From assembly GCF_000227585.1 (NCBI RefSeq), contig NZ_CAFB01000034.1, forward strand, positions 1 to 64,000: 64,000 nt of DNA, in the 5' to 3' direction. Made by a program: the position numbers and the translations under genes. The notes below the pieces were generated by a model. The model was not told the DNA's origin. It worked only from the letters and a program-made list of their open reading frames with translations, and made no database searches. Shown here piece after piece: positions 1 to 64,000 of this stretch. The stretch's first letter is position 1. Every line of letters starts with the position of its first letter. This DNA is from Candidatus Glomeribacter gigasporarum BEG34 (GTDB lineage: Bacteria; Pseudomonadota; Gammaproteobacteria; Burkholderiales; Burkholderiaceae).

Positions 1-2
1 TC

Positions 3-119
3 GAAGAATGGGTACACGTCTTTGGGCACACCCAGATGACTCAAACCCTCATTGTTCGGTTCACCTACCCTTGCCTTGTGCTGGAAACAGCCAACAAAAG
101 TGGGCGGTTGAAGAACTGA
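3..119 (+). pseudogene. IstB C-terminal fragment (IS21-family ATP-binding helper), cut by window start
   Basis: The frame opens at the window edge and ends in TGA. Its residues (W-V-H-V-FG...MTQTLIVRFTYPCLVLE...GRLK) match the pattern at the end of IstB proteins, where W-x-x-[IV]-FG is followed by a D/E-rich helix, LLDRLTH, a hydrophobic strand and YRLK. IstB is the AAA+ helper of IS21 transposases. The rest of the gene lies outside the window, so whether it is intact cannot be judged. Several usual charged residues are replaced, so this is probably a remnant. Confidence 0.55.
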
Positions 120-147
120 AAAAAGAACAAAACGGGCAGGACACAAC

Positions 148-222
148 TCAATAATAGGGTCTGTTGGACTCACGGGGGGAGGGGGCATTTTTCGACTCCA
201 CCAAGGGGCATTTTTCAACTGA
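148..222. repeat. Terminal direct repeats of an IS21-type element
   Basis: Two copies of GGGGCATTTTTC[GA]ACT lie at 182-197 and 205-220, just downstream of the IstB fragment. IS21-family ends carry such repeated transposase-binding motifs. I read this as the right end of the element. The exact terminus and any target duplication are not visible. Confidence 0.5.
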
Positions 223-266
223 ACTTTACATTCCGAATGACACGCGAAGGAATTGATTTTGAAGCG

Positions 267-374
267 ATGCTCACGCCCTGGCTTCGACTGTGTATAGGCG
301 TTGCTGTGCTCTTTGTAGCAGCGACACCACTTGTTTACGCCATCGCAGCTTTGGTTCGGGCATCTCATCAGTAG
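267..374 (+). CDS. Tiny single-pass membrane protein, copy 1 of 4
   Basis: This 35-residue ORF begins MLTPWLRLCIGVAVLF and ends in a short polar tail (RASHQ). It has one hydrophobic segment over about residues 5-30. It is clearly related to the fourth ORF of the group at 612-731: about 25 of 35 residues agree, including PWLRLC and ATPLVYAIAAL. The next ORF starts directly after its stop. I do not recognise the family. Conservation between copies at different ends of the cluster argues that it is coding. No function is assigned. Confidence 0.45.
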   Translation: MLTPWLRLCIGVAVLFVAATPLVYAIAALVRASHQ

Positions 375-497
375 ATGATGAAAGAACTACCACCGCTTCG
401 ATTCTTAGCCGTATGGCTTTGGCTTGTGCTCCTTGCCGCAGCGCCTGTTTTGTTCGGCATTGCAAAAATTGTTGCGGCGACGCATGGATACAAATGA
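375..497 (+). CDS. Tiny membrane protein, copy 2 of 4
   Basis: The ORF encodes 40 residues. A short charged start (MMKELPP) is followed by one very hydrophobic stretch (WLWLVLLAAAPVLFGIA) and a small polar end (THGYK). The ATG directly follows the TAG of the previous ORF, and its TGA overlaps the next ATG by four bases, which suggests translational coupling. It is more diverged from copies 1 and 4 but shares the pattern of a proline in the middle of the membrane segment. Confidence 0.4.
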   Translation: MMKELPPLRFLAVWLWLVLLAAAPVLFGIAKIVAATHGYK

Positions 498-619
498 TGA
501 AGCTCTTTGTAAAGCATCCATCGATTCGCGTCGCGTATTACGCCGGTCTAGGCGTTCTTTATGGCTTTGCGCTGCCCGCGCTTATCCATGCGGTGCAGGG
601 ATTGTTTTCACATGGATAG
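494..619 (+). CDS. Tiny membrane protein, copy 3 of 4
   Basis: The ORF encodes 41 residues. A basic N-terminus (MMKLFVKHPSIR) precedes a hydrophobic stretch containing GLGVLYGFALPALIHAV. It overlaps the stop of the preceding ORF as ATGA and overlaps the next ORF by eight bases. The size, single membrane segment and central proline match its neighbours. Family and function are unknown. Confidence 0.4.
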   Translation: MMKLFVKHPSIRVAYYAGLGVLYGFALPALIHAVQGLFSHG

Positions 620-731
620 CCACATGCTCAGCCCGTGGCTCCGTCTTTGCATGGGTTTTGCCGTGCGCTTTATAGCAGCAACGCCGCTTGTGTATGCCAT
701 TGCCGCTCTGATTCAAGCGGTGCACAAGTGA
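612..731 (+). CDS. Tiny membrane protein, copy 4 of 4
   Basis: The ORF encodes 39 residues, with a four-residue extension before MLSPWLRLC. From there it repeats the sequence of copy 1 (ATPLVYAIAAL is identical in both). It is the last member of the overlapping set and is followed within 15 bases by a strong terminator hairpin, so the four ORFs look like one transcription unit. A phage or plasmid origin is likely from the surrounding debris but is not proven. Confidence 0.45.
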   Translation: MDSHMLSPWLRLCMGFAVRFIAATPLVYAIAALIQAVHK

Positions 732-743
732 TACAGGTTTCTC

Positions 744-764
744 ACCGCCTCAAGGCGGTTTTTT
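744..764 (+). terminator. Rho-independent terminator after the tiny membrane ORFs
   Basis: ACCGCC, a four-base loop (TCAA) and GGCGGT are followed by a run of T. This is a compact, perfect stem with a U tract, placed 13 bases after the stop of the fourth tiny ORF. Confidence 0.85.
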
Positions 765-807
765 GTTTCTGCCGCTGCTGTGCGGATTTTTATTTTCGGA
801 GTGCGCC

Positions 808-1012
808 ATGCAAAAAAACAGGGGTCGTCGTCGAGGCCGTCAAAATCGCCCCCGCCGTGTCGGTGACGGCCATAACTTTTCTAGGCTGCCAGATCTCCGA
901 TTGGGTCAGCATCGTCACCTTGACCTACACGCTCACGCTGCTCGGTCATTTCATCTGGAAAAAGCTGGTGCGTCCGTGGTGGCGAAAACGCCGCCTGCAA
1001 ACGGGAGTGTGA
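808..1012 (+). pseudogene. Phage holin-like membrane protein, frameshifted in a poly-A run
   Basis: The ATG at 808 runs into CAAAAAAAC (seven A, 812-818). As written, this leads into an arginine-rich nonsense frame. With one A fewer the reading becomes MQKTGVVVEAVKIAPAVSV and continues into a hydrophobic segment (VSIVTLTYTLTLLGHFIW) with a basic end (KKLVRPWWRKRR). That is the shape of a class II or III phage holin. An endolysin remnant follows, as in phage lysis cassettes. The extra A is either a real frameshift or an assembly error. Confidence 0.5.
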
Positions 1013-1013
1013 G

Positions 1014-1285
1014 ATGCACTTCAAGAACAAATTGGCGCTCGCCCTCGGTGCGGCACTGCCACCGTCGCCGCGCTCGCCTCTTTCGTGTATCACTTTGGAG
1101 AAACGAAATTCGCCCGTTCCACGCTGTTGCGCCGCATCAATGCGGGCGAAGGCGCGCGCGCATGCAGCGAACTCTCCCGCTGGATTTACGGCAAAGACAA
1201 CGCCAGCCACGGCAGAAAACGCATTCAGCCTGGCCTGGTCAAACGCCGCAAGATCGAGCGGCAGTTATGCGAGGCGCAGCCATAA
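1014..1285 (+). pseudogene. Phage endolysin (GH24 lysozyme) remnant with internal deletion
   Basis: The N-terminus (MHFKNKLALALGAAL) resembles the signal-anchor of a phage lysozyme. It then changes frame. A second frame, visible from about 1076, gives VYHFGETKFARSTLLRRINAG and continues with CSELSRWIY and GLVKRRKIERQLCE. This is the C-terminal half of GH24 phage lysozymes (S-T-L-L-R-K-L-N and R-R-x-x-E-R-x-L-C-E blocks). The catalytic E-x(8)-D/C-x(5)-T region is missing, so the gene cannot encode an active enzyme. Confidence 0.6.
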
Positions 1286-1999
1286 ACCTGTGTGAGCGGC
1301 AAAGACTAAAGCCGCTCTCTAAAAAAGCAAAGGCCCTGTACTGCTTGAACAGTCAATTGCTCGGCAATGGCCCAATCCGCTTCCACGAGCTTTTGCATGG
1401 GCGAGCCGCATACCAGGAATGAGTATGTTAGAGCATTGTCCACGATAGAAATCTTTGCGCACGAATCGCGCCGCGCATGGAAAACACAATCTCTGCCGCG
1501 ACGGCTTGCCAAGCCAGCAACTGAGCAATGAGGGGAACCAGAGCACGCTGCTCATAGAATGTTTTATCCATCTTCCTAAGGCGTGTCGATTGCGTTTACC
1601 CAGTAAAACCATCTGCCCATGCTCCAGGCAAAGCCACAATGCTTAAACGTCCGGCCCCAGCTCGCCCCCATTTACCAAGCCTTGACTCACCTTGAGAGAT
1701 ATCACTCTTTGATTTGTAAGATGTTTCTCCGGGCCATACTGATCGCTTCAGAACATGTTTTTGACCGTCAACGCTCGGCCCTTAAGGCGCTGGATGAGCC
1801 AAACGGATAATAGACGGCGCGCATCTTCAGCCCTACCTTCTCCTCTTCTCAATATCAATATCAATACAGCAGAATCGGGAAGCGCCATGTCATCTGAAAT
1901 CCTTGCAACGTTTGAGCATGAAGACTGAACCGTCCACCCTCTAGAGGAGGACGCCTCAGATCAAGACTGACTGTACGCGCCTATTACGCCGACGGAACG
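1286..1999. other. Gene-poor stretch of decayed mobile DNA
   Basis: About 700 bases contain only short interrupted frames on both strands and no gene I recognise. A half-copy of a palindromic repeat end (TTAGAGCATTGTCC) starts near 1430. The stretch joins a lysis-cassette remnant on the left to an unrecognised ORF fragment on the right, so it is most likely prophage debris. Confidence 0.4.
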
Positions 2000-2245
2000 T
2001 TGGTCAATCCATTCATCTATTCCGTACAGCATAAAAAGCGGATACAGAGGATTGATGAAGGCCAAGAAGACCCTGTAAAAGAATTCGTGCATTCAGTGCG
2101 CTTTGATATTGAAAGTGAGGCGCAGCAGAAGCTTGAAAGGGCGGTCAAAGAAAAGTATCAGACTGCTCATAAAGTGAAGCGTTTTTATAAGCCCACTTCA
2201 TGCAAAATCAGTATCCAGAAGGGAAGAGGTTTGCAGAAATATTAG
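2000..2245 (+). pseudogene. Unrecognised ORF fragment, no clear start
   Basis: The frame is open back to about 1961 (LTVRAYYADGTLVNPF) without an ATG and closes at a TAG. It encodes about 90 residues, with a charged, probably helical C-terminal half (QQKLERAVKEKYQTAHKVKR). I do not recognise a family. The lack of a good start and the neighbouring debris make it likely to be the surviving end of a longer gene. Confidence 0.3.
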
Positions 2246-2401
2246 GGGGGCCGTCTTATGATCGAAATGTCGATGTTGACTTACATACGAACGAAAATAC
2301 TTTCGCCATTCCCAAACAACTCCCTTAAGTGCAGGCATTTACAAGCCCTAAAGAATGACTTTGGAGAAAATAAAAGCGCGCCTGACCTGTTGGCGGCGGT
2401 A

Positions 2402-3106
2402 TCACGGCCAGCTATCCAGCATCATCTGATGTATTTGCCCCCGTCCCGTATGGGCTTGGAGCGCCAGGGCGGCGGCAAAATCCCGTACCGGGTCTAAGGC
2501 AATAAGCGACCATTCCGAAGATTTGATGTCACGATTGGATTCACTCAAACAGATGGGTTGCTTTTCTACATTGAACTCGACTTTGGTAAGCGGCCAGGAG
2601 AGGCCATACCCTAAAGCCTTTAAAACCGCCTCTTTCCGAACCCAAAGTTTAAAAAAGGTCGCTATTTTTTCTGGGCCCGGCAGGGTTTGAAGCGCATTAA
2701 ATTCTCTAGCTGTAAAAAACCGCTTGGCGATGCTTTCCACATCACATTGAGAATTTTGATATTCGATATCCACGCCAATGGCCATATCCAGAGTGAAAGC
2801 ATAAATAGCCCTGTCATGGGAATGGGAGAGGTTGAACTGTAGGCGTGGATACTCTTTCAAGATAGGTTTGCCGTAGCTTGTATAGCTGAATTGCAAGGCG
2901 TTGGGTGGCTGGCCCAATAATTGACCTGCTAAGCAGCGGAGAATACCGCGCGCGGCAATGAAGCGGTGACGATGGATGTTGAAATGGAAACGGTTTGCTT
3001 TGGCTTTCTCATCGTTGTCCAGTAAGTGCCAATGGTCATCCTTATGCAACGAAAAATTTTGTAGGTTAACGTGCCAGATGTACACTGCGTTTGCATTAAG
3101 ACTCAT
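2402..3106 (-). CDS. 4'-phosphopantetheinyl transferase, Sfp type
   Basis: This 234-residue protein is the normal length for the Sfp/AcpT group, which moves phosphopantetheine from CoA to a serine of carrier proteins. It shows FNLSHS (91-96), the Mg-binding GVDIE (111-115), F-T-A-R-E-F (130-135) and the signature FFKLWVRKEAVLKALGYGL (151-169). All three acidic metal ligands appear present. A broad Sfp-type enzyme usually serves peptide or polyketide synthases as well as ACP. No such synthase is in the window. It lies downstream of exonuclease III on the same strand with a 20-base gap. Confidence 0.93.
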   Translation of the reverse strand: MSLNANAVYIWHVNLQNFSLHKDDHWHLLDNDEKAKANRFHFNIHRHRFIAARGILRCLAGQLLGQPPNALQFSYTSYGKPILKEYPRLQFNLSHSHDRAIYAFTLDMAIGVDIEYQNSQCDVESIAKRFFTAREFNALQTLPGPEKIATFFKLWVRKEAVLKALGYGLSWPLTKVEFNVEKQPICLSESNRDIKSSEWSLIALDPVRDFAAALALQAHTGRGQIHQMMLDSWP

Positions 3107-3126
3107 GCAATTTGTGCGTACAGGCT

Positions 3127-3906
3127 CTAGATTTCAATGTCGGCAATGACCGGCGCATGATCGGAGGGCTGCGGCCAGCGACGCGGCATGTTGTCGATGA
3201 TGCAGCGCACGCATGCCGCCGCGAGCGGAGCGGATAACAGGATATGGTCAATCCGCAGCCCCGCATTGCGGCGGAACGCGCCTGCGCGGTAATCCCACCA
3301 GGTGTAGGCTTTTTCCTCTTGCGCGAAGAGCCGGAAGGCATCCGTCAAACCCAGCGCGCACAAACGGGCAAAGGCCGCGCGCTCATCCGGTGAAAACAGA
3401 TTCCGCGCTTCCCACAGGCACGGATCGCACACGTCTGTTGCCGCAGGTGCGATGTTGTAATCTCCCAGCAGCGCGAGTTTTGGATAACGCGCCATCTCTT
3501 CCGTGAGCCAATCATATAACGCATCGATCCACTTGAGTTTATATGCGAACTTTTCTGTGCCGGGCGCCTGGCCATTTGGAAAATACGCGCATATCGCGCG
3601 CACATCGGCTAGCGTGGCGGCAATTAAGCGTTGTTGCGGATCGTTGAAACCGGGGATATTGCGCACGATGTCCATTTCGTCAAGTGGGGTCGTTGTGCGC
3701 GCCAGAATGGCAACGCCATTATAGGTTTTCTGACCAAGAAAAATACTGCGGTAGCCGGCGGCTGCAAATACTGTATGTGGAAATTGTTCGTCCGGTAATT
3801 TGATTTCCTGCAGACACAACACATCGACCGGGTGCGCAGTCAGCCAGTCCATCACCTGCGGCAGGCGGACTTTCAGAGAATTAACGTTCCAGGTTGCAAG
3901 CTTCAC
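3127..3906 (-). CDS. xthA: Exodeoxyribonuclease III (AP endonuclease)
   Basis: The protein has 259 residues, as expected for the ExoIII/EEP family of base-excision repair nucleases. Visible motifs are ATWNVNS (4-10, Asn7), CLQEIK (31-36, metal ligand Glu34), GDYNIAP (148-154) and the terminal SDHAPV (248-253) with the catalytic Asp-His pair. In Burkholderia the gene usually sits beside gatCAB. Here it sits beside a phosphopantetheinyl transferase while gatC is 19 kb away, so the region has been rearranged. Its start overlaps the end of the neighbouring phosphodiesterase pseudogene by four bases. Confidence 0.95.
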   Translation of the reverse strand: MKLATWNVNSLKVRLPQVMDWLTAHPVDVLCLQEIKLPDEQFPHTVFAAAGYRSIFLGQKTYNGVAILARTTTPLDEMDIVRNIPGFNDPQQRLIAATLADVRAICAYFPNGQAPGTEKFAYKLKWIDALYDWLTEEMARYPKLALLGDYNIAPAATDVCDPCLWEARNLFSPDERAAFARLCALGLTDAFRLFAQEEKAYTWWDYRAGAFRRNAGLRIDHILLSAPLAAACVRCIIDNMPRRWPQPSDHAPVIADIEI

Positions 3907-4935
3907 CGTGATTCAGTGGCTTTTTCAGCGGCCTGCGTTCGCGTAGGGGTCTGTGGGCATTTCAACGAATGGCCCATTTTTTCTTTGAATGTTCTCATTC
4001 TTCGAGGCGAATCTACGAGCACTGCATAAATGTCTAAACAGGCGGATTTGAGATAATCCGGCTCATCGTTAATTCCAAACGCAATAATGCGTACATGAGA
4101 ATTTTGAGTAAAGCATGCCACTGATTCTGGCGTCCACATCAGCGCGTTTGCTTCAGAATGCCCTTCACCCAAAGTAAATTTTTCAGTCACGCTTAATTGA
4201 CGCTGGTACTCAAAACCCACCCATGTATTGGAAGGCGGCGGGGCAGGGCATTGATGCTCAAGCGCGATGCTGACCAGCCGTTGACGGGTCGTATCACGCG
4301 ATTCAAAAAGGCGCGCTTTAGGATAGGCTGCGAACGCGCGTTGATAAGCCGCCTCAGTTGAATAAATCATCACGCGGTTCCACGCATTCTCTTCGTTAAG
4401 CGCCTGTGCAATAGCCTCTGTCTGCTTCTGCGCTGGCTGGCAATGCCTTCATATCAAGAATGATGGGTATCTTGTATGGAATGAGTTGTAATGCTTCCTT
4501 CAGCGTTGGAATCTGCACATTCTGATGACGATATGGATAGGCTTTATTTCCATCGGCATCGATCGATACAAAATTCCATCCAGCGTTTAATTGTTGCAAT
4601 TCAGCCAGCGTTTTATCTGCAACCGCTCCGTTTGCCTCAGTCCATGCGGATAAATCCGCTGGCTGATAGAGAACCGGGATGCCACCTTTGCTCAGTTGCA
4701 CAGTGACCCAAATTAAATCAGCGCCATTTTTTAACGCTTCATTGATGGCCAGCAGCGTATTTTCAGGATAATCTTTTGTGCCTGCCCGATGCGCAATCAT
4801 CAATGGCAGCGCTTTACTCGCGTGATCGTTGGGCGTATGGGACTTTTTTATAGCAGCGCATGCACTGAGCGCGGTCATCAGAAGCATGAGCGTGCATTGT
4901 TTTAAATGCGGGAATGTGAGAAGGCGCTCAGCCAT
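3903..4935 (-). pseudogene. Glycerophosphodiester phosphodiesterase lipoprotein, split by a 4-bp tandem duplication
   Basis: The upstream part starts at 4935 with a lipoprotein signal (MLLMTALSAC) and the GDPD N-terminus (IAHRAG, YPENTLLAINEALKNGAD). It runs to LDMKALPA and then hits a stop near 4396. The downstream half (AIAQALNEENAW, MIYSTEAAYQRAF, ARLFESRD) is in another frame. The break lies at two adjacent copies of CCAG (plus strand 4433-4440). Removing one copy joins both halves in frame. The family hydrolyses glycerophosphodiesters to glycerol-3-phosphate and an alcohol. The typical D-x-H-L block is changed (WVTVQLSKGG), so activity may have been lost before the frameshift. Confidence 0.8.
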
Positions 4936-5133
4936 TGATGGATCAGTCAAATCGATAGATATAGGGCAACCACACCTGCAAATGTGGCGCTTCCGGGCGC
5001 TCATGACAATCGCAAACAGGCGCTTATCGAAACCGCGCAAGCGTATGATGCCACATTGGCTAAACAGGTGCATTGGCTGCAACCCAAGCCGAGGCCGCAC
5101 AAGTTTTGGATAAGCGCTAGGACACATTCACCA

Positions 5134-6345
5134 ATGCCCGCGTTCCGGTTTGAGGCAAATGATATTCACGGCGAAATTCAGCGCGGCCTGCTGGAGGCGG
5201 ATAGCGCGCGCGCCGCGCGCAGCCAGTTGCGCGCGCAGAATTTAATCCCTCTTGTCATTGAACCGGCGGCGCATCGCGCGGCGCGCGGCGCAGCGTTGAC
5301 ATTGCAGCGGCGCTTGTCGCCGCGCGAACAGGCGCTCTTCATTCGCCAAATGGCGAGCCTGTTGACCGCTGGTTTACCGGTGGATGAAGCGCTCGGCATT
5401 TTGTGCGAACAGGCTGAGCGCGTGTATGTGCGCGAGCTGATTGCCGCGCTGCGCGCCGAAGTGTTGAGCGGCCAGTCGCTCGCCGGCGCGTTTAAGGCGC
5501 ATCCGCGCGATTTTCCCGATATCTATCGTGCGCTTGTCGCCGCCGGGGAGCAAACGGGCAAGCTCGGTCTGGTGCTGGCGCGGCTCGCGGACTATATCGA
5601 GGCGCGCAACGCGCTGCGGCAAAAAATCCAGCTCGCGTTTACCTACCCCATCATTGTGACGGTGGTTGCATTGTGCATCGTGAGCTTCTTGCTGAGTTAT
5701 GTCGTACCGCAAGTTGTCAATGTATTTGTGAATACCAAGCAATCGCTGCCGTGGCTGACGGTGGCGATGCTCGCGCTCTCCGGATTCGTCAGAAAGGGCT
5801 GGTGGGTGATATTGATCATGGTTGCGATGCTCGCCTGGCTCCTCCGTCGCCTGCTGCGCCGCCCCGCGCCCCGTCTTGCCTTTGACCGCTGGCTGCTCGG
5901 CGCGCCGCTTGCGGGCAAACTCGTGCGCGGCTATAACACCGTACGTTTTGCGAGCACGCTCGCGATTCTGAGCGCGGCCGGCGTGCCGATTCTGCGCGCA
6001 TTGCAGGCGGCGAGCGAAACGCTCTCCAATACTGCGATGCGCCGCAACATCGACGACGCCATCGTGCGCGTGCGTGAAGGCGCTGCTCTGTCGCGCGCGC
6101 TGGCCGGCGCGCAGACCTTTGCCCCCGCGCTGGTTCATTTGATCCGCGCGGGCGAGGCCACCGGCAATGTCACCACGATGCTGGAGCGCGCTGCCGCGGG
6201 CGAAGCCGCCGAACTGGAGCGGCGCACGCTTTCTTTGACCAGTCTGCTTGAACCCTTGCTCATTCTCGCGATGGGCGGCGTGGTATTAATGATTGTGCTG
6301 GCGGTGATGATGCCGATTATTGAGTTGAATCAATTGGTCGGCTGA
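5134..6345 (+). CDS. gspF: Type II secretion inner-membrane platform protein GspF
   Basis: The protein has 403 residues, the normal GspF length. The start at 5134 (MPAFRFEANDIHGEIQRG) fits the family. The frame is open further upstream but without homology. It has two T2SSF domains, the first after the cytoplasmic linker (SPREQALFIRQMASLLTAGLP) and the second near the end (FASTLAILSAAGVPILRAL), with membrane segments in between and at the C-terminus. GspF anchors the GspE ATPase. The usual partners gspD and gspE are not adjacent here. Without them I cannot tell whether the secretion system is complete. A type IV pilus PilC is a less likely alternative. Confidence 0.85.
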   Translation: MPAFRFEANDIHGEIQRGLLEADSARAARSQLRAQNLIPLVIEPAAHRAARGAALTLQRRLSPREQALFIRQMASLLTAGLPVDEALGILCEQAERVYVRELIAALRAEVLSGQSLAGAFKAHPRDFPDIYRALVAAGEQTGKLGLVLARLADYIEARNALRQKIQLAFTYPIIVTVVALCIVSFLLSYVVPQVVNVFVNTKQSLPWLTVAMLALSGFVRKGWWVILIMVAMLAWLLRRLLRRPAPRLAFDRWLLGAPLAGKLVRGYNTVRFASTLAILSAAGVPILRALQAASETLSNTAMRRNIDDAIVRVREGAALSRALAGAQTFAPALVHLIRAGEATGNVTTMLERAAAGEAAELERRTLSLTSLLEPLLILAMGGVVLMIVLAVMMPIIELNQLVG

Positions 6346-6377
6346 GTGGATATCGTATCGAAATTCCCCAGGCGCTT

Positions 6378-6482
6378 ATAGCCAAGCGATTTTAGTTTGA
6401 GACAAGGAAGCAGCCGCGAAGACAGTATGAGTAATACGGCGAGCGGCGATGACGCCGTATCAAACTAAAATCGCTTGGCTAT
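6378..6482. repeat. Palindromic repeat, ATAGCCAAGCG type (105 bp)
   Basis: The ends ATAGCCAAGCGATTTTAGTTTGA and its inverse complement enclose a core with GCGAAGACAGTATGAGTAATACGG. A second copy lies at 40086-40189. The repeat sits between gspF and the convergent aminotransferase gene and contributes the last codons and the stop of the latter. It could fold into a long hairpin and act as a bidirectional terminator. Confidence 0.85.
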
Positions 6483-7632
6483 CTTTGGAATCGCGTTGAA
6501 GAATCTGATGCACCGCCCCGACAACGCGCCCAACGTCTTCTTCGCTCATCGCTGGAAACAGCGGCAATGTGACAATCGATGCCCCAATGCGCTCGGCGTG
6601 CGGGAACATGCCGGGTTCAAAGCCGCGCGCGCGGTACAGTTTAAACAGATGCACCGGCGGAAAATGAACGCCGCTGCCGATTCCGCGCGCATGCAGTTTG
6701 GCCATAAAATCAGCGCGGCGCATCCTCAGCCGCTGCAGCGGCAAAATAATCTGGAACATATGCCAGTTCGTCTGCTCGAAATCTCGCGGCGGCAGCTCGA
6801 CGCCTATTTTTATCGCCGCGCCGCCTTCCAGACGCTCGAAGCAGTCGAAATAATGGCGCACAAGCCGCTGCCGCCGCGCGGTAAAACGCGCCAGATGCGG
6901 CAACTGCCCCAATCCGACGCGCGCCGCCACATCGCTCAAATTGAATTTACCGCCCAGCACATCCACGTCCATGCCGTCAAAACCATGACGGGTGACGCCT
7001 TGCAGGCGGTATTTCTGCGCGAGCAGCGCCTCGGCCTCATCGTTGAGCACGAGCGCGCCGCCTTCGATTGAGGTCAGGTTTTTGTTCGGGTGGAAGCTGA
7101 ACGATACAAGGTCTCCGAACGCGCCAATCCGCTGCCTCCGCCAGCGCGCGCCCAGCGCCTGCGCAGCATCTTCAATCACACGCAGATGGTGCGCGCGCGC
7201 AATCGCATACAAACGATCCATATCCACAGGCAGCCCTGCCAGGTGGACAGGCATCAATGCTTTAGTGCGCGGCGTGAGCCGGGCTTCCACCTGGTCTAAA
7301 TCAAGATTGCGCGTGACTGGATCGATATCGGCGAATACGGGCGTTGCGCCAACGGTGAGAATGGTATTGCTGGTCGCTACCCATGAGAGCGGCGTTGTAA
7401 TGACCTCGTCGCCCGGTTGGACGCCCGCAATGCGCAACGCGACCTCAAGCGCCGCGGCACCGGAACTGAACGTTCGCACCAAACGCCCGCCTGCGTATTC
7501 GGACAGCGCCGCTTCAAAAGCGCGATTCTGCTCGCCGGTCGTAATCCAGCCGCTGCGCAATACTTCTGCAACGCCCGCAATGGTCGCTTCGTCGATGTCA
7601 GGGCGGGTCAGGGGAAGGAAGGGCGCGTTCAT
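6460..7632 (-). CDS. DegT/DnrJ/EryC1 aminotransferase, ArnB-like
   Basis: This 390-residue PLP enzyme is of the sugar aminotransferase family. It shows EDAAQALGA (154-162), the lysine that binds PLP in SFSFHPNKN (177-185, Lys184) and a GIGSGVHFPPVH block. The closest fit is ArnB, which makes UDP-4-amino-4-deoxy-L-arabinose for lipid A modification in Burkholderia. Its start overlaps the stop of the SMR-type gene as ATGA, so they are coupled. The other arn genes (arnC, arnA, arnT) are absent from this locus. Its last seven residues (DSQAILV) and stop are encoded in the palindromic repeat at 6378-6482. Confidence 0.8.
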   Translation of the reverse strand: MNAPFLPLTRPDIDEATIAGVAEVLRSGWITTGEQNRAFEAALSEYAGGRLVRTFSSGAAALEVALRIAGVQPGDEVITTPLSWVATSNTILTVGATPVFADIDPVTRNLDLDQVEARLTPRTKALMPVHLAGLPVDMDRLYAIARAHHLRVIEDAAQALGARWRRQRIGAFGDLVSFSFHPNKNLTSIEGGALVLNDEAEALLAQKYRLQGVTRHGFDGMDVDVLGGKFNLSDVAARVGLGQLPHLARFTARRQRLVRHYFDCFERLEGGAAIKIGVELPPRDFEQTNWHMFQIILPLQRLRMRRADFMAKLHARGIGSGVHFPPVHLFKLYRARGFEPGMFPHAERIGASIVTLPLFPAMSEEDVGRVVGAVHQILQRDSKDSQAILV

Positions 7633-8018
7633 CCGCCGCTCCGGGCCAGGACATAGACGCCAAGCAGAATGATCAATATCCCCGCCGAACGTTGCAGCGT
7701 CAACGCTTCGCCAAAGAAAAGCGCAGCGAGCAGAGCATTCACGACATAGCCGAGCGAGAGCATCGGATAGGCAATGGACACATCGACGCGCGATAAGCCC
7801 ATGATCCAGACCATCAGGCTGGCGGCATAACAGACCAGACCCGCGATCACCGGGATTTGCGCAATGAGTTTTAATCCAACCGGTACAATATTCGCGCGCG
7901 TAAAAGCGAATGCCCCGACCGCGTTCACGCCTGCTTTAAGCAGCAGTTGCGCGCTTGCGTTGAGTAGAACGCCTATTAGAATGCAGGCAAAAGAAACGGG
8001 AGTGATCGCTTGTGGCAT
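7629..8018 (-). CDS. Small EamA/SMR-type membrane transporter, ArnE/ArnF-like
   Basis: The protein has 129 residues with four hydrophobic segments, and MPQAITPV at 8018 is the natural start. [17 protein letters not shown] near residue 20 is typical of the ArnE/ArnF and SMR group, as is the C-terminal [18 protein letters not shown]. ArnE/F subunits flip undecaprenyl-phosphate-L-Ara4N across the inner membrane. The coupling with an ArnB-like gene supports a role in that pathway, but a general small transporter cannot be excluded. It is divergent from rlpA, with only about 20 bases between the start codons. Confidence 0.75.
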
Positions 8019-8039
8019 AAAAGGAAAAATGTACACTGG

Positions 8040-8504
8040 ATGAAGCGCTGGACAAGAGGGCATGGGTGCGGCCTACTCTTGATCGTCATGCTGCTTACTG
8101 CCTGCACAACCACGCATGCTGGAAAAAAATACCGCTACCCTGCTTCCGCGCATCGCCGCCAAGCTTATCATCGCATTGCCTCATCGCGCATTCCCAATAT
8201 TGCGCGTTTTTCTCAGAAGGGCCGCGCATCCTGGTACGGCCGCCGCTTTCACGGCCGCCGCACGGCCAGCGGAGAACGGTTCAATATGCATGCATTGACC
8301 GCTGCGCACCGGACGCTGCCGCTGCTCAGTTATGTGCGCGTCACCAATCTGGCCAATGGCAAATCGGTTGTGGTGAAGATCAATGACCGGGGCCCTTTCT
8401 CGCGCCGCCGAGTCATCGATCTTTCTTATGCGGCGGCAAAATCGATCGGTTTGCGCCGGCGCGGCGTTGGCAGGGTCAAAATTCAGGGGATTGCGCGGCC
8501 ATAA
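8040..8504 (+). CDS. rlpA: RlpA-like septal lipoprotein (double-psi beta-barrel)
   Basis: The protein has 154 residues from ATG 8040. A signal peptide ends in the lipobox LTAC (Cys22). The RlpA double-psi barrel covers about residues 65-150: [19 protein letters not shown], then [14 protein letters not shown] and KINDRGPF. RlpA proteins are outer-membrane lipoproteins at the septum; in Pseudomonas RlpA is a lytic transglycosylase on denuded glycan. The SPOR domain found in long RlpA proteins is absent, which is common in short Burkholderia versions. It lies just upstream of the mla operon. Confidence 0.88.
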
Positions 8505-8523
8505 TGGGTGATTTTCTAAATCG

Positions 8524-9363
8524 ATGACTTTGATGGCAACGCCTCCGCCTGATATTCTGCTTGAACTGGCCGATGTGGATTTCGGCTACGGGGAACAGCG
8601 CGTGCTGTCGAACCTGAATATGCAATTCAGGCGTCATCAGGTCGTTGCGGTCATGGGTGGCTCCGGCTGCGGCAAAACCACGGTATTACGGCTGATCGGC
8701 GGCCTGGTGCGCGCGCAGCGCGGCCAGGTCCGGTTTGAAGGAGTGGATATCGGTGCGCTCGCAATCTCCGGGCTGTACGCCGTACGCCGGAAAATGGGGA
8801 TGCTGTTCCAGTTGGGCGCGCTATTTACCGATCTTTCCATTTTTGACAATGTGGCCTTTGCATTGCGCGAACACACCGATTTACCCGAAGCGCTGATTCA
8901 TGACCTGGCGTTGATGAAACTCAATGCGGTTGGCCTGCGCGGCGCGCGCTATTTAATGCCCTCTGAAATTTCCGGGGGTATGGCGCGGCGGGTCGCGTTC
9001 GCGCGCGCCATCGCGCTTGATCCTGAACTGATTCTGTTCGACGAACCCTTTGCTGGATTAGACCCGATCTCGCTGGGCATCATCGCCAATTTAATCCGTA
9101 GTCTGAACGACGCGCTGGGGACCACATCGATTCTGGTCAGCCATGATGTGCGGGAATCGTTTGCAATCGCCGATTATGTGTATTTTCTCGCCAACGGCGG
9201 CGTCCACGCCGAAGGCGCGCCAGACAAGCTCCGCGCTTCAACCGATGCCACTGTGCGCCAGTTTCTCGACGCTGCGCCCGATGGCCCCTTTGCTTTTCAT
9301 TACCCAGCCGCGCCGCTCGAAGCCGATTTTGGTCTAGCTTGCGCGGCGCGCGGGCAAGGATGA
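8524..9363 (+). CDS. mlaF: Phospholipid transport ATPase MlaF
   Basis: This 279-residue ABC ATPase is the first gene of the mla operon. It has Walker A GGSGCGKTT (45-53), a signature in the MlaF form (EISGGMARRVAFARA) and Walker B LILFDEPFAGLD. The Mla system moves phospholipids between outer and inner membrane to keep outer-membrane asymmetry. MlaF powers the MlaFEDB complex. Its stop overlaps the start of mlaE. Confidence 0.95.
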   Translation: MTLMATPPPDILLELADVDFGYGEQRVLSNLNMQFRRHQVVAVMGGSGCGKTTVLRLIGGLVRAQRGQVRFEGVDIGALAISGLYAVRRKMGMLFQLGALFTDLSIFDNVAFALREHTDLPEALIHDLALMKLNAVGLRGARYLMPSEISGGMARRVAFARAIALDPELILFDEPFAGLDPISLGIIANLIRSLNDALGTTSILVSHDVRESFAIADYVYFLANGGVHAEGAPDKLRASTDATVRQFLDAAPDGPFAFHYPAAPLEADFGLACAARGQG

Positions 9364-10151
9364 TGCCGATCTTATTCAATTTCTTCAGCACTGCAGGGCG
9401 CGCCGTTTTGAGCAGCCTGGGCCGCGCCGGTTACGGCGCGCGCTTTTTCCTGCGGCTTGTGCTGGAAATTTCCCGCGTTTTCAAACGTCCAAGGCGGCTG
9501 ATCCGGCAGATTCACTTTATTGGGAATGAGTCGCTGTTGATTATTGCGGTGTCCGGCCTGTTCGTCGGTTTCGTACTCGGCTTGCAAGGCTATTACACTT
9601 TGAATCGTTATGGCGCTCAGGAAGCGCTCGGATTGCTGGTTGCCTTATCGCTCACGCGCGAACTTGGCCCGGTGGTCACGGCGCTGCTGTTCGCGGGCCG
9701 CGCTGGCACTTCATTGACAGCCGAGATTGGCCTGATGAAAGCCGGCGAGCAATTGATGGCGATGGAAATGATGGCGATTCAGCCCGTTTCTGCGATCATT
9801 GCGCCGCGTTTCTGGGCGGGCGTGATTGCGATGCCATTGCTGGCCGCAATCTTCAGCGCGGTCGGCGTGATCGGCGGTTATCTGGTGGGCGTACGGTTGA
9901 TTGGCGTGGACGCGGGCGCGTTCTGGTCGCAGATGCAAGGCGGCGTCGATGTGTGGCGCGATATTGGCAACGGCGTCGTTAAAAGTATGGCGTTTGGCTT
10001 TACCGTCGCCTTTATCGCCTTGTTTCAGGGATATGAAGCAAAGCCGACCCCGGAAGGCGTTGCGCGCGCAACCACGCGCACCGTTGTATTTTCATCGCTA
10101 GCGGTATTGGGACTCGATTTCGTATTGACTGCGCTCATGTTTGGACAATGA
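9360..10151 (+). CDS. mlaE: Phospholipid transport permease MlaE
   Basis: The protein has 263 residues from ATG 9360, which overlaps the mlaF stop as ATGA. It has the N-terminal interfacial helix (RQIHFIGNESLLII), several membrane segments and the conserved cytoplasmic block TAEIGLMKAGEQLMAMEMM, the MlaE-family motif that contacts the ATPase. MlaE is the inner-membrane channel of the Mla complex. The next gene starts two bases after its stop. Confidence 0.95.
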   Translation: MMPILFNFFSTAGRAVLSSLGRAGYGARFFLRLVLEISRVFKRPRRLIRQIHFIGNESLLIIAVSGLFVGFVLGLQGYYTLNRYGAQEALGLLVALSLTRELGPVVTALLFAGRAGTSLTAEIGLMKAGEQLMAMEMMAIQPVSAIIAPRFWAGVIAMPLLAAIFSAVGVIGGYLVGVRLIGVDAGAFWSQMQGGVDVWRDIGNGVVKSMAFGFTVAFIALFQGYEAKPTPEGVARATTRTVVFSSLAVLGLDFVLTALMFGQ

Positions 10152-10152
10152 A

Positions 10153-10662
10153 ATGAGAAAAACGACACTGGACTACTGGGTTGGCGTCTTTGTTGTGCTG
10201 GGCGCTATCGCGCTGCTTTTTCTTGCGTTAAAAGTGGGCAATATGAACGCTTTTTCGTTCTCGCGCACTTATCCGCTCGAACTCACATTCAACAATATCG
10301 GCAGCCTTAAACCCCGCGCGCCGGTCAAAAGCGCGGGGGTGAGCGTCGGGCGCATCGCGCGCATTCAGCTCGACAACACCAGTTATCAGGCCAGGGTGAG
10401 GCTCGATATTGATCAACGTTATCAGTTTCCGCGCGACAGTTCAGCAAAAATTCTGACCGCTGGCCTGCTCGGCGAGCAATATATCGGCATTACGCCCGGC
10501 AGCGATGAGCAGATGCTGCCGCCAGGCGGGACCATGACGATGACGCAGTCCGCAATTGTGCTGGAAAATCTGGTGAGCCAGTTTCTATATAGCAAAGCAG
10601 CCGGCGCGGGCGGTGCAAAATCTGCAACAGACACATCTGCCTCAGATAAGAATCGTCCGTGA
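10153..10662 (+). CDS. mlaD: MCE-domain phospholipid-binding protein MlaD
   Basis: The protein has 169 residues from ATG 10153 (MRKTTLDYWVGVFVVLG). A single N-terminal membrane anchor is followed by the MCE domain: LTFNNIGSLKPRAPVKSAGV, VGRIARIQLD, and GLLGEQYIGITPG with the pore-loop region. The C-terminus is a low-complexity tail. MlaD forms a periplasmic hexamer on MlaE. The length is normal for Burkholderia. Confidence 0.95.
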   Translation: MRKTTLDYWVGVFVVLGAIALLFLALKVGNMNAFSFSRTYPLELTFNNIGSLKPRAPVKSAGVSVGRIARIQLDNTSYQARVRLDIDQRYQFPRDSSAKILTAGLLGEQYIGITPGSDEQMLPPGGTMTMTQSAIVLENLVSQFLYSKAAGAGGAKSATDTSASDKNRP

Positions 10663-11495
10663 CAGAGATGGAGACCCATTTTTCTAAAAAGCGTTTGTTT
10701 ACCCTGCTCGTTTTGACTGCAGGACTGGCTGCCTGCGCAAATGTGCGCGCGCCGGTCCGTTCGGACCCGTGGGAAGGCATGAACCGCGCTATGTTTGAGT
10801 TCAATGATACGGTGGATCGGGCCGCGCTTCAACCGGTTGCGCGCGTCTATCACCGGACCCTGCCGCAAGGCGTGCGCACCCGCGTGTCGAACTTTTTTTC
10901 AAATCTGGGCGATGTTCCGGTGATGGCGAATTATCTGTTGCAAGGTCAATGGGCATTCAGCGCCGAAAGCCTGATGCGCATTGCGATCAATACTTTATTC
11001 GGAGTGGGCGGCCTGTTCGACGTTGCGCAGGAGGTCGGTCTGCCCAAACGTCGCACCGATTTTGGTCTCACCTTTGGACGGTACGGTATTCCAGCCGGGC
11101 CCTATCTCGTGTTGCCGCTGCTTGGCCCTAGCACCGTGCGTGATACGGCAGGCACTTTTTTTGACTACTCAGCCAACCCGGTCTCCTATGTCAATCCGGC
11201 GCTATTGAGCTATGGCTTATATGGCGTGCGAATGATCAGCGCGCGCGCTGCGCTGTTACAGGCCGGCAATTTGCTCAGTGAAGCAGCGCTCGATAAATAC
11301 TCATTTGTACGCAATGCCTACTTGCAACGCCGCGCTTATTTCAGCGGCGCGCACAACCGCAACGGGCCGCCTCGTGATGAGGATGAAGGCGCGTCTTCGT
11401 CTGGCTCTGTGGCCGCGCCGCCGGCTGAACAGCACATTCCATCGCAGCAGATGATACCACCGCATATAATGCCGCAGATTCATTTAGGATGGTAA
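10659..11495 (+). CDS. mlaA: Outer-membrane lipoprotein MlaA (VacJ)
   Basis: The protein has 278 residues from GTG 10659, which overlaps the mlaD stop; ATG 10668 is an alternative. A lipoprotein signal ends in LAAC (Cys26). The VacJ domain follows: DPWEGMNRAMFEFND, LPQGVRTRVSNFFSNL, and RTDFGLTFGRYGIPAGPYLVLPLLGPSTVRD split over positions 138-168. MlaA removes misplaced phospholipid from the outer leaflet and passes it to MlaC. The last 50 residues are a polar, Ser/Pro/Gln-rich tail. Confidence 0.95.
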   Translation: MTEMETHFSKKRLFTLLVLTAGLAACANVRAPVRSDPWEGMNRAMFEFNDTVDRAALQPVARVYHRTLPQGVRTRVSNFFSNLGDVPVMANYLLQGQWAFSAESLMRIAINTLFGVGGLFDVAQEVGLPKRRTDFGLTFGRYGIPAGPYLVLPLLGPSTVRDTAGTFFDYSANPVSYVNPALLSYGLYGVRMISARAALLQAGNLLSEAALDKYSFVRNAYLQRRAYFSGAHNRNGPPRDEDEGASSSGSVAAPPAEQHIPSQQMIPPHIMPQIHLGW

Positions 11496-11535
11496 GCGCC
11501 TGCTCACGGTCTATGCCCTTTATCCGGAACGCCCT

Positions 11536-12207
11536 ATGAACAAACAATTTCTACCGTTTATGATGCGCGCCGCGCTCGCCGCGTTCTTCGCGTGCGCAGG
11601 CGTAGCGCATGCGCAAAAGGCGCAGCCATCAGGCAATGATGCAGACGCAGCGCGCGAGCTCATCATCGCCGTGACGACAGAGGTGATGAATATTGTCAAG
11701 AATGATCCTTCCATCACAAAGGATATGGGCAGACTGACTCGACTCGTCGATCAAAAGATTCTCCCGCATACCGATATGCAGCGCGCTACGCGCGTGGCGA
11801 TGGGCCGCCACTGGAAAAATGCAACGCCGCCGCAGCGGCAGCAGTTGATGACGCAATTCAAGGATTTATTGTTCTATACCTACGCGGGCGCTTTGTCGAA
11901 AATCTCCACGGCGCAACTCAAAAATCAGCCGCCGATGAATTATCTGCCTCTGCGCGCCCAGAATTCCGGTCATGAGGTCGTGGTTGAAACAGTGCTGATG
12001 AATGAAGGCAACCCTGTCAATATCGACTACCGTCTTGAAAAGACATCAGAGGGCTGGAAAGTATACGATGTCAATTTTGGCGGCATGTGGTGGACTCAAA
12101 ACTATCAGGAACAATTTGACAATAAGATCGCCGAAGCAGGCATCGATGGCCTGCTGGAATTCCTCAGCAAACGCAACCAGCAGCTTAAGGCAGGCCAGCG
12201 TGCATGA
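11536..12207 (+). CDS. mlaC: Periplasmic phospholipid carrier MlaC
   Basis: The protein has 223 residues with a signal peptide ending near AHAQK. The MlaC/Ttg2D domain includes DMQRATRVAMGRHWKNATPPQ, FKDLLFYTYAGAL and GWKVYDVNFGG. MlaC shuttles phospholipid between MlaA and the MlaFEDB complex. It follows mlaA by 40 bases and its stop overlaps mlaB. Confidence 0.95.
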   Translation: MNKQFLPFMMRAALAAFFACAGVAHAQKAQPSGNDADAARELIIAVTTEVMNIVKNDPSITKDMGRLTRLVDQKILPHTDMQRATRVAMGRHWKNATPPQRQQLMTQFKDLLFYTYAGALSKISTAQLKNQPPMNYLPLRAQNSGHEVVVETVLMNEGNPVNIDYRLEKTSEGWKVYDVNFGGMWWTQNYQEQFDNKIAEAGIDGLLEFLSKRNQQLKAGQRA

Positions 12208-12485
12208 TAATGCTTACAACCGGCCCGGCGTTAACACAATCGAATGCCCGCGCAGCGCTTAAGATGGGTTTGGTGCACATCGCAACAGGCGCGGATCGGG
12301 TCGATTGCGCGCCGCTGGCGCATTTTGATTCGGCGGCGCTCGCTGTTCTGCTCGCCTGGCGCCGAGCCGCGCGCGCGCGCGGCATGACGCTTCGCCTTCT
12401 CAATGTACCGGCTCAACTGGCGAATCTGGCGCGCGCATATGGTATTGATACGCTGATCGCAGATCGGAAAAACGCTTCCTTTTAA
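12204..12485 (+). CDS. mlaB: STAS-domain protein MlaB
   Basis: The protein has 93 residues, a single STAS domain with a conserved core (CAPLAHFDSAALAVLLAWRR, then LRLLNVPAQLANLARAYG). In MlaB this loop binds MlaF and controls ATPase activity. The ATG overlaps the mlaC stop (ATGA). It completes the mlaFEDACB order typical of Burkholderia. Confidence 0.88.
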   Translation: MIMLTTGPALTQSNARAALKMGLVHIATGADRVDCAPLAHFDSAALAVLLAWRRAARARGMTLRLLNVPAQLANLARAYGIDTLIADRKNASF

Positions 12486-12502
12486 ATTTTTTACATGGCG
12501 CC

Positions 12503-13231
12503 ATGCCCGCAATAGAAATTGTCTGCGTTCAAAAACGTTATCCAAAATTGCAAGCGCTGAATAACATCAGCCTGACCATTGAGGAAGGCGAGTTTTTTGG
12601 ACTGCTGGGTCCGAACGGCGCCGGTAAAACGACTTTGATCCACATCCTGGCGGGCTTAACGCGCGCCGATGGCGGCAGGGTCCGGATTTGCGGGCGCGAT
12701 ACCCTTTCTGACTTTCGCGCCGCGCGCCGCATGCTCGGCGTTGTACCGCAGGAACTGGTGTTTGACCCTTTTTTTACGGTGCGGGAGACCTTGCGCATCC
12801 AGTCCGGTTACTATGGCCTGTTGCGCAATGACGATTGGATCGATGAGGTACTCGCCAACCTCGGTCTTGCGGACAAAGCGGATGCAAATATGCGCGCGCT
12901 CTCCGGCGGTATGAAACGGCGCGTACTGATTGCGCAGGCGCTGATGCACCGGCCTGCCGTTATTGTGCTTGATGAACCGACGGCTGGCGTGGATGTGGAA
13001 CTGCGTCAGACCTTATGGAAATTCATTACTCAATTGAATCGCGCCGGCCATACGATTGTTCTGACCACGCACTATCTGGAAGAAGCCGAACAGTTATGCA
13101 CCCGGATTGCAATGCTGCAGCGGGGTGAAATCGTTGCGCTTGACCACACGCGCGCGTTGCTGCAACGCTTTTCCGGCGCAGATTTGGAAGAGGTGTTCAT
13201 GCAGGTGATGCGCCTCGCCACACACCGTTAA
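12503..13231 (+). CDS. ABC-2 exporter ATPase (YadG/CcmA-like)
   Basis: The protein has 242 residues. Walker A GPNGAGKTT (about 35-43), Q-loop VVPQELVFDPF, signature LSGGMKRRVLIAQAL and Walker B VIVLDEPTAGVD are all present. It pairs with the permease 10 bases downstream. In Burkholderia these two genes lie between mlaB and bolA-murA. The substrate is unknown. Confidence 0.9.
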   Translation: MPAIEIVCVQKRYPKLQALNNISLTIEEGEFFGLLGPNGAGKTTLIHILAGLTRADGGRVRICGRDTLSDFRAARRMLGVVPQELVFDPFFTVRETLRIQSGYYGLLRNDDWIDEVLANLGLADKADANMRALSGGMKRRVLIAQALMHRPAVIVLDEPTAGVDVELRQTLWKFITQLNRAGHTIVLTTHYLEEAEQLCTRIAMLQRGEIVALDHTRALLQRFSGADLEEVFMQVMRLATHR

Positions 13232-13240
13232 AACGCGTCT

Positions 13241-13996
13241 ATGAGTGCTTTTTATACCCTGCTCTACAAGGAAGTATTGCGTTTCTGGAAAGTCAGTTTG
13301 CAAACGATTGTGGCGCCAATGGTCACCGCTTTGTTGTATTTGGTGATTTTCGGCTCGGCGCTGCAAAAACATATGCAGGTCTATCCCGGAGTTTCCTATA
13401 CGCATTTTCTGATTCCCGGCCTGATCATGATGAGCGTGCTGCAAAACGCTTTCGCGAATAGCGCAACCTCTCTGATTCAGTCGAAACTCAATGGTAATCT
13501 GGTGTTTGTGCTGATGGCGCCGCTTGGCGCCTGGGAAATTTTCGGCGCTTATGTGCTTGCTTCAGTCGCGCGCGGCGCGTGCGTTGGTCTGAGCGTTTAT
13601 CTGGCCACGGTCTGGTTCTTCCCTTTCGGAATTGCTGCGCCTCTTTATAGCGCCGCGTTTATTCTGATCGGCGCAACCCTGCTCGGCACGCTTGGGTTAA
13701 TCGCGGGCATTTATGCCGAGAAGTTTGATCAGATGATGTCATTCCAGAATTTTTTGATTGCGCCGCTGACCCTGCTGGCGGGCGTGTTCTATTCCATCCA
13801 TTCCCTGCCGCCGCTCTGGCATGCCGTTTCCCGCCTGAATCCTTTTTTCTATTTAATTGACGGATTCCGTTATGGCTTTTTTGGCATTTCCGATCTTGCG
13901 CCAATCACCAGCCTGATCATTACGGGTGCATGCTGCGCGGCGCTGGCATGTCTGGCGCTGCGCCTGTTATCTAGTGGTTATAAACTCAGAAATTGA
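13241..13996 (+). CDS. ABC-2 type exporter permease (YadH-like)
   Basis: The 251-residue integral membrane protein has six predicted segments and the ABC-2 motif region LNPFFYLIDGFRYGFFG near 206-222. It matches the ATPase upstream and probably forms a homodimeric exporter. The substrate cannot be deduced. Confidence 0.9.
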   Translation: MSAFYTLLYKEVLRFWKVSLQTIVAPMVTALLYLVIFGSALQKHMQVYPGVSYTHFLIPGLIMMSVLQNAFANSATSLIQSKLNGNLVFVLMAPLGAWEIFGAYVLASVARGACVGLSVYLATVWFFPFGIAAPLYSAAFILIGATLLGTLGLIAGIYAEKFDQMMSFQNFLIAPLTLLAGVFYSIHSLPPLWHAVSRLNPFFYLIDGFRYGFFGISDLAPITSLIITGACCAALACLALRLLSSGYKLRN

Positions 13997-14012
13997 AACG
14001 AGAGCAACGTGG

Positions 14013-14075
14013 CTGCCCGCACCTGAACACATCCGACAGGCCATCGCTGAACAGTGCTGCATGGGAACACAATAA
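14013..14075 (+). pseudogene. bolA: bolA remnant (first ~15 codons only)
   Basis: The short frame reads [16 protein letters not shown]. It resembles the opening of the BolA-like gene that precedes murA in Burkholderia (LP-T/A-PE-x-[IV]-[KR]-Q-x-I). No start codon remains (TGG precedes it) and the frame stops after 20 codons. The match is short, so this is suggestive rather than proven. Confidence 0.4.
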
Positions 14076-14086
14076 CAATCAACATC

Positions 14087-15394
14087 ATGGATAAATTTTT
14101 AATTCAGGGCGGTGTGCGCTTAAGCGGTGAAATCCATGTCTCAGGCGCGAAAAATGCGGCATTGCCTGATCTGTGCGCGAGTCTGTTATGCGCCGAGCCG
14201 CTTTATCTGGACAATATTCCCGATTTGCAGGATGTGCGCACTCTGCTGGCGCTTCTTGAAGACATGGGCGTGCAATCTGAAATGGAGGCGGGAACAGTCA
14301 CGCTCGATAGCGGCCGGATCATACAGGGTATTGCATCTTACGAGCGCGTCAAAACGATGCGCGCCTCGATTCTGGCGCTTGGTCCGCTGCTCGCGCGTCT
14401 CGGCGAGGCGTATGTATCGCTGCCGGGCGGCTGCGCGATTGGCGCGCGCCCCATTGATCAGCATATTGCCGGTCTGCGCGCGATGGGCGCCGCCATCGAC
14501 ATTCAAAAGGGTTATATCCACGCGCGCGCGCGGCGGCTTAAAGGCTGCCGTTTCGTCTTTGACTGCATTACGGTCACCGGCACAGAAAATTTGTTGATGG
14601 CCGCGACGCTTGCGGAAGGCGAAACGGTGCTTGAGAATGCCGCGCGCGAGCCGGAAGTCAGCGATCTGGCAACGCTTCTGTGCGCAATGGGCGCGCATAT
14701 TCAGGGAATCGGTACGCACCGGCTGGTGATACAAGGCGTGCCTCAATTACATGGCGCGCGTCATCGCGTGATTCCCGACCGTATTGAAGCCGGCACTTTT
14801 TTATGTGCAGCGGCAGCAACGCGGGGGCAAATTGTGCTTCGGCATATTCAGCCTGGCCTGCTCGATGCAGCGCTTGAGAAACTCTGCGAAGCGGGCGCTA
14901 AAATCAGCGCGGGCCGGGACTGGATCCGCGTGCAGATGAACCGCCGGCCGCGCGCCGTCTCCTTCCAGACCGCCGAATATCCCCGCTTCCCAACGGATTT
15001 ACAAGCGCAGTTTATGGCGCTGGGCTGTATCTCGAACGGCGGCGCGCGCATCGTCGAGACGATTTTTGAAAACCGCCTGATGCACGTGCAGGCGCTCAGA
15101 CGGCTAGGCGCCCGGATTCATACGCATCACAATACTGCCTTTGTCACCGGGGTGCCGTGTTTATCAGGCGCGACCGTCACCGCCACCGATTTGCGCGCAT
15201 CCGCCAGTCTGGTGATTGCCGGGTTGGTCGCGGATGGCGAAACGTGGGTCAAACGGATCGATCATCTGGATCGCGGCTACGATCAAATGGAAATGAAACT
15301 GGCCGCGCTCGGCGCAAATGTACGCCGCGTTGACGCGGAGGACACCCATGCAGAAGTGGTACTCAAGCGTATCGCCAACGCGCGCGCTGCATAG
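14087..15394 (+). CDS. murA: UDP-N-acetylglucosamine 1-carboxyvinyltransferase
   Basis: The protein has 435 residues from ATG 14087 ([20 protein letters not shown]). MurA performs the first committed step of peptidoglycan synthesis, adding enolpyruvate from PEP to UDP-GlcNAc. SGAKNAALP (substrate lysine), the catalytic cysteine in [13 protein letters not shown] (Cys116) and [16 protein letters not shown] are all present. In Burkholderia murA is followed directly by the hisGDCB... cluster, which is absent here. Confidence 0.97.
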
Positions 15395-15438
15395 TGCATA
15401 TGCTTGACTTCAATAGAGGCGATTTCGATACAATTTAC

Positions 15439-15582
15439 AGAAGTCATTTCATAAATGGCTGCGAGGCCGTGATGCAGGGTCGGGCGGTGCTCGGAATGCT
15501 CACATATTCATATATGCTCCGCTTCCTGCGCTCCGTCCTCCCCTGCCTGACGACCTCTCGCCTATTGATGAAATGACTTCTA
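15439..15582. repeat. Palindromic repeat, AGAAGTCATTTCAT type (144 bp)
   Basis: The ends AGAAGTCATTTCAT and its inverse complement frame a core starting CGGGCGGTGCTCGGAATGC. The same ends and core, in the opposite orientation, occur at 24297-24441. The same core with different ends is at 35759-35905. It occupies part of the space between murA and hinT where the his genes lie in relatives. Confidence 0.88.
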
Positions 15583-15618
15583 ACAATGATCAGTAAACAT
15601 CAGGCTGAAGCCATCGAT

Positions 15619-15984
15619 ATGAATGACTGTCTTTTCTGCAAAATTGCCGCGGGCAAAGTACCGAGCCGGAAAGTATACGAAGATGATACATTCTGCGCTT
15701 TTCACGATGCCAAACCGGCGGCGCCCGTACATGTGCTCCTCATTCCGCGCCGGCATATTGCAACGCTTGTCGATTGCGCGCCGCAGGACGCGCCTTTATT
15801 AGGGCGGATGATGATACTGACTGCACAGCTCGCAGCACAGCTTGGCGTGGCGTATCGCGGCGCGGACGCCGGCGGTACAGGTTTTAGAACCGTGATCAAT
15901 ACCGGCCCTGGGGGCGGACAGGAAATTTATCATCTGCATGCGCATTTGCTGGGAGGGAAACGTCCGTGGTCGCGCATGGGCTAG
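15619..15984 (+). CDS. hinT: HIT-family nucleotide hydrolase HinT
   Basis: The protein has 121 residues from ATG 15619 (MNDCLFCKIAAGKVPSRKVY). The histidine triad is IYHLHAHLLGG near the C-terminus. HinT hydrolyses AMP-lysine and other purine nucleoside phosphoramidates. Upstream codons to 15586 are open but unlike the family. The stop codon TAG is the first three bases of the palindromic repeat at 15982. In Burkholderia the gene also precedes tatA. Confidence 0.93.
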   Translation: MNDCLFCKIAAGKVPSRKVYEDDTFCAFHDAKPAAPVHVLLIPRRHIATLVDCAPQDAPLLGRMMILTAQLAAQLGVAYRGADAGGTGFRTVINTGPGGGQEIYHLHAHLLGGKRPWSRMG

Positions 15985-16055
15985 AGCATTTTTCAGCGGC
16001 TTGCACTACGTCACTTCGCCGTTCCGTGTGTTCGGGATCGCTGCAAAATGCTCTA
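15982..16055. repeat. Palindromic repeat, TAGAGCATTTTTCAG type, short form (74 bp)
   Basis: It runs from TAGAGCATTTTTCAGCGGCTTGC to GCAAAATGCTCTA. This is the shortest copy and lacks most of the core. It starts at the hinT stop codon and lies before tatA. Confidence 0.8.
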
Positions 16056-16100
16056 ACGTAGTCAAGGTCATAGATAAAATGACTTCAGGGAGGAATTAAA

Positions 16101-16361
16101 ATGTTGGGTTCATTCAGTATCGGACATTGGCTGATTGTGCTGCTGATTGTTGCGCTCGTATTCGGCACCCGGAAACTGCGCGATCTGGGGAGTGATTTAG
16201 GCAGCGCGATCAAGGGATTTAAAGAGGGGCTGCGGGATGGGGATGGAAGGGGAGACGGAAAGGGAGACGGAAAGGGAGACGGAAAGCAGGCGGTTCGGAA
16301 AGTGCTCCCCAGGATTGAGGCGGATATTCAGAACGCGGCGCAAACGCGCGATGCCCAATAA
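16101..16361 (+). CDS. tatA: Sec-independent translocase subunit TatA
   Basis: The protein has 86 residues. A short N-terminal membrane helix ([18 protein letters not shown]) is followed by the TatA amphipathic helix [19 protein letters not shown]. The tail carries GDGK-type repeats from a 12-bp tandem array. TatA forms the size-adjusting pore of the twin-arginine pathway. A good ribosome site (GGGAGGA) precedes the ATG. TatC, essential for substrate recognition, is not found in this cluster. Confidence 0.93.
16239..16286 (+). repeat. 12-bp tandem repeat inside tatA
   Basis: Three exact units of GGAGACGGAAAG and one degenerate unit encode Gly-Asp-Gly-Lys repeats in the hydrophilic tail of TatA. 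The frame is kept because the unit is four codons, so copy number can vary without frameshift. Confidence 0.85.
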
Positions 16362-16388
16362 TGCTTAAGCTTGCAGTCGCTGGATTTA

Positions 16389-16829
16389 ATGCTTGAACTG
16401 GGGCTTGCCAAACTTGCGCTGATTGCGCTCGTTGCGTTGGTCGTGATTGGTCCAGAACGGCTTCCGCGCGTTGCGCGCACGGCGGGCATGTTATTGGGAC
16501 GCGCGCAACGCTGTCTCAATGAAATCAGAGATGAGGTCAACCGTGAAATCGAACTGAAAGAATTGCAGCAGGTGAAAACAGAATTTGAGCAATCCGCGCG
16601 ATGCGTCGATCAGACGCTGCATGCTTCTTTGCGCGAAGCGCTGATGACCTCTTCCGCTCAACGAATGCCTGCGCCCGCCAGGCGCAGAAACTGGCATATC
16701 AGAAGAAAGGCCCCGCCTCTTTGGCGTAAACGCATGACGGTGCGTCACCGCGCCTATGTGCAATCCGGCGCGGCGCGCATGATGCGACATAGACCGGCGC
16801 TTCGGAGAAGACGGATTCATTTTTTTTAA
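16389..16829 (+). CDS. tatB: Sec-independent translocase subunit TatB, unusual C-terminus
   Basis: The protein has 146 residues from ATG 16389. MLELGLAKLALIALVALVV, GPERLPRVARTAGMLLGRAQ and EIELKELQQVKTEFEQSAR are standard TatB. After residue ~85 the protein becomes extremely basic (RRRNWHIRRKAPPLWRKR and later RRRRIHFF), unlike the usual neutral or acidic tail. TatB with TatC forms the receptor for twin-arginine signals. tatC should follow but is missing; a repeat and then sspA come next. Confidence 0.9.
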   Translation: MLELGLAKLALIALVALVVIGPERLPRVARTAGMLLGRAQRCLNEIRDEVNREIELKELQQVKTEFEQSARCVDQTLHASLREALMTSSAQRMPAPARRRNWHIRRKAPPLWRKRMTVRHRAYVQSGAARMMRHRPALRRRRIHFF

Positions 16830-16858
16830 TGTTTTGTTTTAAATCGCTCCTTTAAATC

Positions 16859-17024
16859 TAGAGCATTTTTCAGTGATTTTCCCTGTGTCGCTTCTTGCTT
16901 TCTGTCATTTGGGCTCGCTGCGGGGTCGCCTCCATCGCTTCGCGATGGAGCCTGCTCCGCCCGCATCGACCCCTATACTGTCTTCGCGCTCGCGCCAGTG
17001 GCCAATCGACTGAAAAATGCTCTA
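16859..17024. repeat. Palindromic repeat, TAGAGCATTTTTCAG type, long form (166 bp)
   Basis: Perfect ends TAGAGCATTTTTCAG and CTGAAAAATGCTCTA enclose an inner palindrome (CTCCATCGCTTCGCGATGGAG). It lies where tatC, a degQ-type protease gene and petABC are found between tatB and sspA in Burkholderia. Its orientation is opposite to the copies at 26153 and 63066. Confidence 0.9.
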
Positions 17025-17087
17025 GCGTGCTCAAGTAGCACAGTCCGCTCTTTGGAACTTTTTTGGAAATTCTGGAAAAATTAGAAA

Positions 17088-17687
17088 ATGATGGTTTTGT
17101 ATTCCGGCACGACTTGTCCATTCTCTCAACGTTGCCGGTTCGTATTATTTGAGAAGGGTATGGATTTTGAAATACGGGATGTGGATCTGTTCAACAAACC
17201 GGAAGATATTGCAATGATGAATCCCTATGGACAAGTGCCGGTTCTGGTTGAACGCGATCTTATTCTGTATGAGTCCAATATCATCAACGAATATATTGAT
17301 GAACGTTTCCCGCATCCGCAATTAATGCCGGCGGATCCCGTACAACGGGGGCGCGTCCGTCTCTTTCTGCACAATTTTGAGCAGGGAATTTTTGTGCATG
17401 TGCATACGCTTGAGAAAGACAAGGCGAAAGCGGCTGACAAAGCGCGCACTGCGATCCGGGAACATTTGATTCAGCTTGCGCCGATTTTTACAAAAAACAG
17501 ATATATGCTAGGCGATGAATTTTCGATGCTCGACGTGGCCATTGCCCCTGTGCTCTGGCGGCTTGATTGTTTCGGTATTCAATTGCCAAATCATGCCGCG
17601 CCGCTGATGAAATATGCAGAACGCATCTTCAGCCGTCCAGCGTATATTGAAGCGCTGACGCCTTCTGAAAAAGTGATGCGCCGTTGA
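17088..17687 (+). CDS. sspA: Stringent starvation protein A (GST fold)
   Basis: The protein has 199 residues with a glutathione-transferase fold. MMVLYSGTTCPFSQRCRFVL opens the thioredoxin-like half, PYGQVPVLVERDLILYESNII follows at about 46-66, and an all-helical C-terminal half completes it. SspA binds RNA polymerase and alters promoter use in stress. It forms a pair with sspB 24 bases downstream, as in relatives. Confidence 0.95.
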   Translation: MMVLYSGTTCPFSQRCRFVLFEKGMDFEIRDVDLFNKPEDIAMMNPYGQVPVLVERDLILYESNIINEYIDERFPHPQLMPADPVQRGRVRLFLHNFEQGIFVHVHTLEKDKAKAADKARTAIREHLIQLAPIFTKNRYMLGDEFSMLDVAIAPVLWRLDCFGIQLPNHAAPLMKYAERIFSRPAYIEALTPSEKVMRR

Positions 17688-17711
17688 GTTTTTAGAGCAA
17701 AGGAACTCGCC

Positions 17712-18173
17712 ATGCAACCGTGTTCGCCCAAACCCTATTTGCTGCGCGCGCTATACGAATGGTGCAGCGACCAGGGTTATACGCCTTATATTGTCGTGCA
17801 TGTTGACGCGCACACGCGCGTCCCGCGGGCCTTTGTGCGTGACGGGAAAATTATTTTGAATATCAGCTTTGATGCAACGGATCAGTTGAAAATGAATAAC
17901 GACTGGATCGAGTTTAACGCGCGTTTCTCTGGAAAATCACACAAGCTCGAAATACCTGTGAGCAATGTATTGGCGATTTATGCGCACGAAAATGGACAAG
18001 GCATGAGCTTTCCGGCTGAAGCGCAACCTTCTTGCGTAAATGAGAATGAGGAAAGCAGTGATACTGCGGCAGATGAATCCGCTCCTGGCGCGTCCGGACA
18101 AGCGTCTTCCCGTTTCAAACCAGCGCGAACGACCGGGAAAAAGCGGGGCGCGCATCTAAAATTAATTAAATAA
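17712..18173 (+). CDS. sspB: ClpXP adaptor SspB
   Basis: The protein has 153 residues. The substrate-binding domain (PYLLRALYEWCSDQGYTPYI, RDGKIILNIS, AIYAHENGQGMSF) tethers ssrA-tagged proteins to ClpXP. A flexible acidic linker leads to the C-terminal ClpX-binding peptide (AHLKLIK). All parts are present. It converges on mrdA. Confidence 0.95.
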   Translation: MQPCSPKPYLLRALYEWCSDQGYTPYIVVHVDAHTRVPRAFVRDGKIILNISFDATDQLKMNNDWIEFNARFSGKSHKLEIPVSNVLAIYAHENGQGMSFPAEAQPSCVNENEESSDTAADESAPGASGQASSRFKPARTTGKKRGAHLKLIK

Positions 18174-18226
18174 AAAAATAGAAGCCGTCTGACTTCTAAA
18201 GGCATCGCACTCTCATTGGCAGATAC

Positions 18227-20179
18227 TTACTCTCCTCTCGCGCTTCCGGGAGCAGATTCGCGGGCGATGCTTTCCACTGTTTGAAGCGGCGTCTTGAACC
18301 GGTCAACCAGATAATAATCCAGCGTTTGCCGCGCAATGGGCGCCGCGGACTGCCAGGCCCAGCCGCCATTTTCAACAATCAGCGCGAGCGCAATCACCGG
18401 TTGATCGAGCGGCGCGAACGCGATGAATAAGGCATGATCGCGCCGCTCCCGCGCGACTTGATACGCATGGTATTTGCCGCCGCGCAGCGAATACACCTGC
18501 GCAGTGCCCGTTTTCCCGGCGGCCTGATACGGCGCGCCCCTAAAGCTGGCGGCTGCGGTGCCGCGCGTCATCACGTCTGCCATCGCGCGCTTAATCACCT
18601 CCATATCCTGTTGTTTGACATTGATCCGTCTATTTGCGCTGGACGCCGCCCTTTTAATATCAGTGTGCGCATCGCGGATGTCCCTGACCAGATGCGGCGT
18701 CATCGCCACGCCATGATTGGCCAAGGTTGCAACTGCATGCGCAAGCTGAAGCATGGTAAATGCGTTATAACCCTGGCCGACGCCCAGACTGATGGTTTCG
18801 CCTTCATACCATTTTTGCTGCGCGGGGCGGCGGTATGCGCGCTTTTTCCATTCGGTGCTTGGCAATACGCCGCGCGCCTCGCCTTCAAGATCAACGCCGG
18901 TCAATTGGCCAAAGCCCCACGGTTTCATAAATTCGGCAATCGCATTCACGCCCATTTCATGCGCGAGTATGTAATAGTAAGTTCCGCATGAAACTACAAT
19001 GGATCTGGCCATATTCACCCAACCGTGCCCGCCCGGTTTGTCGTCGCGAAACACGTGACCCGCGAGCGTATAACGTCCAGAGTCATAAAAGCCCCACTGG
19101 GGCGTGCGTTTGCCTAGCGTCAATGCGGCGAGCGCCATAAATGGTTTATATGTTGATCCCGGCGGATAGGTGCCGCGCAACGCGCGGTTTAATAATGGGC
19201 GATCGGGTGATGTATTGAGCTCATCCCAATGTATTTGATCAATACCGTCCACAAACAGATTGGGATCGAAGCCCGGCGCGGACACAAAGGCAAGTATTTC
19301 ACCCGTTGCGGGTTCAATCGCGACCAGCGCGCCGCGCCTGCCGGCGAACGCGCGTTCAGCAGCCTGTTGCAGACCGCTATCCAGGGTGAGTCCCAGACGA
19401 TTCCCCGGCGTGGCCGGGCTGCGCCATAACGTGCGCACCGGCCGCCCGCCCGCCGTAACTTCAACCGCTTCAAAGCCTGTCTGGCCGTGCAATTCTGTCT
19501 GATAACTCTGTTCAATGCCTGTCTTTCCAATCGTATGACTGCCTTTGTAATTATTGGCGTTCAGACGCGGATCATACGGCCCCGGGCCATGTTCGTTGCG
19601 CGCGCTCGCAGCAGCTATACGCGCCTGATCCTGCGCTGAAATACGGCCGACATAGCCAATTGCATGCGCCGCAGTTGCCTGAAGCGGATAGCGTCTGGAC
19701 CAGCGCGTGCGCACCTCGACGCCGGGAAAGCGGAAACGCTGCACTACAAAGCGCGCCACTTCGGCCTCAGTCAGATGCAGACGAATCGGAAGGCTGTGGA
19801 AAGATTTTGAATATTCGAGCAGCTTTTTGAAACGGCGTTTATCCGCCGCCCCAATTGCCACAACGCTGGAAAGGCGGCCAATCATATCGTCGAGCGCGCC
19901 ATCGATTTTGGAAGCGGTTATTTCAAGCGTGTATGCTGGACGGTTTTCTGCCAGTACAACGCCATTGCGGTCAATGATCATGCCGCGGCTTGGCGCAACC
20001 GGCACAATGGAGATCCGGTTTTCATCCGCCTGTGCGGCATACCGCCGGTAATGCCAGAATTGCAGAAAGGCCAGACGCCCTGCAAGAAGCGCAAAGCATG
20101 AAAAGACAAAAATGCCCGCAATGACAATGCGCATCCGGAATTGACGCAGGTGTTGCACTGCATTGTTGAGTTCGATCAT
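18227..20179 (-). CDS. mrdA: Penicillin-binding protein 2 (elongasome transpeptidase)
   Basis: The protein has 650 residues with an N-terminal membrane anchor (about 16-41), PBP dimerisation domain and transpeptidase domain. The active-site serine is in STYK (342-345), the second motif is SCG (397-399) and KTGTAQ is near 555-560. PBP2 crosslinks peptidoglycan during elongation with MreBCD and RodA. rodA, which follows mrdA in Burkholderia, is missing; sspB lies there instead, convergent. Confidence 0.96.
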   Translation of the reverse strand: MIELNNAVQHLRQFRMRIVIAGIFVFSCFALLAGRLAFLQFWHYRRYAAQADENRISIVPVAPSRGMIIDRNGVVLAENRPAYTLEITASKIDGALDDMIGRLSSVVAIGAADKRRFKKLLEYSKSFHSLPIRLHLTEAEVARFVVQRFRFPGVEVRTRWSRRYPLQATAAHAIGYVGRISAQDQARIAAASARNEHGPGPYDPRLNANNYKGSHTIGKTGIEQSYQTELHGQTGFEAVEVTAGGRPVRTLWRSPATPGNRLGLTLDSGLQQAAERAFAGRRGALVAIEPATGEILAFVSAPGFDPNLFVDGIDQIHWDELNTSPDRPLLNRALRGTYPPGSTYKPFMALAALTLGKRTPQWGFYDSGRYTLAGHVFRDDKPGGHGWVNMARSIVVSCGTYYYILAHEMGVNAIAEFMKPWGFGQLTGVDLEGEARGVLPSTEWKKRAYRRPAQQKWYEGETISLGVGQGYNAFTMLQLAHAVATLANHGVAMTPHLVRDIRDAHTDIKRAASSANRRINVKQQDMEVIKRAMADVMTRGTAAASFRGAPYQAAGKTGTAQVYSLRGGKYHAYQVARERRDHALFIAFAPLDQPVIALALIVENGGWAWQSAAPIARQTLDYYLVDRFKTPLQTVESIARESAPGSARGE

Positions 20180-20186
20180 GTGCGTC

Positions 20187-20699
20187 CTATATAGGCCGCG
20201 TATCGTCCGGGTCAGGCGCGCGTTTCTGCGGCGCCAGCAACAGTATGTTGGCGATCGGCCAAAGCGCGGCGCAGATAAAACCGCTGAGCAGGGTTTTCCA
20301 GTCCAGAAAGGCTGCGCCCATCAGCACGCGGATGATAAAAGGCACCATGTGCGCCAGCACAAGCAATGGCAGCACATGCAAGACTTGCGCTGGCAGCGGA
20401 AACCACAGGACGCGCCGATGAATCATAATGGCGCCATATGAAAGCAGGGTATAGGCCAAGGCATGTTCGCCGAGCAGACTCGCATCATGCACGTCCATCA
20501 GCAGGCCAAGCGCAAACGCGATCCCGATGCCCACTTTGCGCGGCTGATGAATATTCCAGAACAGAAGTACCAGCGCGACGAAATCCGGCGCGCCCGGCCA
20601 TTGTCTCCACGGCAGCAGATTCAGAATAAAAGCGAATGCCAGACTGAATGCAATAAAAGAAGGGGTGACCGGCAATAGAATGGGATGTGCGCGACTCAT
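20187..20699 (-). CDS. mreD: Rod-shape protein MreD
   Basis: The 170-residue membrane protein has about five hydrophobic segments and the conserved N-terminal block ILLPVTPSFIAFSLAFAFIL. It links MreB and MreC to the elongation machinery. Its start overlaps the mreC stop by four bases. Confidence 0.93.
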   Translation of the reverse strand: MSRAHPILLPVTPSFIAFSLAFAFILNLLPWRQWPGAPDFVALVLLFWNIHQPRKVGIGIAFALGLLMDVHDASLLGEHALAYTLLSYGAIMIHRRVLWFPLPAQVLHVLPLLVLAHMVPFIIRVLMGAAFLDWKTLLSGFICAALWPIANILLLAPQKRAPDPDDTRPI

Positions 20700-21604
20700 G
20701 GCGATGGTTCCAACCGATCCATACTTCGGGCATGCGCCGCATGCGCAGCGGCCAGCGGAGCCGGGTCCTGATAATGCAGCACCAGTAACTGGCGCGTGTT
20801 GCGCACGCGCGCCGCGGGCGCGCAGATCACGCGCGTGAATCCGCTCTCACCCTGCCGCTCGATCTTCACGACCTTTGCGACCGCCAAGCCTGGAGGGAAT
20901 ACGCCATCCAGACCGCTCGTCACCAGCGCATCGCCTGGCTGTATATCCGCGTTTACGGGAACAAAGCGCAACCGGAGCGCATCGCCGCGCGGCGTGCCGT
21001 AAATCACGCTTCTTACGCCAGACCGCACAGATTGCACCGGAATCGCTTGATCCTTATCGACCAGTAAAGTCACCTCGGCATGCGCGGGGTACACGCGCGT
21101 GACCTGACCGACGACGCCCGCTTCATTCATCACCGGCGCGCCTGCCTGTATACCCTGCCAGACGCCTTTATCAATCACGAGCTTTTGGGTAAAAGGATTG
21201 GGGAGATCATATTGCACTTCGGCAAGCGTGGTCTGAGCGGTCTGGCGGGCGTTCAGATGCAATAAGGCGCGCAAATGCGCGTTTTCGGCGGCCAGATGTC
21301 CGGTCTGCTGGGCGGCCAGCGCAAATTTCAGGCGCTGTGTTTGAAGCGTCCGGTTCTCAGCGTACAAGGCGGACAGGGAAACGAAAAATGATGAAACGCC
21401 CCGGACAATCTCGCGCGGCGCCAGCGCTGCGCGCTGCACCGGATACAGGCCCGCGCCAATCACCCGCCGCAGAGCCTCCACAGACCGGTAGCGCGCATCA
21501 AGAATGAATAATCCGAGCGCGAGCAGCACGAATACCACCAGCCGCGCCAAGGCGGAGGGCCCTTGTTTGAACAGAGGAGGCGGAGTGTCTGCCATAGCCG
21601 GCAT
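20696..21604 (-). CDS. mreC: Rod-shape protein MreC
   Basis: The protein has 302 residues. A membrane anchor near 20-37 is followed by a coiled coil (SALYAENRTLQTQRLKFALA) and the MreC beta-barrels with LVIDKGVWQGIQAGAPVM and GDALVTSGLDGVFPPGLAV. It scaffolds the elongasome in the periplasm and activates PBP2. Confidence 0.95.
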   Translation of the reverse strand: MPAMADTPPPLFKQGPSALARLVVFVLLALGLFILDARYRSVEALRRVIGAGLYPVQRAALAPREIVRGVSSFFVSLSALYAENRTLQTQRLKFALAAQQTGHLAAENAHLRALLHLNARQTAQTTLAEVQYDLPNPFTQKLVIDKGVWQGIQAGAPVMNEAGVVGQVTRVYPAHAEVTLLVDKDQAIPVQSVRSGVRSVIYGTPRGDALRLRFVPVNADIQPGDALVTSGLDGVFPPGLAVAKVVKIERQGESGFTRVICAPAARVRNTRQLLVLHYQDPAPLAAAHAAHARSMDRLEPSP

Positions 21605-21615
21605 GAAATGAACTT

Positions 21616-22724
<1,109 letters not shown>

Positions 22725-22746
22725 TTTTAGCTTTTCCCTTCTCATA

Positions 22747-23055
22747 ATGGCCCCGCCCGACTTTTCACTCTCTCTAGGCGATATTGAACATATTGCCGAT
22801 CTTGCCCGTCTGGAACTTGCTGCCAGCGAAGCAGAACACATGCACGCGCAACTCAGCCATTTTTTTAAATTTGTTGCGCAAATACAGGCGGTAGATACGC
22901 ACGGGATTGAACCGCTCGTCTATCCGGTTGAAGAAGGCTGCACGCCGCGTTTGCGCGATGATACGCTCACCGAATCTCCAGAGCGCGACGCTTGCCAGAA
23001 CGGCGCGCCCGATATATATAACGGTTTGTATCGAGTGCCCCAAGTCATTGAATGA
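22747..23055 (+). CDS. gatC: Asp/Glu-tRNA amidotransferase subunit C
   Basis: The protein has 102 residues, full length for GatC: IEHIADLARLELAASEAE, QIQAVDTHGIEPLVYPVE, LRDDTLTES, GLYRVPQVIE. GatC stabilises the GatCAB complex, which amidates mischarged Asp- or Glu-tRNA. gatA and gatB normally follow immediately. Here the stop overlaps lolC as ATGA, so gatC is cut off from its partners. Confidence 0.93.
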   Translation: MAPPDFSLSLGDIEHIADLARLELAASEAEHMHAQLSHFFKFVAQIQAVDTHGIEPLVYPVEEGCTPRLRDDTLTESPERDACQNGAPDIYNGLYRVPQVIE

Positions 23056-24299
23056 AGCTTCCTTACGAATGGCAGATCGGCTGGCGCTATACCCGCACTG
23101 GCAGACGCACCGCCGGAAATGGCTTTATTTCCTTCATTTCGCTGATTTCAATGGGAGGCATTGCGCTTGGCGTCAGCGCCCTGATTATTGTGTTATCGGT
23201 GATGAACGGCTTCCAGAAGGAAGTGCGCGACCGGATGCTGTCTGTACTGGCGCATATCGAAATACTTTCGCCCGCAGGCGCTTTGCCTGACTGGCGTCAG
23301 ACGGCGGATGAAGCGCGCCGTCATCCGGAAGTGCGCGCCGCCGCGCCCTATGTCGAAGCGCAAGCCCTGCTTGCGCGCGGAAGCGCCGTTAGCGGCGTTG
23401 CGCTGCGCGGTATTGATCCAACCCTTGAAAAACAGATTTCCAGCATCGCGATGAAAGCCGGCGATCTTTCCGATTTGAAGGCGGGCGGATTTGGCATCGC
23501 GCTCGGCGCGCAACTGGCCGAAGACCTTGCGGTTCTGCCTGGCGATACGCTGACCGTTATCGCGCCGCAGGCAGAAAGCACGCCAGTGGGTTTATTGCCG
23601 CGCTATAAATTGTTCAGAGTCAGCGGCATTTTTGAGTCGGGCCATTATGAATTTGACCGTTCGCTTGCCTTGATTCATATGGCCGATGCGCAAACGCTCT
23701 TCAGACTGGAAGCCCCGACAGGTGTGCGCGTGCGCTTGCACGATATGCAGCGCGCCCCCGCCATTGCTCGCGCGCTCGCGCGTTCGCTCTCCGGCCAACT
23801 GTACGTGCGCGACTGGACCACGCAGAATCGCACCTGGTTCGCTGCGGTGCAGGTTGAAAAAAGAATGATGTTCATCATTCTGATGCTGATTATTGCCGTT
23901 GCCGCGTTTAATCTCGTCTCATCATTGGTGATGACTGTGACCAGTAAACAGGCAGATATCGCCATTCTGCGCACACTTGGCGCGCGACCCGCATCGATCA
24001 TGCAAATTTTTTTCGTACAGGGGATGGCCATCGGCGCGTTCGGCACCGCGTTGGGGATTGCGTTTGGCTGCCTGATCGCGGCCAATATTCCAGTGCTTGC
24101 GCCGATGGTGGAGCGCGCATTGCATATTCAGTTTCTGCCGCCTAGCATTTACTTCATCAGCAGCCTGCCTTCCAATCTGGTCGTAAGCGATGTCATACGG
24201 ATTGGCGGCTTCGCTTTTCTACTCTCCGTGCTCGCAACGCTTTACCCAAGCTGGCGCGCGGCGTGTATTGAGCCGGCAGCGGCGCTGCGCTATGAGTAG
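23052..24299 (+). CDS. lolC: Lipoprotein-releasing permease LolC/LolE
   Basis: The protein has 415 residues with an N-terminal membrane segment (GFISFISLISMGGIALGVSA), a large periplasmic MacB-like domain and three C-terminal segments. VMNGFQKEVRDRML and LRTLGARPASIMQIFFVQG are characteristic. With LolD it extracts mature lipoproteins from the inner membrane. The start overlaps gatC (ATGA). The stop TAG is now also the first bases of the repeat that separates it from lolD. Confidence 0.93.
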   Translation: MKLPYEWQIGWRYTRTGRRTAGNGFISFISLISMGGIALGVSALIIVLSVMNGFQKEVRDRMLSVLAHIEILSPAGALPDWRQTADEARRHPEVRAAAPYVEAQALLARGSAVSGVALRGIDPTLEKQISSIAMKAGDLSDLKAGGFGIALGAQLAEDLAVLPGDTLTVIAPQAESTPVGLLPRYKLFRVSGIFESGHYEFDRSLALIHMADAQTLFRLEAPTGVRVRLHDMQRAPAIARALARSLSGQLYVRDWTTQNRTWFAAVQVEKRMMFIILMLIIAVAAFNLVSSLVMTVTSKQADIAILRTLGARPASIMQIFFVQGMAIGAFGTALGIAFGCLIAANIPVLAPMVERALHIQFLPPSIYFISSLPSNLVVSDVIRIGGFAFLLSVLATLYPSWRAACIEPAAALRYE

Positions 24300-24441
24300 A
24301 AGTCATTTCATAAATAGGCGAAAGGCCGTCAGGCAGGGGAGGACGGAGCGCAGGAACCGGAATGTATATGGATACATGAGGATTCCGAGCACCGCCCGGC
24401 CCTGCATCACGGCCTTGCAGCCATTGATGACATGACTTCTA
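24297..24441. repeat. Palindromic repeat, AGAAGTCATTTCAT type, between lolC and lolD (145 bp)
   Basis: The ends TAGAAGTCATTTCAT and ATGACATGACTTCTA lie in inverted orientation with TA at both borders. The core is the inverse of that at 15439-15582. The left end supplies the TAG of lolC and the right end supplies the ATG (24432) of lolD. Joining the flanks with one TA gives a sequence in which lolC and lolD overlap normally. Confidence 0.92.
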
Positions 24442-25124
24442 GCTCTGACTGCGTATTACAGGCGCGCGATATTGCCAAATCCTTTGTCCAGGGCAAGATT
24501 CGCGTTGAAGTGTTGCGCAGCGTGCAATTAAAGGTTGCGCGCGGAGAAACGCTGGCGGTGACAGGCGCCTCCGGAAGCGGCAAAAGCACGCTATTGCACG
24601 TGCTGGGCGGACTCGATGCGGCAGACGCCGGAGAGGTATCTGTGCTTGGCCAGCCGTTCAATGCCATCAGCGAGCGAGCGCGCTGCGCGCTGCGTAACCG
24701 CGCACTCGGTTTTGTGTACCAGTTCCATCATTTACTCCCTGAATTCAGCGCGCTTGACAACGTCGCGATGCCATTGCGGATCCGCCGCGTCGATCAGCGC
24801 GCCGCGCGCCGCCGAGCCGCCGAGACGCTCGCGCGCGTTGGCCTGACGGCACGCGCCAGACACCGACCGGGAGCGCTGTCTGGCGGCGAACGGCAGCGCG
24901 TCGCACTTGCGCGCGCGCTGGTCGCGGAGCCGGCCTGCGTACTCGCCGATGAGCCAACTGGGAACCTGGACGGCGCCACCGCCGAATCCGTTTTTCAATT
25001 GTTGCTGGATTTATCGCGTACTTTAAAGATCAGCTTTGTCCTGGTGACGCACGATATGGGGCTTGCAATGCGCTGCAATCGCGTACTGAAATTGAGAGAG
25101 GGCGGACTAAAAACCTGTTCATGA
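24432..25124 (+). CDS. lolD: Lipoprotein-releasing ATPase LolD
   Basis: This 230-residue ABC ATPase has Walker [13 protein letters not shown] (about 39-50), LolD-type [21 protein letters not shown], signature [15 protein letters not shown] and Walker [13 protein letters not shown]. It powers lipoprotein release by LolC/E. The present start codon and the next two codons (MTS) come from the end of the palindromic repeat. The stop overlaps yraN (ATGA). Confidence 0.95.
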
Positions 25125-25486
25125 TGATCTGCAATACACACGTCAAAGGCGCTTCTTTTGAAACGCGCGCGCTACACTACTTGCAGGCGCGCGCGCTGAA
25201 GTGCGTGGCGCGCAATGTGCGTTTTCGCTGCGGCGAAATCGATCTGGTGATGCGCGATGCAAGCAGTGTATTAGTCTTTGTTGAAGTGCGCGCCCGCGCC
25301 GGCTCGCACTATGGCGGCGCGCTCGCGAGCATTGATCAAGCCAAGCGCGCGCGCATCCAGCGCGCCGCGCATGCGTATTTATCCGGATGGCGCGGGCCGT
25401 TGCCCGCCTGCCGCTTTGATACCGTCACCTTCGACGGCGCGCAGGTCGTCTGGCTGCGTAATGCTTTTAGCGCCGATACCGTATAA
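25121..25486 (+). CDS. yraN: YraN/UPF0102 nuclease-fold protein
   Basis: The protein has 121 residues with the YraN restriction-endonuclease-like core: [21 protein letters not shown] and then [17 protein letters not shown]. The D and E-V-R residues of the PD-(D/E)xK-type site are visible. The biological role is unknown. In relatives it follows rsmI and precedes diaA. Here the diaA side is kept but the upstream neighbour is lolD. Confidence 0.85.
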
Positions 25487-25500
25487 AAGGAGTGGGGTGC

Positions 25501-26103
25501 ATGGAACTTCCAGCCTCGATTGAAAGAATCCAGCGCCATTTTCAGGGCTGTATCTCAACGATACAGGAGACGCTCAACGCGCTTTCAGCGCCGCTGGCGG
25601 CGGCTGTCGACAGGATGACCCACTGTCTGGCGAATAATGGCAAAATCCTTGTTTGCGGCAATGGCGGTTCGGCGGCCGATGCGCAACATTTCGCCGCCGA
25701 ATTGATCGGACGCTTTGAGCGCGAACGGCCAAGCCTGGCGGCCATTGCGCTGTGCGCGGATACTGCGGCGCTCACCGCGATTGGCAATGATTATGGTTTT
25801 ACACAGGCGTTCGCCCGTCAGATTCGCGGCCTGGGTCAACCGGGCGATGTATTGATGGCGCTCTCCACCTCCGGCAATTCAGAGAACGTGCTGGCCGCCG
25901 TTGATCAGGCGCATGAATCCGGGATGAGCGTCATTGCCCTGACTGGAAAAGGCGGAGGCTGCGCGCGTGATGCGCTGCTCGATACCGATTTGCATTTGTG
26001 CGTACCCAGCGCATCCACGATGCGCATTCAGGAAGCCCATGCGCTGATTATCCATTGTTTGTGCGATGGCATTGATTTCATGCTGCTCGGCGAAACGCAC
26101 TAG
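25501..26103 (+). CDS. SIS-domain protein, DiaA/GmhA family
   Basis: The protein has 200 residues from ATG 25501. CGNGGSAADAQHFAAELIGRF (split at about 53-73) and STSGNSENVL form the sugar-phosphate pocket. DiaA promotes DnaA assembly at oriC; GmhA makes heptose-7-phosphate. In Burkholderia the gene between yraN and a BON lipoprotein is annotated either way. Since hldA and hldD are also encoded here, a GmhA role is possible if no other gmhA exists. Confidence 0.82.
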   Translation: MELPASIERIQRHFQGCISTIQETLNALSAPLAAAVDRMTHCLANNGKILVCGNGGSAADAQHFAAELIGRFERERPSLAAIALCADTAALTAIGNDYGFTQAFARQIRGLGQPGDVLMALSTSGNSENVLAAVDQAHESGMSVIALTGKGGGCARDALLDTDLHLCVPSASTMRIQEAHALIIHCLCDGIDFMLLGETH

Positions 26104-26130
26104 AGCATTGTTCCAATGAGGAATCCATAG

Positions 26131-26919
26131 ATGAGGACACTGACCCGAATCCTAGAGCATTTTTCAGTCGATTTACCACTGGCGCGAGCGCGAAGACAGT
26201 ATGGGGATCGATGCGGGCGGAGCAGGTCTCCATCGCAAAGCGATGGAGGCGACCCCGCAGCGATCCCGAATACACGGAGCAGAGAAGCGACACAGGGGAA
26301 ATCACTGAAAAATGCTCTAGGACGCACAGCGTTGACGCTCAGCCTGCTGACTTCACTCACAGGATGTCCGCTGCTGCTGATTGGCGCAGCGGGCGCTGCA
26401 GGCGGCGGCGTGCTGGCGGCCGCAGATCGCCGTACCCTGCCCACCCAAGTAGAAGATCGCAGAATTCAGAGCATAGCCAATGCCCGCTTCATTCGGGCGT
26501 TGCCGGACGAGGCGCATATCAGCACTACGGTATTTAACCGGCGCGTACTGCTCACGGGTGAAGTGCCCGGTGAGACGGAAAAGCAGAAAGCGGAATCCAT
26601 GGTGCGTGAAATCGCCAATGTGGGCGGCATTGTGAACGAATTGGCCATTCGGGGCGCAAGCTCAATCGGGGCGCGCTCAATGGACGCTTATTTAACAACG
26701 CGCGTCAAAGCGGCGCTGGTTGCGGCGAAGCATCTATCCGCGAATAACCTGAAAGTCGTGACCGAGCGCAGTATTGTCTATTTGATGGGGCTGGTGAGCA
26801 TCGATGAAGGCAAGCGCGCGGCAGCGGTTGCCAGCCAGGTGCCGGGCGTGCAGCAAGTGGTGACCGTATATGAATATATTCAGCAAAAACCAGCGCCGGT
26901 TTCAACTGCGCCTGAATAG
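26131..26919 (+). CDS. BON-domain lipoprotein with repeat-derived insert in the signal peptide
   Basis: The ORF has 262 residues. It reads MRTLTRIL, then 55 residues encoded by the palindromic repeat at 26153-26319, then GRTALTLSLLTSLTGC, a lipoprotein signal core and lipobox. Two BON domains follow (IQSIANARFIRAL...TVFNRRVLLTGEVP and MDAYLTTRVKAAL...SIVYLMGLVSIDEGK). OsmY/DolP-like BON proteins bind membranes at the outer envelope. Without the insert the leader would be a normal 24-residue signal. With it, a polar 55-residue stretch precedes the hydrophobic core. The stop TAG belongs to the next repeat at 26917. Confidence 0.85.
   Translation: MRTLTRILEHFSVDLPLARARRQYGDRCGRSRSPSQSDGGDPAAIPNTRSREATQGKSLKNALGRTALTLSLLTSLTGCPLLLIGAAGAAGGGVLAAADRRTLPTQVEDRRIQSIANARFIRALPDEAHISTTVFNRRVLLTGEVPGETEKQKAESMVREIANVGGIVNELAIRGASSIGARSMDAYLTTRVKAALVAAKHLSANNLKVVTERSIVYLMGLVSIDEGKRAAAVASQVPGVQQVVTVYEYIQQKPAPVSTAPE
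26153..26319. repeat. Palindromic repeat, TAGAGCATTTTTCAG type, long form inside a gene (167 bp with both TA)
   Basis: The ends TAGAGCATTTTTCAGTCGATTT and AAATCACTGAAAAATGCTCTA have TA at each border and an inner palindrome CTCCATCGCAAAGCGATGGAG. Net insertion is 165 bp, or 55 codons, and the frame stays open across it. Confidence 0.93.
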
Positions 26920-27020
26920 AGCATTTTTCAGTGAGATTGCCCAAGGAGCGAGCGCGAAGACAGTATGCACAATACGGCGAGCGCGAAGCGACACAGGGCA
27001 AGCCACTGAAAAATGCTCTA
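26917..27020. repeat. Palindromic repeat, TAGAGCATTTTTCAG type, medium form (104 bp)
   Basis: It lies between two convergent genes. Its left end supplies the TAG stop of the BON gene and its right end, read on the minus strand, the TAG stop of the thioredoxin-like gene. The core has GCGAAGACAGTATGCACAAT, related to the core of the ATAGCC repeat type. Confidence 0.9.
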
Positions 27021-27395
27021 AACCAGCATAGGGCGCAAACTGGGCGCTGCATCCCCCTGCATCCTCTCCTCCGCCATAAAATGACGGATGAGTCGCTCAA
27101 GGATGCGCTTTTTGGCAGGCACTACGCCAAAGAAGCGCGTGCGATGCGCGTCTTCAATCAAAATCGTTGGAAAGTTTTCAATTTCCAATGTTTCGATCCG
27201 GTCTGCATGCGTTTCAATATCGATCCACACAAAGCATATTCCCGGATACAAACCGGCAAGCGCATCAAAGGTTGTTCGGTAGGCGCGGCAGGTATCGCAC
27301 CACGCAGCGCATAGACACGCGACCAGAAGCGTATCCGGCGCAGCCAGACGGGCCGCAATTGTACGCGCATCGCTATCAAGATCATAAGCGGGCAT
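27018..27395 (-). CDS. Thioredoxin-like protein with WCDTC site
   Basis: The protein has 125 residues with a thioredoxin fold. The redox site is AAWCDTCRAY (Cys33, Cys36), and the cis-proline region NFPTILIEDA is at about 92-101. No signal peptide is visible, so it is probably cytoplasmic. It lies 14 bases after dprA on the same strand. Its stop codon is in the adjacent repeat. Confidence 0.85.
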   Translation of the reverse strand: MPAYDLDSDARTIAARLAAPDTLLVACLCAAWCDTCRAYRTTFDALAGLYPGICFVWIDIETHADRIETLEIENFPTILIEDAHRTRFFGVVPAKKRILERLIRHFMAEERMQGDAAPSLRPMLV

Positions 27396-27409
27396 GTCAA
27401 ATCAACCTG

Positions 27410-28606
27410 TCACTTTGAAAGGCGGGCAACCCGACTGCCTGGCAACAGGGCAACCCAGCCCTCTATCTCCAGTTCAGACAGCGCGGCCTGCAACACGGGA
27501 CTTTCCAGTCCAGTGCGTATCATGAGCGTTTCCAGAGCGCACGGATCGTAGCCAAGCGCTTCAAGCACGCATTGCTGCGTGGCGGACAGGCGTTGCCTCG
27601 ACCTGTCTGGCGCGCCTTTTTTCATTCCTATTTGTGCCCCCGTTTTAAGCGCTGCGTGCTGCGGCCCATATTTGGGACGAAGCGCCGCAGCCGTAAGCGA
27701 TGCCTGCGCGGGTTGCAGTTCATCCAGCACATCTTGAATAGACTCCACCAGTTTGGCGCCCTCTTTAATGAGTCGATGGCAGCCTTTTGACAACGGAGAA
27801 TGAATCGACCCCGGAAGCGCAAACACTTCACGGCCCGCCTCAGCCGCCAGCCGCGCGGTAATCAGCGAGCCGGACTGCGCCGCCGCTTCAATCACCAGCG
27901 CGCCCTGTGCAAGACCCGCAATCAGGCGGTTGCGCTGCGGAAAGTGCGCAGCGCGCGCGGGCGCGCCAAGCGCCCATTCGGACACGATTGCACCAGACGC
28001 GGCAATCTGTTGCGCAAGCGCATGGTGACGCGCCGGATAGACAAGATCGATGCCCGTGCCCATCACCGCGACGGTGCCCGCACGGCCCTCAAGCGCGCCT
28101 TGATGCGCTGCGCCGTCGATTCCCAGCGCCAGTCCAGACACAATGCACAAGCCCGCATCGGCCAGCGCGCGCGCAAATTGCGCCGCATTCTGAAGCCCCT
28201 GGGGACTTGCATGACGGCTTCCCACTACCGCAAGCGCGGGCATATGGAGTTTCGCCAGGCGGCCGCGTACATACAGCACCGGCGGCGGGTCGGCGATTTC
28301 AAGCAGGGCGCGCGGATATGCAGGGTCGGCGAGCGTCACGAAATGATGGTTGGGTGCAAACGCCCATTCCACCGCGCGCATATGGACTGCATCATGACTG
28401 TGGTCATCGCGCGCATGCAAAACTGCTTGCGCGTGCTGCTCGCCTACTGCATGCGCGAGCGCGGTATAGGATTGCCCGAAAATTTGTTGCGGCAATCCAA
28501 AGGCTGCCAGCAGGCGGCGCACCGTTATCGGCCCAAGGCCCGCAGCGCCTGTTAAACGCAACCAGGCTTTAATTTCATCCTCAGTAAGAGTGAGCCTTTG
28601 CATCAT
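27410..28606 (-). CDS. dprA: DNA-processing protein DprA
   Basis: The protein has 398 residues. An N-terminal helical domain is followed by the Rossmann-like DprA core with [37 protein letters not shown] and [22 protein letters not shown] split over the middle. The C-terminal winged helix is present. DprA loads RecA on incoming single strands in transformation. It shares the window with comEA and comF, two other competence genes. Confidence 0.95.
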
Positions 28607-28684
28607 GAGGAAGAGAGTCTTCTATCCTTGAATTCTGTATGTTTGTTAAACTCACTACAAGCCGGCTCCCCATTCAGCATACTG

Positions 28685-29188
28685 ATGGCCTTGCTCAATA
28701 TCCTGTGTTATCCCGATCCCCGCCTTCATACCGTCGCGCAGCCGGTGGCCGAAGTGGATGCGCGCATCCGCCAGTTGATACGCGATATGGCCGAGACGAT
28801 GTACGCAGCGCCTGGCATCGGGCTCGCAGCAACGCAAGTGAATGTCCATCAGCGCGTGATGGTGATTGACGTTTCTGACACGCGCGATCAGTTACAAGCA
28901 TTTATCAATCCCGAACTGACTGAAACGAGCGCGCAAACCAAACCCGGCGAAGAAGGTTGCCTATCTGTACCCGGCATTTACGACACCGTCGAACGTTCAG
29001 AGCGGATCCGTCTGCGCGCGCTCAATGAAGAAGGCAAAGCTGTTGAAATCGACGCGAACGGCTTGCTGGCTGTGTGTATCCAGCATGAAGTCGATCATCT
29101 GAACGGCAAAGTATTTGTTGACTATCTCTCTGCGCTCAAGCGGATGCGCATTAAGACAAAAATGAAAAAGCGCGCACACGCGCGTTGA
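28685..29188 (+). CDS. def: Peptide deformylase
   Basis: The protein has 167 residues from ATG 28685 ([20 protein letters not shown]). Motif 1 is GIGLAATQV, motif 2 EGCLSVPG and motif 3 QHEVDHLNG, with the metal ligands Cys, His, His and catalytic Glu. It removes the formyl group from nascent proteins. fmt, which normally follows in Burkholderia, is not adjacent. It is divergent from dprA. Confidence 0.96.
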
Positions 29189-29256
29189 TTTTGAACTAAG
29201 CAGGTGAATTATAGAATGCATTAGAGTACCTCTTATCAAAAAATAAGATTACGCTT

Positions 29257-29291
29257 AATCGATGCGAAACTCCTGAAAATTTTCATCGATT
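29257..29291. promoter_or_regulatory. Inverted repeat just before the LuxR-type gene
   Basis: AATCGATG at 29257-29264 and CATCGATT at 29284-29291 are perfect inverse complements, 19 bases apart. The right arm ends ten bases before the ATG at 29302. It may be an operator for autoregulation or an mRNA hairpin near the ribosome site. Confidence 0.4.
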
Positions 29292-29301
29292 GGGAAACCT
29301 T

Positions 29302-30078
29302 ATGAATACTGCTCAGATTCTGCCTGATCTAAGGCGTATCAGCCTTGACGGGAGTTTGTTATATGATTTTGTCGAGAAATTTCCAGAGTCATCTCATATA
29401 AGAGAAATGCAGACGAAGAAATATTTAATGGTAAATCATCATATGGTGAGTGACTGTGGACTGCAAACCGTTGATGACATCATTGGATATACACAGAACG
29501 ATATCTGGTTTGATAGCACCATTCAGAAGAAGAGGAGTTTGAGTCAAACCACAATATCAAGTTTTAAAAATAGAATAAAGAAGATTGATAAAATTGAGAA
29601 TCAAGTTCTATCGACTAAACATTCTGTAACCGCTCAATGCTTTTTCCTTAACAGTAGAGGACATGTTGGTTTTGAAACAGTCGTTAAGACTGGAATTCAA
29701 AACCACGAAGGTAAAATGATTGCATTCTTGACTATTTGCATTTGCCTGACTCACCAGGTCCCATTAAGTACACTGCTCAAAATTTACCAAGTCTTTTATC
29801 CTCATAAGGAAGCCATCCAAAAATTCTTGAGTCATTTCAATATAGAAAGTTATTTTGATCCTCATGCGCCTCTCACTCAAAAAGAAATAGAAGTGCTCAT
29901 TGCGATGCGCGAGAATTCCAGATGTAAAGTGATCGCCAATAAATTTGGATGTAGTGTACCAACAGCCAGCAGTCACATCAGTAATATTCATGGAAAATTA
30001 ACGTCGGGCACCTTACACGACGTGCTGCACAAATTGTCCGCGCTACCTGAAGATGAACAAATCATGTATGCAGTTTAA
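29302..30078 (+). CDS. LuxR-type transcription regulator with PAS-like sensor
   Basis: The protein has 258 residues from ATG 29302. The N-terminal two-thirds resembles a PAS sensor (YLMVNHHMVSDCGL, then DDIIGYTQNDIWF). The C-terminus is a LuxR/GerE helix-turn-helix (LTQKEIEVLIAMRENSRCKV, then ANKFGCSVPTASSHISNI). No LuxI-like gene or acyl-homoserine-lactone domain is visible. The gene is clearly richer in A+T and in Lys/Asn/Ile codons than its neighbours, which suggests acquisition. Its end overlaps the peptide-binding protein gene. Confidence 0.8.
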   Translation: MNTAQILPDLRRISLDGSLLYDFVEKFPESSHIREMQTKKYLMVNHHMVSDCGLQTVDDIIGYTQNDIWFDSTIQKKRSLSQTTISSFKNRIKKIDKIENQVLSTKHSVTAQCFFLNSRGHVGFETVVKTGIQNHEGKMIAFLTICICLTHQVPLSTLLKIYQVFYPHKEAIQKFLSHFNIESYFDPHAPLTQKEIEVLIAMRENSRCKVIANKFGCSVPTASSHISNIHGKLTSGTLHDVLHKLSALPEDEQIMYAV

Positions 30079-31684
30079 AAACAACCTGATCCTAATAGGG
30101 CTGGTTTTTATCATGAGTATATTCATGAATATGTCAGACAGTATCGCTGCAATACCGGATAAAACACTCACATATTGTTTTGAGGTCAGCCCAACCGGGT
30201 TCGATGCGAACCAATCCGAAACCATCCCAGCACACACAGCAAGCGCAGCCTCTCTTTATAATCGCCTGATCGAATTCGGGCGCGGCGGGACGAAACTTGA
30301 ACCGGGTCTTGCTGAAAGCTGGGACATTTCAAAGGACGGAAAAGTCTACACATTCCATCTACGGCGCGGCGTGCAATTTCACAGTACGCCCTGGTTCAAG
30401 CCAACGCGTGAATTCAACGCGGAGGATGTGCTCTTTACTTTTGAGCGGATGCGCAATCCGAATATGCCGTTCCGTAAAGCGTACCCGACGGAATTTACAG
30501 ATTTTCATAGCGCCGGCCTTGACAAGATCATTTCTAAAATTGAGGCGCTGAATCCTTATACAGTGCGGTTCGTATTACACAAAGCGCTTGCGCCTTTTTG
30601 GTTGAATCTGGCAGCGCCCACTTCATCCATTCTCTCCGCCGAATACGCTGCGAAATTGCTGAAGGAGGGCCATCCCTCTGAGATCAGTTGGAAACCGATT
30701 GGCACTGGCCCGTTTATTTTTCAGGAATACATAAAGGATGCAACGATTCGATTCAAAGGCAATCCTGAGTACTGGAAACCCAACGATGTGCAATTATCCA
30801 GGCTGATCTTCGATATCACGCCCGATGCCGCCGTGCGCATGCAGAAACTGAGAGCGAACGAGTGTCAAGTGGTCACGAGTCCGCGTTTAACGGATATTCC
30901 CGCGTTTGAACGCGATCCCAATTTTCAGGTACTCAATCAGCCAGGCTTCAATGTGAGCTTTCTGGCTTATAACACCACTCATAAACCTTTGGATGATGTG
31001 CGGATACGCCGCGCACTGGACATGGCCATCGACAAACAAGCCATCATTGATCAAGTTTATGAAGGACGTGCGCAAATCGCCATTGCGCCGATGTCGCCGT
31101 TGCAATGGTCTTACGATAAAACTCTGAAAGATACGCCACGCGATCTGAAACAGGCAAAAGCGCTGTTAGAACAAGCCGGCTATCCAAACGGTTTTGAAAT
31201 CGCTTTATGGACGCCACCTCAGCGATCTTACAATCCGAATCCACAGTTGATGGCTGCAATGATTCAATCGGATTGGAAGAAAATTGGCATCAAAACGAAA
31301 ATTGTGACATACGAATGGGCTGAATATATTAAACGGGCCAATCATGGCGAACACGACGCCTTGATCCTCGGCATCGTGAGCTCCATTCCTGAACCTGATC
31401 TTTGGCTTGGAGGTCGAGCTTTTGGCACAACAACGCGCAATGACTACAGTTTCTCAAGATGGAGCAGTGTGTTGTTCGACGATTTGATTGATCGCGCGAC
31501 TCAAACACTGGATATTGCTGAGCGCACCCGGCTCTATACGCAAGCGCAAAAAATATTTAAACAAGAACAGCCGGTTACTCCTATCGCTTATGCGACGGAC
31601 GATGCAGTGGTCAATAAACGTGTGACGGGTTTCAAAATCAATCCACTCGGCCCGACGGTTTTTTCTGGGGTCGGCCTGAAATAA
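30053..31684 (+). CDS. Peptide ABC transporter substrate-binding protein (SBP_bac_5, DppA-like)
   Basis: The protein has 543 residues from ATG 30053, or 538 from ATG 30068. A signal peptide ends near DSIAAIP. The family-5 solute-binding pattern is clear: LTYCFEVSPTGFDANQSET, LAESWDISKDGKVYTFHLR, and WKPIGTGPFIFQEY. DppA proteins deliver dipeptides to a permease and can also serve as chemoreceptor ligand carriers. No permease or ATPase gene is adjacent. Expression is probably linked to the LuxR-type gene it overlaps. Confidence 0.92.
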   Translation: MNKSCMQFKNNLILIGLVFIMSIFMNMSDSIAAIPDKTLTYCFEVSPTGFDANQSETIPAHTASAASLYNRLIEFGRGGTKLEPGLAESWDISKDGKVYTFHLRRGVQFHSTPWFKPTREFNAEDVLFTFERMRNPNMPFRKAYPTEFTDFHSAGLDKIISKIEALNPYTVRFVLHKALAPFWLNLAAPTSSILSAEYAAKLLKEGHPSEISWKPIGTGPFIFQEYIKDATIRFKGNPEYWKPNDVQLSRLIFDITPDAAVRMQKLRANECQVVTSPRLTDIPAFERDPNFQVLNQPGFNVSFLAYNTTHKPLDDVRIRRALDMAIDKQAIIDQVYEGRAQIAIAPMSPLQWSYDKTLKDTPRDLKQAKALLEQAGYPNGFEIALWTPPQRSYNPNPQLMAAMIQSDWKKIGIKTKIVTYEWAEYIKRANHGEHDALILGIVSSIPEPDLWLGGRAFGTTTRNDYSFSRWSSVLFDDLIDRATQTLDIAERTRLYTQAQKIFKQEQPVTPIAYATDDAVVNKRVTGFKINPLGPTVFSGVGLK

Positions 31685-31705
31685 TGATTGGAAAAAACAC
31701 ATCCA

Positions 31706-32938
31706 TCAGAAAAGAGAGGCGCACGGCTGCGGATCGGTGATGCCCACTTCGGTACACCCTTGCGCCAGATGGACCCTAACCCGTTTTCCAGAGCTTAGCG
31801 CCGCTGGCGTGCGCAGCGCGCATTTGCTATACGGATCGAGCAATACAGCGTAGCCGCGCGCCAGCGTTTGCTGTGGACTGAGCGCTGTGCAACGGGCAGC
31901 GTATTCGCGTATCTGCGCGCAGCGTCCGGCTTGCTGGCGCTTCAATGCCGCTGAAAAACGCAGTGCCTGTTGCCTTAAATCACTGCGCTGCTGCGCCAGC
32001 CGTTCAACTGGACTGATCAGACGGCGCGCGAGCCAGTCGAGTTGTTGCGCGCGGCGCTCATGCAGGCGTTGCTGCACCCGCCTCTGACGCATATGTAAAT
32101 CAGAGAGTGCACGCAACAGTTGCGCCCGCGGAGCGCTCACCTGCTCCGCCGCACCCGTTGGCGTTGGCGCGCGCACATCGGCGGCAAAATCAACGAGCGT
32201 AAAATCCGTTTGATGCCCAACACCGCTGATCACCGGCAGCGCGCTCGCCGCAATCGCCCGAACCAGCGCTTCCTCATTAAATGCCCACAGATCTTCCAGA
32301 GAGCCGCCGCCACGGCACACAATCAATACATCGACTTCAGCGCGCCGGTTTGCACACTCGACCATCGCCGCCAGTTGCGCCGCGCTGCCGGCGCCCTGCA
32401 CCGGCGCGGGATACACAATGACCGGCAAATGCGGCGCGCGGCGGGCCAGCGTCGTCAACACATCGCACAATGCCGCCGCCGCCAGCGAAGTCACCACGCC
32501 AATCGCGCGCGGATAGACAGGCAACGCGCGTTTTTTGGCCACATCAAACAGTCCTTCATTCTCAAGACGCTGCTTTAGCGCCATAAAAGCCTCGTAGAGC
32601 CGCCCCGCGCCCGTGCGCCGCAACTGTTCAGCATTGAGTTGACATTCACCGCGCGGCTCGTACATTGTGACCCGACCACAGACTTCAATATGGTCGCCTT
32701 CGCGCGGCATAAACGCGACTTTTTGGGCGCGCATCCGGAACATCACGCAGCGCAATTGCGCCGCCTCATCTTTTAATGAGAAATACCAATGACCGCTCGC
32801 TGCGCGGGCGAAATTCGAAATTTCGCCGCTGACCCAAACGCGCGGAAAAAGCTCTTCAAGATGCGCATTGATCGCGCGCGTGAGCGCCGAGACGGAAACA
32901 ACAGTGTTGTCGTTCCACAGTCTGATATCAGGACTCAT
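31706..32938 (-). CDS. xseA: Exodeoxyribonuclease VII large subunit
   Basis: The protein has 410 residues. It has an N-terminal OB fold ([20 protein letters not shown]), the catalytic domain with [15 protein letters not shown] and [20 protein letters not shown], and [20 protein letters not shown] split near the middle. A long coiled coil and a C-terminal ARGYAVL segment complete it. With XseB it degrades single-stranded DNA. Its start overlaps the lipA stop (ATGA), an unusual pairing. Confidence 0.95.
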
Positions 32939-33924
32939 TGAATGCCTGCGCAGTGCGCCTGTGCATCCGCGTGATAACTCGAACGCACCATCGCGCCCAC
33001 CGCCGCGTGCGTAAAGCCCATCCTGTACGCCGCGTCTTCATACGTCTTGAATTGATCGGGATGAATATAGGCGCGCACGGGTAAATGGTGCGCCGAGGGT
33101 TGCAGATACTGGCCAATGGTCAGCATATCGACATGGTGGTCGCGCAGATCACTCATTACGTCCAGAATCTCATGCGCTTCTTCGCCCAGCCCAACCATCA
33201 GGCCGGATTTGGTCGGGATCTCAGGATGCGCGTCCTTAAAGGCTTTGAGCAGGTTGAGCGAATGCAGATAATGAGCGCCTGGACGGGCCGCTTTATACAA
33301 ACGCGGGACCGTTTCAAGATTGTGGTTCATCACATCGGGGGGCGCGGCGTTCAAAATCGACAGCGCGCGATCTAAACGGCCACGGAAATCCGGCGTCAGA
33401 ATTTCGATTTTGGTGGAGGGCGATAATGCCCTCACCCGCTCAATGCACGCCACAAAATGCGCCGCGCCGCCGTCGAGCAAATCATCCCGGTCAACGCTTG
33501 TAATCACCACATATTCAAGCTTGAGCGCCGCAATCGTTCTGGCCAGGTTGTCCGGCTCATTGGCATCGAGCGGATCGGGACGCCCGTGTCCAACATCGCA
33601 GAACGGGCAGCGCCGCGTGCATTTATCTCCCATGATCATAAAAGTCGCGGTGCCTTTGCCAAAGCATTCGCCGATATTCGGGCAACTGGCTTCTTCACAC
33701 ACCGTATGCAGTTGGTGTTCGCGCAGGATCCGTTTGATTTCGTAAAAGCGCGAATGACCGCTCGCCGCCTTGACACGTATCCAGTCTGGCTTCTTCAGCG
33801 TTTCCGCAGGAATGATTTTGATTGGAATGCGCGCTGTCTTCTCCTGCGCTTTCTGTTTGATGCGCGCATCGTAAGCGGCGGCGTGATGCGACTGGAGCGT
33901 CGAAGCAGTGATCTGGGTATTCAT
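32935..33924 (-). CDS. lipA: Lipoyl synthase
   Basis: The protein has 329 residues from ATG 33924 ([18 protein letters not shown]). The auxiliary cluster motif is [12 protein letters not shown], the radical-SAM motif [10 protein letters not shown], and the C-terminal block is [13 protein letters not shown] with the conserved RSSY serine. It inserts sulfur into octanoyl groups on lipoyl domains. It follows lipB by two bases. Confidence 0.97.
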
Positions 33925-33925
33925 T

Positions 33926-34561
33926 TCACGTTGGTAAATTTTCGTTGAGCCGCGCAGCCAGCAGCGAGGCCGCCTCACTCCAGTCAGCCAATACGCCGAG
34001 GCTGGCCATATCCACTGTCCGCAACCCCGCATCACCGCATGGATGAATGGAATCGAACGGCCTTAAATCCATATTCACGTTCAGGCTGACGCCGTGATAA
34101 CAACATCCGCGCCGGATTTTAAGCCCAAGCGCGGCGATTTTCGCGCCGTGATACCCGCGGCCAGACAGCGTATCATCGATATACAAACCTGGCGCGCCCG
34201 GCTTACGGCAAACGCTTAAATTATATGCGGCCAGTGTTTCAATAACCGCCTGCTCGATGCGTCTGACCAGCTCGCGCGCCATCAACCGGCGGCGGCGCAG
34301 GTCAAGCAGCAGATAGGCAATCACTTGACCCGGCCCATGAAAGGTGATTTGACCGCCGCGATCTGTCCGTATGAGGTCAATCCCCGTGTTCTTGTCCAGC
34401 AAATGCGCGGGGTCGCCCGCCTGGCCCAGCGTATACACAGGCGGATGTTCGAGCAGCCAGAGCTGATCGGGCGTATGGGAATCGCGCGCATCGGTAAACG
34501 CGCGCATCGCATCAAAACTTGTTGGGTATGGTTCAATTCCTCGCCAGCGGATGTGAATCAA
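33926..34561 (-). CDS. lipB: Octanoyl-ACP:protein octanoyltransferase
   Basis: The protein has 211 residues. Family motifs are [34 protein letters not shown] and [20 protein letters not shown] with the catalytic lysine and cysteine region. It transfers octanoate from ACP to lipoyl domains, the substrate for LipA. The two genes are co-directional and nearly touching. Confidence 0.96.
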
Positions 34562-34609
34562 CGCGGTACTCCTGAGAATCTTGATTGATGAGGCTCAATA
34601 TCTAATGCA

Positions 34610-35761
34610 ATGGAAATCTATACGGTTGGCGGCGCGGTGCGGGATGAATGTCTGGGCATCCCCGTTAAGGATCGGGATTATGTGGTCGTAGGCGCTACGC
34701 CTGAGCAGATGATGGCGCGCGGTTACCGGCCGGTTGGACGCGACTTTCCCGTATTTTTGCATCCCCAGACTCAGGAAGAATATGCGCTCGCGCGCACCGA
34801 GCGCAAAACAGCGCGCGGTTACCGCGGTTTTCAGTTTTATTGCGCGCCCGATGTCACGCTTGAACAGGATCTGGCGCGGCGCGATTTGACGATCAACGCA
34901 ATGGCGCGCGCGGTGGACGCCAATGGCGCGCCAGCCGGGCCGGTGATTGATCCGTTCAATGGCCGCGCCGATCTGGAAAAGCGCGTCTTGCGGCATATCA
35001 GCGATGCGTTCGCCGAAGACCCGGTGCGCATTTTGCGGCTGGCGCGCTTTGCGGCGCGCCTGAGCGCTTTCACCGTTGCGGATGAAACCATCGCGCTGAT
35101 GCGCGCGATGGCGGCCAATGGCGAAGTCGATGCGCTCGTCGCCGAGCGCGTCTGGCAGGAAATCGCGCGCGGACTGATGGAAAAAAAGCCGTCGCGCATG
35201 TTTGCCGTATTGCGGCAATGCGGCGCTGCTTCGCGGCTGCTGCCGGAAATCGACCGACTCTACGGCATGTCGCAGAATGCCCAGCACCTTCTAGATCTAG
35301 AAAGCGGCGCCGGCATTCACGTGATGATGGCGCTCGACCATGCCGCCGCGCGCGGCTATGGATTGACAACGCGCTATGCGGTTGTAATGCGCGATGCAGG
35401 GCACCGTCGTTTGAAAGCGCCAAAGGCATGCCGCGAACTGGCGGCCCTGGTCGCGCGCGAACACGCGCATATCCATCGAGCGCTTGAGCTGGATGCGGAT
35501 GCGCTGGTGCGATTGCTGGAACGATGCGATGCGATACGCAAACCTGAACGTTTTGCTGAAGTTTTGCAGGCGTGCGAGGCGGATTTTTGCGGGCGCGCGG
35601 GTTTTGAGAAAGCGCCTTATCCGCAGGCGGAACATCTGCGTCAGAGATTAAGCGCCGCACGCAGCGTGGACGCGGCAAAAATCGCCGCAATGTATCCCAA
35701 TGCGCCTGCCGCCATCAAGGCGGCGGTGCATCAGGCGCGCGTTGCGGCAGTCCAATCTTAG
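34610..35761 (+). CDS. cca: CCA-adding tRNA nucleotidyltransferase with degenerate HD domain
   Basis: The protein has 383 residues. The nucleotidyltransferase head is intact: VGGAVRDECLGIPVKDRDYV with the DxD metal pair, LARRDLTINAMA and DPFNGRADLEKRVLRHI. In Burkholderia proteins the following HD domain has THDLGK and RHIGHE. Here that region reads YAVVMRDAGHRRLKAPKAC, which is shortened by roughly 20-30 residues and lacks the HD pair. CCA addition should remain, but the phosphohydrolase activity is probably lost. The stop TAG is part of the adjoining repeat. Confidence 0.92.
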   Translation: MEIYTVGGAVRDECLGIPVKDRDYVVVGATPEQMMARGYRPVGRDFPVFLHPQTQEEYALARTERKTARGYRGFQFYCAPDVTLEQDLARRDLTINAMARAVDANGAPAGPVIDPFNGRADLEKRVLRHISDAFAEDPVRILRLARFAARLSAFTVADETIALMRAMAANGEVDALVAERVWQEIARGLMEKKPSRMFAVLRQCGAASRLLPEIDRLYGMSQNAQHLLDLESGAGIHVMMALDHAAARGYGLTTRYAVVMRDAGHRRLKAPKACRELAALVAREHAHIHRALELDADALVRLLERCDAIRKPERFAEVLQACEADFCGRAGFEKAPYPQAEHLRQRLSAARSVDAAKIAAMYPNAPAAIKAAVHQARVAAVQS

Positions 35762-35905
35762 AACCTGTCCACAAATCTACTGCGCGAGTGCTATGCTGCG
35801 TCGGGCGGTGCTCGGAATGCTCACATATTTCATATATGCTCCGCTTCCTGCGCTCCGTCCTCCTTGCCTAGCGCTCGCTCGCTACGATTTGTGGACAGGT
35901 TCTTA
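35759..35905. repeat. Palindromic repeat, AGAACCTGTCCACAAATC type (147 bp)
   Basis: The ends AGAACCTGTCCACAAATC and GATTTGTGGACAGGTTCT enclose a core of about 60 bases (CGGGCGGTGCTCGGAATGC onward) almost identical to that at 15480-15541. The left border gives the TAG of cca and the right border the TAA of the convergent methyltransferase gene. Confidence 0.9.
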
Positions 35906-37099
35906 CAGACACTGAGACCGGTCTCCGGTCGCAAATGCAAAATCCAGCGCGCTCTGATCGATGCCGCGGCCAAATCCGATCACTTTGTATAACTCTCCCA
36001 TTTCCGCCTCTGAGAGCAGTTTATGCACGGTATTCGCAGCGGGTAAAAAACGGGCGGGCTCCAGCGGATCAAGTTCAGCCAGCGCGTCGGCGATGCCGCT
36101 ATTGATCAAAAAGCGCGCCTGCGAGGTATAGCCAAGCAGTTCCGCACCTGTTGCCAGCGCCGCGTCCGCAATGCCGGAAAAATCAACGTGCGCGGTGATG
36201 TCCTGCAACCCTGGCCAGAAAAAGGGATCGGGATGCGCGTGATGCCGGTAATGGCACATCAGCGTCCCCTGGCTGCGCTGCGGATGGTAGTACTCGCGCC
36301 GCGGAAAACCATAGTCCAGCAACAGTGCCGCGCCGCGCGCAAGCATTGCGCAGACGGTTCGCGTCCATGCGCGCGCGGCCTGATGGAATTCAGCCAGATA
36401 ATCATGGTGGCCGTCAATGGAATACAGTAATTCCATGAGCTCATGAGGCCATTGATCCAAATCCACAGGCCGGTCGAGCCATCTGAATAGCGGCTGATCG
36501 CGCGTGACGCCGCGCTCGAACCACTGGTTTTCCCGGCGCGCAAAAAGCCGGATGGGCATCGCATCCAATACTTCATTCCCAACGATGACGCCCTCAAATG
36601 CGTCCGGCAGAGTGCCCAGCCAACGGACGCGCGAAGCGAAGCGTTGCGCGCGTTCGGCGAGCGTTGCCTGCTGCCGCGCGCGCAGCCCGCCAGACAGCTC
36701 AACAATCGTATAACGCGCGCATTGCGCGCCAAGCGCATCGAGCAACTGCGCCGCCAATAGGCCGCTGCCCGCGCCAAATTCCATCACTTCGCAGGTATTG
36801 CTTGCATCCAGCGCCGCCTCAATGGCGCACGCAAGCGGGCGCGCAAATAAGGGAGAAAGCTCCGGCGCGGTGATAAAGTCGCTGCCATTCCGGGCGCAAT
36901 GGCCGAATGGGTGCGCGCCGCTGCAGTAGTATCCGAAATCTGGCGTATACAGCGCATATTCCATATAACGGTCAAACGGCAGCCAGCCATTCGCCTCCTC
37001 CAGGGCTGCGTTGATCCGCGCGCACAGCAGGCGCGAATGCGCGCGCGCTGTAGTTTCTGGAAGGGGTAAACGGGTGGAGGTTCGAGTATTGAACTTCAT
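35903..37099 (-). CDS. MidA/NDUFAF7-family SAM methyltransferase
   Basis: The protein has 398 residues from ATG 37099. GWLPFDRYMEYALYTPDFGYY, the SAM site VMEFGAGSGLLAAQLL and VIVGNEVLDAMPIRLF define the COG1565 family. The mitochondrial relative methylates an arginine of complex I; the bacterial target is not established. In relatives it is also next to folB. Here the two start codons are only four bases apart and divergent. Confidence 0.88.
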   Translation of the reverse strand: MKFNTRTSTRLPLPETTARAHSRLLCARINAALEEANGWLPFDRYMEYALYTPDFGYYCSGAHPFGHCARNGSDFITAPELSPLFARPLACAIEAALDASNTCEVMEFGAGSGLLAAQLLDALGAQCARYTIVELSGGLRARQQATLAERAQRFASRVRWLGTLPDAFEGVIVGNEVLDAMPIRLFARRENQWFERGVTRDQPLFRWLDRPVDLDQWPHELMELLYSIDGHHDYLAEFHQAARAWTRTVCAMLARGAALLLDYGFPRREYYHPQRSQGTLMCHYRHHAHPDPFFWPGLQDITAHVDFSGIADAALATGAELLGYTSQARFLINSGIADALAELDPLEPARFLPAANTVHKLLSEAEMGELYKVIGFGRGIDQSALDFAFATGDRSQCL

Positions 37100-37103
37100 C
37101 GAG

Positions 37104-37538
37104 ATGAATGAAATAGAAGTGTTGCGCTTGATGTTCCCTGATTTGAGCGACTGTCGGCGCTTGTTCCTGCGCAACTACACATTCAATACATTGATCGGCG
37201 TATATGCGCCTGAAAAAGCAGAACAGCAGCGCATTACGCTGAATGTCGATCTATTTGTGCCTCTTTCCTTATCCACGCCCGTTGCAGACAGACTGGACGA
37301 GGTGGTCGATTACGATTTCATACGCAACACCATTGAAGCAAGCGCCGCAAATACGCATATCCATTTGCTTGAGACGCTGTGCGATGATCTGGCGCGGCAA
37401 ATGCTGGAACATCCAAAAGTCCGCGCAGTGCGCGTTGCGGTCGAAAAGCCGGATATTTATCCGGATTGCGAGGCCGTGGGCGTCGAGGTATTCCGTATTA
37501 AAGAGTCATCCCGCTTCCAATCGCGCAACCCAATATAG
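37104..37538 (+). CDS. folB: Dihydroneopterin aldolase
   Basis: The protein has 144 residues from ATG 37104. The FolB core shows TLIGVYAPEKAEQQRITLNV, VVDYDFIRNTIEA, HLLETLCDDLARQML and VAVEKPDIYPDCEAVGVEVF, with the catalytic lysine in EKPD. It acts in folate synthesis. The 3' end overlaps the convergent pnuC gene by about 80 bases, which is unusually long. Confidence 0.92.
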   Translation: MNEIEVLRLMFPDLSDCRRLFLRNYTFNTLIGVYAPEKAEQQRITLNVDLFVPLSLSTPVADRLDEVVDYDFIRNTIEASAANTHIHLLETLCDDLARQMLEHPKVRAVRVAVEKPDIYPDCEAVGVEVFRIKESSRFQSRNPI

Positions 37539-38065
37539 GACAACACAATAAATCCGGCATAAAGCGCGGCGGTCAACGGCAGATTCTCGAATGCGAACAT
37601 CACGACATAGGCGCAATTGACGGCAATCCATAGCCGCCACTGCGCAATATAACGGCGCGTTTTCCAGAATTCCGCCACCAGGCTAAAGCTGGTCAGCGTT
37701 GCATCCAGCCAAGGCAGCGCCGCGTCCGCGAACTGTGCGGTCAACGCACCGAGCGCCACGCTGCCTGCCGCGCCGCACAGTAATCCAAGGACGCACATCC
37801 GGCGCGGAATCGGCATGACGTGCATCCGGCGAGAGACATCTCGGTGAGATGCGTGCTGTATAGAGGAACGCCGCCAGCCGTCTGTCTCAAGCGCAATATA
37901 CGCGCATTGCAATACCATACCCGAATACAGCCGGACGCGCCAGAAAATCCACCCATACAGCAGCGCGGACACGATTCCGGCGGGCCAGCATAGCCGGTTG
38001 CGCCGCACATTGAGCCAGACGCCGAGCGCGCTCAGCATCACCGCGCATGCTTCAATAGAGCGCAT
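37457..38065 (-). CDS. pnuC: PnuC-family vitamin/nucleoside transporter
   Basis: The protein has 202 residues from ATG 38065 with about seven membrane segments. IEACAVMLSALGVWLNVRRN and NRLCWPAGIVSALLYGWIFW are typical of PnuC, which takes up nicotinamide riboside; close relatives carry thiamine or riboflavin. It overlaps the upstream kinase gene by 14 bases, so the two are coupled. A central insert (SSIQHASHRDVSRRMHV) is hydrophilic. Confidence 0.9.
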   Translation of the reverse strand: MRSIEACAVMLSALGVWLNVRRNRLCWPAGIVSALLYGWIFWRVRLYSGMVLQCAYIALETDGWRRSSIQHASHRDVSRRMHVMPIPRRMCVLGLLCGAAGSVALGALTAQFADAALPWLDATLTSFSLVAEFWKTRRYIAQWRLWIAVNCAYVVMFAFENLPLTAALYAGFIVLSYIGLRDWKRDDSLIRNTSTPTASQSG

Positions 38066-39215
38066 ACGCTGTATTTGCGCGTGCAGCGCGCCGTTCCAGG
38101 CAGGCAATAAGCGCCTGACCCGCGCAACCGTTAAACCAGTCCGCATGACCCAGAAAATAGCGTTCGTAGGTCAGCGCGGCTTGTTCGGGTGCATCGGCGA
38201 CGCTGCTGAAGTAGGCCATTTCAGAGAGCGCGAATTCGGCGTGCGCGAGCGGCAGCAGGCGGGGGAGCGCATGCGCCTCAGCCTCGGTGAGCGGCTTGAG
38301 CGATTCGTAGCCGTCCAGAAAGGCATGCAGCGCGTCCCAGTCGATGCTTCCGGAATGCACATAAGGCTGCGCGCGCCAGCCAATGATGTTGCGTTCTATC
38401 GCAATCGCAAGGTCACACAGCGCGTAGCTTCGGTCGGATAAACCAAAATCCAGAATCGCCGACACGCGCACGGGCGCGCGCGCGCTGCTCCAGAGTAGAT
38501 TGGACGCATGCCAGTCGTTATGCGTCCAGAGCGTCTCCAGCGTCTGGAGCAGCGGATACAGGCGGGCGTGAAAGGGCAGCAAGCGCTTGTGTGCCGCGGC
38601 GCGCCAGCGCCGGCGCGCAAGCAGGCGCGCCAGGGAGGGACAATTGCGGATCAGCGCGTCCAGCTGCGCGAGCGGATCGGCGCTGGCAAAAATCCCAAAG
38701 CGGCCAACGAGGATTTGCGTGCGCCGCGCGGGCGCTGTATAACCGCGCGCGGCAAGATGCAGTTGCGCCAGCGCCTGCCCCGCGGCGCGCGCATGCGCAA
38801 CGCTGACAAATGGCGTCCAGAAAAAGGCGTCGCGGTACAGGTCGATGCCCGGCATTGCGCGATGCACTTCATAGACCCAATGGCCGCAGTCAATCGCGCA
38901 AGCGCCGGAAGCATCGACCAGCACTTCACAAACGGGCAGTTGAGCAGCGCGCAAATGCGCAATAAAGCGATGTTCCTGCATTAAAGCATGCGCATTGCGC
39001 ACGGAAGAAGAATGGCGTTTGATAAACACCGGCCCGCCGGATGCCAGGACAATACCAGAGGCAGCGTAGTACGGATTACGCCTGCGCCAAATCCAGGTTT
39101 TGACGCAGCCTAATTGGGGAAACCGGTCGAGTACCGCCCGCGTTTCCTTCAGCGTGAGCGATGGACAGAAAGAGGGCACGCGATCTTTAGAACATTCTTT
39201 AATAGATACAAACAT
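38052..39215 (-). CDS. APH/choline-kinase-fold phosphotransferase coupled to pnuC
   Basis: The protein has 387 residues. The kinase catalytic loop is HNDWHASNLLW and the metal-binding segment ILDFGLSDRSYALCDLA, both complete. An N-terminal nucleotide-binding part (VFIKRH) is visible. The fold covers aminoglycoside, choline, thiamine and homoserine kinases. Translational coupling to a PnuC-type facilitator suggests that it phosphorylates, and so traps, the imported vitamin. The substrate is an inference. Confidence 0.82.
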   Translation of the reverse strand: MFVSIKECSKDRVPSFCPSLTLKETRAVLDRFPQLGCVKTWIWRRRNPYYAASGIVLASGGPVFIKRHSSSVRNAHALMQEHRFIAHLRAAQLPVCEVLVDASGACAIDCGHWVYEVHRAMPGIDLYRDAFFWTPFVSVAHARAAGQALAQLHLAARGYTAPARRTQILVGRFGIFASADPLAQLDALIRNCPSLARLLARRRWRAAAHKRLLPFHARLYPLLQTLETLWTHNDWHASNLLWSSARAPVRVSAILDFGLSDRSYALCDLAIAIERNIIGWRAQPYVHSGSIDWDALHAFLDGYESLKPLTEAEAHALPRLLPLAHAEFALSEMAYFSSVADAPEQAALTYERYFLGHADWFNGCAGQALIACLERRAARANTAYALY

Positions 39216-39330
39216 GTTCCTGTTTCAACAGGAAATATATGGATTGTGAGAATATCCAATTCAAATTTATCCTGCGTGTGCACATGTTCGTGCAATTTTG
39301 CTTGATATTTTTGATTCCGTTGAGGTATTC

Positions 39331-39882
39331 ATGAAACATTTGATTTCTTTAAGCGCGCTTGCGATCTCACTCGCGAGCGCTGTGTCCGTTGCGCAGGCCA
39401 GAGAAAACGAAGGCAGGATAGATGGCACGATTAGATTTGCTGGCGAAGTTGTTGAAGCAGTATGTCAGTTAGGCAATGAGGCAGGCATTCTGGACATTCC
39501 TTTGAATCCTGCGCCCAAGAGTGCTGTAAAGAAAGACAAGGGGCAGTTGTTTAGCAGACAGAATATCAATTTGCCTTGGAACGGCTGTCCCACTCACAAT
39601 AATGCAACTCTGACCTTTCCAGGTACGGCCGACAAGAATGGAGACCTTGCGCTGGACCCTGTCCAGGATGGGCAACAGGGAGCGAGTGGTGTTGCGTTCA
39701 GAATATTGAATAAAGACAACAAACCCATACTGCTCAACGACCCATCTGAGCCCTTTACGCTGGCAGGTGATGCAACGAAGGACCGGTTGGAATTCTCAGT
39801 CGCTTATGTCGCAAACGGCGACCCGCAGGTAAAAGCCGGGAGTGCATCTGCTACTTTAGAATTCCGGGTTGATTATAATTAA
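39331..39882 (+). CDS. Stand-alone chaperone-usher fimbrial subunit
   Basis: The protein has 183 residues from ATG 39331 with a signal peptide ending at AQA. IDGTIRFAGEVVEAVCQLG and the C-terminal LEFRVDYN give the usual pilin beta-zipper; two cysteines (CQL, NGCPT) can form the pilin disulfide. No chaperone or usher is next to it. The complete fimbrial operon 16 kb away could export it. It is flanked on the right by a hairpin and a palindromic repeat. Confidence 0.85.
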   Translation: MKHLISLSALAISLASAVSVAQARENEGRIDGTIRFAGEVVEAVCQLGNEAGILDIPLNPAPKSAVKKDKGQLFSRQNINLPWNGCPTHNNATLTFPGTADKNGDLALDPVQDGQQGASGVAFRILNKDNKPILLNDPSEPFTLAGDATKDRLEFSVAYVANGDPQVKAGSASATLEFRVDYN

Positions 39883-39909
39883 TGCGATTTTGACGGTGCG
39901 CTCAACTTG

Positions 39910-39929
39910 GCCCGGAAGATGCTCCGGGC
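39910..39929 (+). terminator. Terminator-like hairpin after the fimbrial gene
   Basis: GCCCGGA, a six-base loop and TCCGGGC form a perfect 7-bp stem 28 bases after the stop. No T run follows, so it may be an mRNA-end stabiliser or a weak terminator. Confidence 0.45.
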
Positions 39930-40229
39930 TGTTGACCTGTTACCACGCAATATTCTGTTTTTTCTATCCTTGCCTTTCGCCACGCAAGGAAATCCATCTT
40001 TTTGTCCCAAGTCATGCAGCGCATTTTGAACATCTTCAAAGTGCGCGCTCTTTTTCGTCCTTTTTCATCCTTCCCCGCCGCATATATAGCCAAGCGCATT
40101 TAATTTGAGACAAGGAAGCAGCCGCGAAGACAGTATACAAATACGGCGAGCTTTGAAGCCGCCGTATCAGAGTAAATGCGCTTGGCTATAATTCATCTAC
40201 GCTTCTTTTGACCTCTCCCCTGTCAGCGC
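39930..40229. other. Intergenic stretch between fimbrial gene and ugd
   Basis: Apart from the palindromic repeat at 40086-40189 no gene or RNA is seen. The ugd promoter should lie close to or inside the repeat, because only 40 bases separate the repeat from the ugd ATG. Confidence 0.5.
40086..40189. repeat. Palindromic repeat, ATAGCCAAGCG type (104 bp)
   Basis: The ends ATAGCCAAGCGCATTTAATTTGA and its near inverse complement share the core GACAAGGAAGCAGCCGCGAA with the copy at 6378-6482. The arms of each copy match each other better than they match the other copy's arms. That suggests compensatory change to keep the palindrome. Confidence 0.88.
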
Positions 40230-41621
40230 ATGAAAATCACGATCATCGGCACAGGTTATGTAGGCTTGGTGACCGGTGCATGCTTCGCGGAACTCGGCAA
40301 TGAGGTGTTCTGCATAGATATAGATGCACGCAAGATCGAGCTGCTCAACAACGGCGGCTTGCCGGTTTACGAACCCGGTCTGAAAGCGTTGATTGCGCGT
40401 AATCTTCAGGCGGGACGGATCCGCTTCTCAACCGATCTCGCCGCGAGCGTTGCTCATGGCGCGGTTCAGTTCATTGCGGTGGGTACGCCGCCGGATGAAG
40501 ACGGTTCAGCCGATCTCAATCATGTGCTGGCCGCCGCACGCGCGATTGGCCGTTATATGAGCCGGTATACGCTGGTTGTCAACAAATCGACGGCGCCAGT
40601 CGGCACTGCGCAGCGCGTTCGGCAAAGCATCGCCGCGGAACTGGCCGCGCGCGGCAATGATGCGCCGTTTGCAGTCGTCTCAAATCCCGAATTTCTGAAG
40701 GAAGGCGCGGCGATTGAGGATTTTATGCGGCCGGATCGCATTGTGCTTGGGTGCGCATCCGGCCCGGAAGGCCAGCGCGCGCGCGCAATCATGCAGCGTC
40801 TATATGCGCCCTTTAACCGGAATCATGACCGCATGCTATATATGGACGTGCGTTCCGCCGAGTTCACGAAATACGCAGCGAACGCGATGCTGGCGACGCG
40901 CATTTCCTTTATGAACGAGCTGGCGAATCTGGCTGACTGCGTGGGCGCCGACATCGAAGCCGTGCGCCGCGGCATCGGCGCGGACCCGCGGATTGGCTAC
41001 GACTTCTTATATGCCGGCTGCGGCTACGGCGGCTCGTGTTTCCCAAAGGATACGAGCGCGCTGATTCGCACCGCGCGCCAATATGATCAACCCTTGCGTA
41101 TTCTGCACGCGGTCAACGCAGTGAACGCCGCGCAAAAAGAAGTGCTGGCGAAAAAAATGACCGCCCGTCTTGGAATGGATTTAAGCGGTTTGCGCTTTGC
41201 CATCTGGGGCCTGGCATTCAAACCCAATACCGATGATATGCGCGAAGCGCCGAGCCGCGTCCTGATTGCCGAACTGCTCGCGCGCGGCGCGCGCGTCACC
41301 GCCTATGATCCTGCCGCGATGCGCGCAGCGGAGCGCGCGTTCGCGCTTGATCTGAAACATGCGCCGGATGCGCGCGCGCGGCTCGATTTCGCGGAGAATC
41401 AAATGCAGGCTGTCCTGGGCGCGGACGCGCTGGTCATTGTGACCGAATGGCAAGCCTTTAAAAGCCCGGATTTCCAACAATTACGGGATGGCCTGAAAAC
41501 GCCGCTCATTTTTGATGGTCGTAACCTGTACGAGCCGGCGGCGATGCGCGAGCTAGGGATTGAATACCATACGATTGGGCGCACATCCGCAGGATACGAC
41601 GAAAGCCGTGATACCGCTTGA
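40230..41621 (+). CDS. ugd: UDP-glucose 6-dehydrogenase
   Basis: The protein has 463 residues. The NAD-binding motif is [19 protein letters not shown], followed by [20 protein letters not shown] and the active-site cysteine in [10 protein letters not shown]. It makes UDP-glucuronate for surface polysaccharide and L-Ara4N. The gene precedes hldA as in Burkholderia and overlaps it by 14 bases. Confidence 0.96.
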
Positions 41622-42573
41622 AATATCTCCGCATCCAGCGCTGCGCGCGCGCCTGGCGCACACGCGCGTGCTGGTGATTGGCGATGCGATGCTTGATCGT
41701 TACTGGTTTGGCGATACCGAGCGTATTTCGCCTGAAGCGCCCGTGCCGGTCGTGCGCGTGCAGCGCTGCGAAGAGCGTTTAGGCGGAGCGGCAAATGTGG
41801 CGTGCAATGTGGCGGCGCTGGGCGCGCAAACGGGCCTGATCTGCATCGTGGGAGACGATGAGCCTGGGCGGCGGATTGCCGATTTATTGGGCGAGCACCA
41901 TATCCAGGCGCATCTGGAACGGGATGCCGACTGGGCGACGATGATCAAACTGCGCGTTGTGGCGCGTCAGCAGCACGTATTGCGGGTCGATTTTGAAATG
42001 CCGCCCGCGCATGAAATACTGCAGGCGGCGCGCGCCCGGTTTGAGACAGTCCTTGCCGCGCAAGACATCGTGCTGTTTTCAGACTATGGAAAAGGCGGCC
42101 TAACCCACATTCCCAGGATGATTGCTAGCGCGCGCGCGGCGGGAAAACCGGTTGTGATCGACCCCAAAGGGGATGCGTGGGAACCCTATCGCGGCGCAAC
42201 GCTGATGACGCCGAACCGCGCGGAATTGCGCGAAGTGATTGGCCGCTGGCGCAGTGAAGATGATCTGGCCGCGCGCGTTGCGCGGCTGCGCGCCAGGCTG
42301 GATTTAGACGCCGTGCTGCTCACGCGCGCAGAAGAAGGCATGACGCTCTACAGTGACGGCGGTATGCTGCATACGCCCGCCAAGGTGCGCGAAGTGTACG
42401 ATGTCTCCGGCGCCGGAGACACCGTTGCGGCAACGCTGGCGGCGCTGATGGGCGCGGGCGTTCCTCTTTCCGACGCGGTTGCGCACGCCAACCGCGCGGC
42501 TGGAATCGTTGTTGGAAAACTCGGCGCCGCGACGGTCACTTATGAAGAACTGTTTCCAGACGCAGGAGATTGA
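41608..42573 (+). CDS. hldA: D-glycero-beta-D-manno-heptose-7-phosphate kinase
   Basis: The protein has 321 residues from GTG 41608. This PfkB-type kinase shows [34 protein letters not shown] and the catalytic [17 protein letters not shown]. It makes heptose-1,7-bisphosphate for ADP-heptose, a precursor of the LPS inner core. An in-frame ATG lies earlier, inside ugd (41560), but homology begins after the GTG. Confidence 0.93.
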
Positions 42574-42574
42574 C

Positions 42575-43015
42575 ATGCGTGAAACGCGAACCTTATACGA
42601 ACAGGACATCGTAGCCTGGGCGAATGAACAGGCGGAATTTATCCGTAGCGGGCAATTTGATTTGCTCGACCGTGCACACATTGCAGACGAGATCGAAGAC
42701 GTGGGGAAAAGCGAACGACGCGAACTCGCCAATCGAATGGCTGTGCTGCTCGCGCATTTGCTGAAGTGGCAGTTCCAGCCTGGACGACGGGGCGCGAGCT
42801 GGCAGCGGACTATCAAAGAGCAACGCCGTGCAATTGCATTACACATCCAAGACACGCCTAGTCTATGTGCCTGCTTAGACAACGCTCACTGGCTCGAAGC
42901 GGTTTGGGCGGATGCGGTGGCAAAGGCAACGGACGAAACAGGTTTAGAACAATTTCCTGCATTCTGCCCTTGGATGCAAGAACAAATCTTGTCTCAAGCG
43001 TTTTACCCTGACTGA
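42575..43015 (+). CDS. DUF29-family protein, first of two
   Basis: The protein has 146 residues from ATG 42575, one base after the hldA stop. The DUF29 pattern is clear: [37 protein letters not shown] and [15 protein letters not shown]. No function is known for this family. A close copy follows. Together they split hldA from hldD, which are adjacent in Burkholderia. Confidence 0.85.
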   Translation: MRETRTLYEQDIVAWANEQAEFIRSGQFDLLDRAHIADEIEDVGKSERRELANRMAVLLAHLLKWQFQPGRRGASWQRTIKEQRRAIALHIQDTPSLCACLDNAHWLEAVWADAVAKATDETGLEQFPAFCPWMQEQILSQAFYPD

Positions 43016-43026
43016 AAAAGAACGAA

Positions 43027-43476
43027 ATGCCCACCCTATATGAAGAGGATATTGTCGCCTGGGCGGACGAACAGGCGAAATTCATTCGTAGCGGTCAATT
43101 TGATTTGCTCGACCGTGAGCATATTGCCGATGAGATCGAAGACGTAGGGAAGAGCGAACGGCGTGAATTAGAAAGTCGGCTGGCCGTGTTGATGGCGCAT
43201 CTATTGAAATGGCAGTTTCAACCAAAACGACGCGGCCCCAGTTGGCGCCGGACAATTGAGCTGCAACGCGAAGAAATTGACTATATTCTAAAAAAAGAAG
43301 CGCCCAGTCTCAAAGCGAAGTTCAATGATCCAATTTGGATGAGGCTGGTGTGGAAAAAAGCGCTCGCGCATGCTGTCTCTGAAACAGCGCTGGATATCTT
43401 TCCAAAAGTGTGTCTGTGGCATCTGGAGGATGTGTTATCTGATGCGTTCTATCCCGAAGGCCATTCATCCTCATGA
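43027..43476 (+). CDS. DUF29-family protein, second of two
   Basis: The protein has 149 residues and is a tandem duplicate of the preceding gene: [39 protein letters not shown] and [19 protein letters not shown]. The C-terminal half has diverged more ([19 protein letters not shown]). The stop overlaps the hldD start by four bases, so the pair is translated with the heptose operon. Confidence 0.85.
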
Positions 43477-44453
43477 CCCTGATCGTCACCGGCGCGGCCG
43501 GCTTTATTGGTAGTAATCTGATTCATGCGCTCTCTGCGCGCGGCGAGCGCGGCATCATCGCGGTCGACAATTTAACGCGCGCCGATAAATTCAAAAATCT
43601 GCTCGATGGCGAGATTGACGATTATTTCGACAAATCCGAATTCATCGAGCGCTTTGCAAGCGGGGCGTTTGGCGCCGTGCGCGCGCTGTTCCATCAAGGC
43701 GCGTGCTCGGACACGATGGAAACCAACGGCCGCTATATGATGGACAACAACTATCGTTATAGTCGCATATTGCTGGACATCTGCGCGGCGCAACGCATCC
43801 CTTTTTTGTATGCGTCATCGGCGGCGGTGTACGGTCGTGCGGAACGCTTCGTTGAGGCGCGCGCCTACGAGCGGCCCCTGAATATTTACGGCTACTCGAA
43901 ATTGCTGTTTGATCAGTATGTGCGCCGCCAGTTGCCTGGCGCGCATCGCCAGATCGTCGGATTGCGTTATTTCAATGTCTATGGCCCGCGCGAAGCGCAT
44001 AAAGGACGGATGGCCTCGGTTGCATTCCATCACTTCAACGAATACCGCGCGCATGGCCGCGTGCGGCTCTTTGGCGAATACGGCGGCTATGCAGCCGGTT
44101 TGCAGATGCGCGATTTTGTATCGGTTGAAGATATCGTGAAGGTGAATCTGTATTTTTTTGACCATCCAGACCGCTCCGGCATTTTCAATCTTGGCACAGG
44201 CCGCGCACAGCCATTTAATGATGTTGCGGTGAGCGTCATCAATACTCGAGACGCAGTGTCTAATACGCTTGAAGCGCTGGTAGCGCAACGGAAAATCGAA
44301 TATATCCCCTTTCCGGATACGCTGCGCGGCAAATACCAGTGCTTTACGCAGGCGGATTTGACCCGGTTGCGCGGCGCTGGCTACAGCGCCCCTTTTCTGA
44401 CGGTCCAGCAAGGCGTCGAACGCTATGTACATTGGCTGATCAGCCAGCTATAA
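43473..44453 (+). CDS. hldD: ADP-glyceromanno-heptose 6-epimerase
   Basis: The protein has 326 residues. The extended-SDR site is [17 protein letters not shown], the catalytic triad region [12 protein letters not shown] and [13 protein letters not shown] split at about 114-150, then [20 protein letters not shown]. It completes ADP-L-glycero-heptose synthesis. It is co-transcribed with ugd, hldA and the DUF29 genes. Confidence 0.96.
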
Positions 44454-44524
44454 AGCGCAACGCGCGCAATCTACACTGGCCTCCTGTTGCGGCGCTCGCC
44501 GTTCACTCAGAAGGAGCAAATGCC

Positions 44525-44860
44525 ATGTTGAAAAAATTACGATGGGCGGGATGTGCGGCTTTGTGCCTGATCGCCGCTCAACTCGCCTATGCGGCAGTGA
44601 ATGTCAATACAGCAACCGCCGATGCGCTCACCGGCATTAAGGGCATTGGCCCCGTGAAAGCACAGGCGATTATCCAGGAGCGCGCCGCGCACGGCCCGTA
44701 TAAAAACGCTGAGGACTTGGCAAAGCGCGTAAAAGGCTTGGGTGCCAAATCCACCGCCAAACTCCAGGAAGAAGGGCTGACGATTGGCGCAGCCGCTCCG
44801 TCGTCTGCCAAAACTGCTCCCGCTAAACCAGCGCAAGCAGCGGTTCAGGAGCGACGGTGA
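44525..44860 (+). CDS. comEA: ComEA-like helix-hairpin-helix protein
   Basis: The protein has 111 residues from ATG 44525 with a signal peptide ending at AYA. The helix-hairpin-helix pair is [20 protein letters not shown] and [19 protein letters not shown]. ComEA binds DNA in the periplasm during transformation. The C-terminus is Ala/Pro-rich. A strong ribosome site (AAGGAG) precedes it. cysM, the usual next gene, is replaced by a Tn3-family transposon starting five bases after the stop. Confidence 0.93.
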
Positions 44861-44864
44861 AAAA

Positions 44865-44915
44865 GGGGTCGCGTCACGAAACGGAGGACAGAGTACGCTA
44901 AGCCTGAGGGAAGGG
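44865..44915. repeat. Left terminal inverted repeat of the Tn3-family element
   Basis: It begins GGGGTCGCGTCACGAAACGG and is the near-perfect inverse of 48636-48686. It begins four bases after the comEA stop. Confidence 0.9.
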
Positions 44916-47853
44916 TCGCAAGGGCCTGAATGTTCCTTTCCTGGGCGTTTTTCCCTGCTGCAAACATCATTCCCCGTCAAATTGATATGCTCCCAGCCCA
45001 ACGGTGACAGATATACTAGAAGGTACGCCTCAATAGACTGGCTATGCTCCCTGAGCGCCTGGATTGCCCGTTCTAGATAGACTGAGTTCCACAACGCGAT
45101 AGCTGCTGTCACCAGCGTAAGGCCGCTGGCGCGATGACGCTGGTTCTCGAAGCTACGGTCTCGCATCTCGCCCGGCCGGTGAAAGAAGACGGCTCTGGTG
45201 AGCGCATTTCTGGCTTCGCCTTTGTTCAGCCGCGCGTTGACGCGGCGGTGCAGCTCGACGTTGTGCAGCCAATCGAAGGTCAACACACTACGCTCGACCC
45301 TGCCCAGTTCTCTAAGGGCTACCGCCCGTCCGTTTTGTCTGGGAGAGCTGCTGAGCTTGCGCAGCATCAGAGAAGCCGTCCCAGTCCCCTGACGAATGGA
45401 TGCCGCCAGCCGAAGAATCTCGTTCCAGTGGCTTCGGATATGCTTGGTATTGATCGAACCACCCACCAAAGCAGCCACATCAGGGAAATCCGCCGGTTTA
45501 CCCGGCACGTACCACCGTTTATCGGCGAGATCACGGATACGGGGCGCAAACCGGAAGCCTAAGAGATGCATCAGGCCAAACACATGATCGGTAAAGCCCG
45601 CGGTATCCGTGTCATGCGCTTTAATTCGCAAGTCTGATTCGTGATACAGCCACCCATCCAATACATAGGTCGCATCTCGAACGCCGACATTGATCACCTT
45701 GGTATGAAACGGCGTATCCTGATCGGAGACATGCGTGTAGAATTGGATGCCGGGTTCACTGCCCTATTTGGGGTGGATATTGCCGCCCCGTTCCGCGTGC
45801 CCGCCCACTCTGAAGCGCTGGCCGTCTGAGGAAGCGGTCGACCCATCGCCCCAGTCTCCTGCAAAAGGATGTCGAAACTGCGCATTCACCAGTGCTGCCA
45901 AAGCTGCCGAATAGGTTTCATCTCGAACATGCCATGCTTGTAGCCAGGCCCGCTTGGCATAGGGGGTTCCAGAGCAGGATTCGGCCATCTTGCTTAAACC
46001 CAGGTGGATGGCATCTGCCAGAAGGGGGGTGAGCAGCAGGGATTTGTGCTTGGCCAAATCGCCTGTTTTTAGGGGCGTGAAGGGGCGGGTGAAGTCTGTC
46101 CATTTGTCTACTTCCACCCGCCATTCAGTGATTTTGATAGGCGGCAGCAGGCTGTAGGCTTGCTGGATCAACACATCAGCTGCGTCAGGTACGCTGTTGT
46201 TCAGCGGCGTGATTTTCAGACCGGATGGGGTCATGACGGCCTCTGGCAATGCCTCTGCCTTTGCCAGGCGACGGACGATGTTCAGTTGTTGCGTCAGTTT
46301 GGAGAGGCGTTCGTGAAGATAGGCATCGCAGTCTGTCTCAATGGCTAAATGATGAGATAGACTGCGCGCAGAGAATGGATCCGTCGGTCATAGATCATCC
46401 CCGAAATCCTTGAACTGGCGAGAGCCTTGCACCCAAAGATCACCTGAACGCAGTGCATTTTTCAGTGCGGACAGTGTGCACAGTTCGTAAAAGCGCCGAT
46501 CCACACCCTCTGCCTTGAAGACCAGGCTTTCCCAGCGTTTTCGCACAAAGCGGGTGGGCACGTCTTGTGGTACTTTTCGGGCATTCTCCGCGTTGAGTGT
46601 TTTGAGCGTCTCTACAGCAGACAACACATCCTGTGCTGCAGGCGCGACTTTCATCTGCAGGGCATCCAGAAGCGCGGGGGCATATCGACGGACCTGCGCA
46701 TCGCCGTCTCCAATGCGATGCAGGTCGTCAAACTCCCTTGGGGTGAGGTCTTGTGTTGCTGTCACGATTTTTGCAAACGTTTCCCATGAAATGAGCGCTT
46801 CAATCGCTGAAAAGGCGTCTGTACCCTCTGTCCTGGCGGCCAGCAGGACCGTGCCGATTTTCCCGTATCAACGCATCTTTTCGTGGATTGTCTTGCCGGA
46901 TTCCTGGAACTGCTGCGCGTGACTGTGTTTAGCCCAATTGAAAAGACGGCCCATGATGCGGTCATGCAGGTCAATGATCTCTCGATGATTGTCGATTGAA
47001 CTTCCAGCACGACAGCAACCCGCGTGGCGTGCCGACGTGTACTTTCCAGATCACGCAAATGTTGGGCAGTCATTTGAGCGCCTTCACGAGCGCGCTTTAA
47101 AAGCCGATTCTGATGTATCCGGTGCTCAAGACCCTCTGGCAATCTCAGCGCTTCCAGCGTTTTAAGCCCATCCAGATGTGCTCACAGGTGCTGGGCATTC
47201 GGCGCATTGGGCGACTGACGTAGCCAGGCTCATAGGCTGATTTTGCTGTGTTCATGTAGGTTGAGCAGATGCTCTAGCTTCTGCCGATGAGCCTGGGTCA
47301 AACCTGCTGTGAGCGCGGAATAAAGGGGTCGATTGCCGCGTGTCATGGCTTCTGCGCAAATCCTATCGATCATTAGGATCGATGGCAGCAGGATTCAACG
47401 GCTGCGGAGTGCCTCAATCAGCGCCTTGGCTAGCATGATGCCTTTATCGGTCTGCTGTGCCAGTGGTGCCAACGCCTGCACAGAAGATTTGTGACATCGC
47501 ACTGTAAAGGGCCTCAAGCCAAACACAGACTGCAGTTCAACCAGATGTGCTCGGCGCGTCTCTGCCCGTTGCCCGTACTCAGCCCAAATGTCTAACGGTC
47601 ATTTAAGCTGGGCTGCCACGAAGCTCAGCACCGGAGAAAAAGGGGGCTCTTCTATCTCCAACATCCTGCCTGGGGAGCGCATGTCACACAGCTGGACTGC
47701 AAATCCCAGCTGAGTGGCAGCCTTGCGACGCTGGCGAATGATGGACAGATCAGACTCGCTGAACGTGTCATGCCGAATCAGGGCATCCTGATGTTCAGGC
47801 AGCGCTCACAGACTCTCGCGTTCCGCTGCAGACAGCACCCAACGACGCGGCAT
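44897..47853 (-). pseudogene. Tn3-family transposase TnpA, several stops and frameshifts
   Basis: Reading starts at 47853 (MPRRWVLSAAERESL) and shows the DUF4158 N-terminus (FSESDLSIIRQRRKAA) and the DDE_Tnp_Tn3 domain ([20 protein letters not shown] and [16 protein letters not shown]). In-frame stops interrupt the first third (after RESL, after AAQLK, after ALRSR, and others). Frame changes occur near 46860, 46390, 45760 and 44925. The pieces 46388-46765, 45764-46249 and 44897-45697 stay open but cannot give one protein. The usual family length is about 970-1000 residues. Confidence 0.9.
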
Positions 47854-48006
47854 GGCTGCTTGTCAACCTTTGTTTCTGATAGTCTACCGTACCCTGCCGC
47901 TGTGCCTCATAAAATCCTGACTTTTGTATTCTTGAACATCACTCTTGAAAGTCTTTTCTCAATTCTGTCACCTTTCCACGGGTTTCAAGAATCTTTTGGC
48001 AGTCTC
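47854..48006. promoter_or_regulatory. Probable res region between divergent tnpA and tnpR
   Basis: The 150-base gap between the transposase and resolvase starts is where Tn3-family elements carry promoters and resolvase-binding sites. I do not see unambiguous dyad subsites, so this is by position only. Confidence 0.35.
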
Positions 48007-48560
48007 ATGCTGATTGGGTACGCGCGCGTTTCTACGCAAGACCAAAATCTTACGCTTCAGAAGGATGCCTTACGCAGGCGGGCTGCCAGAAAATCTTTAA
48101 AGACAAGGCGAGCGCAGGGCATACAGCGCGTCCCGGGTGGGCTAAAACGCTTGAGATGCTGCGCCCAAAAGATACACGGGTGGTCGTCTGGAAGCTGGAT
48201 CGCTTAGGGCGCAGTGTCAAACATCTGGTTGAACTGGTCGGGGGTTTATCCCAGCAGGGCATTCACTTCCGAAGCCTGACCGACGCCATTGACACCAGTA
48301 CCCCAGCGGGCCGGTGCTTCTTTCACGTCATGGCATCTTTGGCCGAGATGGAGCGGGAACTGCTGCTGGAACGCACTAAAGCAGGCCTAGAAGCCGCCCG
48401 TCAACAGGGGCGAAGAGGGGACGCAAGCGAAAAATGACAGACAGCACACTAAAATCTGCTCAAAAGCTGCTGGTCAACGGAGTAGCCCCACGGGAGGTGG
48501 CCCGAAATCTGGGCGTTTCTGTCCCGACGCTTTATCGTTGGGTGCCCGCTGCTTCTCTGC
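48007..48560 (+). pseudogene. Serine resolvase TnpR, two frameshifts
   Basis: It starts MLIGYARVSTQDQNLTLQKDAL with the catalytic serine. A frameshift near 48070-48085 moves the coding sense to GCQKIFKDKASAGHTARPGW. This frame continues through VVVWKLDRLGRSVKHLVELV and MASLAEMERELLLERTKAGL. A second frameshift near 48415 is needed to reach the C-terminal helix-turn-helix (REVARNLGVSVPTLYRWV). The intact family length is about 185 residues. Confidence 0.88.
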
Positions 48561-48635
48561 CTGTATCAATTACTGCAAGTCTTAACGCACTCTGGTGTCC
48601 GTTTTCTGGGGCAACCTCATTTAGACTCCTCGCGG

Positions 48636-48686
48636 CCCTTCCCTCAGGCTTAGCGTACTCTGTCGTCCGTTGCGTGACGCGACCCC
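48636..48686. repeat. Right terminal inverted repeat of the Tn3-family element
   Basis: It ends ...CGTGACGCGACCCC, the inverse of the left end. The integrase fragment begins at the next base, so this border marks the truncation point of that gene. Confidence 0.9.
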
Positions 48687-49349
48687 TACACGCAACACGA
48701 TAATGCACGAGAACTTGTGAAACTTTTGGAATTCTTTCATGAAGCGCCACTTGAAGAAATCAAGCCATTGCACATCGCGCAATATCGGGATTGGCGCGTA
48801 GAAATGACGCGCAAGCGTTTACTACAATCAAAACGGAACGTTCCGATCAATGCAGGCCACGTGCGCGCCAATAGAGAGTTGGCTTTGTTTTCGCATATCT
48901 GGAATAAAGGCAGAGAGTGGGGGTACACAGAAAAAACGAATCCGTGCGCTGGTATTAAAAAGCATCGAGAAAAAGGGAGGGATGTGTATGTTGACAAAAC
49001 GGGCACTCGATTACGGATTGAGATTACAGGCCGATTATCCTCTGTATTAACGCGAATCGCCGCTCGGAAAGCAGCACATAAGATTTATTCGCTCGCGCTG
49101 GTATGCGATGAAGAAGGAGCGCCATTAAGCCAAACTACACTGCGCTCGCGATTTGATCGAGCAAGAGAGAAAGCGGGTATTTCAAAACAGATGTTTCAGT
49201 TCAGGGATTTGCGCGCTAAAGCGGCCACTGAGAAAGAGCAGAGCGCAGGGATGGAAGAAGCCAAGAAACAGCTTGGCCATACTTCTGAAACGATGACAAA
49301 GCGGTATGTCAGAAACCGGATAGGTACTCTGGTCAAGCCAACCCAGTAA
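48687..49349 (+). pseudogene. Phage/island tyrosine integrase, 5' truncated and internally deleted
   Basis: The frame is open from the transposon border (QHDNARELVKLLEFFHEAPL), with GTG 48717 as the only possible start. The core-binding domain is followed by EKGRDVYV and then directly DKTGTRLRIEI. In related integrases about 50 residues lie between these, including the TGQR block with the first catalytic arginine. The C-terminal motifs FRDLRAKAATEK, KKQLGHTSE and the tyrosine in TKRYVRNR are present. It lies 84 bases from the 3' end of tRNA-Ser, its likely former attachment site. Confidence 0.88.
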
Positions 49350-49432
49350 GCATTTTTGCGGAATATTCCGCAAAATAGGCCATAAAAGGCTCTTAAAAAT
49401 AATCTGTTAAATTCCGCCAGAACCTAAGCCAG

Positions 49433-49523
49433 TGGCGGAAAGGGTGGGATTTGAACCCACGGTACGGGTTGACCGTACACCGGATTTCGAATCCGGCGCA
49501 TTCGACCACTCTGCCACCTTTCC
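49433..49523 (-). tRNA. tRNA-Ser (anticodon CGA)
   Basis: This is a 91-nt class II tRNA with acceptor stem GGAAAGG/CCTTTCC, discriminator G and an encoded CCA. The anticodon stem CCGGA/TCCGG holds the loop TTCGAAA, giving anticodon CGA. A long variable arm (GTACGG...CCGTAC) follows. The 3' end faces the truncated integrase, as expected for an integration target. Confidence 0.95.
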
Positions 49524-49585
49524 TATTGCTTGATCTCTATTGCCAGATGCCAGCGCGCGCCGATTTTAAGGTTCTGGGGACAAAT

Positions 49586-50725
49586 CTACAACTGGCCGTA
49601 ACTATGCAGGCCGGATAAGAACATATTCACGCCCAGAAAAGCGAACAGCGTTACCAGTAAACCGGCGAGCGCCCACCAGGCGGCCAGCGCGCCGCGCAAC
49701 CCTTTGATCAGCCGCATATGCAGCCAGGCGGCGTAATTCAGCCAGACGATCAACGCCCAGCTTTCTTTTGGGTCCCAGCTCCAGTATCCGCCCCATGCGT
49801 CCGCGGCCCATAATGCGCCAAGAATCGTGGCAAGCGTGAAAAAGCTAAAACCGGCGGCAATGGCTTTGTACATCAGATCGTCCAGCACATCCAGCGCGGG
49901 CAGGCGGGATGTCCATAATCCGCGCTGCGCGAGCAGACGGGCCGCCGCCGCCATCGCCGCCAAGGCAAAGCCCGCGTAGCCGATAAAATTTGCCGGCACA
50001 TGAATTTTCATCCACCAGCTTTGCAGCGCGGGAACAAGCGGTTGAATCAAATGTGCATCGCGCGTTGCCGAGTACCAAATGAGAAATCCAACCGCTGCGC
50101 TGATCAGAAGCAGCGCGAACGCGCCGAGCGCATGCGTCTGGTAATGCGCTTCATAATATAAATAAAACAGCGCCGTGATCAGGCAAAACAAGATGAACAC
50201 TTCATACAGATTTGAAATCGGAATATGGCCGACGTCCGCGCCGATCAAATAAGACTCGTACCAGCGCGCCATCATGCCGGTTGCGCCCATCAGCACCGCG
50301 CTCCAGCACAGACGCATGCCAAGATTGAATCCAAGCGGCGCGCGCGCACATACGCCAATCCAGTAGAAAATGGTGGAGAACGCAAATAATGCGCTCATCC
50401 ACAAAATTGCTGACTGGCTCGACAGTGCATATTTGAGGAGAAAGACCTGTTCAGCGCGCGCCAGATCGCCGCGGTAAAGCGTAATCGCTAGCAGGGACAG
50501 CATCGCCACTGCGCTGATCAGCGCTCGTACGGGTTTCCAGCGCATGCCAAGCGCGCCGAGCGCGAACGCTGCGCCGATCAAAATGAGCCGCTCATAGCCA
50601 TCCATCGCGGCGTGGTAGCGCGTAAGCAGGAAGAGCGCACCCGCAGCCAACGCGAAGGCATACACGCCATCAAAAGGCGTGAATCGGCTGAATCGGGCGC
50701 GCATTAGGGCAATCACGGTTTTCAT
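49586..50725 (-). CDS. ccsA: Cytochrome c biogenesis protein CcsA (system II)
   Basis: The 379-residue membrane protein has the haem-handling tryptophan-rich motif WGGYWSWDPKESWALIVWL near residue 313 and conserved histidines in membrane segments. With ResB/CcsB it exports haem and attaches it to apocytochromes c. Its ATG overlaps the resB stop. Confidence 0.94.
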   Translation of the reverse strand: MKTVIALMRARFSRFTPFDGVYAFALAAGALFLLTRYHAAMDGYERLILIGAAFALGALGMRWKPVRALISAVAMLSLLAITLYRGDLARAEQVFLLKYALSSQSAILWMSALFAFSTIFYWIGVCARAPLGFNLGMRLCWSAVLMGATGMMARWYESYLIGADVGHIPISNLYEVFILFCLITALFYLYYEAHYQTHALGAFALLLISAAVGFLIWYSATRDAHLIQPLVPALQSWWMKIHVPANFIGYAGFALAAMAAAARLLAQRGLWTSRLPALDVLDDLMYKAIAAGFSFFTLATILGALWAADAWGGYWSWDPKESWALIVWLNYAAWLHMRLIKGLRGALAAWWALAGLLVTLFAFLGVNMFLSGLHSYGQL

Positions 50726-52818
50726 CGATCTGCTTCGGACGCATTCAGGGCCGCGCGGACGTTGTCGCGCAGATGATTGAATTCGTTTTCAAAGTCAACG
50801 GTGCGGCGCGCCGTTGACATCGCCATCAGTACATTGACTTGAGCGTCATCGTCTTTCAACCAGAACCAGAGACGCCGTTCACGGATAAAAAACATTGAGA
50901 ATACGCCCAGCACCAGCAACGCGCAGCCTAAATACACCCACTTTTTGCCAGGCGCGCGCGTGAGCTGAAACACCGATGCTTTGACTTCATTAAAGGTATT
51001 CAGTTGCAGCAATACCGGCGCGCGGTAAAAAAAGTGGTCAGACAATGCATTCATGGCGGATTGTACAAAACGGCGGTTCGCCTCTGTCTCCTTGAGCGCC
51101 GGCTCGCCGGCTCGCGCGCGAGAGACTTGCCACAGTTCCCATACCGCGCCTTCCAGCACGCGCAGCAATAATTGCGCGGCCCGATTTTGCTCTGGCTTTG
51201 GCACCGAAGACTCAATAAAGTCCGCCACTGCGGCAAAACCGCCGATAGCGCGCGCGCGGCGCGGCTGTATTTCGGACTGACCCGCAAAAAGCGCCAGCAC
51301 GCGCGCGGCGCTCTGCTCGGCGCGCGCACGCAGCCGCGGCTCAGGCGATTGCAGCGCGGCGGCGAATTTCCGCGCCGCGGCTGCGTGCAACGCGGGATTC
51401 GCCAGCGCGGCGCGCAATTGCATCCATTGTCGCAACGTCCCTTCAGCGTCCGCCGGAATGCGCAGATAGCGGAACGGCTCATTGGGATTTTCGCGCAGTC
51501 CGGCCAGAAAAACGCGCTCGCCGTCGATGTCAACCGGCAGCATATAGGTATTGAATTCGCGCGCGCCGCCGCTTTGATCGCGCAATATATATTGCAACGA
51601 AGGGCCGATATTGCGCAACTGAACCGGTTTCGATGCCTTCGCGCCTGAGCCAAGCCGCTCGTCGAATACTTCACGCAAGCCGCGCTTTTTTGCAAGGCCG
51701 CGCGCATCTGTTTGACCGGCGCCGTCCGCGATATTTTCGACGTTGATCGCGCGCAGGCCCGTCCATTCAACTGTTTCGCCCTTCTGCGCGCCAGCGATCT
51801 GCGCGGATTCGCCAACCGTTCCGCTGAGTTTAAAGGCGGATGTGCGCGCGCCCCTCATTGGATACGCGCTTAAATGCACCGTTGAGCCGCCGTCTTCAAA
51901 GCTCGATTGATAAATCGCAATTCCGCGGTAAATAAAGGGTTTGTTCACTTCGACGCGGGCGGGGATGCGCGCGCCATTGGCATGATCGATCACCACAATA
52001 TCGCTGGCGAACCGCTTCGGCATTCCGGTCGAGTAATACTCGACGATAAACTGATTCAGTTGAATGGAAAAAGGCAAGTCTTGAATCAGAACGCCATTGC
52101 CGCGATTCAGAACCGCGGTCGATACATATCGCCCTTCCGGCACCCACGCTTGTGCGCGAAAACTCGGATTGGCCGCCGGCAAGCGGTGTTCGGGCGGCAC
52201 TTCGGCAATCGTCATATTGCCGTGCAGCGGACTTTTGTTGAACCACCACATCTGTAGCGTCACCGGCAGCGAACCGTCGAGCAATCCGCCCGTGCAGATC
52301 ACAATAATCCCCAGATGTGTCCAGAGATAGCCGAGCCGGTTCAGTGCGCCGCGCTTTGCGGTCATCAGCGTTGCGCCCGCTTTTTCCTGTTGACGCTGGC
52401 GATAGCCCTGCGCCTCGACCAACCGGGACAGCCGCGCGGCCATTTCGGTGCGCGAACCCGCAGCATGAAAAGAGGCTTGATGGCCAAAGGCGCGCAAACT
52501 CTGTTCCTGGACTCGATCTTTCCAGCTGCGCAGATCGGCCACGATTTTAGGGCCATGATTCGCGAGACATACCGACAGCGAAATTACCAGAAAAAGCAGA
52601 ATCGCGGTGAACCAGGCCGAGCCGTAGACGTGAACCAGGCCGAGCGCGTCAAAAATTTCAGCCCAGAACGGGCCGAACTGGTTGACGTAGTTTGCATAGG
52701 GCGCTTGTTGCGTGAGCACCGTGCCAATGACGCTCGCAATGGCCAGCACCACCAGCAGGCCGATGGCGATGCGCATCGAACCTAAAATGTGAAGAATGGA
52801 ACGGCAACGTTGGCGCAC
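50722..52818 (-). CDS. resB: Cytochrome c biogenesis protein ResB (CcsB-like)
   Basis: The protein has about 698 residues from GTG 52818, which lies 11 bases after the ctaC stop. The frame is open up to ATG 52890, inside ctaC. Membrane segments begin SMRIAIGLLVVLAIASVIG and the ResB block YVNQFGPFWAEIFDALGL follows. A large periplasmic region and a final membrane segment with FFIRERRLWFWLKD complete it. It partners CcsA in system II cytochrome c assembly, needed for the c-type domain of CtaC. Confidence 0.9.
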   Translation of the reverse strand: MRQRCRSILHILGSMRIAIGLLVVLAIASVIGTVLTQQAPYANYVNQFGPFWAEIFDALGLVHVYGSAWFTAILLFLVISLSVCLANHGPKIVADLRSWKDRVQEQSLRAFGHQASFHAAGSRTEMAARLSRLVEAQGYRQRQQEKAGATLMTAKRGALNRLGYLWTHLGIIVICTGGLLDGSLPVTLQMWWFNKSPLHGNMTIAEVPPEHRLPAANPSFRAQAWVPEGRYVSTAVLNRGNGVLIQDLPFSIQLNQFIVEYYSTGMPKRFASDIVVIDHANGARIPARVEVNKPFIYRGIAIYQSSFEDGGSTVHLSAYPMRGARTSAFKLSGTVGESAQIAGAQKGETVEWTGLRAINVENIADGAGQTDARGLAKKRGLREVFDERLGSGAKASKPVQLRNIGPSLQYILRDQSGGAREFNTYMLPVDIDGERVFLAGLRENPNEPFRYLRIPADAEGTLRQWMQLRAALANPALHAAAARKFAAALQSPEPRLRARAEQSAARVLALFAGQSEIQPRRARAIGGFAAVADFIESSVPKPEQNRAAQLLLRVLEGAVWELWQVSRARAGEPALKETEANRRFVQSAMNALSDHFFYRAPVLLQLNTFNEVKASVFQLTRAPGKKWVYLGCALLVLGVFSMFFIRERRLWFWLKDDDAQVNVLMAMSTARRTVDFENEFNHLRDNVRAALNASEADR

Positions 52819-52828
52819 GGCGAATACG

Positions 52829-53986
52829 CTAACGCAATGCAGACACTTGTGCAGGTTGCACAATCTCTCCCGTCTGATTATTCCAGGCATTGCGCTGATA
52901 GGTGGTTACAGCGGCGATTTCTAGATCGTTCAGCGTATGCGCCCACGGCGGCATTTGCCCTTTGCCTTGAAGCACCAGTTTTAAATGCGCATCCAGCGGC
53001 CCGCTCGCCACCGCCCCGCCGTCAATCGCTGGAAATGGTCCGATGCCTTTGCCATTGTCCTGATGACACACTGCACAGTGCATTGCGTACACTTGCCTGC
53101 CGCGCGCCTTGAGTTCATCCATCGTCAAGACTTCTTTCACTGCTAGATGAACTGCTATTTGACCTTTTTGCGCGCGTTCCACCCACTGCGCATAGTCCGC
53201 CCCGGAGAGCACTTTCACCACGACCGGCATATACGCATGGTCTTTTCCGCATAATTCTGTACAAAAACCCCGGTACGTACCGACCTTATCCGCTTTGAAC
53301 CACGTGTCCCGCATCACGCCCGGTATTGCATCTTGCTTGACGCCGAATGCCGGCACATACCATGAATGAACCACATCGCTTGACGTGGTCAGAATGCGGA
53401 TTTTTTTATGCGCCGGCACCACCAGCGGATGATCCACTTCCTGTAAATATGTCTCGGAGATCGGGCTTCGGCCATTGACTTCATCGCGCGGCGTTGTCAA
53501 CGTCGATAAAAACTGTACGCCCGTGCCCGGCCCCTGAAGATATTCATAGCCCCACTTCCACTGATAGCCGGTGACTTTTACCGTCAAATCCGGATTTGTT
53601 GTATCTTTCATCCGCATCACCGTTTGCGTCGCGGGCAAGGCCATCAGCACAATGATCAATAACGGCGCCGCCGTCCAGAGGATTTCAACCGCCATATTTT
53701 CATGGAAATGCGCGGGCGCGCGTCCTTTAGATTTGCGGTGCGCAAAAATCGAATAAAACATCACGCCGAACACGCCGACGAAAATCACGCCGCAGATTGC
53801 CAGCATCAGGGTGTGCAAGCTGTATAAGGTTTGAGCGATTTCTGTGACCGGCGTCTGGAAATTCATCCCGTTCACCGGGGGCAAACCCTCTTTATCTTCG
53901 AGCGCCCAGACTGCGTTTGCCCACGCGCCGCCGGCCAGAGCCAAACCATTTTTCAGGATATTCCGTGTTTGAGCGATGATCTTCAT
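52829..53986 (-). CDS. ctaC: Cytochrome c oxidase subunit II with fused cytochrome c domain
   Basis: The protein has 385 residues from ATG 53986. It has a signal peptide, two membrane helices and a cupredoxin domain with all CuA ligands: His207 (VVHSWY), Cys242, Cys246, His250 and Met253 in CTELCGKDHAYM. A C-terminal cytochrome c domain has CAVCH (304-308) and a distal methionine in KGQMPPW. The genes ctaD, ctaG and ctaE that follow in Burkholderia are not here; resB-ccsA follow instead. Confidence 0.96.
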   Translation of the reverse strand: MKIIAQTRNILKNGLALAGGAWANAVWALEDKEGLPPVNGMNFQTPVTEIAQTLYSLHTLMLAICGVIFVGVFGVMFYSIFAHRKSKGRAPAHFHENMAVEILWTAAPLLIIVLMALPATQTVMRMKDTTNPDLTVKVTGYQWKWGYEYLQGPGTGVQFLSTLTTPRDEVNGRSPISETYLQEVDHPLVVPAHKKIRILTTSSDVVHSWYVPAFGVKQDAIPGVMRDTWFKADKVGTYRGFCTELCGKDHAYMPVVVKVLSGADYAQWVERAQKGQIAVHLAVKEVLTMDELKARGRQVYAMHCAVCHQDNGKGIGPFPAIDGGAVASGPLDAHLKLVLQGKGQMPPWAHTLNDLEIAAVTTYQRNAWNNQTGEIVQPAQVSALR

Positions 53987-53990
53987 AATT

Positions 53991-54974
53991 TCATCGAATG
54001 ATGTGATGGCTGCTTTTTGAGCGCCCAAGAATATTTTCAAGTTTTACAACCCCATATCCTTCCGGCGATGAGGTGGATGTCCGCGCGCGCTCTTTCCAGG
54101 CGTGGCCGTAGACCACTTCAAAAGTCAGTTCGATCTGGCCGCCGCAGGCAGCGCGCTGCGCCTCCAGCGCTGCGGTCAGCGCGGCGTACCGGCGTCGGCC
54201 CGTCAGTCCATCCAGCGAACGGTTGCAAGGATACGCGCCCCAGCGGCGCACATCGTTGAGCAATGCGGCAGGCGAACGGTAAGTCAATGTCAGCATTTCC
54301 ATATCCATCACCGGCGTTTCAAAGCCGCTGCGCGCCAGTATATCGCCCAGATCGTGCATATCGATAAAAGGAATCACGCGCAGCAGCGCATGCGCGGCGT
54401 CCGCGGCGCACCATGCGGCGCGCAATTCGCGCAACGAATCCGGCCCCAGCGTGCTGAACATCAGCAAACCGCCTTTTCTCAATACCCGTTGCCATTCAGT
54501 CAACACTTCATCCGGTCGCGCATGCCAATGCAGCGCAAGATTGGACCATAGAAGATCGAATGTATCCGCCGCGAACGGCAGCATTGCAAAGTCCGCCTGC
54601 ACGACCGGCCAACGGCGCGCGCGCACGCTTCTGGCAAACAGACTGAACCAGTGGCGCCGCGCAGGCGGCGCATCCGAGGCTCCGCAGTGCGCCCGCGCGC
54701 CCATACAGTATGAAAGATCAACTCCGGTGACAGCGGCCTGTGCAAAACGCGCCGCCAGAAGCGGCAAGTCCGCGCCGGGGCCGCAACCCGCATCGAGCGC
54801 GCGCGCGGGCGCGAGCTTGATATAGTCCAGACGTTCATGCATCCGGCGGGCGATTTCGCGCGGCAGAAAAGCGACTTCGCCAAAGCGCGCCGCGCGGCGG
54901 TCAAAAATCCGGCGTATCCGTGCGCGCGCAGCGCGTGCATCGTCACGCGCATGCGGTGTCAAAACGTCTGGCAT
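53991..54974 (-). CDS. BioC-like SAM methyltransferase
   Basis: The protein has 327 residues from ATG 54974. IRRIFDRRAARFGEVAFLPR opens the BioC pattern, LDAGCGPGADLPLLAARF binds SAM, and WSNLALHWHARPDEVLTEW is typical. BioC methylates malonyl-ACP to start biotin synthesis. This Burkholderia paralogue next to comF is usually annotated only as methyltransferase, so biotin synthesis is possible but not shown. Confidence 0.85.
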   Translation of the reverse strand: MPDVLTPHARDDARAARARIRRIFDRRAARFGEVAFLPREIARRMHERLDYIKLAPARALDAGCGPGADLPLLAARFAQAAVTGVDLSYCMGARAHCGASDAPPARRHWFSLFARSVRARRWPVVQADFAMLPFAADTFDLLWSNLALHWHARPDEVLTEWQRVLRKGGLLMFSTLGPDSLRELRAAWCAADAAHALLRVIPFIDMHDLGDILARSGFETPVMDMEMLTLTYRSPAALLNDVRRWGAYPCNRSLDGLTGRRRYAALTAALEAQRAACGGQIELTFEVVYGHAWKERARTSTSSPEGYGVVKLENILGRSKSSHHIIR

Positions 54975-55068
54975 ACGGCTCTGGCATATGGCCAATATTG
55001 AGTCTGTTTTCAGAGAAAATAGCCTATATTGCTGGATGCCTTTCTCTTAAGCGACTGGATAGGGTGTG

Positions 55069-55851
55069 ATGCGCTCTACTCTCAGCGCGGCGGCCGGCCG
55101 CGCGCGCCGCCTCTTCTCCACATGCATACGGATGGGTCTGCCCTGCCGCTGCGCATTATGCGACGCGCTCTCGCCCGAGCCTGTATGCAGTGCGTGTATG
55201 CGCGCGCATTGGCCTGCGCCTTCCGCTGTCTGCGCGCGTTGCGTCCAGTGCGCGTATCCGCTGAATATCCATACGCGTTTGGAAAGCGGAAGCGCGCCGC
55301 TCTGCGGTCAATGTATCGCAGCGCCGCCGGCATTCGACGCGACCCTTGCGCTGGCCGACTACGCCGCGCCGCTTGATACACTCGTCGCCGCGTTGAAATT
55401 CAGGTCTAAACTCGCGCTTGCGCCTCTATTCGCGCAGCAGCTCGCCACGCGAATCCACCCCGCCTTTTTAGACTCCAGGAGGTCTTGCCCCGATCTCACC
55501 CTGCCCGTGCCGCTCTCCAGCCGCCGGTTGATCGCGCGCGGCTATAACCAGGCGTGGGAAATTGCGCGTCCTTTGGCGCGCATGCTTGGCCTGCGCGCGC
55601 ATCCAGCGCTTCTTGAACGCATCATCGATACGCCGCCGCAAACCTCGCTTCCCGCGAAAGCGCGCCGCCGCAATATGCGCCGCGCTTTCGCCTTAGCGCA
55701 CGCGCATCCAGCCTTTGTGCGCGGCCGTCATATTGCGGTGGTCGATGATGTGATGACATCCGGCGCAACGCTGGAATCTGTTGCGCGCGTTCTGAAGCGC
55801 GCCGGCGCTGCGCGCGTGACGAATTGGGTGGTATTGCGCACGCCTAAATAG
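55069..55851 (+). CDS. comF: ComF-family phosphoribosyltransferase-like protein
   Basis: The protein has 260 residues from ATG 55069 (GTG 55066 is possible). A double zinc ribbon has cysteines in CRCALCDAL, VCSACM, CARCVQC and LCGQC. The PRTase domain ends with IAVVDDVMTSGATLESVARV. ComF helps single-stranded DNA handling in transformation. It is divergent from the methyltransferase. Confidence 0.92.
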   Translation: MRSTLSAAAGRARRLFSTCIRMGLPCRCALCDALSPEPVCSACMRAHWPAPSAVCARCVQCAYPLNIHTRLESGSAPLCGQCIAAPPAFDATLALADYAAPLDTLVAALKFRSKLALAPLFAQQLATRIHPAFLDSRRSCPDLTLPVPLSSRRLIARGYNQAWEIARPLARMLGLRAHPALLERIIDTPPQTSLPAKARRRNMRRAFALAHAHPAFVRGRHIAVVDDVMTSGATLESVARVLKRAGAARVTNWVVLRTPK

Positions 55852-55861
55852 AGCGTACAGG

Positions 55862-56410
55862 TTATTGGTAAATCAGCACCATTTGAACCGTTGCCTTGAC
55901 CGTGCCAGGCCCCACTGTTGCCTGGCCTGTTTTTTCTATCTGTGCATGCAGTGGTTTGCTTCCGGTGCCATCATTTTTTAAGAAAATGAGTTTGACATCG
56001 CCCGGCGCGATCGTTTCGCTTGTTCCATCGAGTCTTTTCTCGAACATTCGGATCGATACGTTGTCTGCGTCGCCTTGATTCATAAATCTCGTGGGATTTT
56101 GCGTGTCGGCGGTGCCATCGAACCGGACCTGGATTGCGCGCCGATTCAAATTTTCCGGAGGACACTTGCTAATTTTCACTTCAAAACTTCGCTCAGGCGT
56201 ATTTAATTCATCATTGAGTGTGCTGGCCAGATGCGTGCCAAGATCCACCTGAACATCTTCGACTTCGCAGGTATCCGCAATCACTTTTCCGTTCAGTTCC
56301 AGCTCAAAATCAGCCGCGCCAACCGGCAGGCACAGGATGACAGAACTGCTTACAAGAAGCCATTTCAATACCTTCGCGGATAGCGACTCCATGATTTTTT
56401 GCGCTTTCAT
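55862..56410 (-). CDS. Minor fimbrial subunit (last gene of fim operon)
   Basis: The protein has 182 residues with a signal peptide ending at VGA. The pilin domain contains DTCEVEDVQVDLGTHLAS, KISKCPPENL and a C-terminal beta-zipper VKATVQMVLIYQ. The paired cysteines are in place. Its start overlaps the stop of the preceding subunit (ATGA). It is probably an adaptor or terminator subunit. Confidence 0.88.
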   Translation of the reverse strand: MKAQKIMESLSAKVLKWLLVSSSVILCLPVGAADFELELNGKVIADTCEVEDVQVDLGTHLASTLNDELNTPERSFEVKISKCPPENLNRRAIQVRFDGTADTQNPTRFMNQGDADNVSIRMFEKRLDGTSETIAPGDVKLIFLKNDGTGSKPLHAQIEKTGQATVGPGTVKATVQMVLIYQ

Positions 56411-56988
56411 TCGTAAGACATCGTCACTCTGACCACTGACTGTACATCGCCGTTGCTGGCTTTGCCTTTGGGCGTAAACATGTCTGCATTCAAATCGACT
56501 TTTACGTTCCGCTGTTTATCGATCTCAAAGGTCCGGACCGCGCCGTCAAACCAGCGCACCGCTTCATTGGAAGGATCGGCCCCGCTCCAAATCCGTATCC
56601 CGACATTTTGGGCAGCCTTCCCGCCGCTCAACGTATTGGCGAATACCTTTGCGTCATCCGCATGCGGACTTCCCTGAATCGCCATCTTAACTTTGCTCAT
56701 TCCGGGCGGGCATTTGGACAAATTCAGCGTAAACGCCCCTGCAGGGCTATGGCTGTTCGCCGCTTGCATCTGACTGTGACGCGCCAACGGCAGAGTGAGC
56801 TTGACTGCCGTGCCGTTATCGACTGTGCATGGCTCTGCAAAAACCGTTGCGGTAAAAGTAAGCCTCACCTGGTCATTTGTTGCAAATTCAGGCGGGAGCG
56901 CTCTAGCTCTAGATACACTTGCCGGGAATGCCGCTGCGAAAGCCAGCGCTAATATGAGACTCAACCTCATTGCTCGAACACTCATCAT
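56407..56988 (-). CDS. Minor fimbrial subunit
   Basis: The protein has 193 residues with a signal peptide. FTATVFAEPCTVDNGTAVKL, NLSKCPPGMSKVKMAIQG and the end VVRVTMSYE show the Fimbrial/PapG-like pilin fold. It starts two bases after the adhesin gene and is likely a pilus-tip adaptor. Confidence 0.88.
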   Translation of the reverse strand: MMSVRAMRLSLILALAFAAAFPASVSRARALPPEFATNDQVRLTFTATVFAEPCTVDNGTAVKLTLPLARHSQMQAANSHSPAGAFTLNLSKCPPGMSKVKMAIQGSPHADDAKVFANTLSGGKAAQNVGIRIWSGADPSNEAVRWFDGAVRTFEIDKQRNVKVDLNADMFTPKGKASNGDVQSVVRVTMSYE

Positions 56989-56990
56989 AT

Positions 56991-57986
56991 TTACTCATAG
57001 GAAAGCTGAATGGTGGCCAATGCGGAGAAATCGCCCAGCGCAATGGCGCCGGTTGCGCTTTTCTTCTTCAGGCGCGCGCGAAAACTCAAAACCGTGTCGT
57101 CCCTACCGTTGTTGCTATATTGGTGATCTGTATTAAGCACGAAAGGCGTACTGCTTCCATCTGCCCGATGCTCCCGTAGCTCTACCACGAATCCTTTCGC
57201 CTGACTGCCTTGGTTTGCATTAATCAACCCCTGTGCAGGTGCATCTGAGTCTGCATTCACATTGACTGTAATGTCGACTGCTTGGTCGCATTTCAGACTG
57301 ACTGAAAAATTTCTAAAGGACATTCCTGTCGCTGACTCCAGCACAGTTGTGGAAACCCTGCCCAACGGAATCGTCGGATTTCTATTATCGGGCGTACAGG
57401 GCAATACTTTGACCGCGCCGCCTGCTGCAACAGAAATTGCCAAGACGGGTAGCGTTTGGCTGTCCGCAGTGAGAATTGCAGCGGACCCGTAAACTCCGCC
57501 GTTGATCTGCGCTCCAAATGTGATTGGCCCGGTCTTCACCAGCTCGAACGCCAAGTCTTCCATTTCGACTGTATTGGGCCATCTCCAACTACCCAAATTG
57601 CGTGTAATTTGGAAAGGAAATCGATGTCTTGAATTGAGAATCCGGTATCCAACTCCATCCACATTGGTACGGTAAACCTGATTTGGCTCAAGAGGCTCGC
57701 CTGGGACGCCGTTGTTGAGCCCAGTCGCACTCATTGTTCCATTACAGCCTATATTAATATTTGTAATAAATTGCGGGTTTGGCGCTGGAACAGGCGTACG
57801 CCAGATCACCCTCCCGACCGGCGTGTTTGAATCCACAGGAATCGCGGCTGGGATTTGAATGCTGGGCAAGCGAGTGGCAGCCTCTATCCATTCCGGCTTC
57901 AATGCACACTGCGCATAAGCTGCGCTGCTCAAGACGCTGCCCATCAGGATAGCGCAGACGGTTACGGTTTTGAGATATATTTTCAT
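56991..57986 (-). CDS. Two-domain fimbrial tip adhesin
   Basis: The protein has 331 residues with signal peptide MKIYLKTVTVCAILMGSVL. Residues ~27-185 form a unique N-terminal domain with no pilin pattern. The second half is a pilin domain: LPCTPDNRNPTIPLGRVSTT, VSLKCDQAVDITVNVN and a terminal ATIQLSYE. This is the layout of FimH-type adhesins. Its position after the usher and its ATGA overlap agree. The receptor is unknown; a fungal surface is one possibility. Confidence 0.85.
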   Translation of the reverse strand: MKIYLKTVTVCAILMGSVLSSAAYAQCALKPEWIEAATRLPSIQIPAAIPVDSNTPVGRVIWRTPVPAPNPQFITNINIGCNGTMSATGLNNGVPGEPLEPNQVYRTNVDGVGYRILNSRHRFPFQITRNLGSWRWPNTVEMEDLAFELVKTGPITFGAQINGGVYGSAAILTADSQTLPVLAISVAAGGAVKVLPCTPDNRNPTIPLGRVSTTVLESATGMSFRNFSVSLKCDQAVDITVNVNADSDAPAQGLINANQGSQAKGFVVELREHRADGSSTPFVLNTDHQYSNNGRDDTVLSFRARLKKKSATGAIALGDFSALATIQLSYE

Positions 57987-60532
57987 GGCGTTGGATTCTC
58001 TATAGGTTCAGGTGCGCCTAGACAGGGGATTTCATACTGTTCATAAAAGCGGCTGGCCGGCGCTTTTTCGGGTAGAGTATCCAACGCAATCTGGCAGCTC
58101 TGCTGCGCATCTTTGCCCCATTGGACCGTCAGACGGTCTCCTTTCTGAACCCCGGAGACAAAGACTTGTCCGTCCGCGCCCGCAATGCCGATGTCCTTGC
58201 CCTGCGCATCAAGAATCTGCGCGCCCAATGGGACTGCCTCGCCGTTGCCGCGCTGCGCAGTAATCAGCATACGCCGGCCCAGCCGCGTTTCAAACACCGC
58301 CCGCACCATCGCGCCTCGGGTCGGTACGACCTCGGCCGCGGTATGCTCGATTTCTACCTGTTCGCCCAAATCTTCGGTCAACAGCGCAATGCGGTTGCGG
58401 CGGTACGGATTCAGGGATGGCACTACCGCATAGCCGCGCCGGTCGGTGCGCACCCCTTGCTGATTCTCCAGTCTGACATGCGCCGCGCCAGGCGCCACCA
58501 CCAGCGCAATCGTGTCCTGCAACGGCTGGCTCAAGGTCAAACCGCCGCGATGCAATACCATACCGCCGCCCAGATTGACCGAGGCGCGCTGATAGCCCGC
58601 GCCCACGCTATACCCGGCATCGACGCGGCCAACGCCGCCCGCGTAGCCCAGGTTGAACGCGCCGTTTGCGCCGCCGCGCGCGGCGCCGATATTCACGCCA
58701 TAATTCAGATTGTGCTGCTCCAGCAGCGTTCCAGAGGCGCTTGCGCGATGCGCAACGCCTTGACCGGTGATATGGCTGACGGTATAGCCTGTGTGCACGC
58801 TGTGTGCGCGCGTGCCGAACAGATCGAGCGGCATCGAGGCACTCAGCGAGAGGCTGTTTGAATATCCGCCGTTGTAATGGCGCGTACGCGCGGCGTACAC
58901 ACCATAATTTAAACGCCAGAGACTGGCGTTGTAACCGAGCTGCAACCACTGGTCGCGACCGCCATGATCCCAATACGTTTGCTGGTTGGCCGTCAAATTG
59001 AACGCGCCATAACGGCCCAGGCTTTGCCAAAGTTGAGCTTCAACGCGGGCGCGCCGGTGGGGACGGGAAGAGGATGCGCCCGATTGCGCCTGCACCGCTT
59101 CGCTGAAATCGAAATAGCCTGAAGTGGAATAGCGCTGGCCGAGCAAACGGAAGGTGGTGCCATAAGGCAACAGCGATTTGGCATATAACGCGCGCCAGCT
59201 TTGGCCCTGCGCGTGGCGGCCATCCGGGAGCGCCGTGCGGGCATGCGTCAGATCCACCGAAACAGCGCCCCACGCGCCCAGATTCATACCCGCGCCGAAC
59301 AGGCCGGCGACATATTGCCTGGATGCGGCCAACCCCGTATACGCGGTCAGATCGTGCGGCAGGCCGTAGGTCAATGAACCGCGTACAAAATTGGGTTGCG
59401 CGCCTTCGTCGCCGTGGCGATATTGGCCTGCGGCGATCTGATAGCGGAAGGCGCCTTCGCGCAGCATGATCTCCGGCACGGCAGAAAGCGCCTGGGTATA
59501 GTGCGTCTCGCGTCCGTCCGCTTCGATCACCACCACTTCGAGATCGCCCGTTGAAGCCGGATATAGATCGCGGATTTCAAACGCGCCCGGCGCAACGTAC
59601 CTTGTATCAATCACATAACCATTTTGCCGGATTTCGACCTTGGCATTGGTCTGCGCAAAACCGCGCAGCACTGGCGCGTAGCCTTGCAAACTGTCCGGCA
59701 GCATCTGGTCGTCAGACGCAAGCTTGAGGCCGCGCAATCCAATGCCATCCCTCCAGACGCCATCGCTTGCGAAGCTGTCCCCCAGCGTGAGATGGCTGCG
59801 CCAGGAAGTGATATCGCGTTCGGCGTATGCGGAGATAGAGCGCCATTTCGGCCGGCCTTCCAGAGACGATTTGCTCAGGCTGGAATTGTGCCGAAGCCGC
59901 CACGCGCCCATATTGATCCCGCTTCTGAGGCCCAAAAACAGGTCCTGATGATGGCCGCTTTCCTTGCGATGCGTATTCGATGCGCTTAGACGATAGTCCA
60001 ACAGCGCCGCCGCCGCGCCGGTGTCCCATTCTTTCGGATCCACGCCGCCGCGCGCGACTTGGCGCAGCGCAATCTGCGGAATGCTTAGGTTCAGTCTCTG
60101 CTGGCCAAGATCAAATGCGACTTGTGCGTTTTCAACCGCCGATTCTACATCCAGACACTGCGTTTCCTCCGCTGCGTTCAGCGCCGGAAATACATTGAGC
60201 AATACGCCCGCCGCCTCAAGCAGTGCCCGCCGGATACAGGGTTTTGCGCTTGCATCCGGCGCGGGCGCGATGAACTGCACCTCACGCTGCTCGACGAAAT
60301 TCTGGTTGACATACACATCCACCCGGTAGGTTCCGGGCAGCACATATTCACCTTTTGAAAAAAGGGATAAATCGACTGCTTGCTGTGGATCCGACTGATG
60401 CAGAAAGCCTGGATTAAACTCAACCTGAGCGATCTCGGCGGCCTGCGCGGCCCGGTCGCTGAACAGCAGCGCGCACATGAAAAGACCTGCCGGAGCAAGG
60501 CGACGCGCCAGCGCAGAGAATGGGGACTTCAT
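57983..60532 (-). CDS. Fimbrial outer-membrane usher protein
   Basis: The protein has 849 residues, typical of FimD/PapC. It has a signal peptide ending near AQA, an N-terminal chaperone-binding domain (VEFNPGFLHQSDPQQAVDLS), the 24-strand pore with plug (ARGFAQ-like block LRGFAQTNAKVEIRQNGYVI), and C-terminal domains ending CLGAPEPIENPTP. The C-terminal cysteine pair is present. It secretes and assembles the pilus. Confidence 0.95.
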   Translation of the reverse strand: MKSPFSALARRLAPAGLFMCALLFSDRAAQAAEIAQVEFNPGFLHQSDPQQAVDLSLFSKGEYVLPGTYRVDVYVNQNFVEQREVQFIAPAPDASAKPCIRRALLEAAGVLLNVFPALNAAEETQCLDVESAVENAQVAFDLGQQRLNLSIPQIALRQVARGGVDPKEWDTGAAAALLDYRLSASNTHRKESGHHQDLFLGLRSGINMGAWRLRHNSSLSKSSLEGRPKWRSISAYAERDITSWRSHLTLGDSFASDGVWRDGIGLRGLKLASDDQMLPDSLQGYAPVLRGFAQTNAKVEIRQNGYVIDTRYVAPGAFEIRDLYPASTGDLEVVVIEADGRETHYTQALSAVPEIMLREGAFRYQIAAGQYRHGDEGAQPNFVRGSLTYGLPHDLTAYTGLAASRQYVAGLFGAGMNLGAWGAVSVDLTHARTALPDGRHAQGQSWRALYAKSLLPYGTTFRLLGQRYSTSGYFDFSEAVQAQSGASSSRPHRRARVEAQLWQSLGRYGAFNLTANQQTYWDHGGRDQWLQLGYNASLWRLNYGVYAARTRHYNGGYSNSLSLSASMPLDLFGTRAHSVHTGYTVSHITGQGVAHRASASGTLLEQHNLNYGVNIGAARGGANGAFNLGYAGGVGRVDAGYSVGAGYQRASVNLGGGMVLHRGGLTLSQPLQDTIALVVAPGAAHVRLENQQGVRTDRRGYAVVPSLNPYRRNRIALLTEDLGEQVEIEHTAAEVVPTRGAMVRAVFETRLGRRMLITAQRGNGEAVPLGAQILDAQGKDIGIAGADGQVFVSGVQKGDRLTVQWGKDAQQSCQIALDTLPEKAPASRFYEQYEIPCLGAPEPIENPTP

Positions 60533-60556
60533 GAAAACAAGATGAAGGAACAGGCT

Positions 60557-61342
60557 CTATATGCTGGGCTGATTGCTTGCCTGACCACGCGCCGGAGCCT
60601 CGATCTCCGCTTGCACCGGATCTGAAACGCCGCCGTAATCATTGATATAACGATAGCTCAGCGTATAACGCTGGCCGGCGTTATACGGCGGCGGCGCTTG
60701 AATCTCCAGACGCTGGCTGCTTTTCGCGGGCACCATCTCGGCTTTGATTTGAGTCTGTTTGCCCGCGCCTTCGAGCTTTACCTCGGATAAGTTGACCGAA
60801 AACGGCGTCGGATTCTCGGCGATCAATGCTGGCCGTCCCTGCTCGCCTTCACGGACGATCTGCCACTGCAATTCGCGCCCCGCCTTGAGCGCGCTTTCCT
60901 TGGCAAGCGCAGGCGGCCGGTAAAACAGTTTGATCCGGGTGCGCACCGCAATCTGCAATACATTTTCCTTATCGGACTTCGGCGGAATTTCCTGCACATT
61001 CAGCCAGTACACCGACTCCCGGTCTTCCGGCAAACCGTGCCCGGAATACATGATGCGGACATTGTTTTCCTTGTCCGGATCAAGACGGAAAATCGGCGGC
61101 GTCAGCGCGAACGGCGTTTTGGCGCGCGCGTTCTCGCTGCCGTCATCCAGCCAGACCTGGACGACATAGGGCGTCTGGCTGGTGTTCTTGACCGGGATCG
61201 ACGCCTTGCGCTTGGCGCCGTCATACACAACCCGCGTTCCGCCGACCAGAATGCCCGCCTGCGCCGGCAGCGCCGCCGCGCACAAAGCGCCCGCCCAGAG
61301 GGCGAGCCGCACCTTTTTCAAGGCTGAAATAAATTGGAGCAT
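60557..61342 (-). CDS. Periplasmic fimbrial chaperone
   Basis: The protein has 261 residues with a signal peptide ending at AQA. The PapD fold shows VGGTRVVYDGAKRKASIPVK, FRLDPDKENNVRIMYSG and VYWLNVQEIPPK with the subunit-binding residues (Arg after GGTR and Lys in TRIKLFYRP). It caps subunits by donor-strand complementation. It lies 24 bases upstream of the usher. Confidence 0.95.
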   Translation of the reverse strand: MLQFISALKKVRLALWAGALCAAALPAQAGILVGGTRVVYDGAKRKASIPVKNTSQTPYVVQVWLDDGSENARAKTPFALTPPIFRLDPDKENNVRIMYSGHGLPEDRESVYWLNVQEIPPKSDKENVLQIAVRTRIKLFYRPPALAKESALKAGRELQWQIVREGEQGRPALIAENPTPFSVNLSEVKLEGAGKQTQIKAEMVPAKSSQRLEIQAPPPYNAGQRYTLSYRYINDYGGVSDPVQAEIEAPARGQASNQPSI

Positions 61343-61380
61343 GAGTGATCCTGAAATTTGCTCTACCCTATATCATCACT

Positions 61381-61415
61381 CAAGCCCGGCTGAGGATACG
61401 CATCAGCCGGGCTTG
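61381..61415 (-). promoter_or_regulatory. Strong hairpin between major subunit and chaperone genes
   Basis: CAAGCCCGGCTGA and TCAGCCGGGCTTG form a perfect 13-bp stem with a nine-base loop. No T run follows on the minus strand. Such hairpins after the major pilin gene often protect the pilin mRNA or cause partial termination, giving excess major subunit. Confidence 0.75.
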
Positions 61416-61444
61416 ACAGAGGAAAGCGCATGGATATGTATGGG

Positions 61445-61990
61445 TTAAGGATAATTAATATCGAGATTTACATTCCCCTGAAAGTTCCCCGCCGCCGGGG
61501 CATTATTTCCGATCTGTTCAAATGTGGCTGCAGAACGTACTGTATGGTTCGCACCAGTGATATTAAACGCAGTTGAATTCGCGTTCAGATTCAAAAGGGC
61601 CGTTTGGTCTGTATCATACAGCCTGATCCCGACGTCCTGTCTCTGGGTGTTGTTAGTAGTATCAGTCACAACTAATAAGTCGGTGTTAGCTGTCGCCCCT
61701 GTTCCGTTGTAGGTTACCGTAACACCCCTGAACGTTGGACAGTTCACCAATTGGATATCAAATGGTACGATACGGGATCTCGCTCCAGCGTTCCCGAACT
61801 GCTGGCTAAAGTGCGTACCCAATGGCACTGTCATTTGCTGATTATTGCCCTGTATCTGGCAGGCTGTTGCAGTAATCACGCCGTTAAAATCGATTCTCCC
61901 CGCCCTTACTGTAGTCTGCGCTCCCGCACCTGAAGAAATACTGCCCATCGCTGCCGCGGTCATCCCCATCAAAATGAAGCGTTTCATCAT
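61445..61990 (-). CDS. Major fimbrial subunit (FimA-like)
   Basis: The protein has 181 residues with a signal peptide ending at GAQ. GRIDFNGVITATACQIQGNN, VNCPTFRGVTVTYNGTGA and the final GNFQGNVNLDINYP give the pilin fold, disulfide and beta-zipper. It is the first gene of the operon, as expected for the rod subunit. It has many Asn/Thr residues and is richer in A+T than the usher. Confidence 0.92.
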   Translation of the reverse strand: MMKRFILMGMTAAAMGSISSGAGAQTTVRAGRIDFNGVITATACQIQGNNQQMTVPLGTHFSQQFGNAGARSRIVPFDIQLVNCPTFRGVTVTYNGTGATANTDLLVVTDTTNNTQRQDVGIRLYDTDQTALLNLNANSTAFNITGANHTVRSAATFEQIGNNAPAAGNFQGNVNLDINYP

Positions 61991-62297
61991 TTCTCCTCAT
62001 TAAGTCAGAATTAGAAGATTTGTCAACAACATGATTGAAGGTGTTATTGATAGACCGAATGCTAATTTAACTGGAAGCCCGTATAAATAAGCCTGCTCTT
62101 TTTCAGGCGGCAGATCAATCTTATTTTAAACGGCATTTTTCTTATGCTTTATGAATCAAGCACTCTCATGATGAGATACTGAGCCCCATAGAGCGCTGGC
62201 ACAGATTGATTCTAGAAATCCTAGGTCGCGTTCTCAATTAAGCAAGCCATTTGGCGCTGTGATTCCAATGTAAATAGCTGCAATGGCACCCTGCAAA
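61991..62297. other. Intergenic stretch upstream of the fimbrial operon
   Basis: About 300 bases of A+T-rich DNA contain no ORF of note. It must hold the fim promoter on the minus strand. I see no invertible-element inverted repeats and no recombinase gene, so phase variation by inversion is not indicated. Confidence 0.5.
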
Positions 62298-62334
62298 GAA
62301 AAAGCCCCTTTAGCGCCGCAACGCTTAAGGGGCT
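62298..62334 (-). terminator. Rho-independent terminator of tRNA-Arg
   Basis: On the minus strand AGCCCCTT pairs with AAGGGGCT, with an inner AGCG/CGCT extension, and is followed by TTTTTCTTT. It lies 20 bases after the tRNA 3' end. Confidence 0.88.
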
Positions 62335-62353
62335 GATTTTAAAGGCATTTTAA

Positions 62354-62430
62354 TGGCGCGGCTGGCAGGATTCGAACCCACGACCCCTTGGTTCGTAGCC
62401 AAGTACTCTGTCCAACTGAGCTACAGCCGC
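62354..62430 (-). tRNA. tRNA-Arg (anticodon ACG)
   Basis: This is a 77-nt tRNA with acceptor GCGGCTG/CAGCCGC, discriminator G and encoded CCA. The anticodon stem CTTGG/CCAAG encloses CTACGAA, giving anticodon ACG (read as ICG). The T arm GTGGGTTCGAATCC is standard. A palindromic repeat begins two bases upstream of its 5' end. Confidence 0.96.
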
Positions 62431-62431
62431 C

Positions 62432-62589
62432 TAAGAGCATTTTTCAGCGGCTTGCCTGGAGTCGCTTTGCGCTCGCCGTATGGTCCCGCTGCGGGGTCGC
62501 CTCCATCGCGCAGCGAGGCAGACCTGCTCCACCCGCATCGGTCCCGTCTTCGCGCTCGCTCTTTGGAAAATTCGCTGAAAAATGCTCTA
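62432..62589. repeat. Palindromic repeat, TAGAGCATTTTTCAG type, long form (158 bp)
   Basis: The ends TAAGAGCATTTTTCAGCG and CGCTGAAAAATGCTCTA are present with a shortened inner palindrome. It lies between tRNA-Arg and the DUF192 gene, both on the minus strand, and abuts the tRNA promoter region. Confidence 0.88.
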
Positions 62590-62613
62590 GCGTCCAAATT
62601 ATAACAACAAAAT

Positions 62614-63249
62614 TCAGCGTCTTGGTAATCCATCAATTTTCGTGCCGGGTTTTACGTCTTTAGACGCATACCATCCTGAGTTCATTTCGAGTGCATAGCG
62701 CACAGGCCGCACAGGACAATGCGAGTTTAATGTTCCAGGCTGCATCTCATCCATGTTGGCAATGATGCCCGCTTCATCGATAAAAGCGATAGAAAGCGGA
62801 ATCTTGGTATTACGCATCCAGAAACAATACTGATCTGTTCGATCGAACACAAATAGCATGCCATTATCCGGTTTAAGAAAAGTTCTAAACATTAACCCCC
62901 TGGCGCGGTCAGCATCATTCTCAGCGATTTCCGCCTTCACGGAATACGCGCCCACGCTCAAATGAACGACCGGAAGAATCTTCTGTTCAGGGGAAAGGGC
63001 GCCCTGAGCGTTGGCTGTACTCGCCAGCAACCACGCGCCGATGAGCAGCAGAAAGCGTCTGCTGCTAGAGCATTTTTCAGTCGATTTGCCCGAGGAGCGA
63101 GCGCGAAGACAGTATGGGGATCGATGCAGGCGGAGCAGGTCTCCATCGCGCAGCGATGGAGGCGACCCTGCAGCGATCCCGAATACCGAAAACGCGGAAG
63201 CGACATAGGGAAAATCAGTGAAAAATGCTCTAGTTAAAGCATTTTTCAC
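62614..63249 (-). CDS. DUF192 secreted protein with repeat-derived insert in the leader
   Basis: From GTG 63249 the leader reads MKNALT, then 55 residues from the palindromic repeat at 63066-63232, then SSRRFLLLIGAWLLASTANA, a signal core and cleavage site. ATG 63288 is an alternative start. The DUF192 domain follows: VEIAENDADRARGLMFR-like block (IAENDADRARGLMFRTFLKP), MLFVFDRTDQYCFWMRNTKI and MNSGWYASKDVKPG. The family (ProC-like barrel) has no firm function. The insert length is an exact multiple of three and contains no stop. Confidence 0.85.
   Translation of the reverse strand: MKNALTRAFFTDFPYVASAFSVFGIAAGSPPSLRDGDLLRLHRSPYCLRARSSGKSTEKCSSSRRFLLLIGAWLLASTANAQGALSPEQKILPVVHLSVGAYSVKAEIAENDADRARGLMFRTFLKPDNGMLFVFDRTDQYCFWMRNTKIPLSIAFIDEAGIIANMDEMQPGTLNSHCPVRPVRYALEMNSGWYASKDVKPGTKIDGLPRR
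63066..63232. repeat. Palindromic repeat, TAGAGCATTTTTCAG type, long form inside a gene (167 bp with both TA)
   Basis: It has the same length and plus-strand orientation as the copy at 26153-26319, with about 85-90% identity by eye. It is read on the opposite strand by its host gene and is open there as well. TA flanks both ends. A degenerate single end (TTAAAGCATTTTTCACTGAG) follows at once. Confidence 0.93.
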
Positions 63250-63396
63250 TGAGCGCGTATCAGGAGCAAGCAAAGAAGCAGCCTTCATCGCATTTACATC
63301 AGGGAAATATGAATTCATGGGCGTGAGCAGTTGAGCGCATCGCGTCTCTGCGCAGTCTCTTGCCATGCTAGAATCTGCGCTTTTCCGGAGCATATC

Positions 63397-63570
63397 ATGG
63401 CTGTTCAGCAAAATAAGAAATCGCCGTCAAAACGCAATATGCGCCGCTCACACGATGCACTGCGCAATCCAACGCTCAGTATTGAGCCGTCTTCAGGAGA
63501 AGTTCACTTGCGGCATCATATCAGCCCGAATGGCTATTATCGCGGCAAGCAAGTGATTCAAAAAGTCTAG
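63397..63570 (+). CDS. rpmF: 50S ribosomal protein L32
   Basis: The protein has 57 residues from ATG 63397. [20 protein letters not shown], the body [20 protein letters not shown] and YYRGKQVI are standard L32 of the type without zinc cysteines. The DUF177 (yceD) gene that normally precedes rpmF is absent. plsX follows by 33 bases. Confidence 0.97.
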
Positions 63571-63603
63571 CCGGGCTCACCTTGGAAGGATAGCCCCCTT
63601 GGC

Positions 63604-64000
63604 ATGACTATCCACATCGCCATTGACTGTATGGGCGGCGATTACGGCCCGTCCGTGACTGTTCCCGCCGCGCTTCATTTCCTGCACGCCCATCTGGATG
63701 CCGAACTGATTCTTGTCGGGCAAACCGGGCTGATTCAATATCAGCTTGAAAAACATAAAACGCTTCGCTCTAAATCATTCTCCGTGCATGCCGCCAGCGA
63801 AGTTGTGGCAATGGATGATCCGATTGAAATTGCGCTGCGCAAGAAAAAGGATTCGTCAATGCGGATTGCGCTGAGCTTGGTGAAAGCAGGCCAGGCGCAT
63901 GCGTGTGTATCGGCGGGCAATACCGGCGCATTGATGGCCATCTCCCGCTATATGCTGAAAACACTGGCCGGCATTGAGCGGCCGGCGTTCGCCGCCGTGA
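63604..64000 (+). CDS. plsX: Phosphate acyltransferase PlsX (cut by window end)
   Basis: The first 132 residues are visible: [20 protein letters not shown], then [29 protein letters not shown] and [18 protein letters not shown]. PlsX makes acyl-phosphate from acyl-ACP for phospholipid synthesis. The order rpmF-plsX is conserved in betaproteobacteria, with fab genes expected next. Confidence 0.96.

Follow-up and report, generated by a model that had tools for sequence, protein, structure and literature searches.

A gene for a BON-domain lipoprotein of Candidatus Glomeribacter gigasporarum BEG34 carries, inside its signal peptide, a 165-bp insert that is very probably a copy of a non-autonomous, nearly coding-neutral MITE, which moves into YTAR sites, duplicates the TA and would depend on a transposase supplied in trans; export of the BON protein likely continues in its presence. 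The gene lies in the window, i.e. the whole 64-kb stretch of DNA analysed here (positions 1 to 64,000 of contig NZ_CAFB01000034.1), which is part of a draft genome of 1,726,950 bases in 124 contigs.

The gene (26131-26919, plus strand, as are its parts unless stated) is open over 262 codons and matches the Pfam BON family with an E value of 8e-26. It begins with the native start and first eight codons, MRTLTRIL (26131-26154), whose final two bases are the left TA of a target duplication (26153-26154), the right TA being located at 26318-26319. Between the two TAs lies a long element of 163 bp (26155-26317) that spans GAGCATTTTTCAGT...ACTGAAAAATGCTC, with the left terminal inverted repeat GAGCATTTTTCAGT at 26155-26168 and the right one, on the minus strand, at 26304-26317. 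The net insert of 165 bp places 55 codons after codon 8 with the frame kept and, in sense phase 0, encodes EHFSVDLPLARARRQYGDRCGRSRSPSQSDGGDPAAIPNTRSREATQGKSLKNAL. It is followed by the hydrophobic core and the lipobox LTGC (26320-26367), with the predicted lipidated Cys at codon 79, and by the best-scoring BON domain (residues 185-244, 26683-26862). An earlier note, made from the sequence alone, had described a palindromic repeat at 26153-26319 within the leader of a BON lipoprotein, a TA duplication at its ends and a frame-preserving net gain of 165 bp or 55 residues, and our analysis confirmed these claims, the element itself being the 163 bp flanked by TA on both sides.

A close relative retains the uninterrupted gene. 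The BON orthologue of Ca. Glomeribacter gigasporarum BEG1, from the same genus, is an empty site, MRKLTKTL-GRATLAFSLLASLTGC, and reads MRKLTKTLGRATLAFSLLASLTGC, in agreement with the joined sequence that the earlier note had predicted for removal of the repeat. The 55-residue stretch is found in none of the 23 aligned BON orthologues (29 loci were fetched, and the six omitted have either a short leader of the usual kind or an uncertain start). The expectation of an empty site with a single TA held for the empty site but not for the TA, which is not conserved in BEG1, where the site today is CTG|GGG.

As predicted from the sequence, the N-region of the signal peptide grows from about 10 to about 65 residues, with native start, hydrophobic core and lipobox retained; the lipobox Cys is invariant across 24 aligned BON sequences. 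In the AlphaFold (AF2) model of the protein, residues 1-60 have pLDDT values of 38-48 by blocks and the BON domains are mostly above 90. The earlier note had considered that the leader may be processed, bypassed by an internal start or lost. Since lipobox and hydrophobic core are intact and the native start is kept, the sequence leans to a processed leader, and export and lipidation most likely continue with the long N-region. Bypass would require initiation at an in-frame CTG within the right repeat (26305-26307), a candidate start with a purine-rich stretch, AGGGGA (26294-26299), 5 bases upstream, and would yield (M)KNALGRTALTLSLLTSLTGC, a lipoprotein signal of normal length. However, CTG starts are rare, the native ATG keeps its own upstream purine-rich stretch, as in BEG1, and many in-frame copies of the element are placed deep inside enzymes that could not be rescued by internal initiation, all of which makes internal initiation quite unlikely. 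The signal peptide is one tolerated insertion site among many and not the purpose of the element, given that around 20 further in-frame copies are located in ORFs within the sampled fifth of the genome, several of them in essential enzymes.

The element belongs to a numerous family. Searching the genome with its 15-base end gave 333 matches at up to two mismatches, versus 3 for the reversed control, which corresponds to about 166 copies, and the 169-bp stretch had at least 43 genome matches at E <= 1e-3 (40 of 207 first-look candidates were scored). As RNA, the BON-gene copy (26155-26317) folds into one long hairpin of -85.8 kcal/mol, compared with -46.35 for shuffled sequences (sd 3.92; z -10.1). 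A chance palindrome is ruled out by this fold and by the numbers of end matches; a known RNA family was also rejected, as the sole Rfam matches at gathering scores within the window are two tRNAs. The sampled DNA contains 108 copies with both ends, whose net lengths range from 52 to 174 bp and are mainly 162/165/168, 102 and 73 bp. Eight of them were excluded because their flanks were short or their ends poor, so that the scored sample, chosen by conserved ends, comprises 100 of the approximately 166 copies and about a fifth of the genome. TA is present on both sides in 85 of these 100 copies and missing on one or both sides in 15. The target was YTAR in 79 of the 85 TA-flanked copies (CTAA 25, CTAG 24, TTAG 17, TTAA 13), as opposed to 1167 of 8365 surrounding TA sites.

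Further members of the family in the window are a short copy (15984-16053, net 72 bp) and three long ones: 16861-17022 (minus strand, net 164 bp, a frame-breaking length), 62435-62587 (minus strand, net 155 bp) and 63068-63230 (plus strand, net 165 bp), the last of which is in frame upstream of a minus-strand DUF192 domain and adjoins the hydrophobic leader of that protein. A larger TA-flanked copy of 226 bp, with an internal duplication, was observed at L040:2528-2753; its net length of 228 is divisible by three. Regarding distribution, the exact element pattern matched only three contigs in a contig collection that may exclude the source genome, all of them from BEG1; in 61 genomes searched with the whole BON protein, element-only matches were confined to the BEG34 genome and BEG1, and there were no matches in plasmids or in viral contigs. 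The element is seen only in the genus Ca. Glomeribacter among the genomes searched. A multi-copy repeat in a draft of 124 contigs could have been collapsed or misplaced, which would turn the BON insert into an assembly artefact. This is hardly credible here: identity between the BON-gene copy and the others listed is 82 to 95 percent and not complete, copies bear TA duplications at YTAR sites, and the separately assembled BEG1 has its own in-frame copy at another site, in LpdA.

The relationship between insertions and coding frames was analysed by rebuilding the empty site by script for the 100 copies and then seeking an ORF across the junction. When at least 60 codons were required on each side, 20 of the 100 copies interrupted an ORF; the length was divisible by three in 20 out of 20, and none of the 30 copies of other lengths was in this group (Fisher P 6e-4). 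The corresponding figures for lengths divisible by three versus other lengths were 24/70 and 3/30 with a 50-codon cut (P 0.014), and 16/70 and 0/30 with an 80-codon cut (P 0.002). This result overlaps with size class, since 22 of the 30 scored frame-breaking copies are short; within classes the comparison gave 14/38 versus 0/5 for long, 5/23 versus 0/3 for mid-size and 1/9 versus 0/22 for short copies. Nineteen of the 20 ORF-spanning copies are open, and the remaining one (L068) was scored on the antisense frame and is open in the frame of a PilP-type protein. The copies in the BON, TIM, Hda and AhpD genes are outside these 20 because one of their flanks is shorter than 60 codons. The same counts bear on the idea that the insert is removed from the RNA or skipped by the ribosome, for which the mobile bypassing elements of yeast mitochondria offer an analogue and which has in its favour the one long hairpin formed by each of the two folded copies, the one internal to the BON gene and the 102-bp copy at 26919 (z -8.7). 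Removal or skipping would need neither a length in multiples of three nor an open frame, yet at the 60-codon cut the former was the rule (20/20 against 0/30), and we consider this explanation very improbable. The insert would instead be translated.

Copies inside ORFs and outside stop codons are depleted, with 15 of 91 compared to 492 of 1167 background sites, a rough ratio. Of 22 genic copies, 19 are in sense and 3 in antisense orientation, versus 19:25 for ORF ends at stop codons (P 0.0012). These 22 were hand-chosen from ORF and family evidence, with L051:1521, L043:1560, L042:8794 and a few others that pass some ORF cut omitted, and the same hand-made set defines "genic" in the counts of stop-free phases given below.

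NCBIfam and Pfam scans were done on 20 ORFs, a set that is not identical to the 20 ORF-spanning copies: among the latter, family scans covered all but L051:1521, and the ORF at L090 had no NCBIfam match. The proteins identified were YhdP, CobN, AlaS, a mannosyltransferase-like membrane protein, MacB, MutS, CarA, GlmS, SucB, HemX, RsmB, BamC, a lytic transglycosylase, a PilP-type protein, a methyltransferase, a DUF192 protein, carbamate kinase, triosephosphate isomerase, Hda and AhpD. In 10 of these 20 ORFs, RsmB and ArcC not counted, curated family matches flank the insert on both sides. Scores exceeded the curated cut-off (in brackets) for AlaS, with 951 bits (457), MutS, 1029 (480), GlmS, 778 (381), SucB, 602 (449), CarA, 448 (307), and ValS, 733 (704), and fell below it for CobN (623 of 822) and YhdP (314 of 519), whose ORFs both run over the limits of the fetched DNA, as well as for MacB (869 of 966) and HemX (244 of 414). 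For Hda, PilP, DUF192 and AhpD, the element is located at or before the start region and not within the fold. Besides the copy in ValS, others were found at the N-terminus of PurA, at the N-terminus of BEG1 LpdA and in a hybrid histidine kinase.

Comparison of 16 element-bearing genes with BEG1 extended the observation made for the BON gene. In 15 of them both flanks are contained in one alignment and the element is absent from all 15; for the other one, RsmB, the BEG1 flanks are on two contigs. The alignment is free of gaps within 10 residues of the junction in eight genes (GlmS, MutS, CobN, the PMT-like protein, the methyltransferase, ArcC, the Hda 5' region and BON), small length differences are present near the junction in MacB, BamC, HemX, AlaS, CarA and SucB, and the BEG1 transglycosylase has 30 other residues at this point. 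The reciprocal case is provided by LpdA, with the element after MNMKKL in BEG1 and an empty site in BEG34. TIM, YhdP, PilP and DUF192 had no match in BEG1, and hence no empty sites were seen there for them; 25 aligned TIM relatives are without the insert, judged from lengths and matches. When the 20 joined flanks were used as queries, the matches in the BEG34 genome numbered exactly 40, corresponding to the two flanks of each gene, and it showed no second gene copy lacking the element.

These results are relevant to the third possible fate of the leader, its loss, by which the BON gene would be a pseudogene that has not yet decayed. Young pseudogenes occur in endosymbiont genomes, an N-region of 65 residues is unusual, and the C-terminal tail of the protein is shorter than in many relatives. 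On the other hand, the gene has acquired neither frameshift nor stop since the insertion, and comparison with BEG1 over 207 codons gave dN 0.11 and dS 0.65, values that mostly reflect constraint predating the insertion. Furthermore, AlaS, GlmS and MutS, each seen as a single gene copy, carry the same kind of insert, and these genes cannot all be dead. We therefore regard a dead BON gene as unlikely.

We propose that such insertions are tolerated because the ends of the element, TA|GAG...CTC|TA, spare host residues in two codon phases, the third one writing a TAG stop. In phase N-TA|, whole codons GAG...CTA are added after an unchanged codon; in phase T|A, the addition is AGA...TCT, with both neighbouring residues unchanged; and in phase TA|N, a TAG is written, resulting in truncation inside a gene or in restoration of the stop where the element enters an existing stop codon (TAA or TAG). 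Long (162/165/168 bp) and mid-size (102 bp) copies, many of them stop-free in two phases, would persist within genes as inserts of 34 to 56 residues, hydrophilic and probably disordered (one 69-bp copy would add 23), and frame-breaking copies would be removed by natural selection. Among long copies, sense phase 0 lacks stops in 15 of the 16 classed as genic, compared to 13 of the 22 others whose length is a multiple of three. Stops are present in many of the copies located outside genes and in some of those within genes that are read in another frame, so that stop-free phases are common and not universal. The peptide encoded in the commonest phase resembles EHFSVRLPKERARRQYGDRCGRSRSPSRSDGGDPAAIPNTENAEATQGKPLKNAL, a composite of copies. 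In the AlphaFold model of TIM with its insert, the barrel has pLDDT values mostly above 90 and the insert, which falls between helix 1 and strand 2, values of 46-53 by blocks; the PDB matches listed for the model are TIMs. The element is most likely selfish and coding-neutral.

The third phase is illustrated by the BON gene itself. A mid-size element of 100 bp (26919-27018, plus strand, net insert 102 bp) is located in its stop codon, where TA|A became TA|G, the present stop being the TAG at 26917-26919; this second copy lies at the end of the short C-terminal tail mentioned above. Pre-existing TAA or TAG stop codons of ORFs of at least 100 codons house 39 of 91 copies, six of which serve two convergent stops. 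Among 47 ORF ends (at least 100 codons) at an element-written TAG, the empty site was TAA or TAG in 44 cases and TAT or TAC in three. Outside ORFs, landing in a stop codon was observed for 39 of 76 copies versus 177 of 675 background YTAR sites (P 1.3e-5), where the background sites come from the same element-centred stretches, the ORFs are unproven as genes and the ratios are rough. In two further cases, L068:1561-1723 and L042:8794-8953, a single insertion restores the stop of the upstream ORF (TAA to TAG) and keeps the frame or the start of the overlapping downstream gene, PilP-type and Hda, respectively.

A second palindromic family was noticed in the window at 24299-24439 and about 15439-15582, of 141 bp (net insert 143) and with ends GAAGTCATTTCAT...ATGACTTC; its TA|G edge forms the lolC stop TAG (24297-24299), and full or partial matches exist in eight other fetched loci. 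This family may use the same stop-codon trick, and its edge at lolC would tentatively suggest that more than one element reached the same solution. Other repeats in the window are a direct repeat with 256-bp units that are 77 percent alike (42581-42836 and 43024-43279), found only there in the fetched DNA, and an inverted 60-bp repeat with 93 percent identity and copies 3.7 kb apart (44864-44923 and 48628-48687).

Terminal inverted repeats, duplication of a TA target and a short length without transposase place the element among MITEs. A parent was sought in both genomes. There were no matches to PF13358 (DDE_3) in BEG34 or BEG1, which led us to reject an IS630/Tc1 parent, and an IS5-type parent was discarded as the eight PF01609 (DDE_Tnp_1) loci lack a pair of element ends and show no more than isolated weak matches with 2 or 3 mismatches. 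Pairs of ends at the distance of an IS were few and weak in the fetched DNA; one of 1,033 bp in L063 covers a portion of an ORF of lipoprotein type and a small ORF resembling a regulator, with no transposase by reading. Duplication of TA at a YTAR-like site, found in 79 of the 85 TA-flanked copies, is a mark of the IS427 group (PMC4133298). This group is the best lead to the parent family, and the element is not filed as a member because none of the eight PF01609 loci combines a matching transposase with these ends. The same source describes ISPsp10, an IS427-group IS of the IS5 family that duplicates TA next to TAA and has its stop supplied by the target (PMC4133298). Both elements duplicate TA and make use of the stop codon of the target, but ISPsp10 is autonomous and the target stop serves its own gene, whereas the Glomeribacter element restores the stop of the host gene.

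In-frame palindromic inserts are a kind already known, from the 107-bp Correia form, the Yersinia 168-bp repeat and the Rickettsia palindromic elements (RPE). In the parts of the sources consulted, RPE (Ogata et al., 2000, 2002) are small palindromic repeats in frame in unrelated, often conserved genes (PMC2229807, PMC10969869, PMC3767692), and in Rickettsia gmk the RPE insert is translated and the host protein active (PMC2229807). The likeness to these elements put forward in the earlier note was upheld, by description and not by sequence comparison: small palindromes are in frame in many unrelated genes of an obligate intracellular bacterium. The host here is, however, a betaproteobacterium living inside an arbuscular mycorrhizal fungus, the TA duplication is clear, whereas RPE has a question mark in the review table as consulted (PMC2229807), and the YTAR target and stop-codon landing are further differences. 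The Correia/NEMIS elements of Neisseria are described in the consulted sections of the same review as having terminal inverted repeats, TA at their ends and duplicated, and size classes of 155 and 107 bp, the smaller class occurring as in-frame fusions with ORFs (PMC2229807). The Glomeribacter element shares with them the inverted repeats, the terminal and duplicated TA, the size classes and the in-frame fusions, but it is its long form that is most often in ORFs. The ends of both elements presumably differ.

YPAL/RU-2 of Yersinia, a 168-bp element coding for 56 aa, forms part of the signal peptide at one locus, as stated in the review sections consulted (PMC2229807). Its size and involvement in a signal peptide are similar to those of the BON insert, although the YPAL/RU-2 peptide is hydrophobic and part of the signal, and the Glomeribacter one is hydrophilic and precedes an existing signal. 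MITECca01 of Cardinium is likewise a high-copy MITE in an endosymbiont, with 169 copies, mostly intergenic or in other mobile elements, and an IS982-family IS as parent; the consulted sections of its source do not report coding use (PMC9769881). Our searches of open-licence papers brought up neither this host lineage nor such a breadth of essential enzymes nor landing in stop codons, and none of the papers listed there on Glomeribacter deals with palindromic or inverted-repeat elements of this sort, judging by the listing.

Rickettsia and Wolbachia are the bacteria from which palindromes that code for protein are best known, and the presence of around 20 in-frame copies in the sampled fifth of the genome of an unrelated betaproteobacterium living in a fungus bears on the question of whether they are a speciality of those bacteria. 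Tentatively, and at somewhat less than even chances, we suggest that selection shaped the coding neutrality of the element (YTAR target, G after TA, often stop-free phases and length in threes), letting a selfish element spread throughout a shrinking genome that is dense in genes, and even into essential enzymes. If so, this would be an element that enters stop codons, rewritten as TAG, or the interior of codons without altering any host residue. The inserts in both alanyl- and valyl-tRNA synthetase, the clean empty sites in a sister strain and the simple codon logic make a relevant question testable, i.e. how a mobile element is able to reside within essential proteins, and whether the peptide it adds has a cost or an effect.
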